A stretch of DNA of 47,801 nt. Source: Thermodesulfobacteriota bacterium (GTDB taxonomy: Bacteria; Desulfobacterota; BSN033; UBA1163). How positions within the stretch are numbered: the first letter of the stretch is position 1; each line of letters begins with the position of its first letter. Where the stretch lies: assembly GCA_030017685.1 (NCBI GenBank), contig JASEHH010000015.1, forward strand, positions 1 to 47,801, read 5' to 3'. The notes beneath the pieces were generated by a model, which worked only from the letters and a program-made list of their open reading frames with translations, made no database searches and was not told where the DNA came from. Positions 1-47,801 of the stretch are shown here, in pieces. A program made the translations under genes and the position numbers.

Positions 1-23
1 CTGCCCTGGAAACGCCAATCCAT
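1..23 (-). CDS. possible start of a gene running off the left edge
   Basis: An ATG at 23 reading leftward opens a frame (M-D-W-R-F-Q-G) that continues past the edge. It lies about 50 bases beyond the stop of the binding protein at 76-1374 in the same direction. A transporter subunit would be expected here because the upstream gene is an ABC binding protein, but only seven codons are visible and the ribosome site is weak. This is a guess from position. Confidence 0.25.
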
Positions 24-75
24 CGCCCTTAAACCGAATTCTTCAATTGCCTCAGAGATGAATAAGATGAGAGGC

Positions 76-1374
76 CTATTTCTTCCAGTGTTCTTTTACC
101 CAGGGTGGGAGCCTATACATTACCGCACCCTTATAATCCACCTTCTCCCATACTCCCCCAGGAGGTGGCCAAACAACCTTCAGTTCCCCATCCTGCCACT
201 GGGTGCCAGTCGCAGTTACAAATCCTGGACCCCATATTAGATCATGGGCAATTTCATGATCCTTTGGGAAGAATTTATATCTACCCCCTGGTCCTACATA
301 ATCTGTCTTCTCCATCTCAAGAACAACAGCACCAGCCTCTAAAGTGCCGGCCCGTTCAATGGCTTCCTTTAAGATATAAATTGCAGCATGAGTGCCGGCA
401 TTGTAAGTGGGAAATTCACCAGCTCTCTTAGTAAATTCATCATACCACGGGATAGTTTCGGCTGTTATTTCAGCCCGACCAAGGGTGTTTACAGTTAACT
501 GATAATTTCCCATTCCTCTAGTAGCTTCCCAGAAACCCTTCTTTTGGGCTTCAACATTAATCCCTGTCGCAGCCGCCGGAATTTTGAGTTCGCCCCATTG
601 CTTACCATAGGGAACTCCCACCGGCCCGGAAAGTATGTGGTAGATCATGTGGGCCCCGGCGCCCTTTATTGCCGAAAGTTCAGCGGTAACCTCGGTAGCC
701 GTAGCGGATGGCCGCCATGTTCCTACTATTTCCATTTCCATACCTGGAATGGTTTTTTCAGCGGCAGCAGCTATTGGATCAGCCCAGGCTGCTTTTTCTA
801 TTAATAGAGCAACCTTTGGTTTCGGGATCCCCAGCTCCTTTCTCGCCATCCCCCCAACCATTCCTGTCATGAGGAAGCTTATTCTGGCAAGGAATGTTGA
901 ATTTACGGGTGTAACCCTAAAAGTATATTTAAACCTTTCATAATCCTTGGCTACCCGTCTGCACATCTCTGGATGGGCAGCACCGCAAATGAGAAATATT
1001 TTCTTGTAATCCATGGCAATGTCTTGCATAGCCAGCACCGCTTCGGTCCTGAAGCCGCCAACGATAAAATCCACCTTGTCTCTGGTAATGGTCCTTTCCA
1101 CAGCGCTGGCAGCATCCGTCACGCTGAGGATTTCATTGGTGTCAACTTTCACCAGCTTGATTGGTCGCTTCGTCTTTCCGACCAATATCCCCCCCTTGGC
1201 ATTGATCTCCGCCTGGGCCATATCAGCGCCAAACCAGTGATGCTCTCCCTGAACGTAAGCCATGGGCCCTGCGACTCCGATCTTAATCTCCTGCCCGAAA
1301 GCAACCGTAAAAGACGACACTGAAAATAAGAAAACCATTGCTAATACGAAGATTCCTTTCTTCCACTTTTCCAT
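76..1374 (-). CDS. ABC transporter substrate-binding protein, branched-chain amino acid type
   Basis: This 432-residue exported protein belongs to the LivK-like periplasmic binding family (Peripla_BP_6), which captures amino acids, aromatic acids or other small acids for an ABC importer. The start at 1374 is chosen because AGGAGG lies just upstream and the protein then begins with a classic signal peptide (MEKWKK, a hydrophobic stretch, then AFGQ). The mature start EIKIGVAGPM and the VDFIVGGFRTE segment fit the family. It follows the fused beta-oxidation gene by 57 bases, so it is probably co-transcribed with it. No ATPase or permease is visible beside it on the right; partners may lie beyond the left edge. 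The ligand cannot be read from the sequence, but the context suggests a carboxylic acid that feeds the neighbouring CoA pathway. Confidence 0.85.
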   Translation of the reverse strand: MEKWKKGIFVLAMVFLFSVSSFTVAFGQEIKIGVAGPMAYVQGEHHWFGADMAQAEINAKGGILVGKTKRPIKLVKVDTNEILSVTDAASAVERTITRDKVDFIVGGFRTEAVLAMQDIAMDYKKIFLICGAAHPEMCRRVAKDYERFKYTFRVTPVNSTFLARISFLMTGMVGGMARKELGIPKPKVALLIEKAAWADPIAAAAEKTIPGMEMEIVGTWRPSATATEVTAELSAIKGAGAHMIYHILSGPVGVPYGKQWGELKIPAAATGINVEAQKKGFWEATRGMGNYQLTVNTLGRAEITAETIPWYDEFTKRAGEFPTYNAGTHAAIYILKEAIERAGTLEAGAVVLEMEKTDYVGPGGRYKFFPKDHEIAHDLIWGPGFVTATGTQWQDGELKVVWPPPGGVWEKVDYKGAVMYRLPPWVKEHWKK

Positions 1375-1430
1375 TTGGTGTCCCTCCTTTCTTATTTTAT
1401 ACCCCATGATATCAAATCCCCTGGCCACTG

Positions 1431-3563
1431 TCAATATATTGCATAAAAAGTTCGGCCTGACTCGGCCATCTCTCTGAGCAGGGAAGCGGGCTTGAATCGG
1501 ACTCCATGCTCCTGCTCCAGCTTCAGCAGATACTCGTAGACATTGCGTATGGACCAGGCATCCGCATAACGGAGGATGCCGCCCCGGTAAGGAGGAAATC
1601 CAAGTCCATAAATTACAGCAAGGTCCATGTCCTGAGGCCTGTCGCAGATTCCCTCCTGAATCATATAGGCTGCTTCGTTGATGGCCCGGGCAAGCATCCG
1701 ATCCACAATCTCCCTGTTGGAAAGCTTCTTCGATTGGATCTTTTTCTCATTTAAATATTTTTTGATCACCTCCTGCACTTTGGGGTTGGGAACGGGTTTC
1801 TCGCCGCTGTAGTCATACCAACCCGCTCCGGTCTTGCGACCGTAGCATCCGGTTTGGTAAACGAGTTCGTAGATAGGTGAAATTTCCCAGCGCTCTCCAA
1901 GGGATCTCTCAAAGTTTTTGATAACGTGATAGTTGATGTCGAGGCCGGTGAGGTCGCCGAGGGTTGCCGGTCCCATGGGCAATCCAAAATCGAGGACGGC
2001 TTCCTCAATCAGGGCCGGATCCACTCCCTCACCTATCATAAACGTGGATTCTCCCAGGAGGGCTCCGAGCTGTCTCGACACATAGAAGCCAGGACCATCG
2101 TTCACCACTATGGGAACCTTCCGTATCGCTCGTGCAAAGGCTACGCTCGTAGCCAAGGTCGCATCCGATGTGCTCTTGCCGCAGATGATCTCGAGCAGTT
2201 GCATCCGTTCCGCAGGGTTAAAGAAATGGAGTCCGATCATCCGACCTTGGTCTTTCAACACGGAAGCCATTTCCGTAATGGGAAGTGCCGATGTATTCGT
2301 GCCAAAGATAACCTCCGGTCGGCAAATCCCCTCGAGTTGCTTCCATATCCCTTGTTTGATCTTCATGTCCTCCAATACAGCCTCGATGATCAGGTCTGCC
2401 CGGCTCAGGTCATTGAGGGAGGTGGTTGTGGTTAGGCGTTCCTGGATCATTCTATCGAGTTCCTGCTGGGTCATCTTTCCCTTCTTTATCGGGTAATCAA
2501 ATGTCTTCCGGATGGCGGATAGCCCTTTTTGAATGGCTTCGTCATTGATATCCCAGAGGATCGTATGGAATCCGCTGCTGAGAAGGAGGTTACAAATACC
2601 CGAGCCCATGGCTCCTCCGCCAAGCATGGCAACGGTTTTGATCTTTTGCGGCTCGATCCCTTTGATTTTTGGGAGTCTTCCTGCTGCCCTTGTATTGAGG
2701 AAAATTCCGATCAGGTTCTTAGCCACATCCGACACGGCGCAATCACTGAAGAGTTCGGCTTCGATTTTAAGGTCAGCCTCGAAATCGTCGGAAAGCCCTC
2801 GCTCCATCGCCTCGATGGCTTTAAAGGGCGCAATATAGCCTTTGCCTTTCTTTGCCGCTTCGTCTCTGGCGAAAGAGATGATCATCTTTTTCGTTACGAA
2901 GTTCGGAAGTTTATCTTTGCGAAAGCGGGTCATCCGATCCTTATGGTTCAATGCGCCGGATATGAAGCGCTGTGCCGCCTCAAGGGCTTTCCCCAGAAGA
3001 GACTCCGGAGGCACGACCTCATCAATACATCCCTTCTTCAGTCCCTCCTCAGCAGAGATGGCCAGGCCAGTTGCGATCATCTGCAGTCCATCGGGAAGTC
3101 CCACCAACCGGGGAAGCCTCTGTGTTCCGCCTGCTCCGGGGATCAAACCAATCTGGACCTCGGGCTGGCCCACCTGGATTCCCTTTGCCGCAATTCGGTA
3201 ATGGCAGGACATGGCGATCTCCAACCCGCCTCCGAGGCAGTTTCCATTGAGGGCTGCAATCACAGGCTTGGGCGCCTGTTCGATGGAACTGAGGAACCGG
3301 TTATTCTCCATCACCAGGGGGAAAATAGAATTTTTGTCTTTTACCTGCTGGATCTCAGTGATATCCGCTCCTGCGATGAAGTTCTTCTCGGTCCCGGTGA
3401 GGATTGCTGCCTTCAACTCATGATCTCCAAAAACCGCTGCCAACGCGTCTTTCATTTCCTCCACAAATGGCTTGGAAAGCTGGTTGACCGGGGGATTGTT
3501 TAATCTGAGGATAGCCACCCCTTGGTTGAGCTCAACTTTTATTGTCTGGTAATTTGATTTCAT
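1431..3563 (-). CDS. fadJ: fused enoyl-CoA hydratase / 3-hydroxyacyl-CoA dehydrogenase
   Basis: This 710-residue bifunctional beta-oxidation enzyme hydrates enoyl-CoA and then oxidises the 3-hydroxyacyl-CoA with NAD. The crotonase domain fills residues 1-190, with the oxyanion segments FIAGADI and CLGGGLEIA and the catalytic Glu of QPEV at residue 135. The second acid position of hydratases is Gln161 (DGLQMIATG). The dehydrogenase half starts near 308 with the NAD loop GGGAMGSG (315-322) and carries the His446/Glu458 pair in LHFFNPAERMQLLEI, followed by two C-terminal 3HCDH domains. The start at 3563 is chosen over an upstream frame because a GGAG site precedes it. A promoter at 3620-3648 serves it, so it can be expressed apart from the thiolase upstream. 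Which crotonase reaction it runs (hydration or isomerisation) is uncertain because of Gln161. Confidence 0.92.
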   Translation of the reverse strand: MKSNYQTIKVELNQGVAILRLNNPPVNQLSKPFVEEMKDALAAVFGDHELKAAILTGTEKNFIAGADITEIQQVKDKNSIFPLVMENNRFLSSIEQAPKPVIAALNGNCLGGGLEIAMSCHYRIAAKGIQVGQPEVQIGLIPGAGGTQRLPRLVGLPDGLQMIATGLAISAEEGLKKGCIDEVVPPESLLGKALEAAQRFISGALNHKDRMTRFRKDKLPNFVTKKMIISFARDEAAKKGKGYIAPFKAIEAMERGLSDDFEADLKIEAELFSDCAVSDVAKNLIGIFLNTRAAGRLPKIKGIEPQKIKTVAMLGGGAMGSGICNLLLSSGFHTILWDINDEAIQKGLSAIRKTFDYPIKKGKMTQQELDRMIQERLTTTTSLNDLSRADLIIEAVLEDMKIKQGIWKQLEGICRPEVIFGTNTSALPITEMASVLKDQGRMIGLHFFNPAERMQLLEIICGKSTSDATLATSVAFARAIRKVPIVVNDGPGFYVSRQLGALLGESTFMIGEGVDPALIEEAVLDFGLPMGPATLGDLTGLDINYHVIKNFERSLGERWEISPIYELVYQTGCYGRKTGAGWYDYSGEKPVPNPKVQEVIKKYLNEKKIQSKKLSNREIVDRMLARAINEAAYMIQEGICDRPQDMDLAVIYGLGFPPYRGGILRYADAWSIRNVYEYLLKLEQEHGVRFKPASLLREMAESGRTFYAIY

Positions 3564-3619
3564 GGCTTTCACTCCAGTGAATAAGGCCACCCTTTGTACG
3601 TTTGGCACCCTTGGGGACT

Positions 3620-3648
3620 TTTATATGCATATCTGACGAAAAAGTCAA
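3620..3648 (-). promoter_or_regulatory. promoter of the fused beta-oxidation gene
   Basis: On the minus strand TTGACT (3643-3648) is followed by a 17-base spacer and TATAAA (3620-3625), about 57 bases before the ATG at 3563. The spacer contains TTCGTCA, a motif shared with other promoters here. Confidence 0.6.
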
Positions 3649-3699
3649 TTGAAATAATATGCCCGAAAATAGACATTGATTTATGAAATTCTCCCATTT

Positions 3700-3752
3700 G
3701 ATTGTAACCCTCCCCCTGCCTACCGGCAGGCAGGCATTGAAGGGGGGGGTAA
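3700..3752. repeat. GC-rich hairpin between thiolase and fadJ
   Basis: The stretch CCTGCCTACCGGCAGGCAGG and flanking C-run/G-run can fold into a strong hairpin. The same word CCTGCCTACCGG recurs near 23570 in another intergenic element. It lies just beyond the stop of the thiolase reading leftward and may end that transcript, although no clear T-run follows. Confidence 0.5.
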
Positions 3753-3793
3753 TTCTACCTTTTTGTGGATGAGCGAATTTGGATGGCCGAATC

Positions 3794-4996
3794 TTACGGC
3801 TCTCTCTCGATGATGGTGGCCACCCCCTGTCCACCGCCGACGCAGGCGTTGGCCAGACCATAGCGTCCGTCCTTAACTTTCAAAATCCGGGCCAGGGTGC
3901 CCACCAGTCGGGTCCCGGTAGCTCCTAATGCATGCCCGATGGCTGTTCCTCCTCCCATTACGTTGACCCGATCCGGATCGATCCCCAGCTCCTTGATGCA
4001 ATTGAGGGCAACGATGGCGAAGGCCTCGTTGATCTCCCAGTAATCGATATCCTTAACCTCCAACCCTGCCTTCTCGAGGGCCATGCGGCTTGCAGGGACA
4101 GGGCCCACTCCCATGATGGTGGGGTCCACTCCGGCGAATCCAATGGAGCGGATGGTGGCCATGGGCAGGACACCCTTTTTCTTAGCAGTCTCCTTGGACA
4201 TCATTATCATGGAAGCTGCTGCGGCATTCAAAGGGGATGAATTTCCGGCTGTGATGACTCCATCCGGTTTAAAGGCCGGCTTGAGGTCTTTCATTCCCTC
4301 CAGGGTAGCATCATCCCGGACGGTCTGGTCTCGATCCACCATTAGAATCTTTCCGTCAGCCTGCTCGGCTTCGATGGGGAGAATCTCTTCTTTGAAAAAA
4401 CCTTCCTTCTGAGCCCTGGATGCCAGTTGGTGGGCGCGAGTCCCCCAGCGATCCATCTCTTCCCTGGTAAATTCCCTCTGGCTAAAGAGTTTTTCTGCAG
4501 TGAGGCCCATGTTCGTGGACGTCACCATGTCCCAGTGCTTGTAGGCCGGATCGGTAAAAAGAGACGGGTTGAGGGAGACAATCCCCTTGTCCTTAAGAGG
4601 AGCGCCCATGGGGACCCGGGTCATATGTTCCATTCCTCCGACCATCACGATGTCTGCAAAGCCGGCCGCAATCTCCATAGACCCAATATGGATAGCGGCC
4701 ATACCCGATCCACACTGCTGGTCTACGAATTTTGATGGGATCTTCTCCGGCAGGTTGGCAAGAAAGATGGGGAATCGGCCTCCATAAGTCCATTGCTCGC
4801 TTACGCCATAAGCAGACCCCACAATAAAATCATCAATCTCCTCAGCCCGAATCCCTGTCCGTTTGATCAGCTCGGGAAGAAGCCTGGCCATCAGTTCATC
4901 GGCTCTTAGTTTGTGGAACCAGTCCCGGGCCGGGTCATTGGGTCTGGATCGGGACAACGCTGTTCTTAAATATCCGGCAATCACCACTTCTCTCAT
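3794..4996 (-). CDS. thiolase (acetyl-CoA acyltransferase)
   Basis: This 400-residue enzyme cleaves 3-ketoacyl-CoA with CoA to give acetyl-CoA and a shortened acyl-CoA (or runs the reverse condensation). All three catalytic elements are visible: nucleophile Cys95 in DQQCGSGM, His355 in AIGHALGATG and Cys385 in NACVGGGQG. Length is normal for the family. The start at 4996 is chosen because GAGGAG lies just upstream and because the longer frame would be read from a mobile-element end. It follows the enoyl-CoA hydratase gene, and a 130-base inverted-repeat element sits immediately upstream of its ribosome site. Substrate chain length cannot be inferred. Confidence 0.93.
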   Translation of the reverse strand: MREVVIAGYLRTALSRSRPNDPARDWFHKLRADELMARLLPELIKRTGIRAEEIDDFIVGSAYGVSEQWTYGGRFPIFLANLPEKIPSKFVDQQCGSGMAAIHIGSMEIAAGFADIVMVGGMEHMTRVPMGAPLKDKGIVSLNPSLFTDPAYKHWDMVTSTNMGLTAEKLFSQREFTREEMDRWGTRAHQLASRAQKEGFFKEEILPIEAEQADGKILMVDRDQTVRDDATLEGMKDLKPAFKPDGVITAGNSSPLNAAAASMIMMSKETAKKKGVLPMATIRSIGFAGVDPTIMGVGPVPASRMALEKAGLEVKDIDYWEINEAFAIVALNCIKELGIDPDRVNVMGGGTAIGHALGATGTRLVGTLARILKVKDGRYGLANACVGGGQGVATIIEREP

Positions 4997-5009
4997 TCTT
5001 TTTTTCTCC

Positions 5010-5156
5010 TCAGCCTTGATGACATCGTAAAAGGTCGTCATTCCCGTGGAAACGGGAATCCAGAGAATTCTAAGTATATGAAAATACTGGATTCCTGCTT
5101 GCGCAGGAATGACAGAAAATCATCTGTTCAGACTTTTTACGAGACCATCAGCCTTG
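5010..5156. mobile_element. MITE-like element with 9-bp target duplication
   Basis: A roughly 129-bp element (5019-5147) is flanked by the exact 9-bp direct repeat TCAGCCTTG (5010-5018 and 5148-5156). Its ends are imperfect inverted repeats (ATCGTAAAAGGTC on the left, GACTTTTTACGAG on the right). Inside (5037-5113) are two hairpins, GTCATTCCCGTGGAAACGGG and its partner ending GCAGGAATGAC. No coding sequence fits, so it would be moved by a transposase encoded elsewhere. It is inserted just upstream of the thiolase ribosome site. Confidence 0.7.
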
Positions 5157-5162
5157 TTTTTC

Positions 5163-5966
5163 TTATTTTTTGGATTGTTTGCCCTCAACCTTTTTAAATT
5201 TCATCCGGGCCAATAGTTGATTTAAAGCCAACTGATGTTCATCCGTATTCATACAGTCAATAAAGGCTGCCCGTTCATACTGGATGACTTGATCCAGAGT
5301 GGATTGCATGCCGTGGCGTAGAATCTCTTTTGACTTTTGTATAGCCGGAGGTGGCATGGAGGCTATCTGTTTGGCCATCTTTTTGGCTTCAGGAATTAAT
5401 CGGTGGTGGGGAAAGACCTGGTCAACTGCCCCTATTTCCAATGCCTCACGGGCATCAAAGGGTCTGGCAGTGAAAATAAGCTCTGCGGCTTTGCCATACC
5501 CGATGAGACGGGGCAGGAAAAAGGTGCTGCAAAATTCAGGGGTGACCCCTATCCGGACGAAGGCGCAGCTAAATTTCGCCTTTTCAGAGGCAAGACGGAT
5601 GTCACAGGTGAGCGTGACCGTAAAACCAAAGCCATAAGCAGGTCCATTGATGGCGGCAATGATGGGTTTGGGGTACTGGATGAACGCCCTGGGAAAATCG
5701 AGCGATCCAAATTTAAATTTCCTTTTTTGACCCCTATCATATTCTTGCGCCTCTATAAATCGGTTCAGATCGGCGCCCGCACAAAAGCTCCGACCCCTCC
5801 CGGTAAGAATCAGAACCCGAATGTCATCATCTTCTTCCGTCTCCTTTAGGGCATGAATCAGTTCATCCTTCATCGTTTCACTCAGAGCATTTAGGACTTC
5901 AGGCCTATTCAGGTAAATCAAAGCAATCCCTTCTTCCCTGATCAATTCGATATCCTTATATTTCAT
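5163..5966 (-). CDS. enoyl-CoA hydratase/isomerase (crotonase family)
   Basis: This 267-residue crotonase-fold protein probably hydrates an enoyl-CoA in the pathway of this cluster. The oxyanion segments FCAGADLNRF and AINGPAYGFGFTVTLTCD are visible. At the usual first acid position the sequence reads AFVRIGVTPEFCSTFFLPRLIG rather than the canonical PEV-GxxPGxGGTQR. That pattern is closer to enoyl-CoA isomerases and less typical crotonases, so the exact reaction is open. An AAGGAGAGG site precedes the ATG at 5966. The gene lies between two dehydrogenases and the thiolase, all on the minus strand. Two small hairpins lie in its leader. Confidence 0.85.
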   Translation of the reverse strand: MKYKDIELIREEGIALIYLNRPEVLNALSETMKDELIHALKETEEDDDIRVLILTGRGRSFCAGADLNRFIEAQEYDRGQKRKFKFGSLDFPRAFIQYPKPIIAAINGPAYGFGFTVTLTCDIRLASEKAKFSCAFVRIGVTPEFCSTFFLPRLIGYGKAAELIFTARPFDAREALEIGAVDQVFPHHRLIPEAKKMAKQIASMPPPAIQKSKEILRHGMQSTLDQVIQYERAAFIDCMNTDEHQLALNQLLARMKFKKVEGKQSKK

Positions 5967-5990
5967 GATCCTCTCCTTTTACCCCATTAG

Positions 5991-6018
5991 AAAGCCCCAC
6001 CTTTTAAGGCGGGGATGA
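5991..6018 (-). repeat. hairpin in the leader of the hydratase gene
   Basis: CCCCACCTT and AAGGCGGGG form a nine-pair stem with one mismatch and a two-base loop, flanked by AAAG and ATGAAG. It resembles the palindromic ends of IS200/IS605-type elements, but no such element is attached. It could equally act as a weak attenuator on the minus strand. Confidence 0.45.
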
Positions 6019-6063
6019 AGTTGTGAATCAGAATTTGAATACCTTTCAGAAAGGGCAGGGTAT

Positions 6064-6090
6064 AAAGCCCCGTCCTTTCTAACGGGGTTT
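6064..6090 (-). terminator. stop-codon-linked hairpin after the acyl-CoA dehydrogenase
   Basis: Reading leftward, the stop codon TAA is followed at once by CCCCGT, a short loop and ACGGGG, then CTTTATA. The U-run is poor, so termination may be partial. Confidence 0.5.
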
Positions 6091-7231
6091 ACTTTTTGAT
6101 CGAATCAGGTCCAAACATAATTTTAGCGATTGCGTCTTTCTCTTCTTCCTCTGTTCCAAGTTCCACTCGGATGGCCCAGGCGTCCCTGAAATAGTGTTCG
6201 ATGGCCTGCTCGGCGATATAACCATAACCCCCGAATATCTGGAGGGCCTCATCGACTACCCTCACCAATGTCCTTCCGGCTTCCAACTGGGTGATCGAGA
6301 GAAATTTAGAATCCATCTTTCCCTGGTCATACTCGGTCGCAGACTTATAGGTGAGCCAACGGGCCACCTCAATATCCACAGCCATATCCGCCAGTTTATG
6401 TCGAATGGCCTGAAACTGGGAGAGTTTTTTGCCAAATTGGATCCTCTGTTTGGCATGTCCCATCGCCCGATCAAAGGCCCCCTGAGCTGTCCCCAAGGCC
6501 TGAGCCGCACTTCTGAGTCCCATGACCTGATGGCAATGGTGAACATGCGCCATCCCTTCTCCCCCGTTTCCAATTCGATTCTCAATATCCACCCGAACCT
6601 CTCTGAAGTCAAGGTCTCCGAAAGGGATCATCCTCAACCCCATCTTCTCAATCGGATGGATGTTGATGCCCTCCCGATCCCTCTCTACGATTAAAGTGAT
6701 CCACCCCTCTTTAGGTTCTTTACAGAGTGTGACGAACCAATCTGCGAGAGTAGCATTGAGCACGAACCGTTTTTCCCCACAGAGGAAATATTCATTCCCC
6801 CTCCTCTCTGAAACGGTGGAGAGGGAAGAGAGGTCCTGTCCGTCTTCCGATTCAGCAAAGGCGATGCTCATTCGTTTGGCTCCCTTTGCCAAAGGGATTA
6901 CGAAACGCTCCTTCTGGTCTTTTGAACCGAACTTCAGGATGACCTCTGCCCCGATATCGACCATGCTCAAGGCGCTCCCAATTCCGGAATCGGCACTGCA
7001 GAATGCTTCGATCGTTAGGACGCTCTCAAAGAGACCCATCCCCTGGCCTCCAAACTCTTCAGGGTAATGAATTCCAATGAATCCTAACTGGGCGGCCTTC
7101 TTCCAGAGCGATTCCGGGGGTTTTCCACTCTGATCCAGTTCCAGGGCCAGATCAGGATCAAACTCTCCCTGGGCAAACTCCCTGGCCGCCCTCTGAACAT
7201 CCTTTTGCTCATCCGATAGTTGGAAATCCAT
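6089..7231 (-). CDS. acyl-CoA dehydrogenase with atypical active-site segments
   Basis: This 380-residue FAD enzyme desaturates an acyl-CoA and passes electrons to ETF. The start at 7231 follows a GAGGGA site. The fold is clear from EEFGGQGMG, the QRIQFGKKLSQFQAIRHKLADMA helix and QIFGGYGY. Two usual motifs are unusual. The FAD-binding TEPDAGSD segment reads AESEDGQDLSS. The C-terminal catalytic region reads RVELGTEEEEKDAI, where a Glu is present but the EGT is broken by an extra Leu. The protein may act on an unusual substrate or be a non-catalytic partner. It lies downstream of another dehydrogenase gene with about 250 bases of palindromic repeat between them. Confidence 0.88.
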   Translation of the reverse strand: MDFQLSDEQKDVQRAAREFAQGEFDPDLALELDQSGKPPESLWKKAAQLGFIGIHYPEEFGGQGMGLFESVLTIEAFCSADSGIGSALSMVDIGAEVILKFGSKDQKERFVIPLAKGAKRMSIAFAESEDGQDLSSLSTVSERRGNEYFLCGEKRFVLNATLADWFVTLCKEPKEGWITLIVERDREGINIHPIEKMGLRMIPFGDLDFREVRVDIENRIGNGGEGMAHVHHCHQVMGLRSAAQALGTAQGAFDRAMGHAKQRIQFGKKLSQFQAIRHKLADMAVDIEVARWLTYKSATEYDQGKMDSKFLSITQLEAGRTLVRVVDEALQIFGGYGYIAEQAIEHYFRDAWAIRVELGTEEEEKDAIAKIMFGPDSIKK

Positions 7232-7289
7232 CCTTTTTCCCTCATCACCACATGTTAAGTTTTTCAATCCTCAATCCGCATATCGAAAC

Positions 7290-7455
7290 AAAGATGTTAA
7301 ACCCTAAACTCGAAACCCTAAACTCTAAACAAACTCAAATGTTCAAACCACAAAACTCAAAACCGTTTAATCTTTTGAGTTTTGGATTTGTTTAGGATTT
7401 AGAGTTTAGTGTTTAGAGTTTAAACCATTTCGGATTTCGCCCCGTCAAGACGGGA
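7290..7455. repeat. AT-rich quasi-palindromic intergenic element (AAACTCTAAAC words)
   Basis: The 247-base gap between two dehydrogenase genes is filled by near-tandem words (AACCCTAAACTC, AAACTCTAAAC). Their reverse complements (GAGTTTAG, GTTTAGAGTTTAAAC) follow in the second half, so the region can fold into a long imperfect hairpin. The right end carries CCCGTCAAGACGGG (7441-7454). No gene is visible here. Confidence 0.7.
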
Positions 7456-7478
7456 CAGGTGCTTCGAATTTATGATCT

Positions 7479-8621
7479 TTATAGTCCCAATCCGGCGGCG
7501 ATCACTAAATGTTGAATCTCGGAAGTTCCCTCCGGAATCTTGCTCAGCCTCCCATCACAGAGAAATCTCTGAACCGGATTGTCCATCCTCAGCCCCGAAT
7601 TCTTCTGGATGGTCATCGTCTTCTGAACGATGCTCTGAACGGATTCACTGCAGAAGAGTTTCACGATGGAGGCATCTTTCATCGAGGCAAGGCCTTGATC
7701 AAAAAGCCAGGCGCCCCGATACGTCATATATCGCATGGCCTCGATTGACATCGCCATCTCCGCAAGGATGAATCGAATCGCCTGTGATTTTGAGAGAGGT
7801 TGACCCTGTCTCCGGGTTTTTTTTGCATAAGAGAGGATGGCCTCGAACGCCGCCTGCCCAACCCCCGTGCTTCTGGCCCCATAGGTGAGTCTTCCTGATT
7901 TGAGGGTCTCTTCCAACTGGCCCAATCCTCCTCCCTCCTCTTCTCCAAGCATCCTCTCTTTCGGAACATAACAGTCGTCAAAGGCCAGCTCAGCCGTATC
8001 CGAAGAATGGTTTCCGAGTTTCCTTAATTTTTTAATCACAGAGAATCCGGGATCGTCACGCTCCACGACAAAAAGATTGATGCCGGTCCCTCGCCTGGCA
8101 GGATCGGTGTAGGCGGCCACGGTCACGAAATCACAGATCGTTCCGTTGGTGATAAAGGTCTTTAAACCATTGAGCCGGTAACCTTTTCCCTGTTTCAGGG
8201 CCGTCGTCCGGATTCCGGAGGCATCCGATCCGGCATCCGGTTCTGTCAGGGCAAAGGCGCCGATCTTCTCCCCCCGCACTGCCGGAGAAAGATATTTCTT
8301 TTTTAGTTCTTCAGAGCCGAAATGGAGAATGGGATCTGTAGCCAGACCTCCCTGAACCATGATGCCCGCGCCGATCCCGACGCAGATCCGATTCAATTCC
8401 TCTACGGCAATGCACTCAGAGACCTTGTCCAGACCCGGACCGCCATATTCCTTAGGACATCGCAGGCAGAGAAGATGCTCTGCGCCCAGGATCCGAAAGA
8501 GTTGAACCGGAAAGGTCTCTTTTCGCTCATACTCCTCGACGAGAGGACTGACCTCTCTCTCATAAATTTCCCGGACCTTCTTCCGGAAACTATTTTGTTC
8601 GTCATTCAGTTCATAAAACAT
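7479..8621 (-). CDS. acyl-CoA dehydrogenase
   Basis: This 380-residue FAD-dependent enzyme introduces a 2,3-double bond into an acyl-CoA, with electrons leaving through ETF. It carries the canonical set: [13 protein letters not shown] for FAD and substrate, [21 protein letters not shown], and the C-terminal [10 protein letters not shown] with the catalytic Glu. The start at 8621 is chosen because the bases of AAGGAGG lie upstream of it; a longer frame would translate that ribosome site as Met-Lys-Glu-Glu. It is 30 bases downstream of the hbd gene in the same orientation. Short- or medium-chain substrates are typical of this length, but the true substrate is unknown. Confidence 0.93.
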
Positions 8622-8651
8622 GTCCACTATTTCCTCCTTCACCCCATCCTT

Positions 8652-9527
8652 CTACTTTTCCTTCCGGCTTCCATCCGGGTGATACTCATACCAACCCCGT
8701 CCGCTCTTACGTCCAAGCTCTCCTAATTTCACCTTTCGTCTTAGGAGCTGGGGGGGATAATAATGCGCATCCTTGCTCTCCTCATAGATGGCCGTGAGCG
8801 CTCCGTAGGAGACATCCAGGCCAACCATATCTCCTGTCTCAAGAGGGCCCATTCTCCTGCCAAACGCCAGGCGGACACCCTTGTCAATATCCTCCACGGT
8901 TCCGATGCCCTGTTCCAAGAGACGAATGGCTTCTATGTAGCCCACAAGATTGATCCGATTGAGCAAAAAACCCGGGACATCGCTCTCAACCCGGATAGGC
9001 ACTTTGCCGATGCGATTAACAAAATCGATGCCTGCCCTCATGGTCTCTTCTGAAGTTCTCACCCCTCTTATGACTTCCACGACCTCCATCATAGGGACAG
9101 GGCTGAAAAAATGGAGGCCCAAGACCTTTTCCGGCCTTTTGCTAACAGCGGCGATCTCGGTAATCGGAATGGCGGATGTGTTGGTAGCGAGGACTGTTTC
9201 CGGGCCACAGACCTCGTCCAATCTCTTAAAAATCTCGTGTTTGAGCTCCAGCTTTTCAAAAACTGCCTCTATCGCCAGATCGGCCCGTGATGCGCTCTCC
9301 CAATCCGTGCCTGCTTGAATTCGACCCATGATCGATTCCAGGCTCTCTTTCACCTTTCCCTTCTCAATGAATTTGGACAATGACCAGGCAATATTTTTCA
9401 GGGCCCGATTCAAGATCTCTTGGCTGACATCGGTGATGAAAACTTTTATACCGGCTTGAGCACAGACCTGAGCAATGCCGGCCCCCATCAAACCGGATCC
9501 GACGATCAATACACTCTGGATGTTCAT
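8652..9527 (-). CDS. hbd: 3-hydroxyacyl-CoA dehydrogenase (3-hydroxybutyryl-CoA type), copy A
   Basis: This 291-residue NAD(P)-dependent enzyme interconverts 3-hydroxyacyl-CoA and 3-ketoacyl-CoA. The Rossmann motif VGSGLMGAGIAQVCAQAG is at residues 9-26, and the catalytic His sits in LGLHFFSPVPMMEVVE. The length matches stand-alone 3-hydroxybutyryl-CoA dehydrogenases. An AAGGAG site precedes the ATG at 9527. Its 3' half (8683-9056) is identical in DNA to the paralogue at 22650-23525, while the 5' half differs at many positions, which points to recent gene conversion. It lies between a heteromeric-type and a homomeric-type dehydrogenase gene. Confidence 0.94.
   Translation of the reverse strand: MNIQSVLIVGSGLMGAGIAQVCAQAGIKVFITDVSQEILNRALKNIAWSLSKFIEKGKVKESLESIMGRIQAGTDWESASRADLAIEAVFEKLELKHEIFKRLDEVCGPETVLATNTSAIPITEIAAVSKRPEKVLGLHFFSPVPMMEVVEVIRGVRTSEETMRAGIDFVNRIGKVPIRVESDVPGFLLNRINLVGYIEAIRLLEQGIGTVEDIDKGVRLAFGRRMGPLETGDMVGLDVSYGALTAIYEESKDAHYYPPQLLRRKVKLGELGRKSGRGWYEYHPDGSRKEK
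8683..9056. repeat. 374-bp identical tract, copy 1 (within hbd copy A)
   Basis: By direct reading, all 374 bases match 22681-23054 with a constant offset of 13,998. Mismatches begin immediately on both sides. Confidence 0.9.
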
Positions 9528-9590
9528 CCCTTTCTCCTTTAGAAATTTATGTTGATAGATGTCTCATCTATATATGTTCATTTTCAACGA

Positions 9591-10742
9591 TCATCGCAAT
9601 GCCTTGACCCCCTGCAAGTCCATCTCTCTTGCCACTACTTCTTTGTGAAAGTTCGTATCCCCAAATGTAATTTCTCCAGCTTTAGCGAATCTAAAATAGA
9701 GATAGAGATCTTGATCCTTTGTAAAGCCAATTGCACCGTAAATCTGGTGGGCTGTTGTTGCTATTTTTTTAAATGCATCACTTGACCATGCCTTAGCCAT
9801 AGCAACTTCTTTCGTCGAAGGATGCCCATTGCTGACCCGCCAGACAGCCTGATGAGTTATAACTTTGGAACATTCCAAATCAATGGCCATATCTGCACAA
9901 TAATGCTGAATCACTTGAAAAGCAGATAGGGGCCGCCCAAATTGACGTCTTTTTTGGGCATAGTCCACTGTCATCTCAAAAACTCTTTGCATCGCTCCCA
10001 GCATTTCACAGCATCTACCTACTACTGCTATCGGCCACACATTTTGGATCAATTTTCCCCCTTGTTTCTCCTCTCCTATCAGATTATTTTGGGGTACATA
10101 AACATCTGTGAAAGTCACATCAAATTGTTTCTGGAGATCAAGGGATATAAGGGGGATAATGTTCATTGTCTCGCTTTTCGCGTCTACAATGAATAGCGAT
10201 ATACCATTTGAATGACCTTGTTGATAGGTTCTTGCAGGACATATGATATAGTCGGCGATATGGGCATAAGGGACGAACATCTTTCTTCCTCGGAGGACAT
10301 AACCATCTGATCTTGGTTCTCCTATGGACTTGATCTCATCGATGGCATAGCTCCCTTCCATTTCTGTCAATGCCATCGTCATTATGATATCCCCCTTGGC
10401 AATGCCAGGCAAAAACCTTTGCTTGAGTTCTTCGTCACCACCCTGCGTAATTGGCACGCCACCCAAAATAACCGTCGAAAAGAATGGCCCAGGGAGGAGA
10501 GCCCTTCCCATCTCTTCCAGAATGATGGACAAATCCAAAAAAGTCCCACCGATACCTCCGTATTTCTCTTCAAACAGTAATCCCATCCATCCGAGCTCAG
10601 CCATTTTTTTCCATAAAGGGGGCGAATGGCCCTTTTCATCCTCGATCATTTCTTTTACAAAATCAATTGGACATTCATTTTTAAGAAATCTCCTTGTTTC
10701 GTTCTTCAAAATGGTTTGCTCTTGGTTTAGCCCAAATTCCAT
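9591..10742 (-). CDS. acyl-CoA dehydrogenase, probable small/beta subunit of a heteromer
   Basis: This 383-residue protein has the acyl-CoA dehydrogenase fold (EKYGGIGGTFLD, RRQFGRPLSAFQVIQHYCADMAID, HQIYGAIGFT). Its C-terminus reads AGEITFGDTNFHKEVVA where homomeric enzymes have the catalytic EGT-EIQ. That FGD-xxxH ending is typical of one subunit of heterotetrameric enzymes such as the mycobacterial steroid side-chain dehydrogenases. The next gene upstream (10792-11970) is a complementary dehydrogenase, 49 bases away in the same operon, so the two probably form one enzyme. A GGAG site precedes the ATG at 10742. The heteromer assignment is inference from motif and adjacency. Confidence 0.88.
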   Translation of the reverse strand: MEFGLNQEQTILKNETRRFLKNECPIDFVKEMIEDEKGHSPPLWKKMAELGWMGLLFEEKYGGIGGTFLDLSIILEEMGRALLPGPFFSTVILGGVPITQGGDEELKQRFLPGIAKGDIIMTMALTEMEGSYAIDEIKSIGEPRSDGYVLRGRKMFVPYAHIADYIICPARTYQQGHSNGISLFIVDAKSETMNIIPLISLDLQKQFDVTFTDVYVPQNNLIGEEKQGGKLIQNVWPIAVVGRCCEMLGAMQRVFEMTVDYAQKRRQFGRPLSAFQVIQHYCADMAIDLECSKVITHQAVWRVSNGHPSTKEVAMAKAWSSDAFKKIATTAHQIYGAIGFTKDQDLYLYFRFAKAGEITFGDTNFHKEVVAREMDLQGVKALR

Positions 10743-10791
10743 CCTCTCGCTCCTTTTTAAAAAAGAGTTCTAATGACACCAATTATCTGCA

Positions 10792-11970
10792 TTATTTAGT
10801 CTGGAGTTTAAGTCCCCTCAATGCAATGATATTTTTAAGTATTTCCACTGTGCCACCTTGCAGAGTATAGGAAGGACTCCACAAATATGATTCTGCAGCA
10901 ACCCCATCATAGGGAGCCCACTTGGAGCCTGGCAAAAGTTGACCATATAATCCCATGATCTGGGTTGCTATGTCACTTAACCTTTTTTCATATTGGGTAC
11001 AAAAAACCTTACATACGGAGGCCTCATAATTTGGAACTTTGCCCTGATCAATGGTCCAGGCCACACTGTAGCACAGAAGTCTTCCAATATTGAACTCTGT
11101 TTCCAGGGTCGAGATAACGTTTCTTATGGTAGGATCTTCCCATAAATATTTACCGTTTTTCTTTGTTGTCTTTACATACTCCAACAAATGTTCCCTTACG
11201 GTATAATTTTGCATAAGTCTCTCGATTCCGGCCCTTTCATAAACCACCTGTTCCATGATCTGATCGAAACCTTTGTCCTGTTTTCCAACGAGGTATTTTT
11301 TGGGTATTCTTACATCATCCAGGAAAACCTCGTTAAAAGAATGGACCTCGGCTATGTTAATGAGCGGTTGAACCGTTACCCCAGGAGCTTTCATATCAAG
11401 AATAAATTCGCTTAAAGTCTTATGGTCTGGCAAATTTGAATCTGGATTTGTTTTGGCCAGAAGCCAACCATAATCAGCTCTGTGTCCCATGGAGGTCCAT
11501 AATTTTTGACCATTGACCAAATAATAATCCCCTTCTTCTACAGCGGTTGTTCTCACAGAGGCCAGGTCGGATCCAGCATCTGGCTCACTGAAACAAAGAC
11601 AGAAAGAGATCTCAGCTTCAATAATTCGCGGTAAAAATTCTCTTTTTAATTCCTCACTACCAAAATGGATCAATGCAGGTCCAACTTGGCGATCAGTTAA
11701 AAAATGAAAGGCTATAGGGGCTTGGGCTCTCAACATCTCCTCCATCAGGATCAATCGGTCCATATAACTCCGACCCTGTCCACCATATTCTTTTGGCCAG
11801 GTTAACCCGATCCAACCTTTTCTGGCCATCTTCCGGGAAAATTCCTGCGAAAATCCTCGTCCCATTGAATTTTGTCTGGGGTCAAAAGACCCTTGTTCTA
11901 ACTCGGATTTAAGAAAATCCTGGACCTCTTCACGAAATCTTTTTTGCTCATCAGTGAAATCAAAATCCAT
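10792..11970 (-). CDS. acyl-CoA dehydrogenase, probable large/alpha subunit of a heteromer
   Basis: This 392-residue acyl-CoA dehydrogenase has FSEPDAGSDLASVRTTA for FAD and substrate binding at about residue 128. Its C-terminus is TLQGGTVEIL, so the usual C-terminal catalytic Glu is replaced by Gly. A Glu at residue 245 (VVYERAGIER) lies where isovaleryl-CoA dehydrogenase-like enzymes place their base. This combination, next to a partner ending FGDTNFH, is the pattern of alpha2beta2 dehydrogenases known for steroid and branched substrates. The start has an AGGAGAG site. It follows the second carboxyltransferase gene by about 150 bases. A bulky or branched acyl-CoA substrate would fit, but that is inference. 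Confidence 0.9.
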   Translation of the reverse strand: MDFDFTDEQKRFREEVQDFLKSELEQGSFDPRQNSMGRGFSQEFSRKMARKGWIGLTWPKEYGGQGRSYMDRLILMEEMLRAQAPIAFHFLTDRQVGPALIHFGSEELKREFLPRIIEAEISFCLCFSEPDAGSDLASVRTTAVEEGDYYLVNGQKLWTSMGHRADYGWLLAKTNPDSNLPDHKTLSEFILDMKAPGVTVQPLINIAEVHSFNEVFLDDVRIPKKYLVGKQDKGFDQIMEQVVYERAGIERLMQNYTVREHLLEYVKTTKKNGKYLWEDPTIRNVISTLETEFNIGRLLCYSVAWTIDQGKVPNYEASVCKVFCTQYEKRLSDIATQIMGLYGQLLPGSKWAPYDGVAAESYLWSPSYTLQGGTVEILKNIIALRGLKLQTK

Positions 11971-12117
11971 GGCATCTCTCCTAAAAACTTAGGTGTGTCA
12001 GTCAAACTTGTCGATTTATCTTTCAACTCCGTCTTGTTTCCGATACATTCCTTTTCTCTTCGACCTCCTTAACCATTTTTTCCAATTCCTTTATAGATAT
12101 GAAATAGTTATATGCTA

Positions 12118-13710
12118 TTACTGGGGCATAAGGCTATGCTTCCTCCAAGGTCTTAGTGGTAATTGTTTATTGGCCAAGTTTTTCAATGTCCTTATCAGGA
12201 TTGGCCTGGTATCTCGTGGGTCGGTTATGTCATTTACCATCACTTGTTCTGCAGCGTGATATGGATAGTTCATAAAGTTTTTCATTAGCTCTGCGAGCTT
12301 ATCTTGTCGCACCTTTTGAGGTTCTTTTGATGAATCTATTTCCTCTCTGTAAATTATATCCACTGCCTCCTCAGGATTAATTCGCGCAACTCGTGCGCTA
12401 GGCCAGGCGTATGCAAAATCAACTCCCATTCTTAAAGTTCCCATGATCAGTCGAGCGACTCCAAAGTTTTTGCCGACATAAACTGCAATTTTGGGAACAG
12501 TTGCCTCGCAAATAGCAAATGTTGATTTCGGTACTGTTCTGAGTAATCCATCTCTGGATTGCTCTTCCTCCAAATTAGATAAAAATCCTGGGGTATCAAC
12601 AAGGAAAACCAATGGTACGTTAAAAGCGTCGCACCATCTTATGAATCGTGCCTCCTTATCGCAAGTATGAAGGTTCAGAATACCCTCTGACTCGGCGGGG
12701 TTGTTAGCTATAATACCCACCGTTTGCCCGTCAAGACGGGCAAACCCTATTAGGATACTTTTTGCATGAAGTTCCTGTAACTCAAGGAATTGGCCTTTAT
12801 CTACTATGCATCTGATGACTTCATGCATATCGTAATGTTTCAAAGGGTCTTCTGGCACTATTTCCAGAAGGTGATCATCTCTGCGATTCGAATCATCACC
12901 CATGTCAACAATAGGAGGATTTTGTCTATAATTTAGGGGTATGTACGTTACCAGTTCCCGGCATACTTCAATGACTTGCTCGTCGGTGTCAAGAAGGAAG
13001 TCAGCTATTCCTGTCACCGTACTGTGGAGCACTGAACCACCTATTTCCTCATGGGTTACATCTTGATATGTTACCGACTTAAGTAGCTCAGGTGAGGCTA
13101 CTGACATGAAGGCTGTCCCTTTCCTTATAATATAAAAATCAGCCATAGTCGGTGAGTATGCTGACCCCGCATAACTCGGCCCCAGCATGAGGGTGATTTG
13201 AGGAACTACCCCGGAGGCAAGCATTGGTGCATGATACAGAGTGGATGTATCACCGATTGCAGCTCTACCACCGAGCATAGGTCTAAATCCTGGCCTACCA
13301 AAAAGGTCCTGAATCCTTTCCCCACCTGAATCAATCATTTGTATGTATGGGATTCCATTCTCTACAGCCATCTCCATTATTCTTGTTATTTTATGATGAA
13401 AACCACTTCCGAATGTCCCACCAAGAACAGTAAAATCTTCACTGATAGCATAAAAGGGGCGGCCATGTATCTCTCCAAAGCCAGTAATAATTGCATCTCC
13501 GGGAAGTTCTTTTTCATCAATATCAAAGCCTGTTTTGATGGGACGAATCCATAAATCGATTTCCTGAAAAGTCCCCGGATCAAACAGCTTGTCTATCCTT
13601 TCCCTTGCTGTCAGTTTGCCCATTTGATGCTGCCTCTCCACTTGCTTGGAACCACCAGCTTCAAAAAGACGTCTGCGTCGTTCTTCTATTTCTTTAATTT
13701 TATTCAGCAT
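12118..13710 (-). CDS. acyl-CoA carboxyltransferase subunit with altered biotin-side motifs (CT2)
   Basis: This 530-residue protein belongs to the PccB/MmdA/GcdA carboxyltransferase family, which moves a carboxyl group between biotin and an acyl-CoA. The N-terminal CoA-side domain is well kept: FTVLGGTFGSGFHHKI, IDSGGERIQD and GPSYAGSAYSPTMADF (Ala181-Gly182 at the oxyanion position). In the C-terminal biotin-side domain the usual RHGAK reads RTVPK (391-395) and YGGA reads FGVA (416-419), although VDTPGFL and EATVPK remain. It follows a second, differently altered carboxyltransferase by 27 bases. No biotin carboxylase or carrier gene is in the window. A perfect 24-bp palindrome (12722-12745) lies inside the coding region. 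The substrate is unknown. Confidence 0.88.
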   Translation of the reverse strand: MLNKIKEIEERRRRLFEAGGSKQVERQHQMGKLTARERIDKLFDPGTFQEIDLWIRPIKTGFDIDEKELPGDAIITGFGEIHGRPFYAISEDFTVLGGTFGSGFHHKITRIMEMAVENGIPYIQMIDSGGERIQDLFGRPGFRPMLGGRAAIGDTSTLYHAPMLASGVVPQITLMLGPSYAGSAYSPTMADFYIIRKGTAFMSVASPELLKSVTYQDVTHEEIGGSVLHSTVTGIADFLLDTDEQVIEVCRELVTYIPLNYRQNPPIVDMGDDSNRRDDHLLEIVPEDPLKHYDMHEVIRCIVDKGQFLELQELHAKSILIGFARLDGQTVGIIANNPAESEGILNLHTCDKEARFIRWCDAFNVPLVFLVDTPGFLSNLEEEQSRDGLLRTVPKSTFAICEATVPKIAVYVGKNFGVARLIMGTLRMGVDFAYAWPSARVARINPEEAVDIIYREEIDSSKEPQKVRQDKLAELMKNFMNYPYHAAEQVMVNDITDPRDTRPILIRTLKNLANKQLPLRPWRKHSLMPQ

Positions 13711-13737
13711 AATCTTACACCCCTTACTACAATGTGG

Positions 13738-15363
13738 CTATATCCTGAAATTTTCGTGTTTCCTTGATGGCAAATCCTGTTTTCTATTTCTAAGCCACCT
13801 CAAAGCTTTAATAAGAAATGGCCTTGTATCTCGTGGGTCTATGATTTTCTGTGTTGCTTCCCGAACCATCATATCCAAACCCCATTTCAGCTCCATAACC
13901 CGGGTATTTTTTTGCTTCTCTCTAAGGCTTTCATCTGGTATAGACGCGAGCTCACGTCTGTAAATAATAGCTGCTGCCCCCTCGGCACCCATTAGTCCGG
14001 GTTCTTGAGTTGGCCAGGCTACTGCAAGGTCACCACCTAAAGATAATCCAGGCATAGACAAGCGACCTCCTCCATAGTGTTTGCGAATGGTAACTGTGAT
14101 TTGGGGAACAGTTGCTTCGCTATTTGCCATGATCATCCTGGCTCCATGTCTAATCAGTCCTCTTCTCTCTTCCTCAATAGCTGGCAAGAATGCTGGGGTA
14201 TCAGCTATCCAAATTAAAGCTATATTGAAGGCGTTGCAAAATCTAACAAACCGGGACATCTTATCAGCAGCATCAAGGGTCATGCACCCTCCCTTATCTT
14301 GAGGGTTATTGGCTATAATACCGACCGTATATCCATCAAGTCGGGCAAACCCGGTAATCAAATTTCTGGCCCAGTAGTGCTTGATTTCAAAGAATTCACC
14401 ATTATCCACTATCAGTGAAATCAATTTATACATGTCATATGCTTTGGCAGAATTAACAGGAACAATTTCTATGAGTTTTTCCTCCCTGCGATTAGGGTCG
14501 TCCCCAGTATCCACTAAAGGGGGATTTTCCATATTGTGTGACGGTAGATAACTTAGCAATTGACGACATTTCAGTAGGCAATCTTCATCATTCTCAGCAA
14601 ACACATCACAACATCCGGTAACACTGGCATGGACCCAAGGGTCACCCAATTTTTGGCATGTCATACCCGGGGGTGGTGACATGAGATGCATAGAGCTGTT
14701 ATTTTTAGTCATGAAGAGGAAATCCCCTAGTCCTGCAATAATGGATAGCTCCCCCTTACACGGACCCATCACCAAGGAGATTTTGGGTACCACTCCAGAA
14801 GCTAAAGTTTGAAAATACGCTATGGAACTGGCAGAGTAAAAGTCTGGGTATTGTATTGCATCCTGGGCTCTTATACCCTCAGAGTCAAAGATTGCAACTA
14901 CTGGTGTTCGAGCATTAAGAGCGTTCTCTATTATCATAGTTACTTTCCTGGCATGCACAGTACCCATGGTCCCATCCATTACTGTAGCATCTTGCGCCCA
15001 GATACTAACCGGCCGATCATTAACCATACCATAACCTATAACGACCCCGTCCCCTCTGCCTCTATCTTCACCAATATCAAACCCGGTTTCATATGGCCTA
15101 TGGCATGTATCCAACTCCTCAAAGCTATCCTGATCGAAAAGTTTAGCTATCCTCTCCCGCGCTGTCAATTTCCCTTTCTCATGCTGTCTATTAACCGCTT
15201 CTAGATCCCCTTGTTCAATGAGATTCCGCTCTTTATTAAATGCTTCAAGCTTATCACGCATAGTTGATGCGTACCTCGCTTTCAATCCTGCCTCCACAAA
15301 TTCCACAGGGACATTGAAGCGTTTAGCTATTTTTTCAATTTCCTGTTGCTCATTATCCTGCAT
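13738..15363 (-). CDS. acyl-CoA carboxyltransferase subunit with altered CoA-side motifs (CT1)
   Basis: This 541-residue carboxyltransferase-family protein has the reverse pattern to its neighbour. The C-terminal biotin-side motifs are intact: GLIRHGAR (402-409), EATVPQITV and HYGGGRLSM (429-436). On the N-terminal CoA side, the GGxxYSP segment of PccB reads GELSIIA (204-210), in GPCKGELSIIAGLGDF. A GGAGG site precedes the ATG at 15363. It lies directly downstream of the acyl-CoA ligase gene and upstream of CT2, so ligase, CT1 and CT2 form a unit. It may carboxylate or decarboxylate a CoA ester together with CT2 and unlinked biotin proteins; glutaconyl-CoA decarboxylase-type chemistry is also possible. 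Confidence 0.88.
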   Translation of the reverse strand: MQDNEQQEIEKIAKRFNVPVEFVEAGLKARYASTMRDKLEAFNKERNLIEQGDLEAVNRQHEKGKLTARERIAKLFDQDSFEELDTCHRPYETGFDIGEDRGRGDGVVIGYGMVNDRPVSIWAQDATVMDGTMGTVHARKVTMIIENALNARTPVVAIFDSEGIRAQDAIQYPDFYSASSIAYFQTLASGVVPKISLVMGPCKGELSIIAGLGDFLFMTKNNSSMHLMSPPPGMTCQKLGDPWVHASVTGCCDVFAENDEDCLLKCRQLLSYLPSHNMENPPLVDTGDDPNRREEKLIEIVPVNSAKAYDMYKLISLIVDNGEFFEIKHYWARNLITGFARLDGYTVGIIANNPQDKGGCMTLDAADKMSRFVRFCNAFNIALIWIADTPAFLPAIEEERRGLIRHGARMIMANSEATVPQITVTIRKHYGGGRLSMPGLSLGGDLAVAWPTQEPGLMGAEGAAAIIYRRELASIPDESLREKQKNTRVMELKWGLDMMVREATQKIIDPRDTRPFLIKALRWLRNRKQDLPSRKHENFRI

Positions 15364-15438
15364 TTTTATACCTCCAAAAGATTAGAAGACTTTGTCAACG
15401 TATATCCGAGACACAACACGAGTGTAATGGATTTCCTC

Positions 15439-17052
15439 TTATACGTGTTTCTCTTGCGAGCTCATACTCAGATATTTTTCAAGAACGCTCTTTTTAATGA
15501 CCTTGCCCCCTGGATTTCTTGGCAGGTCCGGTAACATGACGATCTTCTGGGGAATCTTATAATACGCCAATTTTTCTTTGCAGAATTCCTGAACTTCCGC
15601 CAGTTGGAGGTTATGAACCCCGGGCCTCGGCACCACGGCACACCCCACACATTCGCCCATGACGGGATCGGGTATGCCAAAGACCGTTACGTCAAGAATC
15701 TTGGGGTGGAGGTGCAAAACATTTTCCACTTCCACCGGATAGACCTTTTCGCCCCCCCGATTGATCATCTCCTTGCTCCTCCCAACCAGGTAGATGAACC
15801 CTTCCTCGTCCTGGTAACCCATGTCTCCGGTGAAAAACCATCCGTCTCGGTAAACACGCTTTGTTTCCTCGACCAATTTATAGTAGCCCTTAGATACCAG
15901 ACCTCCCCTTACCGCCAGTTCGCCAACCTCATTGGCTTTCAGTTCTTTCCCGGAGGAATCCACAAACTTTACCTCCGAACAGAGAGCGGGCCAGCCAACG
16001 GATGTGGGCCGCTGTTCGCAGAATTCGTCCAACAACAGCGTTATAACCGATGCCTCAGTCGAACCATAGCCGTTTAGAAACTGGACATCTTTGAAGATAG
16101 CTTTCATCTCTGCTAAAAGGTCCGGCGCCACGGGGGCTCCGCCATACTTGACCACCTCGATACAGCTTACGTCGTATTTCTGTATGGGGGTTTTATGAAG
16201 GAGAAGCCAGAACATGGTGGGCGTACCGGTAAGAATGTTTATTCTCTCCCGAACAATCAGATCAAGATAGAGGTCCGCATTGAACACAGGAAGGATAAAA
16301 AGGGTCGTGCCGGAAAAAATTGCCCCCATGAGTTGTTCCTGTATGGCCATCACGTGAAACAGGGGGGCAACAAGGATGGTCTTCCTTTTTTCTCGATTTT
16401 TCATGCGCAGGTGATGGTCTGAGTAATAGCCCTGTTTGAAGGCGCTGGTAATAAGATTACGATGGGTGATCATGGTTCCTTTTGAAAATCCAGTGGTCCC
16501 GGAAGTAAACAAAATGAGCGCCACAGAATCCTCATCGATCTCCACAGATGCAACAGGCCCCTCCTCCCGGGGCAGGGTCGTTATCCAATCAGCGTTCAGG
16601 CGTAAGATTTTCTCCGGAAGCGTATCTGGATTAATGTTTTCAATCTTATCGGAAAAAGTCGGCGATAGACACAAAAGTTCGAGGTCGGATATCTTAATTT
16701 GTCGCTCCAGCTCGGGCTTAGTCAAGTGATGGTTAAAGACCACTGCGGTGGCGCCGAGCTGCTGAATCCCCAGAAAACCGATTATGAAATTAATGGAATT
16801 TTCCATTAGTATGCCTACATGATGTCCCTTGCGGATCCCGTATTTTGTCCTCAGCAGGGCGGCCATATGGGTTACCTGCCCCCGTGTTTCACTGAAGGTC
16901 AGCCTTTTTTCGCCTTCTGCCAAGAATGGTTTGTCCCCATAAGTTTTTGCAGATTCCTGGAACATTGCGGGAATGCTTTTAAATCTGTGTTTGAAAGTCT
17001 GAATGGGAAACCCATCCACTTCTACGATCTCTAACGAGAAATCCCGGATCAC
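15439..17052 (-). CDS. AMP-forming acyl-CoA synthetase/ligase
   Basis: This 537-residue adenylate-forming enzyme activates a carboxylic acid with ATP to its CoA thioester and is probably the entry step of the cluster. Visible motifs are the phosphate loop FTSGTTGFSKG, GYGSTEAS, GWFFTGDMGY, the hinge VGRSKEMINRGGEKVYPVEVE and the catalytic Lys in NPGGKVIKK. The start is a GTG at 17052 with AGGAGAT eight bases upstream; no ATG gives a sensible start. A terminator closes the transcript upstream (17105-17140), so the ligase gene begins a new unit that continues into the two carboxyltransferases and the dehydrogenase pair. The acid it uses cannot be read from sequence. Confidence 0.92.
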   Translation of the reverse strand: MIRDFSLEIVEVDGFPIQTFKHRFKSIPAMFQESAKTYGDKPFLAEGEKRLTFSETRGQVTHMAALLRTKYGIRKGHHVGILMENSINFIIGFLGIQQLGATAVVFNHHLTKPELERQIKISDLELLCLSPTFSDKIENINPDTLPEKILRLNADWITTLPREEGPVASVEIDEDSVALILFTSGTTGFSKGTMITHRNLITSAFKQGYYSDHHLRMKNREKRKTILVAPLFHVMAIQEQLMGAIFSGTTLFILPVFNADLYLDLIVRERINILTGTPTMFWLLLHKTPIQKYDVSCIEVVKYGGAPVAPDLLAEMKAIFKDVQFLNGYGSTEASVITLLLDEFCEQRPTSVGWPALCSEVKFVDSSGKELKANEVGELAVRGGLVSKGYYKLVEETKRVYRDGWFFTGDMGYQDEEGFIYLVGRSKEMINRGGEKVYPVEVENVLHLHPKILDVTVFGIPDPVMGECVGCAVVPRPGVHNLQLAEVQEFCKEKLAYYKIPQKIVMLPDLPRNPGGKVIKKSVLEKYLSMSSQEKHV

Positions 17053-17104
17053 GGCCGTATCTCCTCTTTCTTCTTTCCCTCTCTATGAGGGTACCCCGCA
17101 CCCT

Positions 17105-17140
17105 AAAAAACCCCGTCCTTATCTATAAGGGAGGGGTTTA
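17105..17140 (-). terminator. rho-independent terminator after the small secreted protein gene
   Basis: On the minus strand, AAACCCCTCCCTTA pairs with TAAGGACGGGGTTT across a four-base loop with one mismatch, followed by TTTTTT. The stop codon TAA is the first part of the stem. Confidence 0.8.
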
Positions 17141-17551
17141 TTCTTCCACATCCTTGACGACCAGGGCGAAACCTTTGGGCATCTCCTTAGCAAAAATGGG
17201 CCACTTCAAAACCATCTCTTCCTTGGGCTCCAAAGCCAAAGGTTTCCCCCTCCTTGGCATGAGGGGATAAAGACCAGCGACTGGATCCCCTTCGAGGGGA
17301 TAGATCGTCAATTTAAAGCGAACCGGCTTCTCGGATACATTCTGGATCCCGACATCGTAGAATAACATGGGCCCGGCTTCCGTCATGTCCATATAAAAGC
17401 TTATTTTGGTAATCTTGGCGGCCGGAACGACCTCATAGGCAATCCCGGCTGTCCAGTTTTCCGGAGGCTGTCCCATGGCTGGCATCCCCATGAGAACCCC
17501 TATAGCTCCGAGTAAGCCTAAAAGCATTCCGACCCTGACTATCTTCTTCAT
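17138..17551 (-). CDS. small secreted protein of unknown function in a TRAP operon
   Basis: I do not recognise this 137-residue protein. It starts at 17551 after an AGGAGAT site and begins with a signal peptide (MKKIVRVGMLLGLLGAIGVLMGMPAMGQ). The mature part is about 110 residues and reads as an all-beta domain (TKISFYMDMTEAGPMLFYDVGIQNVSEKPVRFKLTIYP), with no cysteines or catalytic pattern. It ends 130 bases beyond the fused TRAP permease gene in the same direction and is followed by a strong terminator, so it is the last gene of the TAXI-TRAP unit. A periplasmic accessory role for that importer is plausible from position only. Confidence 0.75.
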   Translation of the reverse strand: MKKIVRVGMLLGLLGAIGVLMGMPAMGQPPENWTAGIAYEVVPAAKITKISFYMDMTEAGPMLFYDVGIQNVSEKPVRFKLTIYPLEGDPVAGLYPLMPRRGKPLALEPKEEMVLKWPIFAKEMPKGFALVVKDVEE

Positions 17552-17681
17552 CTTCTGATCTCCTTTCTTGTTCATGATTTCCATTGACCTCCTTTCTCGA
17601 AGAATTCTATAGAAGGAACACAACCAGAAGGGATCAGGGAAAAATTTTCCCCAAGGATGCCCCCCTATATTTTTACAATCT

Positions 17682-19694
17682 TTAGGGATCGAGTGGATCC
17701 TTCCCTGCTTCAGAGATTGCCCTTAATTTCCGGGACAGGATTTTTATCGCTTTTAATCGTTTGGCCAGATCAATGGGGAACGTAGGCTTTTGCATAAATA
17801 AAAGGCTTACGAGGATGGCCAAACCCACAAGGTCGGATATCCACCCGGGCTTAATCAGGGCCAGAGCAGCCCCGAAAAACAGGATCCGCTCATGAATTCG
17901 GGTTGGACGGAGCATGCACCCTTGAATCCCACAGGCCAAAGCATAGACACCAATGAAAGCCGTGATCGTCGAGAGGATGATATCCTGCAGATCCCCTTTC
18001 AGGAGTAGAGCATTATTGTAAACGAACATGTAGGGAAGGATGTAGACTACCAACCCCAAGCGGCAAGCCATCCAGGCTGTGCGCATCATCTCGGCCCCTG
18101 CGATTCCGGCAGCCACGAAGGGTCCAGGGGCCACCGGCGGGGTAAGATCGGAGACTAAGGCAAAAAAGAAAATAAATAAATGAGCTGCAAGGGGATCCAC
18201 CCCCATTTGGGTCAAAGCGGGGGCGACGAGAACGGCCAGGACTAAGTAGGATACGATGATGGGAAGTCCCAGGCCCAGAATGAGGGAAGCGATCATCGTC
18301 AGGAACAAGAGCAAAAATAGTGAATTGCCGGAAAGTTCGATGAGAATCGAAGAGAGCTGTAATCCCAAACCGGTCAATGTAATCATTCCCACCAGGATGT
18401 TACAAGCCACGACGATCCCCACAATGGGCAGAAATCCCAGAGCCCCCCGTTCTAAGGCGCGGAGGATTTTTCGTGGACCCATGCGGGTTGACTTTCGCAA
18501 AAAAGAGGCCAAGGGGACGGAAATGATGGCCCAGAAGGCCGCCCGGGTTTCCGTAACATGGGCATACATGAGAAGATAGACCAGAACCGCCGGGGGAATG
18601 ATGAAATGGAATCCCTGCTTAAATACTTCCCTAAATTTCGGACATTCAGACTTGGGTTGCCCTTTGAGGTTACATTTTACCGCTTCAAAATCCACGATGA
18701 AGAAAATGGCCACGTAATAGAGAATGGCCGAAAGGAAAGCGGCTTTACAGATGGAAACATAGGAAACCCCAAGAACTTCCATCATGATGAAGACCGACCC
18801 TCCCATGACCGGTGGCATGAACTGGCCGCCAACCGATGAAGCAGACTCCACTGCCCCGGCGAAATGGGGTTTGTAACCAGCTCTCTTCATCATGGGGATG
18901 GTAATCTGCCCGCTCGCTGAAACGTTGGCCAAGGCGCTGCCGGAGATCATGCCAAATAAGGAACTGGCTACGACCGCAATTTTGGCTGGTCCTCCACGGA
19001 CATGGCCGAAGAGGCTCGAGGCCAGGCCGAAGAAAAAATTTCCAGCTCCGGACTCCTGCATGAAGGTTCCAAAAAGGATGAAGAGAAAGATAAAGGTAGC
19101 GGCAATTCCGGTCAGAGACCCATAGATTCCTTCGGTCGTCATAAATAGGCCGCTGATGATGCGCTCAACAGAATAATTCGGATGGCCCAAGACAACCGGA
19201 AGCCACTCCCCGAACCGGGCATAGATGAGCGAGCCAATACAGAAAAGGGGCACAGCCCATCCCGTGGTCCGGCGGCTCGCCTCCAGGGATAAGACGATGA
19301 GGGTTCCCCCGATAATCAATTCATACAGGGGCGTCTCGAGGCCGACCGTACCAGCCCTGGCGATAAAATGAGTCCACACGTAATAGCTGATGTAGAGAAT
19401 AAGGCCCACAAAGAGATATCCGTCCCAGCTCAGGCGATCTTTTCTCTGCTTCGGGGAGAAGGGAAAAAGTAGGTAGATGAGGCTGAATCCAAAGATTAAA
19501 TGGATGATTCTCTGGTACATGGCAATGAGGGGAAAGTAGCCCGTAATGAGCTGAAAGAGGGAAAAACTGATGGCGATGACCGCAATCAGTTTTCCCTCAA
19601 TCCCCTTGGGCTTCCGGCGGACACTCTCCTCCTGCGCTATAACAACTTCCTCCCCAGCCGCCAGTTTCTGCTCAATATCCGAATCATTCTTCAT
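17682..19694 (-). CDS. TRAP transporter permease, fused small and large membrane subunits
   Basis: This 670-residue membrane protein is the fused DctQM-type permease that pairs with TAXI receptors and uses an ion gradient to import carboxylates. The N-terminal 170 residues hold several membrane helices (the DctQ-like part). The DctM-like part follows, with runs such as IAATFIFLFILFGTFMQESGAG, GGPAKIAVVASSLFGMISGSA and LILGLGLPIIVSYLVLAVL. GGAGGG lies nine bases before the ATG at 19694. The receptor gene lies directly upstream and an unknown secreted protein directly downstream. TAXI systems have been linked to glutamate and other dicarboxylates; the substrate here is unknown but is likely to feed the CoA ligase. 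Confidence 0.93.
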   Translation of the reverse strand: MKNDSDIEQKLAAGEEVVIAQEESVRRKPKGIEGKLIAVIAISFSLFQLITGYFPLIAMYQRIIHLIFGFSLIYLLFPFSPKQRKDRLSWDGYLFVGLILYISYYVWTHFIARAGTVGLETPLYELIIGGTLIVLSLEASRRTTGWAVPLFCIGSLIYARFGEWLPVVLGHPNYSVERIISGLFMTTEGIYGSLTGIAATFIFLFILFGTFMQESGAGNFFFGLASSLFGHVRGGPAKIAVVASSLFGMISGSALANVSASGQITIPMMKRAGYKPHFAGAVESASSVGGQFMPPVMGGSVFIMMEVLGVSYVSICKAAFLSAILYYVAIFFIVDFEAVKCNLKGQPKSECPKFREVFKQGFHFIIPPAVLVYLLMYAHVTETRAAFWAIISVPLASFLRKSTRMGPRKILRALERGALGFLPIVGIVVACNILVGMITLTGLGLQLSSILIELSGNSLFLLLFLTMIASLILGLGLPIIVSYLVLAVLVAPALTQMGVDPLAAHLFIFFFALVSDLTPPVAPGPFVAAGIAGAEMMRTAWMACRLGLVVYILPYMFVYNNALLLKGDLQDIILSTITAFIGVYALACGIQGCMLRPTRIHERILFFGAALALIKPGWISDLVGLAILVSLLFMQKPTFPIDLAKRLKAIKILSRKLRAISEAGKDPLDP

Positions 19695-19767
19695 TCAGCA
19701 TTCCCTCCAGAAGATTCTTATTGCTGTTGATCATTTTCCGAATTTACAGGCCAGGCCTTCCTCAAGA

Positions 19768-20760
19768 TTACCGTCCTTTCCAAACCCCTTTCTCCTTGAG
19801 GTATTTGACCGCACCCGGATGGAAAGGAATGTGCTGGGTCGTATAATTCGCTCCCAGGAACATATTCTCCAAATTCCATTGCGCAGCCTGGGGATGAATG
19901 GCACCAATCTCTCCGGGGTGGTCGTAGATTGCTTTAACCAATTGATAAGCCAAACTCTCGCTTAAGTCTTGACGACAAAACAGGGCGGTCTGCACTCCCG
20001 CTGACAGAGTATCCGTGTCGATCCCCGGATAAGTCCCTTTCGGGATGATCGCCCTTACATGATAGGGGTATTTGGTGGTGAGCGTTTTTATCTCCTCTTC
20101 AGTGTGAGAGATCAAGCGGATCGGATGGGCCCGGGTCAATTCGAGGACACTGGCGACAGGATAGCCGGCAGCGATGGTCCCCACTTCTACGGTCTTATCC
20201 TTTAACGCGGTGATACTTTCCGTGAAGGAAAGGTAGGCCGGCTTGAAATCGTCAAAGGGCAAACCACAGACCTCCGTCAAGGCGACCCTGGAGGCCACCA
20301 GAGTTCCACTCCCGGGAGGCCCAACCGCAACTTTACGACCTCTAAAGTCGGATACGGATTGAACCGGCGACTCTCTCCGCACCATCCAGTGCCGCACGCT
20401 GACATGTCCTAAGGCCAGCAGACGAACTCCAGATAAATCCATCTTTTTCTCCAGCGCCGGTGCCAGCACATTTATGGCGACCAGGCCGAGATCCATCTTC
20501 TTCCGCAAGATTAAATGGAAGTTTTCCTCCGAGGCCGCGGTCGATTCTGCGATCACGCGAACTTCTGGTACGTATTTGTTACAAATGCTGGCAAACCCCG
20601 CCCCAATGAAATAAAAAGTGCCCGCAGGGCTGCCCGTTCCCAAAGAGAGATATTTTTTGGCTGCTACGGATGCCCCCAAGGGGAAAAGAATTCCAAAAAA
20701 AAGTAGAATCACCAGTGTCAAAGTCCCAAAACTAACTTTACCATTTTGTCGAGTAGACAT
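19768..20760 (-). CDS. TAXI-family TRAP transporter solute receptor
   Basis: This 330-residue periplasmic receptor delivers a solute to the fused permease encoded 73 bases downstream. It has an N-terminal signal segment (LTLVILLFFGILFPLGASVAA) and the family opening YLSLGTGSPAGTFYFIGAGFASICN. VAVGPPGSGTLVASRVALTEVCGL also fits the TAXI family. An AGGAGG site lies before the ATG at 20760. The gene is divergent from the Lrp/AsnC regulator across a 328-base region that contains a TTCGTCA inverted repeat, so that regulator is a reasonable candidate to control it. Confidence 0.93.
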   Translation of the reverse strand: MSTRQNGKVSFGTLTLVILLFFGILFPLGASVAAKKYLSLGTGSPAGTFYFIGAGFASICNKYVPEVRVIAESTAASEENFHLILRKKMDLGLVAINVLAPALEKKMDLSGVRLLALGHVSVRHWMVRRESPVQSVSDFRGRKVAVGPPGSGTLVASRVALTEVCGLPFDDFKPAYLSFTESITALKDKTVEVGTIAAGYPVASVLELTRAHPIRLISHTEEEIKTLTTKYPYHVRAIIPKGTYPGIDTDTLSAGVQTALFCRQDLSESLAYQLVKAIYDHPGEIGAIHPQAAQWNLENMFLGANYTTQHIPFHPGAVKYLKEKGVWKGR

Positions 20761-21088
20761 CTTTTGTAACCTCCTTTCTGGTTATTGTGGCTTTTGTGAG
20801 ATTCATAACCTATTGATTACTTACATTAATTGACTCGTTGCCGGGCCGAGATTCCTTCTCTGCAAGACTTTACAATTTGCAGATAATTATGAGGATGAGC
20901 GCGGCTCCTTCACCAATTTTGCATCTTTACCCCCGATTTAGATACGCATGTAGTACATTTTTCGTCATTTGTCAATATATTTTTGACGAAAAAAAACATC
21001 TTATAACAGAAATTTTTAATCTTGAATGTTAAGGTGCTATCTTTTATAATGTAAAAAAAATATCAACGAAATGGGTCTTGCTTAGAAA
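20761..21088. promoter_or_regulatory. divergent control region between TAXI receptor and Lrp genes
   Basis: This 328-base gap has no gene. It contains the inverted repeat TTCGTCA (20961-20967) / TGACGAA (20984-20990) with a 16-base spacer, an AT-rich centre, and a strong rightward promoter at 21022-21050. On the minus strand TTGACA with TGACGAA just downstream could be the -35 region of the importer promoter, but the -10 box is poor. Confidence 0.55.
21022..21050 (+). promoter_or_regulatory. promoter of the Lrp/AsnC regulator
   Basis: TTGAAT (21022-21027), a 17-base spacer and a perfect TATAAT (21045-21050) lie 38 bases before the ATG at 21089. Confidence 0.7.
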
Positions 21089-21622
21089 ATGAAATCAGTG
21101 AGAAATAGTTTAACTTTAGACGAAATGGATCTTCGTCTGATAGAGGAATTGCAGAAGAATGGACGCCAAACAAATGTGGAATTGGCTCCCAAGATAGGTG
21201 TTGGTGAAGCAACTATACGCAGACGGCTTGACAGGCTCATAGAGGCGGGTGTTATTAAAATTATTGCCGTTCCCAATTTGTCTAAGGTAGGATATGGAGT
21301 CAAGGCTATTATTGCATTAGAAGTGGAACTGTCTCGAATAAGTGAGGTTGCTAAAGAATTGTCCAAATACCGCGAGATACACTACCTCGGGCAGTACGTA
21401 GGCGATTGCAATATAGCCTTCTGGGCCATATTCCCTTCCCCTGATGAATTAGGCGAATTTATCAGAAGGGATCTGGCTCGGATAAAGGGCATAAACCACT
21501 ATACGATATTGACCGAGGTTAAACTTCATAAGCGTACCTATGATGTGCTGCCACCTGATGCTTCCCTAATCCCGAAAAGGATTCCGCAAGTGGACCGGGG
21601 TTTACACAAAAAGAGGCCCTGA
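21089..21622 (+). CDS. Lrp/AsnC-family transcriptional regulator
   Basis: This 177-residue DNA-binding protein has an N-terminal winged helix-turn-helix (LDEMDLRLIEELQKNGRQTNVELAPKIGVGEATIRRRLDRLIEAGVI, residues 10-60). A ligand-sensing RAM domain follows (about 70-155, ending HYTILTEVKLHKRTYDVLPPD). Such regulators usually respond to amino or other small acids and form octamers. The ribosome site is weak (GGGTCTTGC). It is transcribed away from the TAXI-TRAP operon and is the only regulator beside region A, so it may control the cluster. The last codons overlap the edge of a tRNA-like relic. The C-terminal tail after YDVLPPD is longer than usual and may have been altered by that junction. 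Confidence 0.92.
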   Translation: MKSVRNSLTLDEMDLRLIEELQKNGRQTNVELAPKIGVGEATIRRRLDRLIEAGVIKIIAVPNLSKVGYGVKAIIALEVELSRISEVAKELSKYREIHYLGQYVGDCNIAFWAIFPSPDELGEFIRRDLARIKGINHYTILTEVKLHKRTYDVLPPDASLIPKRIPQVDRGLHKKRP

Positions 21623-21680
21623 GCAGGTTCGAACCCACGACCTCTTTTAGAAAAGCTGAGTTAGCTACGATCAACCAATC
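21612..21680 (-). pseudogene. tRNA-like relic
   Basis: Reading leftward, the segment shows GTAGCTAACTCAGC (like a D arm), CTTTTCTAAAAG (like an anticodon arm) and GAGGTCGTGGGTTCGAACC (like the variable loop and T arm) in the right order and spacing. The acceptor ends do not pair and the T stem is broken, so it is not a working tRNA. It may be a decayed tRNA at a recombination junction. Confidence 0.35.
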
Positions 21681-21744
21681 CATACGACATGAAGATCTTC
21701 TCCTTGCAACTGGCCAATCCATCTATTTCAAGAAAGGAAAATAA

Positions 21745-21836
21745 ATTGAAAAATGCAGTCATTATCAGTGTAGTCCGTACACCCATAGGAAGATACCTGG
21801 GGATTCTGAAAGATGAACCAGCCTACGAATTCCTCC
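21745..21836 (+). pseudogene. truncated thiolase, N-terminal fragment
   Basis: From a TTG at 21745, with AGAAAGGA upstream, the frame reads KNAVIISVVRTPIGRYLG and continues to LKDEPAYEF. This is the standard N-terminus of thiolases. Similarity then stops at about codon 30, and the next gene is the end of a minus-strand hydratase at 21867. The fragment lacks all catalytic residues. It marks a breakpoint. Confidence 0.75.
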
Positions 21837-21866
21837 TTCACCGATTGTCTCTCAAGGCCCTTCTCC

Positions 21867-22649
21867 TTATCGACCTCGATATTGCGGTTTTCTTTTCTCA
21901 ACAAAGGCCCGCGCTCCCTCTTTCATATCCTCAGAAGCCGTTAGATTAGCCCACAGTTCGGATTCCAATTCCAGCCCTTGTTGGATAGAAAGGTCTCTGG
22001 CCCGATTGATCACCTTCTTCCCTGCCGCCACCCCCAAAGGGCCTTTTTCAATAATCCTGGCTGCAAGTTCGAGGGCGGCCTCCATCCCCTTTCCCGGAGG
22101 AACGACTTTCTCGATCAATCCGAGCGATAGCGCCTCGGTTGCACTAATCATCTCTCCGGTGAAAACGAGTTCTTTCAGTTTGCCCACAGGGAGATGATAT
22201 AAGGAACGAGCGATCCCTCCATTTCCGGGGAAGACAGAGAGGTTCACCTCAGGAAAACCAAACTTGGAAGTTCCCTCTGCATATCGGATATCGCAACAGA
22301 GCGCCAGCTCCAATCCTGCGCCCAGGCAGAAACCATGGATGGCTCCAATCACCGGCCACTGAAAATTTTCAACCATTGCATAGATCTGATGACTCCTTGA
22401 AAGGCGTCTTTTGGCTGTATCCGGGTTCAATTCTAAAAAGGTTTTGATATCAGCCCCTGCGGCAAAGGCTTTCTCTCCAGCGCCGTGTAAGATGACGGCC
22501 CTGATCTCCTGCCTCCGATCATCAATCTCTCTGAATACTTCGGCGATGACTTCCTTGGTGGCCGCATCGAGGGCATTCATCGGAGGATGATCAATGGTGA
22601 CAATGGCAACCTGACCTTTGATGTCGTAATAGGCGAGTTTTTGATCCAT
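21867..22649 (-). CDS. enoyl-CoA hydratase (crotonase family)
   Basis: This 260-residue enzyme hydrates 2-enoyl-CoA to 3-hydroxyacyl-CoA. It carries the crotonase oxyanion segments AFAAGADIKTF and AIHGFCLGAGLELALCCDIRYA, and the first acid in FGFPEVNLSVFPGNGGIARSLYHL. The second acid position reads GKLKELVFTGE, so Glu is retained as in true hydratases. The ATG at 22649 follows an AAGGAG site placed inside the end of hbd copy B, whose stop codon abuts the start, so the two are translationally linked. Its 3' end is next to a broken thiolase fragment on the other strand. Confidence 0.92.
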   Translation of the reverse strand: MDQKLAYYDIKGQVAIVTIDHPPMNALDAATKEVIAEVFREIDDRRQEIRAVILHGAGEKAFAAGADIKTFLELNPDTAKRRLSRSHQIYAMVENFQWPVIGAIHGFCLGAGLELALCCDIRYAEGTSKFGFPEVNLSVFPGNGGIARSLYHLPVGKLKELVFTGEMISATEALSLGLIEKVVPPGKGMEAALELAARIIEKGPLGVAAGKKVINRARDLSIQQGLELESELWANLTASEDMKEGARAFVEKRKPQYRGR

Positions 22650-23525
22650 CTATTTCTCCTTCTTGCTTCCATCCGGATTGTACTCATACCAACCCCGTCC
22701 GCTCTTACGTCCAAGCTCTCCTAATTTCACCTTTCGTCTTAGGAGCTGGGGGGGATAATAATGCGCATCCTTGCTCTCCTCATAGATGGCCGTGAGCGCT
22801 CCGTAGGAGACATCCAGGCCAACCATATCTCCTGTCTCAAGAGGGCCCATTCTCCTGCCAAACGCCAGGCGGACACCCTTGTCAATATCCTCCACGGTTC
22901 CGATGCCCTGTTCCAAGAGACGAATGGCTTCTATGTAGCCCACAAGATTGATCCGATTGAGCAAAAAACCCGGGACATCGCTCTCAACCCGGATAGGCAC
23001 TTTGCCGATGCGATTAACAAAATCGATGCCTGCCCTCATGGTCTCTTCTGAAGTCTTCACCCCTTTGATAATCTCCACGACCTCCATCATGGGCACAGGG
23101 CTGAAAAAATGGAGGCCCAGGACCTTTTCCGGCCTCCTGCTTACAGCGGCGATCTCGGTAATGGGGATGGCTGATGTATTACTGGCGAGCACTGTCTCCG
23201 GGCCACAAGCTTCGTCCAATTTCTTAAAGATCTCATGTTTAAACTCCAGCTTTTCAAAAACAGCCTCTATGGCCAGATCGGCCTCCGGGGCGTTTCTCCA
23301 GTCTGTAGAAGTTTGGATTCGACCCATGACCGATTCCAGGCTCTCTTTCACCTTTCCTTTTTCAATGAATTTGCCTGCTGACCAGGCGATATTCTTCAGG
23401 CCGCGGTCCAAGATCTCCTGGCTGACATCGGTGATCAAAACGTTTATACCCGCCTGAGCACAAACCTGACCGATACCGCTCCCCATTAATCCACCACCGA
23501 TGATCAATACTTTCGAAATGGTCAT
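22650..23525 (-). CDS. hbd: 3-hydroxyacyl-CoA dehydrogenase, copy B
   Basis: This 291-residue paralogue of the gene at 8652-9527 has the NAD motif IGGGLMGSGIGQVCAQAG and the catalytic His in LGLHFFSPVPMMEVVE. The C-terminal third is identical in DNA to copy A over 374 bases, while the N-terminal half shows many amino-acid changes (for example SAGKFIEK against SLSKFIEK). GGGAGG precedes the ATG at 23525. It forms a tight pair with the hydratase gene downstream, giving consecutive hydration and oxidation steps. The long acyl-CoA dehydrogenase gene upstream probably supplies the first step. Confidence 0.94.
   Translation of the reverse strand: MTISKVLIIGGGLMGSGIGQVCAQAGINVLITDVSQEILDRGLKNIAWSAGKFIEKGKVKESLESVMGRIQTSTDWRNAPEADLAIEAVFEKLEFKHEIFKKLDEACGPETVLASNTSAIPITEIAAVSRRPEKVLGLHFFSPVPMMEVVEIIKGVKTSEETMRAGIDFVNRIGKVPIRVESDVPGFLLNRINLVGYIEAIRLLEQGIGTVEDIDKGVRLAFGRRMGPLETGDMVGLDVSYGALTAIYEESKDAHYYPPQLLRRKVKLGELGRKSGRGWYEYNPDGSKKEK
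22681..23054. repeat. 374-bp identical tract, copy 2 (within hbd copy B)
   Basis: This tract is base-for-base identical to 8683-9056 by reading. Confidence 0.9.
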
Positions 23526-23549
23526 TTGTTCCTCCCCCAGTTAAATATA

Positions 23550-23735
23550 AATTCCAATAACCAAATCCCTGCCTACCGGCCCCGGTCCCGACCGAGGGCG
23601 GGGCAGGCAGGCCAAGCTCCAAATAATCACCAATTACCAAACTCCAATCACCAAAAGATTTTTATTTTTTCGGAATTTCGGTCATTGGGATATTGGTGAT
23701 TATTTGGTTATTGGTACTTGGTTATTGGTGCTTGC
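23550..23735. repeat. quasi-palindromic intergenic element (CCAATAACCAAAT words)
   Basis: The gap between hbd copy B and the long acyl-CoA dehydrogenase holds CCAATAACCAAAT, CCAAATAATCACCAATTACC and CCAATCACC on the left. Reverse complements (ATTGGTGATTATTTGG, TTATTGGTACTTGG, TTATTGGTGC) follow on the right. A GC-rich insert with CCTGCCTACCGG and GGGCAGGCAGG sits in the left arm. No gene is visible. Confidence 0.7.
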
Positions 23736-23744
23736 TCTCCTTTC

Positions 23745-25523
23745 TTAAAAGGGGTATCTCCCCATTTTAATCACAGCCTCTGCGATCTCCCGTCTCAGGG
23801 CGATCGTATTGACTGGGGTAAAACGAGTCAGCTTTTTGAGAGCAGAAAGCTGTGTCCTGAGTATGTCTCCCTCCGCAATTGCCGCAAAACCTTTTTTGGC
23901 AAAGGTTTCCAGCCGGTCAAACGCATCATTGACGAAAACCTTGACCATGGCCTTCTGAATCTCACTCCTCTCACCTCCATATTTCTCCATGGTTTTCATT
24001 GCCCGAAGAAGGCCGCTCTCCATGGCGAAGACCTGAATCACCATATCGCTGATCAATCCCAGGATCTCCTGCTCCTCTCCCAGTTTCATCATATACTTCT
24101 GCACGGCTGCCCCGGTCACAAGGAGGCTAATCTTTTTTGATATCTCGACCATCTCCTGCTGTAAGGTCAGCTTTGCATCATCGCTTTCCACTTTCGGCCG
24201 GAGGGTGGGGAGTTCGCCGGCCACCCTCTGGGCGGCCCCGAGCAAGGGAAGGCGATTCTTCATGGCCCGTTTCGTCAGCATATCCATGATCAGCAGGCGA
24301 TTGATCTCGTTCGTCCCTTCCCATATCCGGTTGATCCGGGCATCCCTGTAACCCCGCTCCACAGGGTAATCATGAATATATCCATACCCTCCATGGATCT
24401 GGACGGCTTCATCGACAATATAGCCCGACATCTCCGAACAGTAGACCTTGTTGATGGAGTCTTCAATGTTATACTCCTCAATCCCTCTTGCCATCTGCAT
24501 TCCGGCATCCCCGGCATGGCGGTCAATACGCCGGAGAATCCGATCAGTCAAACCTCCTGTCCGGTAAACCATACTCTCCATGATAAAAATTTGAGTCGCC
24601 ATCTCTGCAATCTTATGCCGGATCAGACCGAATTCAGCGATCGGTTTGCCAAACTGGACCCTCTTTTTTGCATAGGTGACGGCCTCCTGCAGGGCTCTCT
24701 TTGATCCTCCCAGACAGCCCGCGCCTAAACCGAAACGACCCATGTTGAGGACATTTAAGGCCACGATGTGGCCCTTTCCAATCTCCCCGAGGAGATTCTC
24801 CACCGGGACCTTGACATCGGCAAAGATTACGCTTCGCGTTGAGGAGCCCTTCACGCCCATCTTATTCTCTTCCTCATCGACGGAGACCCCTTCGAAATTT
24901 CGCTCAACAATGAAAGCTGTGAATTTATTTCCATCCACTTTGGCATAGGTGGTGAAGAGGTCTGCAATTCCGGCATTGGTGATGAATTGTTTCTGGCCAT
25001 TCAAGATGTAATATTTTCCATCTGGGCTAAGCGTTGCCGTGGTCTTAGCATTAAGGGCATCGGAGCCTGCTTCAGGCTCGGTCAGGGCATAGGCGCCAAT
25101 GATCTCTCCTGTGGCGAGCTTCGGGAGATAACGTCTCTTCTGATCCTGATTGCCAAAGAAGATGATGGGAAGAGAACCGATTCCGGTATGGGTACCGAAG
25201 GAGGCCATGAACGAACCACCTGCCTGGGCCATCTTCTCCCAGAGAAGGAGAGAACTGACCTTGTCCAGATCCTGCCCCCCGTACTCTTCCGGGATGTCGG
25301 CAGAGAGAAATCCTAACTCCCCTGCCTTCTTGAGCAGGCTCACAAGAAGTCCCTCTTTCTTCTCTTCGATGTCTTCGCTCACAGGTTGAATTTCGCCCAC
25401 AACAAATTCGGTCACTGCCTTCGCGATCAAGAGTTGTTCTTCATTAAATTCTTCCGGTGTGAAAACCTGCTGAGGTGAAATCGATTCGATCAGAAACGCT
25501 CCTCCCTTCACGAACTCTTCCAT
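23745..25523 (-). CDS. long acyl-CoA dehydrogenase with C-terminal extension (VLCAD-like)
   Basis: This 592-residue enzyme has a standard dehydrogenase core plus about 180 extra C-terminal residues, as in very-long-chain acyl-CoA dehydrogenases. The core shows ALTEPEAGSDALN, KRVQFGKPIAEFGLIRHKIAEMA, QIHGGYGYIHDYPVERGYRDARI and the catalytic Glu in RIWEGTNEIN. The extension is helical and rich in Lys/Glu. The start at 25523 is preceded by AAGGAGG; the longer TTG frame would translate that site and is rejected. It precedes hbd copy B and the hydratase in the same direction, giving three consecutive beta-oxidation steps. Longer-chain substrates are suggested by family resemblance only. Confidence 0.92.
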   Translation of the reverse strand: MEEFVKGGAFLIESISPQQVFTPEEFNEEQLLIAKAVTEFVVGEIQPVSEDIEEKKEGLLVSLLKKAGELGFLSADIPEEYGGQDLDKVSSLLLWEKMAQAGGSFMASFGTHTGIGSLPIIFFGNQDQKRRYLPKLATGEIIGAYALTEPEAGSDALNAKTTATLSPDGKYYILNGQKQFITNAGIADLFTTYAKVDGNKFTAFIVERNFEGVSVDEEENKMGVKGSSTRSVIFADVKVPVENLLGEIGKGHIVALNVLNMGRFGLGAGCLGGSKRALQEAVTYAKKRVQFGKPIAEFGLIRHKIAEMATQIFIMESMVYRTGGLTDRILRRIDRHAGDAGMQMARGIEEYNIEDSINKVYCSEMSGYIVDEAVQIHGGYGYIHDYPVERGYRDARINRIWEGTNEINRLLIMDMLTKRAMKNRLPLLGAAQRVAGELPTLRPKVESDDAKLTLQQEMVEISKKISLLVTGAAVQKYMMKLGEEQEILGLISDMVIQVFAMESGLLRAMKTMEKYGGERSEIQKAMVKVFVNDAFDRLETFAKKGFAAIAEGDILRTQLSALKKLTRFTPVNTIALRREIAEAVIKMGRYPF

Positions 25524-25544
25524 AAGAACCTCCTTTCTCAAAAA

Positions 25545-25655
25545 TCAATTAACATTGAAAAGTTAGCAGTGCAAAATTAGCATTGAAAATCCTCTCTGTT
25601 CTTAAGACAGACAATGCTAATTGTTAAATTTATATTTTTCATTTTGCATTGATGT
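25545..25655. repeat. AT-rich partly palindromic spacer (GCATTGAAAA words)
   Basis: Between the long dehydrogenase gene and the thiolase scrap, the words AACATTGAAAAGTTAGCA, AAAATTAGCATTGAAAA and their approximate reverse complements (AATGCTAATTGTTAAA, TTTTGCATTGATG) can fold back on each other. There is no gene. Confidence 0.5.
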
Positions 25656-25711
25656 TTTCGAAGACTCCGGTCGCTCCCATTCCTCCACCAATAGATATCG
25701 TCACACCATTA
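25636..25711 (-). pseudogene. thiolase C-terminal scrap at the end of tctA
   Basis: Read leftward, a frame encodes RFCNGVTISIGGGMGATG followed by VFENINAK and a stop. This matches the C-terminal signature of thiolases (CIGGGMG-A--FE), with Ser in place of the usual Cys. It begins exactly where tctA ends, and the tctA stop codon lies within its first codons in another frame. No promoter or start is available, so it is a remnant. Confidence 0.65.
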
Positions 25712-27217
25712 CAAAACCTCTTCCTTGGGGATTACCTTCCTCTTTTTTCCCAGTCCGGGGATGAGGGGGGAAATCAGCAGGAAGAGGGCAAGGATTAAAG
25801 AAGCCGCGGCCAGCGGCCTGACAAAAAAGATGGAAAAATCACCCTGGGATATGATTAAGGACTTTCGCAGGTTGTTCTCCATCAGCGGTCCCAGGACAAA
25901 GGCTAACACGAGGGGAGCGCCCTCGTAGCCAAATTTCTTCATCAAGTACCCCATGATTCCGAAGATGAGCATGATATAGATATCGAAGACCACGTTGTTT
26001 ACGCTGTAGACGCCGATCAGACAGAAGAGGAGAATCAGGGGAAAGAGGATCTTGTAAGGAACCTTGAGGACCTGAACCCAGATGGTGATCAGGGGCAGGT
26101 TGAGAATGAGAAGCATGATGTTCCCGATATACATACTGACGATGACTCCCCAGAATATGCCGGGATTTTGTTTCATCATTAAAGGGCCGGGAGTGACCCC
26201 ATGGATCATGAAGGCCCCGAGGAGCATGGCCATAATCACGTTGGGCGGGATGCCCAGAGTCATGAGCGGGATGAAGGCCCCTCCTGTTGCGGCGTTGTTG
26301 GCTGATTCTGGTCCAGCCACCCCTTCGATGGCCCCTGTCCCGAAACGCTCCGGGTGCTTGGATATACGTTTTTCGACGGCATAAGAAATAAAAGACGAAA
26401 TGACCGCTCCTCCTCCGGGAAGGATTCCCAGGAAGAATCCGAGAAGAGATCCTCTCGCAATAGGTCCTGTTGAGTCCCTCCAGTCTTTGACCGTGGGGAG
26501 AAGTCCTTTGACCCTTGTCTTGAGGACATTTCTTCGAACGACCTGCTCAATATTGAGCAGGACCTCAGAGACTCCGAAGAGGCCCATGACAACCGGCACC
26601 AGCCCCACCCCGTCTATTAACTCCATCTTTCCAAAAGTAAAGCGTGGGCGGGCATTGATGGAATCAAGGCCAACCAACCCCAGAATGATTCCGAAGGCTG
26701 CCATGACCAAGGCCTTTGACATGGATCCATGGGCCAGGTAGATCAGGATCGTGAGGCCCAGAACCATGAGCGTGAAATACTCCGGGGGCCCAAAGCGGAG
26801 AGCGAATTTAGACAGAGGAGGAGCCAGCAGCATCAGGCCGAGGATGGAGAGGGTGCCGGCAATAAACGAACCGAAAGCGGCGATGCCTAGCGCAGGGCCT
26901 GCGCGGCCCTGTTGGGCCATCTGGTAACCGTCAAGGCAGGTGACCACAGACGCCGCTTCTCCGGGTATGTTGACCAAAATGGATGTCGTCGATCCTCCAT
27001 ACATGGCTCCGTAATAAATTCCGGCGAGCATGATGATGGCCGCTTCCGGAGTGGCCTTGAAAGTAGTTGGAAGGAGCAGAGACATGGCCCCCACAGGCCC
27101 AATTCCGGGAAGAACGCCGACCAATGTCCCGATGAATACTCCGACGAAACAATAGAAGAGATTCACGGGCTGGAGGGCGACAGAGAAACCAATTCCCAGA
27201 TAATTCAAAAGTTCCAT
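25709..27217 (-). CDS. tctA: tripartite tricarboxylate transporter, large permease subunit
   Basis: This 502-residue protein is the large membrane subunit (TctA) of a tripartite tricarboxylate transporter, which imports citrate-like or other carboxylates. It has about a dozen hydrophobic stretches and the two family signatures, GTLVGVLPGIGPVGAMSLLLP at about residue 32 and GFFLGILPGGGAVISSFISY at about 258. The start lies three bases after the tctB stop, so translation is probably coupled. The last codons run into a thiolase remnant, but the length is normal for TctA. With tctB and tctC it forms a complete importer under the XRE-cupin regulator. Confidence 0.95.
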   Translation of the reverse strand: MELLNYLGIGFSVALQPVNLFYCFVGVFIGTLVGVLPGIGPVGAMSLLLPTTFKATPEAAIIMLAGIYYGAMYGGSTTSILVNIPGEAASVVTCLDGYQMAQQGRAGPALGIAAFGSFIAGTLSILGLMLLAPPLSKFALRFGPPEYFTLMVLGLTILIYLAHGSMSKALVMAAFGIILGLVGLDSINARPRFTFGKMELIDGVGLVPVVMGLFGVSEVLLNIEQVVRRNVLKTRVKGLLPTVKDWRDSTGPIARGSLLGFFLGILPGGGAVISSFISYAVEKRISKHPERFGTGAIEGVAGPESANNAATGGAFIPLMTLGIPPNVIMAMLLGAFMIHGVTPGPLMMKQNPGIFWGVIVSMYIGNIMLLILNLPLITIWVQVLKVPYKILFPLILLFCLIGVYSVNNVVFDIYIMLIFGIMGYLMKKFGYEGAPLVLAFVLGPLMENNLRKSLIISQGDFSIFFVRPLAAASLILALFLLISPLIPGLGKKRKVIPKEEVL

Positions 27218-27220
27218 ATC

Positions 27221-27682
27221 TTATCCAATTCCCAGAAATCCCTTGGGAAGCGGACTCCTCAGCCAAAGATGGAAGACTCCGTATGCAGCTAACGTGCTGA
27301 TAATGGCTCCCAGAATCGCCCATGACCATCTCTGGGGTTCCACTGCTTTGAAAAGGAAGATGAGCAGAAGGATTGTGCTCAGGATAAACCCCAGGGGAAC
27401 AAAGACGTAAGCATAGAGCAAGAGTGCGACCAGGATGGAGACCACCTTCTTCCACCGGATCCCGGTCCAGAGGATTTTTAGCTCTCCGGCAACGGCCGTT
27501 TCCTTCATCGCCCGGATAAAGATGCCAAGGGATAGCCCGATCATGATGATTCCCACCCAGAAGAACATGAACCCGGATCCCGGATCGTGAAGGGTTCCCA
27601 GATCCAGGCCATATCCTCCAGAGCAGATCCCGATGCCCATGGCCATCCAAAAGAGAGAACTGATGATGTCTCTTTTTTTCAC
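27221..27682 (-). CDS. tctB: tripartite tricarboxylate transporter, small membrane subunit
   Basis: This protein of about 153 residues has four hydrophobic segments (IISSLFWMAMGIGICSGGYGL, FMFFWVGIIMIGLSLGIFI, VVSILVALLLYAYVFVPLGFILSTILLLIFLF, WAILGAIISTLAAYGVFHLWL), as in TctB. The start is taken as the GTG at 27682, 14 bases after the tctC stop with a GAGG site. A longer ATG frame would overlap the end of tctC by about 50 bases and adds a charged tail unlike the family. The gene lies between tctC and tctA, the normal order. TctB helps the large subunit but its exact role is not known. Confidence 0.88.
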   Translation of the reverse strand: MKKRDIISSLFWMAMGIGICSGGYGLDLGTLHDPGSGFMFFWVGIIMIGLSLGIFIRAMKETAVAGELKILWTGIRWKKVVSILVALLLYAYVFVPLGFILSTILLLIFLFKAVEPQRWSWAILGAIISTLAAYGVFHLWLRSPLPKGFLGIG

Positions 27683-27696
27683 CTCAACCTCAACTC

Positions 27697-28671
27697 TTAA
27701 TCCTTTTTCAGCCCCATTTTTTCCATATTCTCCTTTTCCTCTTCGCACAATTCCTTCACGTATTTTGCGTAATCTTCGGAATTTTTATAAAAGGGCTCCA
27801 TATCAAACTTCTCCAAAATTTTCTGGTAGGCAGGGTCCTCCATCCCTTTCTTAAAAGCATCGTGAAGGGTCTTGACGATCTTGGGGTCCGTTCCCTTAAC
27901 CCCTGCGATGCCGAAAGGAGAGTTGGAGACAATTCCGTAGCCCAGCTCTTTCAAAGTGGGAACATTGGGGTATTTCTTGGTCCGCTGATTTCCCCAGGTC
28001 ACCAGAAGGCGAAGTTCACCGGCATCGACCTGAGGAGCCCATCCGGAAGCATCAGCGGCAGCGACGACATGACCGCCCAAAACTGCTGCGACTGACTCTG
28101 CCGTCCCTTTCATTGGGACCTGGATCCATTTGATCCCATGTTTGCGTGCGAACATTTCCATGGTGACATGCAGGGAAGTCCCGGCTCCAGGGGTGGCGTA
28201 AGTGACTTTTCCGGGGTTTGATTTGGCATAGGCGACGAACTCATCCCAGGTCTTCCAGGGTGCATCCTTCCTGACGACCACCCCAAAGGTATAGCCGGTC
28301 AGATGGATGATATAGGTAAAATCTTTCAATGGATCCCAGGTTGCCTTCATCATATAGGGATAGCGGAATACGGTGATGGGTATTTGAGAAACCATATAGC
28401 CATCCGGTTTGGCAGTGGCGACCATGGTCGCCGGACCGACTGTCCCGCCTCCTCCGGCTTTATTCTCTGCGACCACTGGTTGACCCAGATATTTGCTGGT
28501 GGTCTCCGCCAGAACTCGCAGGGATACGTCCGTTGCCCCACCCGGGGCCCAGGGAACGATGAAGGTCACCGGCTTCACAGGGAAGTCAGCAGCGACTGCA
28601 GGAACAGCAGAAAACCCAAAAATAATTGCGATCACCCATAATAGAATTCCTCTTTTCATCCTTTTTTCCAT
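27697..28671 (-). CDS. tctC: tripartite tricarboxylate transporter substrate-binding protein (Bug family)
   Basis: This 324-residue periplasmic receptor starts with a signal peptide (KRGILLWVIAIIFGFSAVPAVAA) and the Bug-family opening DFPVKPVTFIVPWAPGGATDVSLRVLA. VVAENKAGGGGTVGP and GTSLHVTMEMFA are further family segments that close around a carboxylate ligand. AAGGAGG lies six bases before the ATG at 28671. It is the first transporter gene after the XRE-cupin regulator, 60 bases downstream with a GC hairpin in between, so the regulator and importer share a promoter. The ligand is unknown. Confidence 0.94.
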   Translation of the reverse strand: MEKRMKRGILLWVIAIIFGFSAVPAVAADFPVKPVTFIVPWAPGGATDVSLRVLAETTSKYLGQPVVAENKAGGGGTVGPATMVATAKPDGYMVSQIPITVFRYPYMMKATWDPLKDFTYIIHLTGYTFGVVVRKDAPWKTWDEFVAYAKSNPGKVTYATPGAGTSLHVTMEMFARKHGIKWIQVPMKGTAESVAAVLGGHVVAAADASGWAPQVDAGELRLLVTWGNQRTKKYPNVPTLKELGYGIVSNSPFGIAGVKGTDPKIVKTLHDAFKKGMEDPAYQKILEKFDMEPFYKNSEDYAKYVKELCEEEKENMEKMGLKKD

Positions 28672-28706
28672 GGTCTTCCTCCTTTCTTTGAATAGGTTTT
28701 TTCCGG

Positions 28707-28734
28707 CCCCCCCCGTCCCTCCAACGGGGGGTTA
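28707..28734 (-). terminator. GC hairpin after the XRE-cupin gene (attenuator or terminator)
   Basis: Reading leftward from the TAA stop, CCCCCCGT pairs with ACGGGGGG across a seven-base loop. No T-run follows, so it may reduce rather than stop transcription into tctC, or stabilise an mRNA end. Confidence 0.45.
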
Positions 28735-29346
28735 TCTTCTATAGTCCAGCACTAACTCACCGAGAGGGGATTTGTTATTCTCTCCCGGACAGATGACCAT
28801 AAAGGCTTTTACTGGTTTATTGCTAATGGTCTTTCCTTCATGAGGGATGCTGGCATCGAAATAGATACAGTCCCCTTTCCTGATGATCAATGTTTGATCC
28901 CCGTGTTTGAATTTCATCGCCCCTTCCAGTATAAAAAGAAATTCTTCCCCGGGATGAGAAAAGCTAACCTTCTTTGCCGTACGCTTATTCGTCGTATAGA
29001 GGATAAAAGGCTCCATCAACTTCTCTTTGCGTTTGTAGGCGAGCGCCTCATAAATATATCCGAACTGGGCGCCCCCTCGATCATATTGCCGGCGTTCGTT
29101 TTTTCGCACCAGAATGATCGGGAGGTTTTCATCCTGGTCGTTGAAGAAAGAGGTGATCTTGGTGTTCAGGGCCTTGGCGATGGTAAACAGAGTGGAAACA
29201 GGGGATGAGACCTTGCCATTTTCGATTTTTGAGAGAAGACTCTTGGAAAGGTTCGTTTGCGAAGATAGTTCTTGCAGGGTCATGGTTTGCTTCAGGCGGG
29301 CCGAACGTATTCTTTTGCCGATATCCTGCTCAGGAGGGGTGGACAT
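28732..29346 (-). CDS. XRE-family regulator with cupin sensor domain
   Basis: This 204-residue regulator has an N-terminal XRE helix-turn-helix (IGKRIRSARLKQTMTLQELSSQTNLSKSLLSKIENGKVSSP, residues 9-50). A C-terminal cupin domain follows (FSHPGEEFLFILEGAMKFKHGDQTLIIRKGDCIYFDASIPHEG, about 128-172). The cupin metal-ligand pattern is only partly kept (HPGEE then PHEG), so it may bind a small ligand with or without metal. GGAG precedes the ATG at 29346. It has its own promoter and is followed by tctCBA, and is divergent from the DUF362 gene. It probably controls both in response to a substrate of the importer. Confidence 0.92.
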   Translation of the reverse strand: MSTPPEQDIGKRIRSARLKQTMTLQELSSQTNLSKSLLSKIENGKVSSPVSTLFTIAKALNTKITSFFNDQDENLPIILVRKNERRQYDRGGAQFGYIYEALAYKRKEKLMEPFILYTTNKRTAKKVSFSHPGEEFLFILEGAMKFKHGDQTLIIRKGDCIYFDASIPHEGKTISNKPVKAFMVICPGENNKSPLGELVLDYRR

Positions 29347-29392
29347 CGTGATGCTCCGTTTCTTAAAATTAAATTTATTTTAATGTAGGGAA

Positions 29393-29421
29393 ACTTTATC
29401 CAAAGGGAATTTTTCTGTCAA
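29393..29421 (-). promoter_or_regulatory. promoter of the regulator-tctCBA unit
   Basis: On the minus strand TTGACA (29416-29421), a 17-base spacer and TAAAGT (29393-29398) lie about 47 bases before the ATG. Confidence 0.65.
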
Positions 29422-29469
29422 GAGAAAAAGTTTCTAATCGTTGTAATCGTTTCATAATCCGCACAATCA

Positions 29470-29499
29470 GAGATTTCTGGGTTTTTTTGGAAATCTCAA
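29470..29499. promoter_or_regulatory. inverted repeat between divergent promoters
   Basis: GAGATTTC and GGAAATCTC flank a T-rich spacer midway between the two promoters. It is a candidate operator for the XRE-cupin regulator. Confidence 0.45.
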
Positions 29500-29508
29500 A
29501 CATTTTAT

Positions 29509-29537
29509 TTGACACACTTTCCTGCATAGGATATTAA
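29509..29537 (+). promoter_or_regulatory. promoter of the DUF362-ligase unit
   Basis: TTGACA (29509-29514), a 17-base spacer and TATTAA (29532-29537). The expected transcript start near 29544 leaves room for a ribosome site only before the GTG at 29570, not the ATG at 29552. Confidence 0.65.
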
Positions 29538-29569
29538 ATAAACGATTAAAAATGAACGGGGGATTGAAT

Positions 29570-30892
29570 GTGCTAAAGCCAATCGTTTCGATTGTGCGTT
29601 ACGAGAAGCCCTTGGAATCGGTTCGCAAGGCAGTTGATTTATCCGGAGGTCTGGACCATCTACCCGGCAAGGCAAAAGTCTTTATTAAGCCCAACATCGT
29701 CTTTTGGACCCGCACCACCCCTTTTCCAAAATGGGGAGTGATCACTACCTCCCGGGTTATCGAGGATATGGTGATCCTCCTCAAAGAACGGGGAATCAAT
29801 GAGATCACCATTCTGGAAGGAATCACAACTTTTGACCCAAAGGATACGGAGACGCCTGCTCATGCCTTTGAGAGCCTTGGCTACAATGTCCTGAAAGGAC
29901 GTTATGGTGTAAAGACTTTAAACATTTTTGAAAGGCCTTTTAAGAAGCTCGACCTGGGAGCCGGGGTTGTGCTCAACTTCAATGAAGACATCCTCCAGAG
30001 CGATTTCGTAATCAATTTTCCCGTCCTCAAGACGCATGCCCAAACCGTGGTCAGCCTTGGGATCAAGAACATAAAGGGTCTGATCGATGTTCCATCACGA
30101 AAGAAGTGTCACAGCCCCCATCCTAAAAAGGATCTGGATTATATGGTGGCGAGGCTTGCCAATAAACTTCCTCCTTCTTTTACTCTTTTAGACGGGATTT
30201 ATACGGCTGAGCGGGGGCCGTTTTTTGAAGGAAGGCTCAGGAGGAGCAATATCCTGATCGCCTCTTCTGATATTTTTTCCGTCGATAAGGTGGGGGCCAA
30301 GGTTCTGGGATATGATCCATCAGAGATTCCCCATCTGGTTCATGCGGGTCAGGATCTGGGGAGACCTCTTGATTTATCCGATGTGGATGTGGTGGGAGAG
30401 AAGATCGAGGCTGTAGCCTCTTACCATGAACACGCCTTTCCTTACACGGAGGATGGATCTCTTCCCAAGCCCCTCGAAAAGTTAGGAGTCAAAGGCCTCT
30501 CCTATCCGAAATACGATCATACAATCTGTACCTATTGCTCAGGTTTCACTACGATTATGCTTATGGCCATTGCCAATGCCTGGAGAGGAAAACCCTGGGA
30601 CGAGGTAGAAATCCTGACCGGCAAGAGGATGAAGCCCACACCAGGAAAGAAGAAGACGATCTTGTTAGGGAAATGCATGGTTCAGGCCAATAAGGACAGC
30701 TCTGATATCCAGGAGATGATTGCCGTGAAAGGATGTCCTCCGGACCTGGGAGAAGCCCGGGATGCCCTACGACAGGCAGGAATTGACGTGAATCCAGCTT
30801 TCTTTGATAATATGGATATGGCGGCCGGATTCTTCATGAAGAAATTCGAAGGAAAACCCGAGTTCGACGAATCTTTTTTCAGAATCGTTTAG
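29570..30892 (+). CDS. DUF362-domain protein with conserved cysteines
   Basis: This protein of about 440 residues belongs to the DUF362 family, whose biochemical role is unsettled. The family core is clear (KVFIKPNIVFWTRTT, SDFVINFPVLKTHAQTVVSLGIKNIKGLID, LLDGIYTAERGPFFEGR, NILIASSDIFSVDKVGAKVLGYDP). The C-terminal part has cysteines at about residues 320 and 323 (TICTYCSGF), then in GKCMVQ and KGCPPD, which together could bind an iron-sulfur cluster. GTG at 29570 is preferred because GGGGGA lies before it and the promoter leaves almost no leader for the ATG at 29552; that ATG remains possible. It is followed after 25 bases by a long-chain acyl-CoA ligase gene. No signal peptide is seen. Confidence 0.85.
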   Translation: MLKPIVSIVRYEKPLESVRKAVDLSGGLDHLPGKAKVFIKPNIVFWTRTTPFPKWGVITTSRVIEDMVILLKERGINEITILEGITTFDPKDTETPAHAFESLGYNVLKGRYGVKTLNIFERPFKKLDLGAGVVLNFNEDILQSDFVINFPVLKTHAQTVVSLGIKNIKGLIDVPSRKKCHSPHPKKDLDYMVARLANKLPPSFTLLDGIYTAERGPFFEGRLRRSNILIASSDIFSVDKVGAKVLGYDPSEIPHLVHAGQDLGRPLDLSDVDVVGEKIEAVASYHEHAFPYTEDGSLPKPLEKLGVKGLSYPKYDHTICTYCSGFTTIMLMAIANAWRGKPWDEVEILTGKRMKPTPGKKKTILLGKCMVQANKDSSDIQEMIAVKGCPPDLGEARDALRQAGIDVNPAFFDNMDMAAGFFMKKFEGKPEFDESFFRIV

Positions 30893-30917
30893 AAACAGAT
30901 CATACAGGAGAAAAACA

Positions 30918-32726
30918 ATGAGCCATGAAACCCTTCTGACTTATTTCCAAAAGCATGTCAAAGAGCATCCTGATCAAGTAGCCATCCGGCACAAAGATTA
31001 TGGGATTTGGCACGATGTCACCTGGAGGCAATATGGAGAAAAGGTTAGACAGGTGGCCATGGGGCTCATCAGCCTCGACTTTAAAAAAGGGGAATGTGTT
31101 TCCATCATCAGTGAAAACCGACCGGAATGGGTCTATGCCGATTTTGGAATTATGTCTGCAGGGGGGGTAACGGCAGGCGTTTATGCAACCAATTCGCCGG
31201 AACAGTGTGGCTATATTGTCCAGAACTCTGGATCGAGATTCTATTTCGCAGAAAATGAGGAGCAATTTGACAAGACCCTCAAATTCAGGAAGGACACTCC
31301 TTGCCTGGAAAAGGTCATCGTCATGGAGATGGAGGGGTTGAAACGTTTCAAAGACACCCTGTTGATGAGTTTCGATGATTTGCTGAGGATGGGGAAAGAG
31401 TATGATGAGAAACATCCCGGTCTATTTGAACAGCGATTGAGTGAAGTGAAGCCTGATGACTTAGCGGTCCTCATCTACACCTCTGGCACAACCGGTCCTC
31501 CCAAAGGAGCCATGCTCACTCACAGTAACCTCCTCTATATGAGTGAGGCGATGGAAGAAGCCAATCCAATTCGTGATGGGGATGAAACCCTTTCTTACCT
31601 CCCTCTCTGCCACGTCTTCGAACAGCTCTTCACCGTGATGATCAATGTCCGTTTTGGGACGGTTTGCAATTTCATCGAGAGTCCCGATACGGTTATGGAT
31701 AACATGAAAGAGGTTTCACCAACCGTCACCTGTGGGGTCCCCCGGATCTGGGAAAAATATGCCTCCGGCATCATGATTCGAATGTCCGATGCCACCTGGC
31801 TTAAACGCATGATCTTCAAAGCCTCCATGGGAATCGGAATGAAATATGCCGGCCTGAAATTGAACTTTAAACCCATCCCCTTATACCTGAAGACGGCTTA
31901 CTTAGCCGCTTATGTGGCTGTTTTCCGAAAGCTGAAGGAACGATTGGGATTTGATCGTGTGAGGGTTGCCTACTCCGGAGCCGCTCCCATCTCACCCGAT
32001 GTCCTGAAGTTTTTCAATGCCATTGGCCTTCCACTCGTGGAAGGATACGGCCAGACTGAAGGGACGGGGGTGACGAGCGTAAGTCAAAAAGGTCGGCTTA
32101 AAATTGGAAAAGTCGGACAACCCCTCCCCGGTGCGGAGGTGAAGATTGCAGAGGATGGAGAAATCCTTGTAAAAGGCCCGGGCATCTTTAAAGGTTATTT
32201 TAAAAACCCGGAGGCAACCGCAGAGACACTTAAAGATGGGTGGCTCCACTCCGGAGATGTGGGAGAGCTGGATGCGGATGGGTTTTTAAAGATCACCGAC
32301 CGGAAGAAAGACTTGATCATCACCGCGGGGGGAAAGAATATCGCTCCACAGAATATTGAGAATCAATTGAAATTCAGCTCTTATATCAATGATGCGGTGG
32401 TGATCGGAGATCGCAAGAAGTTTCTGGTGGCCCTCATCGCCATCGATGAAGAGAATGTGATCAAGTATGCCCAGGATCACAAGATCCAATTTGGAACCTA
32501 TGGAAGCCTGACCCAGGCTCCGGAGATCAAGCAATTGATTCAGACGGAAGTGGACCGGGTCAATAAGTCCCTTGCTCAGGTGGAACAGGTCAAGAAATTT
32601 GCGATCATCCCCAAGAAGCTCTATGAGGAGGATGGTGAGGTGACCCCCACGATGAAGGTGAAGCGGAAATCCATCAACGAGGCTTATAAGGATATTATCG
32701 AGAAGATGTATAAGGGAGGAGAATAA
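30918..32726 (+). CDS. long-chain AMP-forming acyl-CoA synthetase (FadD15-like)
   Basis: This 602-residue ligase activates fatty or related acids to CoA esters. Motifs are LIYTSGTTGPPKGAMLTHSN at about 180, GYGQTEGTG at about 374, GWLHSGDVGEL, the hinge TDRKKDLIITAGGKNIAPQNIE and the catalytic Lys near the C-terminus in VTPTMKVKRK. The length and the GKNIAPQ hinge fit the long-chain class more than the short-chain ligase at 15439. The start has an AGGAG site. It is co-transcribed with the DUF362 gene. This is the second acyl-CoA ligase of the window, linked to a different importer (tctCBA) than the first. Confidence 0.93.
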   Translation: MSHETLLTYFQKHVKEHPDQVAIRHKDYGIWHDVTWRQYGEKVRQVAMGLISLDFKKGECVSIISENRPEWVYADFGIMSAGGVTAGVYATNSPEQCGYIVQNSGSRFYFAENEEQFDKTLKFRKDTPCLEKVIVMEMEGLKRFKDTLLMSFDDLLRMGKEYDEKHPGLFEQRLSEVKPDDLAVLIYTSGTTGPPKGAMLTHSNLLYMSEAMEEANPIRDGDETLSYLPLCHVFEQLFTVMINVRFGTVCNFIESPDTVMDNMKEVSPTVTCGVPRIWEKYASGIMIRMSDATWLKRMIFKASMGIGMKYAGLKLNFKPIPLYLKTAYLAAYVAVFRKLKERLGFDRVRVAYSGAAPISPDVLKFFNAIGLPLVEGYGQTEGTGVTSVSQKGRLKIGKVGQPLPGAEVKIAEDGEILVKGPGIFKGYFKNPEATAETLKDGWLHSGDVGELDADGFLKITDRKKDLIITAGGKNIAPQNIENQLKFSSYINDAVVIGDRKKFLVALIAIDEENVIKYAQDHKIQFGTYGSLTQAPEIKQLIQTEVDRVNKSLAQVEQVKKFAIIPKKLYEEDGEVTPTMKVKRKSINEAYKDIIEKMYKGGE

Positions 32727-32727
32727 A

Positions 32728-32846
32728 TAACAATGTCAAATGTCAAAATCCGAATGTCAAGGGAATGTCAAATTCTAAAGACAAAAGATTTTGAAATTTG
32801 AACTTTGAGCTTGATTTGGCATTTGAACTTTGACATTTGACATTAA
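32728..32846. repeat. quasi-palindromic intergenic element (ATGTCAAA words)
   Basis: Between two converging genes, AATGTCAAATGTCAAAATCC and further copies of ATGTCAA on the left face TTTGAACTTTGACATTTGACATT on the right. It can form a long imperfect hairpin and may serve as a bidirectional terminator. There is no gene. Confidence 0.7.
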
Positions 32847-32847
32847 G

Positions 32848-33615
32848 TTACCGCCATCTTTTCTTTCTTTTCCACCTCTGGTATCCTTTGGCCGATTCCT
32901 CGGAGCGGATGCCCAGGTAGAATTCTTTGACATCCTCGTCTTCTAAAAGGATATTGGGAGCATTGGCCGCCACGATCCTTCCACTCTCCAGCACAAAGGC
33001 ATAATCCGAGATCTTCAGCGCCATCTTCGCATTCTGTTCTACGAGGAGGATCGTTGTCCCTTCCCCGTTGATCGTCTTGACGATTCTGAAGATCTCCTTG
33101 ACGAGAATAGGGGAGAGCCCAAGAGAGGGTTCGTCCAGCATCAATAATTTGGGCCGGGTCATCAGCGCCCTGCCGATGGCCAGCATCTGCTGTTCCCCGC
33201 CGCTCAGGGTGCCGGCCCACTGGTCCTTCCTCTGGGAAAGAATGGGGAAGTGGCTGATCACGCGCTGGTGATCCTCTTTGACCCCCTTCTTATCCTTTCG
33301 GGTATAAGCCCCCATCTTTAAATTTTCGTCCACACTCAATTCTGGAAAGACCTCTCTTCCCTCCGGAACATAGGAGATGCCGAGGTGGACGATATCCTCC
33401 GCATCCTTTCCATCGATCCTCTTCCCCATGAATTCAATGGTCCCTTTATCCGGCTGATCCTCGAGGAGTCCCATGATCGTTTTGAGGATGGTCGTCTTTC
33501 CGGCGCCATTGGCTCCAAGGATGGAGATGATCTGCCTCTCCTGAACCTCGAGGGAGACTCCCCTGATCGCCATAATCAAACCATAAAGGGTTTCAATGTT
33601 TTTTACTTTAAGCAA
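32848..33615 (-). CDS. livF: branched-chain-type ABC transporter ATP-binding protein LivF
   Basis: This ATPase of about 255 residues powers the liv importer. It has Walker A GANGAGKTT, Q-loop region, signature LSGGEQQMLAIGRAL, Walker B LLMLDEPSLGL and the switch His region LLVEQN of LivF proteins. The start is a TTG at 33615 because GGAGG lies eight bases upstream and the protein then begins MLKVKNIETLYG like its family; the longer TTG frame would translate that site. The C-terminus has a basic tail (KGYQRWKRKKRWR) that is longer than usual. It is the last gene of the livMHKGF unit, 170 bases after livG. Confidence 0.94.
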   Translation of the reverse strand: MLKVKNIETLYGLIMAIRGVSLEVQERQIISILGANGAGKTTILKTIMGLLEDQPDKGTIEFMGKRIDGKDAEDIVHLGISYVPEGREVFPELSVDENLKMGAYTRKDKKGVKEDHQRVISHFPILSQRKDQWAGTLSGGEQQMLAIGRALMTRPKLLMLDEPSLGLSPILVKEIFRIVKTINGEGTTILLVEQNAKMALKISDYAFVLESGRIVAANAPNILLEDEDVKEFYLGIRSEESAKGYQRWKRKKRWR

Positions 33616-33783
33616 TCCTTTACCTCCGAACGTCAAATAAAGGCACGTTTATAGGTTAAGGTTACGAAGCCCGTTTCGGTTACCGGTAACGGTTACGTAA
33701 AAAGAATTAAAAGACGACAACCATAGCCTTTTATTAACGATACGGGCATCGTGACCATGACCGTATGACGAAACCCTTATTTT

Positions 33784-34569
33784 CTAAGCAACTTTTTCTT
33801 CCTCTCCGAGATAAGCTTTCAGGACTTCAGGATGTCTCTGAATCTCCTCCGGCAGCCCTTCCGCTATCTTTTCTCCAAAATTGAGAGCCAGGATGCGATC
33901 TGAAACATCCATGATCAGATTCATGTCGTGTTCCACGAGAAGGACGGTGATCCCGAGATCGTCCCGTATATCCTGAATAAAAAAGATCATATCCTTTTTT
34001 TCTTCGAGGTTCATTCCCGCGGAAGGTTCATCGAGGAGAATGAGTTCAGGCTCTAAGGCGAGGGCGCGGCCCAGTTCCACCAGTTTGCGGGTTCCATAAG
34101 GAAGGTTGATGACAAACTGATTTCTGGCGGCCTGCAATTCGAGAAAGTCGATCACCTCCTCGACCTTTCCTCTATGCTCGATCTCTTCTTTTGCGGCTTT
34201 CGAGTTTTTATAGATGAAGGTCGCGCCTCTCCAGACTCCGATTTTCATGTGGAGGTGGCGCCCCAGCATCAGGTTATCCATTGTGGACATATGGGAGAAG
34301 AGCTCAATGTTCTGAAAGGTCCTGGCAATCCGTTTTCCGGCAACCTGATGAGGTTTGAGATGGGTGATCTCTTCTCCTTTAAAGGAGATCTTTCCGGAAT
34401 TGGGCGGATAGATTCCGCTGATGCAATTGAAGATGGTGGTTTTTCCCGCCCCATTCGGTCCGATGATCGAATAGATAGCGCCTTTCTCGACTTCAAAACT
34501 CACATTGTTGACGGCTTTGATGCCACCAAAAGCAATGGTCAGACTTTCAATTTTTAGGATAGAGGCCAT
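33784..34569 (-). CDS. livG: branched-chain-type ABC transporter ATP-binding protein LivG
   Basis: This 261-residue ATPase partners LivF. It shows Walker A GPNGAGKTT, the LivG-type RTFQNIELFSHMSTMDNLMLGRH insert, Walker B LILLDEPSAGMN and LLVEHDMNLIM. The signature motif is degenerate (LPYGTRKLVELGRAL rather than LSGGQ), which is common in LivG. The ATG at 34569 has no clear ribosome site, and a 200-base mobile element lies immediately upstream, separating it from the binding-protein gene; the insertion may have removed the original leader. The ABC pair would energise uptake through LivH and LivM. Confidence 0.94.
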   Translation of the reverse strand: MASILKIESLTIAFGGIKAVNNVSFEVEKGAIYSIIGPNGAGKTTIFNCISGIYPPNSGKISFKGEEITHLKPHQVAGKRIARTFQNIELFSHMSTMDNLMLGRHLHMKIGVWRGATFIYKNSKAAKEEIEHRGKVEEVIDFLELQAARNQFVINLPYGTRKLVELGRALALEPELILLDEPSAGMNLEEKKDMIFFIQDIRDDLGITVLLVEHDMNLIMDVSDRILALNFGEKIAEGLPEEIQRHPEVLKAYLGEEEKVA

Positions 34570-34581
34570 ATTATTTACTAA

Positions 34582-34788
34582 CTAATGTAGTGTCTCAATA
34601 ATGGCTACCTCTAAAAATGTCATTCCTGCGAAAGCAGGAATCCATAAGTTTTTAACATTACTGGACTCCCGCCTTCGCGGGAGTGACAAATTGGGAATTA
34701 TTAGAGGTTCCCTTCAATGGGTTTCGTTCATGGTTCGACAAGCTCACCACGAACGGTATGTAAAGGAATTTCTGAGACACTACACTAA
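34582..34788. mobile_element. nested MITE-like element inside the liv operon
   Basis: Perfect 12-bp terminal inverted repeats TGTAGTGTCTCA (34586-34597) and TGAGACACTACA (34773-34784) are flanked by CTAA direct repeats. Inside are a second inverted pair ACCTCTAA/TTAGAGGT (34607-34614, 34701-34708), then a two-hairpin core 34619-34687 like that at 5037-5113. A further hairpin carries GGTTCGACAAGCTCACC (34733-34749). No protein is encoded. Confidence 0.7.
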
Positions 34789-34871
34789 TAAGATGTGTAG
34801 GGTAGAGGAGGCTTAAGCCTCTCCACCCTACATTTCTGTAAGTTTCCAACTTTAGTCACTTTAGACACTTG

Positions 34872-36050
34872 CTACTTCGTAATCTTGATCCATTCTGTAA
34901 GCCTTTCGATATTTCCATCGGGTTTAACTTTGCCGTAGAATACATGTTTGCCGCCCTGCCTGTCCTTCAGGCCGGCATAGGTGACGGGCAGGCCGATCCC
35001 CTGGAAATCCTTCATGGTTTCCATGGCTTTCACCCAGCTCTCCGTTGTCAAATTCCTTCCGGCTCTTCTCACGCCTTCGACAAAGGGCTCAGCAAAGGCC
35101 ATCCCTGCATAGTAGAAGACACCCCATCGCTCCTGAGGCGCAAATTTTTTATGCGCTTCACGGTACTTGACCATCAGAGGGTGATTCGAATCTGGAAGTT
35201 CGGCAAAATTAGAATTGATCATGCCGGTCCATAACCCCCTTGTAATGCCCATCATCAGGGCAGAGTCGGAAAGGGTGTTGCTGGTTGCCCATTGGGGTTT
35301 AAAGCCAATCTTAGCCGTTTCTGCCAAAATCAAAGCGGCATGGGTAGGCATAGTCCACATAATGACTGCCTCTGCTCCTGAATTTTTTAGTTTAAGAGCA
35401 TGGGTGCTGAGATCTCTGTCTGTCACCTCAGCTGAAACCTTTTCAACGAGTTTGATCTTATGTTTTAAAAGATACCTCTCTACTCCCATCACTCCCTGTT
35501 TTCCATAGTCATCGTTCTGATAGAACATGGCTATCTTTTTAAAACCCAGTTTTTCATAAAGATAACCCGTCAGGTTAAAAGCTTCATCATCGTAAAGGGG
35601 GTACATGGCAAATAGGTGTTTTTGAATAGGATGAATCCACTCATAAACTCCGGTAACTGGGCTGAACCAGGGGACCTTGTTTTCCATGAGGTAATCTCTC
35701 GCAGTCATTCCTGTGGCCACCCCTACACCTCCGACGACTGCGAAGACACCAATCTGTTCGACGAACTCCTTGGCAATGGCTTTTGTCTTGGCAGGCATGT
35801 AAGAGTCGTCGCGAAGGAAATATTTGAGTTTCCTTCCATGGATTCCCCCTTCTTCATTAATGATTTTCACCAAAAGATCCGTTCCCCGGGCGACAGCTCC
35901 CCAGGGAGCCGCAGGGCCGGTCTGGGGCCCCCACTGGCCGATGAGGATTTCAGTGTCCGTCACTCCACGAACTGCCTGAGCGGATGCCGGAGCAGAAATA
36001 AAAAATGTAAAAACCAACAGACCAACAAAAATCAAGTTCTTCTTTACCAT
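34872..36050 (-). CDS. livK: branched-chain-type ABC transporter substrate-binding protein LivK
   Basis: This 392-residue periplasmic protein has a signal peptide (KKNLIFVGLLVFTFFISAPASAQA) and the Peripla_BP_6 fold, opening VRGVTDTEILIGQWGPQTGPAAPWGA. GGVGVATGMTARDYL and FYQNDDYGKQGVMGVERYL are further family segments. A strong AAGGAGGAGG precedes the ATG at 36050. It lies between livH and livG. Family members with this opening bind varied acids, including aromatic ones in anaerobes, so branched-chain amino acids should not be assumed. It is clearly different from the receptor at 76-1374. Confidence 0.92.
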   Translation of the reverse strand: MVKKNLIFVGLLVFTFFISAPASAQAVRGVTDTEILIGQWGPQTGPAAPWGAVARGTDLLVKIINEEGGIHGRKLKYFLRDDSYMPAKTKAIAKEFVEQIGVFAVVGGVGVATGMTARDYLMENKVPWFSPVTGVYEWIHPIQKHLFAMYPLYDDEAFNLTGYLYEKLGFKKIAMFYQNDDYGKQGVMGVERYLLKHKIKLVEKVSAEVTDRDLSTHALKLKNSGAEAVIMWTMPTHAALILAETAKIGFKPQWATSNTLSDSALMMGITRGLWTGMINSNFAELPDSNHPLMVKYREAHKKFAPQERWGVFYYAGMAFAEPFVEGVRRAGRNLTTESWVKAMETMKDFQGIGLPVTYAGLKDRQGGKHVFYGKVKPDGNIERLTEWIKITK

Positions 36051-36061
36051 TTTCTCCTCCT

Positions 36062-36129
36062 CCTTTCTAAGGTTTCTAATGAATTACTCATAACTCAAAA
36101 CTCATAACTCACACCTCACACCTCTAAAC
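36062..36129. repeat. short tandem-like spacer (CATAACTCAAAACT words)
   Basis: Between livH and livK the plus strand repeats ACTCATAACTCAAAACTCATAAC and then ACACCTCACACC. It has the style of the other intergenic word repeats but without a returning arm. Confidence 0.45.
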
Positions 36130-37002
36130 TCACACCTTCTTCACATAATGTTTTGCCAGAAGTCCACTCGGCTTGATGCATAGCATCAATACAATGATAG
36201 CAAAGGCGACGACCGATTTGAAGGAAAGTGAAATGTATCCGCCGAAAAGGTTTTCAATCACTCCTAATAGGGCACCTCCGAGCGCCGCACCCGGCAGGCT
36301 TGTCATTCCTCCAAGAACCCCTGATGCAAAGCCTTTCAAGAGGGGATCCATCATCATGGGCGGATCGAGCACGCCCATGGCCGCAATGAGCATTCCGGCC
36401 ACAGCCCCCACCATGGAACTGAGCGCCCAGGTGAAGGAGAAGATCCACTTAGTCCGAATACCCATGACGCGGGCCGCCAACTGGTTCTGCTGGGTGGCTC
36501 TCATGGCAATGCCCAATTTCGTATATCGGAAAAAGAGGAAGAGAATAAGCATCAGGACCAGAGAGACAATAAGCGTCCAGAAATTGATCTTGCTGATGAA
36601 TAGACCATAAAAATTGTAGGCCTCTATATTGGAAACCGGAAAGGGAAGTGCCCTTTGATCCGGCCCCCATTTCCAGCCCACAAATCCCATCAGGACCATT
36701 TCAAATCCGAGGGTGATGATGATCAACCCCAGGACGGTCGGATCCTTTGCCTGCCTCAAGAAAGCGATTTCAAAGAAGATGGCGAGCAGAATGGCGAACA
36801 GAAGGGTTAGGGCCAGCGTATAGGGAAAGGGGACCTGATGCGTTTCGAGAAGGGTGAATGCGACAAACGTGCTGATCATGGCCATCTCACCCTGAGCGAA
36901 GTTAAGGACTTCGGAGGTCTTGTAAATGATGACCATGGCAATCGCGATCAGGGCATAGCAGGCACCCACCGCCAATCCACTCACAATCAGTTGACCAAAC
37001 AT
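36130..37002 (-). CDS. livH: branched-chain-type ABC transporter permease LivH
   Basis: This 290-residue membrane protein has eight or so hydrophobic segments and the LivH signature near the N-terminus (ALIAIAMVIIYKTSEVLNFAQGEMAM). FKSVVAFAIIVLMLCIKPSGL is at the C-terminus. CGGAG precedes the ATG at 37002. With LivM it forms the translocation channel for the ligand delivered by LivK. A 150-base AT-rich element separates it from livM upstream. Confidence 0.95.
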   Translation of the reverse strand: MFGQLIVSGLAVGACYALIAIAMVIIYKTSEVLNFAQGEMAMISTFVAFTLLETHQVPFPYTLALTLLFAILLAIFFEIAFLRQAKDPTVLGLIIITLGFEMVLMGFVGWKWGPDQRALPFPVSNIEAYNFYGLFISKINFWTLIVSLVLMLILFLFFRYTKLGIAMRATQQNQLAARVMGIRTKWIFSFTWALSSMVGAVAGMLIAAMGVLDPPMMMDPLLKGFASGVLGGMTSLPGAALGGALLGVIENLFGGYISLSFKSVVAFAIIVLMLCIKPSGLLAKHYVKKV

Positions 37003-37009
37003 AACTTAT

Positions 37010-37160
37010 CTCCGATAAGAATATCGAAATCCGAATATCGAAATCCGAAACAAATCCAAAATTCTAATTATCAAAATTCTAAACTTGTTTTCTGTTTGGA
37101 AAATTGGTCTTTTGTACATTCGTGCTTGTTTCGAATTTCGTGCTTCGAATTTCGGATTTA
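37010..37160. repeat. quasi-palindromic intergenic element (GAATATCGAAATCCG words)
   Basis: Between livM and livH, two tandem copies of ATATCGAAATCCGA, with AAATCCAAAATTCTAA, face TTTCGAATTTCGTGCTTCG and AATTTCGGATT on the right. The two arms can pair. There is no gene. Confidence 0.7.
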
Positions 37161-37163
37161 TTT

Positions 37164-38225
37164 TTAAAAGGGCCATGTCTTCCAGTAGCGTTTCGTCCGG
37201 ATCCAGAATCCGAATATCCCCAGGGGTTCGAAGAGAACAATCAGAATCATGATCAATCCATAGACGATGACGGCAATATTTGAAATCCCCGCTACGCTCA
37301 TGTATTTCTGTGAAAAAGTGACAAGCGCCGGTCCGATCAACGAGATGTCCTGGATCGCCTGAAGTTTGATGTCGAGATAGGTCATCAGGGTGGCTCCGGC
37401 AATGGAGCCCATGATGGATCCCAGTCCACCCACAACGACCATAGCGAGAAAGGTGATCGACATGATGAGGTGAAAACTTTCGGGATTGATGAAGCCGAGA
37501 ATAAAAGCGTAAAGCCCCCCTGCAACCCCTGTATAAAAGGCGCTCACTGCAAAGGCGAGGGTCTTATAATAGGTGAGATTGACTCCCATGGCCTCTGCCG
37601 CGATATCGCTATCCCGGATGGCGATGAAGGCCCTGCCCACCCTCGTCTTGATTAACTTCACCGCTCCGATCACCATTATCACAGCGATGATCATAATCAT
37701 ATAATAGAAGTGGATATCCTTCATCGGAGTTCCGAACAGATAGAGTTTGGGAGCCTGAAGGCCCATCCTTCCCCCGAAGAATTCCAAATGTTTAATCGTG
37801 GTGGTGACGGCCATGCCGAAGCCGAGGGTGGCGATGGCGAGGTAAGGTCCCTTGAGCCGGAGAGCAGGAAGTCCGAGAAGGAACCCGAAGATGGATGAGA
37901 TAAATCCTCCGAGCGGAAGGGCCAGATAGAAGGGGAGGCCTACGTTCAGAACGAAAATGACGGTAGTAAAGGCGCCAATGGCAAAAAATCCGGCATGGCC
38001 CATGGATATCTGGCCTGTAAATCCTACGAGGATGTTCAGACCGACGGCCACAATGGCATGAACCGTGATGAGGTTCACGATATAGACGGATAATCCTAAA
38101 AGGTGATATTTCATAACGAGCCAGGGCAGGATGGCGAGAAAGATGAGAAAGAGAATGGACCAGACAAGGATGGTGTTACTTTTAAAAAGTTCAATATCTT
38201 CGTAATAATTTCGCTTTATGTCCAT
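37164..38225 (-). CDS. livM: branched-chain-type ABC transporter permease LivM
   Basis: This 353-residue membrane protein is the second channel subunit. It has about ten hydrophobic segments and the LivM signature VGLNILVGFTGQISMGHAGFFAIGA near residue 60. LRLKGPYLAIATLGFG and GINLTY-like GVNLTYYKTLAF are further family segments. It is the first gene of the liv unit, about 87 bases from a near-consensus promoter. The ribosome site before the ATG at 38225 is weak (AGGCAAG). The C-terminal tail is short and basic. Confidence 0.95.
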   Translation of the reverse strand: MDIKRNYYEDIELFKSNTILVWSILFLIFLAILPWLVMKYHLLGLSVYIVNLITVHAIVAVGLNILVGFTGQISMGHAGFFAIGAFTTVIFVLNVGLPFYLALPLGGFISSIFGFLLGLPALRLKGPYLAIATLGFGMAVTTTIKHLEFFGGRMGLQAPKLYLFGTPMKDIHFYYMIMIIAVIMVIGAVKLIKTRVGRAFIAIRDSDIAAEAMGVNLTYYKTLAFAVSAFYTGVAGGLYAFILGFINPESFHLIMSITFLAMVVVGGLGSIMGSIAGATLMTYLDIKLQAIQDISLIGPALVTFSQKYMSVAGISNIAVIVYGLIMILIVLFEPLGIFGFWIRTKRYWKTWPF

Positions 38226-38311
38226 AGAGACTTGCCTGAGATTGCGTTTATGTGGAAGGTTGATGGGTACCCTTCGACTGGCTCAATGGCTCATTCATAA
38301 CGGCGATATGT

Positions 38312-38339
38312 ATTATATTCGTCAAATCTTTCTTGTCAA
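38312..38339 (-). promoter_or_regulatory. promoter of the liv operon
   Basis: On the minus strand TTGACA (38334-38339), a 16-base spacer and TATAAT (38312-38317), both perfect. The spacer ends in TGACGAA, the motif shared with two other control regions in this window. Confidence 0.8.
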
Positions 38340-38413
38340 TCTTTTTTTTGAGATAAAATTGATTGAATCGTACCCCCGGGTCTGTTAGAATTTGGGCGCT
38401 TCAATATAAAATA

Positions 38414-38431
38414 TTGTAATGGGTATTACAA
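38414..38431. promoter_or_regulatory. inverted repeat upstream of the small unknown gene
   Basis: TTGTAAT and ATTACAA, separated by four bases, lie 25 bases before the start at 38456. It could be an operator. Confidence 0.4.
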
Positions 38432-38455
38432 GCACGTTTCAAAAGGAGACCCATC

Positions 38456-38926
38456 TTGAGGATCTTTGATCTTTTTAGAGGAGGAGGGCAGGGAAGAGGG
38501 GGGAGGATTGAGCCTCCGGTCAATAAGGAGGAAAAGTCTTATGACCAGCTCATCGATGAGCTTATGGCATGGAATATTGAACACACCGATATTCTGGGGA
38601 TATTACGAAAGGAGATTGATGAAGAAAGGTTATTAAAGTGGTCCGATGCTCTGGAGAAAGGGATCAGAAAGAATCTCGATTCAAATTTCGGCAAGAGGGA
38701 GGACAATCCCTTTTTCCCTGTTTATATCGACCTTTATCAATTCGTTAGAGGCCTGAGAATAAAGTTGTTAGGAAACCCCGCGATGAAAAATGTAAAACCT
38801 TTGGAGAAATCGGACTCCCTTGTCGTTTGCATTATCTGTGGGATTCGGGCTTTACAGAAGGAGAAAGGGGCAAAACGGCTGGTTGACACTCTTCAATGGA
38901 TGATGATAGAAAGATATCTCGGGTAA
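38456..38926 (+). CDS. hypothetical protein, 156 residues
   Basis: I do not recognise this protein. It starts at a TTG (38456) with AGGAG eight bases upstream. The first 25 residues are Gly/Arg-rich (LFRGGGQGRGGRIEPP). The rest is predicted helical and charged (SYDQLIDELMAWNIEHTDILGILRKEIDEERLLKWSDALEKGIRKNL), ending with a Cys pair in VVCIICGIRALQ. No signal peptide or membrane segment is seen. It stands alone between the divergent liv promoter and tRNA-Val, with no operon partner. Codon use and length support a real gene. Confidence 0.7.
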   Translation: MRIFDLFRGGGQGRGGRIEPPVNKEEKSYDQLIDELMAWNIEHTDILGILRKEIDEERLLKWSDALEKGIRKNLDSNFGKREDNPFFPVYIDLYQFVRGLRIKLLGNPAMKNVKPLEKSDSLVVCIICGIRALQKEKGAKRLVDTLQWMMIERYLG

Positions 38927-38946
38927 AATTTTCTTTTGAATCATTA

Positions 38947-38974
38947 TTGACTTTTAAAGATAATCTAATAAAAT
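38947..38974 (+). promoter_or_regulatory. promoter of tRNA-Val
   Basis: TTGACT (38947-38952), a 16-base spacer and TAAAAT (38969-38974) end 10 bases before the tRNA. Confidence 0.6.
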
Positions 38975-38984
38975 AGAAAAAACA

Positions 38985-39059
38985 GGGCGCTTAGTTCAGG
39001 GGGAGAACGCCTGCTTCACACGCAGGAAGTCACTGGTTCAAATCCAGTAGCGCCCACCA
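38985..39059 (+). tRNA. tRNA-Val (anticodon CAC)
   Basis: The acceptor stem GGGCGCT pairs with AGCGCCC, followed by discriminator A and an encoded CCA. The anticodon stem CCTGC/GCAGG holds the loop TTCACAC, giving anticodon CAC. The T arm CTGGTTCAAATCCAG is complete. Confidence 0.97.
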
Positions 39060-39071
39060 TCTTTGGTGAAT

Positions 39072-39118
39072 AAAAAGGGGACAGGCTGTTTTTTAAAACA
39101 TTGCCTGTCCCCTTTTTT
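39072..39118. terminator. bidirectional terminator after tRNA-Val
   Basis: AAAAAGGGGACAGGC pairs with GCCTGTCCCCTTTTT across a 16-base AT-rich loop, with T-runs in both directions. It serves the tRNA and the converging ATPase gene that ends at 39129. Confidence 0.9.
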
Positions 39119-39128
39119 AGCCTCTTGC

Positions 39129-40361
39129 CTAAATGATGGAGAGGAAATGAACTGCGGGAGTGAGAATAATGTCCTTTGAGGTGTAAACGTTATTAAACCC
39201 TTCTGGCTTGCGCACACACTGTACCGCATACCTCGGTTTAAGCCGGTCAACAAAATATCGAAGGTTTGGGTCCACATCTCTTGCTGTCAACTTGGCTTCC
39301 ACCAAAGCATAGGGTTTCTGGCGATCCGTAATCAGGAAATCGACCTCCCTTTTCTCCCGGTCCCGAACATAATAAAGGGTGAAATCGCCGAACCCCCAAT
39401 CCGTCCAGGCATCACAGAGTTTATACAAATGAAGAGCAACCAGGTTTTCAAATCTTGCTCCGGGGTCTTCAATGGTTGAAAAGTCGAACAGGTAGACTTT
39501 CTCTTCCCTGCGAAGTGTTCGGGCCAGTCGTCCAGCATAGGGGCGAATTTTAAAGAGGAAATAGAGACGCTCAAGAGCCTCTATCCAGCCCTGGACAGTC
39601 ATGAAATTAACCCCCAGATCTTCTCTAAGGGCATTGATAGATAAAGGCGAACTGACCCGTTCCGGGAGAAGCATGGCTAACGTTTCGATAAGGCCAATCT
39701 CACGAATTCGGGTGAGGTCTCTCAAATCTTCCCGAATGACTGAGGTCTGATGAGAGCGACGCCATCGCCGAAGACGGGATTCAGTACCAGAAAAGAGAGG
39801 TTCAGGAAATCCTGTCAGGGTCTCCAAATCCCGAAGGCCTTCGCCGGCCCCAGCAGGGACTTGTCCGTCTTTGAGATTCTGCCAAAACTTTTCCGGGGGG
39901 AGAATCGTATTCCGGTCTTCCCGAAGCATTTCTCCCAGGGTGAACGGGTGTAGATGGTAAAGATGATACCTTCCCAGCAAGGAATCGCCTCCCCGCTGAT
40001 AGAGATCGAGCCGTCCACTGCCAGTAATCAGTATTTCGATATCTTTCCCCGTCGCATCATAGAGGCCCTTCAAAAATAGCTTCCACCTGGGGTACTTGTG
40101 AATTTCGTCCAGGCTGATGCGACACTTTCGCCGTGGAGGCAAAGCCGCGGTCCTTTTCCAAAAATCTTCAGGATTTTTGATAATGGCTTTTCGATGACTT
40201 TCAATGTCCCAATTAAAATAGAACGCTTCCATCCGAACCTCAGAAAGGAGATGCTTGGCCAGTGTTGTTTTACCCACCTGCCTGGGACCGGCAATGAAGG
40301 CCATTTGGGTCTCTTCAGCAAAAAATCGAGTGATTTCAGGAGCCAGATATCGCATAGGCAT
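39129..40361 (-). CDS. AAA ATPase with DUF4143 domain
   Basis: This 410-residue protein has an AAA_14 ATPase domain with Walker A GPRQVGKTT (residues 25-33), Walker B CRISLDEIHKYP and ITGSGRLDLY. It is followed by the C-terminal DUF4143 domain. Near the end, EVDFLITDRQKPYALVEAKL has the D-xn-E-x-K spacing of PD-(D/E)XK nuclease-like folds; whether it cuts DNA is unknown. Such proteins are common, often horizontally transferred, and of undefined function. No ribosome site lies before either Met (40361 or 40355), but a perfect consensus promoter and a 28-bp palindrome lie just upstream, with a leader of under 40 bases. It is a single-gene unit beside tRNA-Val. Confidence 0.9.
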   Translation of the reverse strand: MPMRYLAPEITRFFAEETQMAFIAGPRQVGKTTLAKHLLSEVRMEAFYFNWDIESHRKAIIKNPEDFWKRTAALPPRRKCRISLDEIHKYPRWKLFLKGLYDATGKDIEILITGSGRLDLYQRGGDSLLGRYHLYHLHPFTLGEMLREDRNTILPPEKFWQNLKDGQVPAGAGEGLRDLETLTGFPEPLFSGTESRLRRWRRSHQTSVIREDLRDLTRIREIGLIETLAMLLPERVSSPLSINALREDLGVNFMTVQGWIEALERLYFLFKIRPYAGRLARTLRREEKVYLFDFSTIEDPGARFENLVALHLYKLCDAWTDWGFGDFTLYYVRDREKREVDFLITDRQKPYALVEAKLTARDVDPNLRYFVDRLKPRYAVQCVRKPEGFNNVYTSKDIILTPAVHFLSII

Positions 40362-40374
40362 GATTTTTATATGA

Positions 40375-40402
40375 CTATAAAATTGTCATGACAATTTTAT
40401 AG
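40375..40402. promoter_or_regulatory. 28-bp perfect palindrome, candidate operator
   Basis: CTATAAAATTGTCA is followed directly by its exact reverse complement. It abuts the -10 box of the ATPase promoter and would cover the transcription start, so a repressor there would block expression. Confidence 0.65.
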
Positions 40403-40403
40403 G

Positions 40404-40432
40404 ATTATATAAAGCTGATTTAGACTTGTCAA
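40404..40432 (-). promoter_or_regulatory. perfect consensus promoter of the DUF4143 ATPase
   Basis: On the minus strand TTGACA (40427-40432), a 17-base spacer and TATAAT (40404-40409) match the sigma-70 consensus at all 12 positions. Confidence 0.85.
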
Positions 40433-40884
40433 GGAGTCAATATTTACCTGAAATGAAACTCCCCGTCCTTGCCCACTGCAGGCAGGGATTCCGGCTATCC
40501 TGCCATAAGCGGGACGGGATACGTTCCGGTCAGAACCTTCGATATTTTTAGATAAATTTATTGATACGTTCGACGGCGCCAAACCCCGATTTTTAAATCG
40601 GGGTAATGGTTCGACAAGCTCACCATCCCGAGCAGAGTCGAGGGAAAAGCGCCGCTCAGTATCAACCCTGAGCATACCCCGGGCTTCAGACCGGGGAGTC
40701 GAATGGGTTGATTTCAAATTGTTTCAATATGGTTCTTGATAATCCAAATTTTCCCTTGCTTTTCGTTGGCGAATGTTATATTTTTATTCTCGACAATTTT
40801 TGAAAATAGAATGTGGAAGGAAGAATGTGGTTTTTCAGTTACAACTCGCCACTTTCTACTTTCCACCTGCGAGAGCGAAGCGAT
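40433..40884. other. gene-free repeat-bearing region upstream of yebC
   Basis: This gap of about 450 bases has no plausible gene. It holds GC-rich hairpins (CCCCGTCCTTGCC... near 40458, and ACCCCGATTTTTAAATCGGGGT near 40583), the word ATGGTTCGACAAGCTCACCA at 40606-40625 shared with the liv-operon element, and a GTGGAAGGAAG / CTACTTTCCAC pair close to the yebC start. The yebC promoter is not clear. Confidence 0.6.
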
Positions 40885-41634
40885 ATGTCCGGACATTCGA
40901 AGTGGAGCACGATTAAGAGAAAGAAGGGCGCGGCAGATGCCAAGCGAGGGAAGCTCTTCACCAAGATCATCAAGGAGATTATGGTTGCCGCCCGTTTCGG
41001 GGGAGGGGATATCAATGCCAACCCGAGGCTCCGGACCGCCGTCCTCGCGGCAAAAGCCGAAAACATGCCGAAGGACAATATCGAAAGGGCGATCAAGAAA
41101 GGGACCGGGGAGCTGGAAGGAGTCCACTATGAAGATCTGACCTATGAGGGGTATGGGCCGGGTGGCGTGGCGATGATTTTAGAGGTTCTGACCGACAATA
41201 AGAACCGGACCGTGGCGGATGTGAGGCACGTCTTTTCCAAGCATAATGGAAACCTCGGCGAAACAGGTTGCGTTTCCTGGATGTTTGAAAAGAAGGGATT
41301 GATCGTCATCGATAAGAGCAATGCCAATGAGGACCGTCTGATTGAAGTGGCTCTGGATGCAGGCGCTCTCGATGTGAAGGATACAGATAAGGATTTTGAA
41401 TTGGTGGTTCCCCCCTCCAATTTTGAAGAGGTGAAAAAGGCGTTGGAAGACGCTGGTTTTAAATTCAACTATGCTGAAGTAACGCTGGTTCCCCAGAGCA
41501 CCATCCGTTTGACTGGAAAAGAAGCTGAGCAGATGCTTAAGCTGATGGAGGGACTTGAGGATTCTGATGATGTCCAGAAGGTTTATGCCAATTTTGATAT
41601 CACCGACGAAGAGATGGAACGCCTCAGTGCTTAG
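40885..41634 (+). CDS. yebC: YebC/PmpR family protein (TACO1-like)
   Basis: This 249-residue protein of the YebC/TACO1 family opens with the family signature [27 protein letters not shown]. It also has [30 protein letters not shown] and [17 protein letters not shown]. Family members act in translation (helping ribosomes through difficult sequences), and some act as transcription regulators. The start at 40885 is set by the signature, since the longer frame adds 24 unrelated residues. It is followed by a terminator and then ruvC, the usual neighbourhood in many bacteria. Confidence 0.96.
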
Positions 41635-41657
41635 AAGCCATTTTTTTGTTCTGTTGG

Positions 41658-41699
41658 AAAAGCCACCGTATCATCACAATAAAGATGGGTGGCTTTTTT
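41658..41699 (+). terminator. rho-independent terminator after yebC
   Basis: AAAAGCCACC pairs with GGTGGCTTTTTT. It lies just before the ruvC GTG start and shows that a longer ruvC frame through it is false. Confidence 0.85.
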
Positions 41700-41721
41700 C
41701 ACATCTGGAGAAGGTCTTCCC

Positions 41722-42207
41722 GTGAAGGCAATTGGAATCGATCCTGGTCTGGCCATGACAGGCTTTGGAGTGGTTGAGGCTCTTTCCCGTGGAGGGAATG
41801 CCTGCGATTGGGGAGCCATTCGGACGGAATCTGATTGTCCCATTTCCCTCCGTCTCAAAATCATCTATGATGGAATAAAAGAGTTGCTCGAAAAATGGAG
41901 GCCGGACCTTCTTGCCATGGAACAGGTCTTTGTGCTCAAACAATTTCCGAAGGCGGCCATTCAGTTAGGAGAGGTGAGAGGAGTGATCTTTCTCGCCGCC
42001 CAGGAAAAGGATATTCCCGTGGTCGAGGTGAGGCCCACGGAGGTGAAGAGTGCGTTGACCGGGAGCGGCCGGGCGGATAAGAAACAGATTGAGAGGGCAA
42101 TCCGGCAATTACTCAGGATTGAGGGATCCCTTGGGTCGAGCCATGCCGGCGATGCCCTCGCTTTAGCCCTGACCGGCCTTTCCCGAAGTAGAAACTTTAG
42201 ATGGTAA
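41722..42207 (+). CDS. ruvC: Holliday junction endonuclease RuvC
   Basis: This 161-residue nuclease resolves Holliday junctions with RuvAB during recombination repair. The four catalytic acids are in place: Asp in AIGIDPG, Glu in LAMEQVFV, and the two C-terminal acids in SHAGDALALAL. VEVRPTEVKSALTGSGRADKKQI is a further family segment. The start is the GTG at 41722, preceded by GGAGAAGG, since an upstream frame runs through the terminator. It is separated from ruvA by a 230-base repeat element rather than the usual tight spacing. Confidence 0.95.
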   Translation: MKAIGIDPGLAMTGFGVVEALSRGGNACDWGAIRTESDCPISLRLKIIYDGIKELLEKWRPDLLAMEQVFVLKQFPKAAIQLGEVRGVIFLAAQEKDIPVVEVRPTEVKSALTGSGRADKKQIERAIRQLLRIEGSLGSSHAGDALALALTGLSRSRNFRW

Positions 42208-42227
42208 ACTCTGCTTCTCGGAAGAGA

Positions 42228-42385
42228 AGCAGAGAAATAACAAATTCCAAGCACCAAATTCCAAATAAACACCAATGTTCAAAATTCAAATGTGATAAAC
42301 GAAAAAGTTTGGAATTTCGATATTCGAATTTGGGATTTGTTTGGGATTTGGGTATTGGGATTTGGAATTTTGTTAACAATATTCA
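42228..42385. repeat. quasi-palindromic intergenic element (AAATTCCAAG words) between ruvC and ruvA
   Basis: AACAAATTCCAAGCACC, AAATTCCAAATAAACACC and AAAATTCAAATG on the left face AGTTTGGAATTTCG, GGGATTTGTTTGGGATTTGGG and GGATTTGGAATTTTGTT on the right. The arms can pair over about 60 bases. There is no gene. Confidence 0.7.
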
Positions 42386-42435
42386 ATTAAATGGGTGTGT
42401 TGTAAAACCTTAAGGAGAGCCTAAGGGTAAAGAAG

Positions 42436-43068
42436 ATGATTCGTTACATCGAAGGAAAATTGTTAAAGAAGGAAGAGGATCGGGTGGTCATTCTGGCCAA
42501 TGGGGTGGGTTATGAAATCCTCCTTCCCGCCATTGTTCGAAAGACCATCCAACCCAGGAAAGCGGGTGAGGATGGAGAGGTCGTCAAATTCTACATCCAT
42601 TACCACCAGACGGAGAGGCAGCCTAAACCCACGCTCATCGGGTTTAACTACGAACCGGAGAAGGAGTTCTTCGAGAAATTCATCACGGTGGAGGATATCG
42701 GTCCGCTCACGGCCGTGAAAGCCCTTGTCCAGCCCATCCCCAAGATTGCTAAGGCCATTGAAGAGAGGGATTCGAAGACCCTTGAAAGCTTGAAGGGTGT
42801 CGGAAGGAGGACTGCGGATAAGATTATCGCAACGCTTCAGGGAAAGGTCGGGAAATTCGCCCTGATGAGAGAGGATCAGATTCCGATTGAAGTAGAAGTC
42901 GTGGACTTCAAGAAACAGGTGGAGGAGGTTCTGGTGAGGGACCTCGGCCACAAAATGGGCGAGGCACAGAAACTGGTCCATGAAGCGATGTTGAGGAATC
43001 CGAATATCTCCACACCCGAGGAACTCTTTGAAGAAGTTTACCGGGGCCAGAAGGGGGCCTCATCTTAA
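42436..43068 (+). CDS. ruvA: Holliday junction branch-migration protein RuvA
   Basis: This 210-residue DNA-binding subunit grips the four-way junction and loads RuvB. It has the N-terminal OB domain (MIRYIEGKLLKKEEDRVVILANGVGYEILLP), the helix-hairpin-helix core (FEKFITVEDIGPLTAVKAL and TLESLKGVGRRTADKIIATLQGKVG) and a C-terminal domain that contacts RuvB. The length is normal. It lies 12 bases before ruvB. The ribosome site is modest (AAGGAGAG at some distance, then AAAGAAG). Confidence 0.95.
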   Translation: MIRYIEGKLLKKEEDRVVILANGVGYEILLPAIVRKTIQPRKAGEDGEVVKFYIHYHQTERQPKPTLIGFNYEPEKEFFEKFITVEDIGPLTAVKALVQPIPKIAKAIEERDSKTLESLKGVGRRTADKIIATLQGKVGKFALMREDQIPIEVEVVDFKKQVEEVLVRDLGHKMGEAQKLVHEAMLRNPNISTPEELFEEVYRGQKGASS

Positions 43069-43080
43069 AGGAGCAGGAAG

Positions 43081-44118
43081 ATGACTGAAGAGGAGAAAGG
43101 GCTGGGTCAGGAGAGGCCGGAAATCGAGGATTACCTCGATCTGAGGCCCAAAAAGCTTTCGGAGTATATCGGACAGGGACAGGTCGTCGAGACCCTGGAG
43201 ATTGCGATCGAGGCGGCGAAGAAACGGGGAGAACCTCTGGATCACATCCTTTTTCATTCCCCTCCGGGACTGGGAAAAACAACCCTTGCCCATATCATCG
43301 CCACAGAGATGGGCGTGCAGATCGTGACCTCCTCGGGCCCTGCCCTCGAAAAAGGAGGGGATTTGATCAGTATCCTCACCCACCTGGAAAAGGGCGATGT
43401 CCTCTTTATCGATGAGATCCATCGCCTTCCCAAGATCGTGGAGGAGTTTCTCTATCCGGCCATGGAGGATTTCTGTATCGATTTTATTTTTGACAAGGGA
43501 GCCCACGCACGAAGCCACCGGTATCGGCTGGAGCGGTTCACGCTCGTCGGAGCCACCACGCGGGCCGGTCTCCTCTCCGCCCCCCTCCGTGAACGGTTCG
43601 GGATATTGAGGAATCTCGAGTTCTATTCTCTCGAGGAACTGGGCCGGGTAGTCAAGCGCTCCGCCGCGCTCCTGGGCGTGCCCATCGATCGGGAAGGAAC
43701 AGAGGAGATCGCCAAGCGTTCGAGGGGCACACCGAGAATTTCGAATCGTCTCCTCAAGAGGGTGAGAGATTATGCCGAGATCCGCGGGGATGGGAAGATC
43801 ACGAAAGAGATTACCGATGAGGCATTGCGTCTCGAAGGGGTGGATGAGATGGGTTTAACCAGTCTCGACCGAAGGTTCCTGGAGACCATCATCCGCTATT
43901 ATAAGGGAGGGCCGGTGGGTCTGGAAGCGATCGCCGCAACCCTACAGGAAGAGTCCGATACGCTGGTCGATATGGTGGAGCCTTTTCTTCTTAAGATCGG
44001 CCTTGTGGCAAGGATGCAGAACGGAAGAAAGGCAACGGAATTGGCCTACGAACATTTCGGGATTCCCTATCATGAGTCCGGAAGACAGCTCTCGCTGCCC
44101 ACCCGCAAAAAACATTAA
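43081..44118 (+). CDS. ruvB: Holliday junction branch-migration ATPase RuvB
   Basis: This 345-residue hexameric ATPase drives branch migration on RuvA-bound junctions. It shows Walker [11 protein letters not shown] (60-69), Walker [11 protein letters not shown], sensor 1 [20 protein letters not shown], the arginine motif [17 protein letters not shown], and the C-terminal winged helix ([16 protein letters not shown]). The ATG follows an AAAGGAGCAGG site and is 12 bases after ruvA. Confidence 0.97.
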
Positions 44119-44261
44119 GGATGTTTTAAAGTATCCATCTCCTGCACCTACCCTATTTCTTTATTGATTTTCCTGTCCTGATTTAGTAAACTCTCATCCA
44201 TTAAAAGGATTTCCTAAAACATATACTTAGACTCCCCCCATAGTTTAGACGTGAGTCCGAA

Positions 44262-47200
44262 GTGGAAGAAAAAACCATTAACCCCGGCCAGATAATTACT
44301 GGCACACTCTTTAACGAGCCTATGAGGGTGGAGACGGTCCGTGCCAATGGGCCTGACACATGGATAGTTGGGTTGGTTGGCACCCAATCGGAGCGGTTCC
44401 GGAGCGTTACCCTTACTTCACGAGATATTGAAGCGCTAACCATCTTCGATGTTACCTCCACTTATGACGGTGACGGCCGCCTCCTTCGACTTGGCCTACA
44501 GGCTTACTCCCTTGGGATTGCTTATGAATATGATCCATACTTCGGGCTCTCCATCTCACGCGTCGATCCATTGCCGCACCAGCTCGAGGCGATCTACGAC
44601 TATCTGCTCAAGCTCGCCCGTGTGCGATTCCTCCTGGCTGACGATGCCGGTGCTGGTAAGACAATTATGGCAGGGCTCCTTATTCGGGAACTGAAACTCA
44701 GGGGATTGGCTGATCGCACCCTGATCGTGTGTCCTGCGAACCTGACCTTTCAGTGGCAGAGGGAACTCAATGAGAAGTTCGATGAGAAGTTCAAGGTATT
44801 AAAAGGTGGGGAAATTCGTGACCAGTTTGGGATCAACCAGTGGTTGGAACAGAAACAGGTTATCACATCCCTCGATCTCGCAAAGCGTTCAGAGATCCTA
44901 CCAGGATTGCGCCAAGTTCATTGGGATCTCACAATCGTGGACGAGGCACATCGGATGTCCGCCTTTGATCTGGAGCATAAGACCCTAAGGTACCGTTTGG
45001 GTGAGCTGCTTCGTGATGCAAGTGATCACCTACTCCTCCTTACAGCAACGCCTCACAAAGGGGATCCAATCAATTTTAGTTTCTTTTTGCAACTTCTCGA
45101 CCAGGATGCCTATGCCGATGTCCGCTCTATCCGGGAGGCAATGAATCAGCGAAGGGCTCCATTTTACCTTCGGCGGACGAAGGAAGCCATGGTCTACTTT
45201 CCGGCGCGGCAGGCAGGTGGGACATGGGTGGCTGAGAAGATTTTCACCAAACGAATCCCCCATACCGTAGATTTCCAGATTGACGGCGCTGAATTCGACC
45301 TCTATCGCGATGTTACTCGTTTTGTGAAACAGCAAAGCGCTAAAGCTGCTGCTCAGGGTGATGACCCCCGTGCCCGTGCAGTTGGATTCCTCATGTCCCT
45401 GTATCAACGCCGTCTTGCTTCAAGCACCCATGCCATGCGGCACTCCTTAGAAAATCGTGCTAAAAGGCTTGAAGTGGGATTAAAGCGTGCCCACGAAATA
45501 ATCAGTTTGGTTCCTCCCGACCTTCCCGATCCAGAAGAGATCGAAGAGATGGAGGATTATGAACGAGAAAAATTAGAGAAAATGTTAGACGCCATTACCC
45601 TCGCTGCGAACGAAGAACAGATCCGTGAAGAGACCGATAAGTTGAAGCAGCTTGCAGAGCAAGCCCAGTTGGTCGAGGATTCAAGCGCTGAAGCCAAGTT
45701 GTCCCGTTTAAAAGACCTTCTTCATCAAGAGGGTTTTTTCGACCACCCCGAACAAAGGCTTCTCCTCTTCACTGAATTCAAAGACACACTCGACTACCTG
45801 ATGGGTCGTTTAAGAGAGTGGGGCTTTAAGATCGGATGCATTCATGGAGGCATGAAATCCGGCTTCCGAGATCAACCCGGCACTCGACTTTACACAGAGC
45901 AACAGTTCAAAGATGGAGATATCCAGATCCTTGTTGCTACTGAAGCAGCAGGGGAAGGCATCAACCTCCAATGCTGTCACATTCTTTTTAACTATGACAT
46001 TCCCTGGAATCCGAACCGACTTGAACAGCGAATGGGTCGTATTCATCGCTATGGCCAGAAGAGTGATTGCCTAATTTTTAACTTTGTAGCAACGAACACT
46101 ATCGAAGGTAAGGTGCTTCAGCGTCTTCTTGAAAAGCTTCAGGAGATCCGGGATGCCCTTGACGACGATGCAGTTTTCAATGTGGTTGGAGAAATTCTCC
46201 CTGCTGCTCATATCGAACGGGTTCTTCGTGATTATTATGCTGGACGATTAGGAGATGCAGACCTGGAGGACCGACTCCTTAAGAATGTTGACGAAAAACA
46301 GTTCAGGGCCATCTGTCAGAATGCTCTTGAAGGCCTCGCATCAAAAAAGCTAAACCTCGAGATGCTCGTTGAGCGCCGCGCCAGAGCCCAGGAGCGCCGA
46401 GTGGTACCTGAGACAATTGCTCGTTTTATGCGCGAATCTGCAGATTATATAGACTTCACCCTAAAAACCCACCCATCTCTTCCGCACACTTTTGATCCTG
46501 GTAGAACACCAACGACACTAAGGAACTATGAAAGCCAGCCTGACTGGAAGCTTTCACCACTGGTTACAAAGTATCCGCGATTTTCAACCGATCGTGATAC
46601 TGCCGAAACGAACAATCTGGAATGGGTCACGCCTGGTCATCCACTCTTTGAAGCTCTGCGCCGTCATGCCTTTAACCTGGCACAGGGAACTTTTGGTAAG
46701 GGCGCCTGTTTCTATTCTCTTCAACATGATACTCCGGCTCGTCTGGACTTCTACCGAGCACGTGTGGTTGACGGCCTTGGTCAAGTGATCCATGAACGTC
46801 TCTTTGTAGTGGAGCTGACGGCCAGTGGAACGGCTCGTTTGCAAGAGCCCAGCGTACTTGGGAATTTCCTGCCTGCCGTAGCTGCGTCATCAGCGAAGGC
46901 AGGTTCCCCTACTAATTTACCAGAAAATCTACCTCCTGTGGCAATACTTCCAGAGGCTACTGCGTGGCTCAATGAGAACGGTCTTATGCCTTTCCTGGAA
47001 GAAGTCTGTACTGAGCGCCTATCTGAAATTGATCGTATTGCAGCCCATGTAGAATTGTCACTTACCGAGCTTCTTCAGAAGGCTGATGAGGAGATCGGCA
47101 GATTAGCTTCAGAGGTTGAAAGAAAAGCTCCGGGAGCCGAAGGCCGCCTTGCCCAAGCAGAATCCCGTCACTCAGATCTTTTAGCTCGGCGAGAGAGACG

Positions 47201-47732
47201 CCGCCTTGAATTGGATAGGCAGCGCGCCCTTTCTCTTCAGTCGGTTGAGCGTATAACCAGTGTACTCATTCTCCTGCACCCTGAGAGAAAATCACCAGAG
47301 GTTCGGCGTCTACAACCAGATCCGGAAGTTGAAGCAACAGCGATGCAGGTGGCTATGGAGTATGAGAAAGAAAAGGGTCGTCAGGTTCATGACGTTCATG
47401 AAAAAAACTTTGGGTATGATTTGACGAGCTTAGACCTAAGTTCGGGTGAGCTTCGCCTTATCGAAGTTAAAGGAATCGGCGAAGTTACTGGGACTGTACT
47501 ACTTACACCCAATGAAAAAAGAGTTGCCGAAGATCGCCGTGAATGCTATTGGCTCTATGTAGTAACAAATTGCAAGAATGATCCGCAACTTCAAAACCCA
47601 ATTAAAGACCCAGCCCGCCTCCGGTGGCACGCAGTTAAAAAGGTCGATCATTACTATCTCTCAATAGATGCAGTCACCCATCCGATGCAGGTGAGGGAGG
47701 GAGAAATCCCTTATGGAGACAAAGATAAATGA
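44262..47732 (+). CDS. SNF2-family helicase with C-terminal DUF3883 (NOV-like) domain
   Basis: This 1156-residue protein looks like a defence-type DNA translocase. The SNF2 core has Walker A ADDAGAGKT at about residue 125, DEAH box IVDEAHRM at about 225, LLLTATPHKGD, and the C-terminal motifs LVATEAAGEGINLQ and RLEQRMGRIHRYGQ at about 588. A coiled, charged segment lies at about 415-480 and 960-1020. Near 1040-1110, GYDLTSLDLSSGELRLIEVKG fits the DUF3883 domain, with the E-x-K of nuclease-like folds. Proteins like this occur at the head of DISARM-type and related loci with a DNA methyltransferase next. The start is a GTG with no clear ribosome site; the family N-terminus (PGQIITGTLFNEPMRVE) supports it. 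Confidence 0.9.
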   Translation: MEEKTINPGQIITGTLFNEPMRVETVRANGPDTWIVGLVGTQSERFRSVTLTSRDIEALTIFDVTSTYDGDGRLLRLGLQAYSLGIAYEYDPYFGLSISRVDPLPHQLEAIYDYLLKLARVRFLLADDAGAGKTIMAGLLIRELKLRGLADRTLIVCPANLTFQWQRELNEKFDEKFKVLKGGEIRDQFGINQWLEQKQVITSLDLAKRSEILPGLRQVHWDLTIVDEAHRMSAFDLEHKTLRYRLGELLRDASDHLLLLTATPHKGDPINFSFFLQLLDQDAYADVRSIREAMNQRRAPFYLRRTKEAMVYFPARQAGGTWVAEKIFTKRIPHTVDFQIDGAEFDLYRDVTRFVKQQSAKAAAQGDDPRARAVGFLMSLYQRRLASSTHAMRHSLENRAKRLEVGLKRAHEIISLVPPDLPDPEEIEEMEDYEREKLEKMLDAITLAANEEQIREETDKLKQLAEQAQLVEDSSAEAKLSRLKDLLHQEGFFDHPEQRLLLFTEFKDTLDYLMGRLREWGFKIGCIHGGMKSGFRDQPGTRLYTEQQFKDGDIQILVATEAAGEGINLQCCHILFNYDIPWNPNRLEQRMGRIHRYGQKSDCLIFNFVATNTIEGKVLQRLLEKLQEIRDALDDDAVFNVVGEILPAAHIERVLRDYYAGRLGDADLEDRLLKNVDEKQFRAICQNALEGLASKKLNLEMLVERRARAQERRVVPETIARFMRESADYIDFTLKTHPSLPHTFDPGRTPTTLRNYESQPDWKLSPLVTKYPRFSTDRDTAETNNLEWVTPGHPLFEALRRHAFNLAQGTFGKGACFYSLQHDTPARLDFYRARVVDGLGQVIHERLFVVELTASGTARLQEPSVLGNFLPAVAASSAKAGSPTNLPENLPPVAILPEATAWLNENGLMPFLEEVCTERLSEIDRIAAHVELSLTELLQKADEEIGRLASEVERKAPGAEGRLAQAESRHSDLLARRERRRLELDRQRALSLQSVERITSVLILLHPERKSPEVRRLQPDPEVEATAMQVAMEYEKEKGRQVHDVHEKNFGYDLTSLDLSSGELRLIEVKGIGEVTGTVLLTPNEKRVAEDRRECYWLYVVTNCKNDPQLQNPIKDPARLRWHAVKKVDHYYLSIDAVTHPMQVREGEIPYGDKDK

Positions 47733-47797
47733 TGACCCTGTTCTTCCCCTCCCCCTCGACGGGCATAAGCGCTAACTTAATGCAGAGGTGAGAGAGG

Positions 47798-47801
47798 ATG
47801 T
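47798..47801 (+). CDS. possible start of the next gene at the right edge
   Basis: An ATG at 47798 follows GAGAGAGG, 65 bases after the helicase stop. Only the first codon is visible. A DNA methyltransferase or other defence gene is expected from the helicase type. Confidence 0.3.

Follow-up and report, generated by a model that had tools for sequence, protein, structure and literature searches.

A tandem pair of full-length PccB-type carboxyltransferases with complementary loss of active-site segments in a Thermodesulfobacteriota bacterium

The CT1-CT2 gene pair and its protein family

Two carboxyltransferase genes of the PccB type are encoded in tandem on the minus strand of the window, by which we refer to the entire stretch of 47,801 nucleotides that was analyzed. 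The two open reading frames share the same frame and are separated by only 27 nt. CT1 (positions 13738-15363) specifies a full-length protein of 541 amino acids, and CT2 (12118-13710) a full-length protein of 530 amino acids. Upstream of CT1, the gene for an AMP-forming acyl-CoA ligase (15439-17052, minus strand) is a probable member of the same operon, and the genes for a TAXI-TRAP uptake system (17682-20760, minus strand) encode a DctM permease (17682-19694) and a TAXI/NMT1-type binding protein (19768-20760). Downstream of CT2 lies a pair of acyl-CoA dehydrogenase genes (9591-11970, minus strand), one PimC-like (10792-11970) and the other PimD-like (9591-10742). The operon further includes genes for beta-oxidation enzymes.

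Both proteins are full-length matches to the Pfam family Carboxyl_trans (PF01039), with scores of 414 bits (CT1) and 404 bits (CT2) in the genome search. When assessed by hmmscan, the scores were 417 bits for CT1, covering profile positions 1-493, and 407 bits for CT2, covering positions 1-491 of this model, which is 493 positions long. The MmdA model TIGR01117 matched both CT1 (508.7 bits) and CT2 (513 bits) below its curated cut-off of 998.8. Matches to the equivalog models for accD (59.6 and 44.8 bits for CT1 and CT2, respectively) and accA (21.5 and 25.1 bits) lie far under the respective cut-offs. The identity of CT1 and CT2 to ordinary PccB homologues is about 40%. AlphaFold models of CT1 and CT2, calculated from shallow alignments of five or six sequences, had mean pLDDT values of 38 and 41 and pTM values of 0.25 and 0.43, respectively, and were left unused.

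Complementary alterations in the two halves of the active site

In PccB, the N domain of one subunit holds the acyl-CoA enolate, and the biotin carbonyl is bound by the C domain of the other subunit of the dimer. We number residues according to the Streptomyces coelicolor protein (chain 3ib9), in which counting places the two relevant segments at G182-G183 and G419-A420; these are reported to be the oxyanion residues (Diacovich et al. 2004). All motif coordinates given below refer to the minus strand and were confirmed by translation.

In CT1, the oxyanion segment of the CoA side is lost: it reads GPCKGELSIIA (14734-14766) and carries the replacements G183 to E, Y186 to I, and P188 to A. The DSGG motif of ordinary PccB proteins is present as DSEG (14875-14886), a G142 to E exchange that is found in 20/24 CT1 sequences. 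On the biotin side of CT1, both the RHGA segment (14140-14151) and the oxyanion segment RKHYGGG (14065-14085) are retained. CT2 possesses the opposite pattern: DSGG (13321-13332) and the CoA-side oxyanion segment GPSYAGSAYSP (13150-13182) are kept, H393 and G394 are lost in RTVPK (12526-12540), and G419 is replaced by V in GKNFGVA (12454-12474). The earlier note on this DNA had read the two proteins in this way, with GELSIIA as the altered CoA side of a CT1 that keeps RHGA and YGGG, and RTVPK and FGVA as the altered biotin side of a CT2 that keeps AGSAYSP. HMMER alignments to PDB chains confirm both readings and agree with the gap-free alignment to PccB across the altered segments from which they were derived. 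On the CoA side, these alignments set GPCKGELSIIA of CT1 and GPSYAGSAYSP of CT2 opposite GPCAGGAVYSP; on the biotin side, they set LIRHG/RKHYGGG of CT1 and LLRTVPK/GKNFGVA of CT2 opposite IIRHGAK/RKAYGGA.

The complementary losses are fixed throughout the two clades, as residue counts over 24 CT1 proteins, 20 CT2 proteins, 4 single-copy relatives and 43 ordinary PccB rows demonstrate. Position 183 is occupied by E, D, P or S in all CT1 proteins (Gly in 0/24) and by Gly in 20/20 CT2 proteins; Y186 and P188 are likewise present in none of the 24 CT1 and in each of the 20 CT2 sequences. Conversely, G419 is a Gly in 24/24 CT1 and 0/20 CT2 proteins, and H393-G394 is kept in 24/24 CT1 proteins, with Gly at position 394 in just 2/20 CT2 proteins. 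Every one of these scored residues is kept in the four single-copy relatives. Chance differences in the motifs were considered and excluded, since the states are fixed in 24/24 CT1 and 20/20 CT2 proteins and occur in 0/4 of the unduplicated relatives. The exchange of G182 for A, which gives CT2 its AG in place of GG, is also present in the single-copy relatives; it therefore predates the split and does not represent a loss. A scan of the columns that are invariant in the reference set revealed further losses in the N domain of CT1 (positions 126 and 241) and in the C domain of CT2 (the glutamate of WPTxE and several glycines). Some losses fit this scheme poorly: the C-terminal Y...PY..A residues are lost in CT1 and, with the exception of the first Y, kept in CT2.

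Distribution and phylogeny of the pair

A contig scan recovered six loci, all from Chloroflexota MAGs, with 55-73% identity to CT1. A full CT2 gene immediately follows CT1 in four of them (L037, L038, L039 and L041); CT2 is broken in L040, and its copy in L042 is masked. About 20 additional genomes or gene copies carry the pair, and nearly all of them are from Chloroflexota (Dehalococcoidia). Among 393 sampled genomes of the class to which the Chloroflexota relatives belong, 17 had a CT1 orthologue, and exactly these 17 also had a CT2 orthologue; in G102, the CT2 copy is broken by a stop codon. An eighteenth CT1 match (G131) is a single gene that is about equally close to CT1 and CT2. CT1 and CT2 reside on separate contigs, at or near contig ends, in G162 and G308. 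A sample of 400 genomes from the whole phylum Chloroflexota gave a match only in G099 itself. In the phylum of the window genome, the pair is present in one other genome (G592, locus L107), and single intact relatives are present in three (G506, G585 and G630). The expectation that CT1 and CT2 homologues always occur together is thus borne out by these 17 of 393 genomes and by the loci L037, L038 and L107. Neither protein was found alone in the sampled genomes, and the single-copy relatives (L108, L109, L110 and L132) are intact on both sides of the active site.

Two gene arrangements depart from the simple tandem. A second CT1 gene is located beside genes for a biotin carrier and a biotin carboxylase in G286, G210 and G308 (L120:2306-3853, L123:7496-9043 and L126:8526-10073), and one CT2 gene was detected in each of these genomes; this suggests that a single CT2 protein may pair with both CT1 copies. 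On a Dehalococcoidia chromosome (L127:8012-11798), CT1 and CT2 are convergent, and a 3' remnant of CT1 containing Ns adjoins CT2. This arrangement may reflect an inversion, a gene remnant or a fault of the assembly.

We built a phylogenetic tree from an alignment from which the four motif blocks had been removed. CT1 (24 rows; support 100/95), CT2 (19 rows; 100/99) and the intact single-copy proteins (100/99) each form a clade, and the three clades nest within one clade that is separate from ordinary PccB proteins. The divergent row L131_78 is unplaced in the tree; a CT2 clade of 20 rows that includes it was not rejected (p-AU 0.37). Since both the ordinary PccB proteins and the single-copy proteins are intact, the losses in CT1 and CT2 are derived. 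The tree fits one ancient duplication that was followed by complementary loss. The mirror trees of CT1 and CT2 correlate with a Mantel r of 0.94, a value that the common history of the organisms also predicts.

None of nine genus mates of the window genome possesses CT1. Mis-binning of the contig was ruled out by conservation and by its RuvB protein, which is 98% identical to the RuvB of a genus mate; the window contig is native. Since the contig is native and the nine genus mates lack CT1, the pair was probably gained by transfer.

Genomic context and the probable reaction

A stand-alone biotin carrier is encoded beside the pair in L037, L111, L112, L119 and other loci, accompanied in part of the lineages by a biotin carboxylase, and the CT1-CT2 enzyme is therefore probably biotin-dependent. 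L112 and L119 contain an uninterrupted run of CT1, CT2, a biotin carrier of 70 residues with a QSMKM motif, and a biotin carboxylase; in L037 and L111, the biotin carrier gene is next to the pair without that for the carboxylase. A gene for an OAD_beta/MadB-like carboxybiotin decarboxylase is located directly upstream of CT1-CT2 in L117. The window itself contains neither a biotin carrier gene nor a pump gene. The window genome (G000) encodes two small biotin carriers (PF00364), both on other contigs, and an OAD_beta protein (PF03977) on contig C241, whose partnership with CT1-CT2 is putative.

No biotin carboxylase (PF02785) was detected in the window genome, whose assembly is 92% complete, or in six of the seven genus mates that were searched, while OAD_beta is present in the window genome and in all seven mates (8/8). 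The lack of a detectable biotin carboxylase together with the presence of the pump makes a decarboxylation that drives Na+ export more likely than carboxylation, with odds that we put at roughly two to one. CT1-CT2 thus probably acts as a decarboxylase in the window genome, a direction that rests on the content of this genome and on that of its relatives. The adjacent ligase and dehydrogenases would make a dicarboxylyl-type CoA ester as the substrate of the pair; CT1-CT2 would decarboxylate this ester and pass the carboxyl group on to the Na+ pump. It is possible, but the less probable reading, that CT1-CT2 operates as a carboxylase here and that the biotin carboxylase was missed in the incomplete assembly. 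In line with this, the group II relatives have a biotin carboxylase gene adjoining the pair and one of the seven genus mates possesses such a gene; the consistent absence of PF02785 from the other six mates, all of which encode OAD_beta, speaks against it. Either direction of the reaction is compatible with a CT1-CT2 heteromer.

The TRAP gene set of the window also adjoins the single-copy carboxyltransferase gene in L108 and L109, and that of L108 is, in addition, accompanied by a PimC/PimD-like dehydrogenase pair. This context suggests that CT1-CT2 replaced a single enzyme of the same pathway.

Several further observations concern the metabolic surroundings. In the two dehydrogenases of the window (9591-11970), the glutamate of the YEGT motif that is usual close to the C terminus is missing (the sequences read LQGGT and FGDT), and the two proteins may represent a second pair that shares one site. 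PF02785 was not detected in the window genome or its mates G001, G003-G005, G008 and G009: matches of the size of AccA and AccD are present without AccC, and the window genome has carboxyltransferase genes, biotin carriers of about 70 amino acids and OAD_beta. In two distant genomes, a gene for a PFL-like glycyl radical enzyme that scores below every named equivalog cut-off adjoins the pair (L107:10445-12898 and L118:7883-10339). Genes for a CoA-transferase and two HGD-D proteins (2-hydroxyacyl-CoA dehydratase family) are found beside CT1-CT2 in L124 (10187-14485), a set that resembles that of the glutaconyl-CoA route.

A probable heteromer with one composite active site

We consider it likely, with a probability of about 0.78, that CT1 and CT2 descend from one old duplication of a PccB/MmdA-type gene and that the two proteins are today obligate partners in a heteromer whose dimers each contain a single working composite site. 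From the surviving residues it follows that only a CT1-CT2 dimer would possess a complete site, and exactly one: the N domain of CT2 would complete it with the C domain of CT1, the N domain of CT1 and the C domain of CT2 would together form a site that is degenerate on both sides, and a homodimer of either protein would have no complete site at all. We infer the heteromer, its one-site stoichiometry and its reaction from sequence comparisons, and on these grounds the overall interpretation of the earlier note is supported. Several points weigh against this reading. The oxyanion contacts are made by backbone NH groups, so that a change of G to E or V need not abolish them; the altered N-site of CT1 is fairly conserved (E205 is present in 18/24 CT1 proteins), which could mean that a function was kept; and the asymmetry of domain rates expected under complementary decay has the right direction but is weak (log ratio 0.155, SE 0.110).

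The conservation of the CT1 replacements (G183 to E or D in 20/24, P188 to A in 22/24, and, from the scan of reference-invariant columns, an N-domain Gly to D or E in 21/24 proteins) is what would be expected if the second site, formed by the N domain of CT1 and the C domain of CT2, had been rebuilt with acidic residues to bind a regulator, to dock the biotin carrier or to catalyze a second reaction. We regard such a rebuilt site as unlikely, since the half contributed by CT2 is far less conserved (entropy of the C-domain motifs 1.21, compared to 0.76 in CT1) and resembles decay. If it were true, the pair would represent a new class of heteromeric carboxyltransferases in which each dimer has a catalytic half and a second half that controls it.

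Even less probable are mixed hexamers of the AccD4/AccD5 kind, in which each subunit would have its own working sites and the altered residues would reflect different substrates. Mixed carboxyltransferase complexes are known from mycobacteria, represented by PDB sets such as 9t97 (with 24 D5 and 12 D4 chains over the same six entries), and the CT1-CT2 pair is seen in both carboxylase-like and decarboxylase-like contexts. However, the changes affect GG and YGG glycines that are nearly invariant in ordinary PccB proteins whatever their substrate (G183 in 42/43 and G419 in 43/43 rows). That CT1, CT2 or both are decaying pseudogenes or assembly artefacts can practically be dismissed: catalytic residues are indeed missing, but almost all of the roughly twenty divergent genomes retain open full-length frames, each clade shows one fixed pattern, and conservation over the whole domain is similar to that of ordinary PccB proteins.

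The CT1-CT2 pair provides a clean natural case of a duplication followed by complementary loss within one active site, with the intact single-copy relatives, the duplicates and the fixed losses all readable in living genomes. Judged from their sequences, the two genes probably must work together, and some twenty other bacterial genomes show the same conserved split. It would account for the side-by-side PccB-like genes of some Dehalococcoidia, both of which automatic annotation likely calls complete enzymes, and it would permit a direct test of whether dimers of the PccB type need both of their sites. Searches of the open-access literature yielded no description of a carboxyltransferase pair with complementary loss of half-sites, which is weak evidence of novelty.

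Comparison with known carboxyltransferase systems

The homohexameric PccB and MmdA enzymes (propionyl-CoA carboxylase beta and methylmalonyl-CoA decarboxylase alpha subunits; PDB 1xny, 1x0u and 1vrg) belong to the same family as CT1 and CT2 and likewise consist of a single PF01039 domain over their full length. Each of their chains carries both half-sites, whereas the half-sites of CT1-CT2 survive in different chains.

The comparison with AccD/AccA that was drawn in the earlier note is apt in principle, and MdcD/MdcE (and MadC/MadD) as well as AccD4/AccD5 are also comparable by analogy. In bacterial acetyl-CoA carboxylase, the N-type (CoA) function of AccD and the C-type (biotin) function of AccA are distributed over two polypeptides, as would be the case in CT1-CT2, and the gene set is matched in some relatives by the run of two carboxyltransferases, biotin carrier and biotin carboxylase. 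AccD and AccA each correspond to one half of the carboxyltransferase domain, while CT1 and CT2 both span the entire domain and are altered in one half; the pair would thus represent another route to the same type of labor division. In malonate decarboxylase, the MdcD-MdcE structure shows a heteromeric carboxyltransferase whose single active site lies between the two subunits of the heterodimer (PMC5534430). MdcD/MdcE and MadC/MadD resemble the proposed CT1-CT2 enzyme in being heteromeric, and a MadB-like gene immediately precedes the pair in L117; they differ from it in that their subunits are split domains rather than full-length duplicates, and MdcD-MdcE acts on malonyl attached to a carrier protein and does not use biotin. 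CT1-CT2 belongs to neither AccD/AccA nor MdcD/MdcE, since its subunits are full length and fail the models of these proteins.

In heterotetrameric acyl-CoA dehydrogenases of the ChsE and PimC/PimD type, duplicated subunits form one working site per heterodimer. Their fold and chemistry are unrelated to those of CT1-CT2, but such a pair adjoins CT2 in the operon of the window. The nearest heteromer of full-length chains is AccD4/AccD5, for which we know of no complementary half-site loss. Here, two full-length chains of the PccB type are present in one complex (PDB 9t97), and the interaction of AccD4 with AccD5 has been described for the mycobacterial long-chain acyl-CoA carboxylase (PMC4347857).
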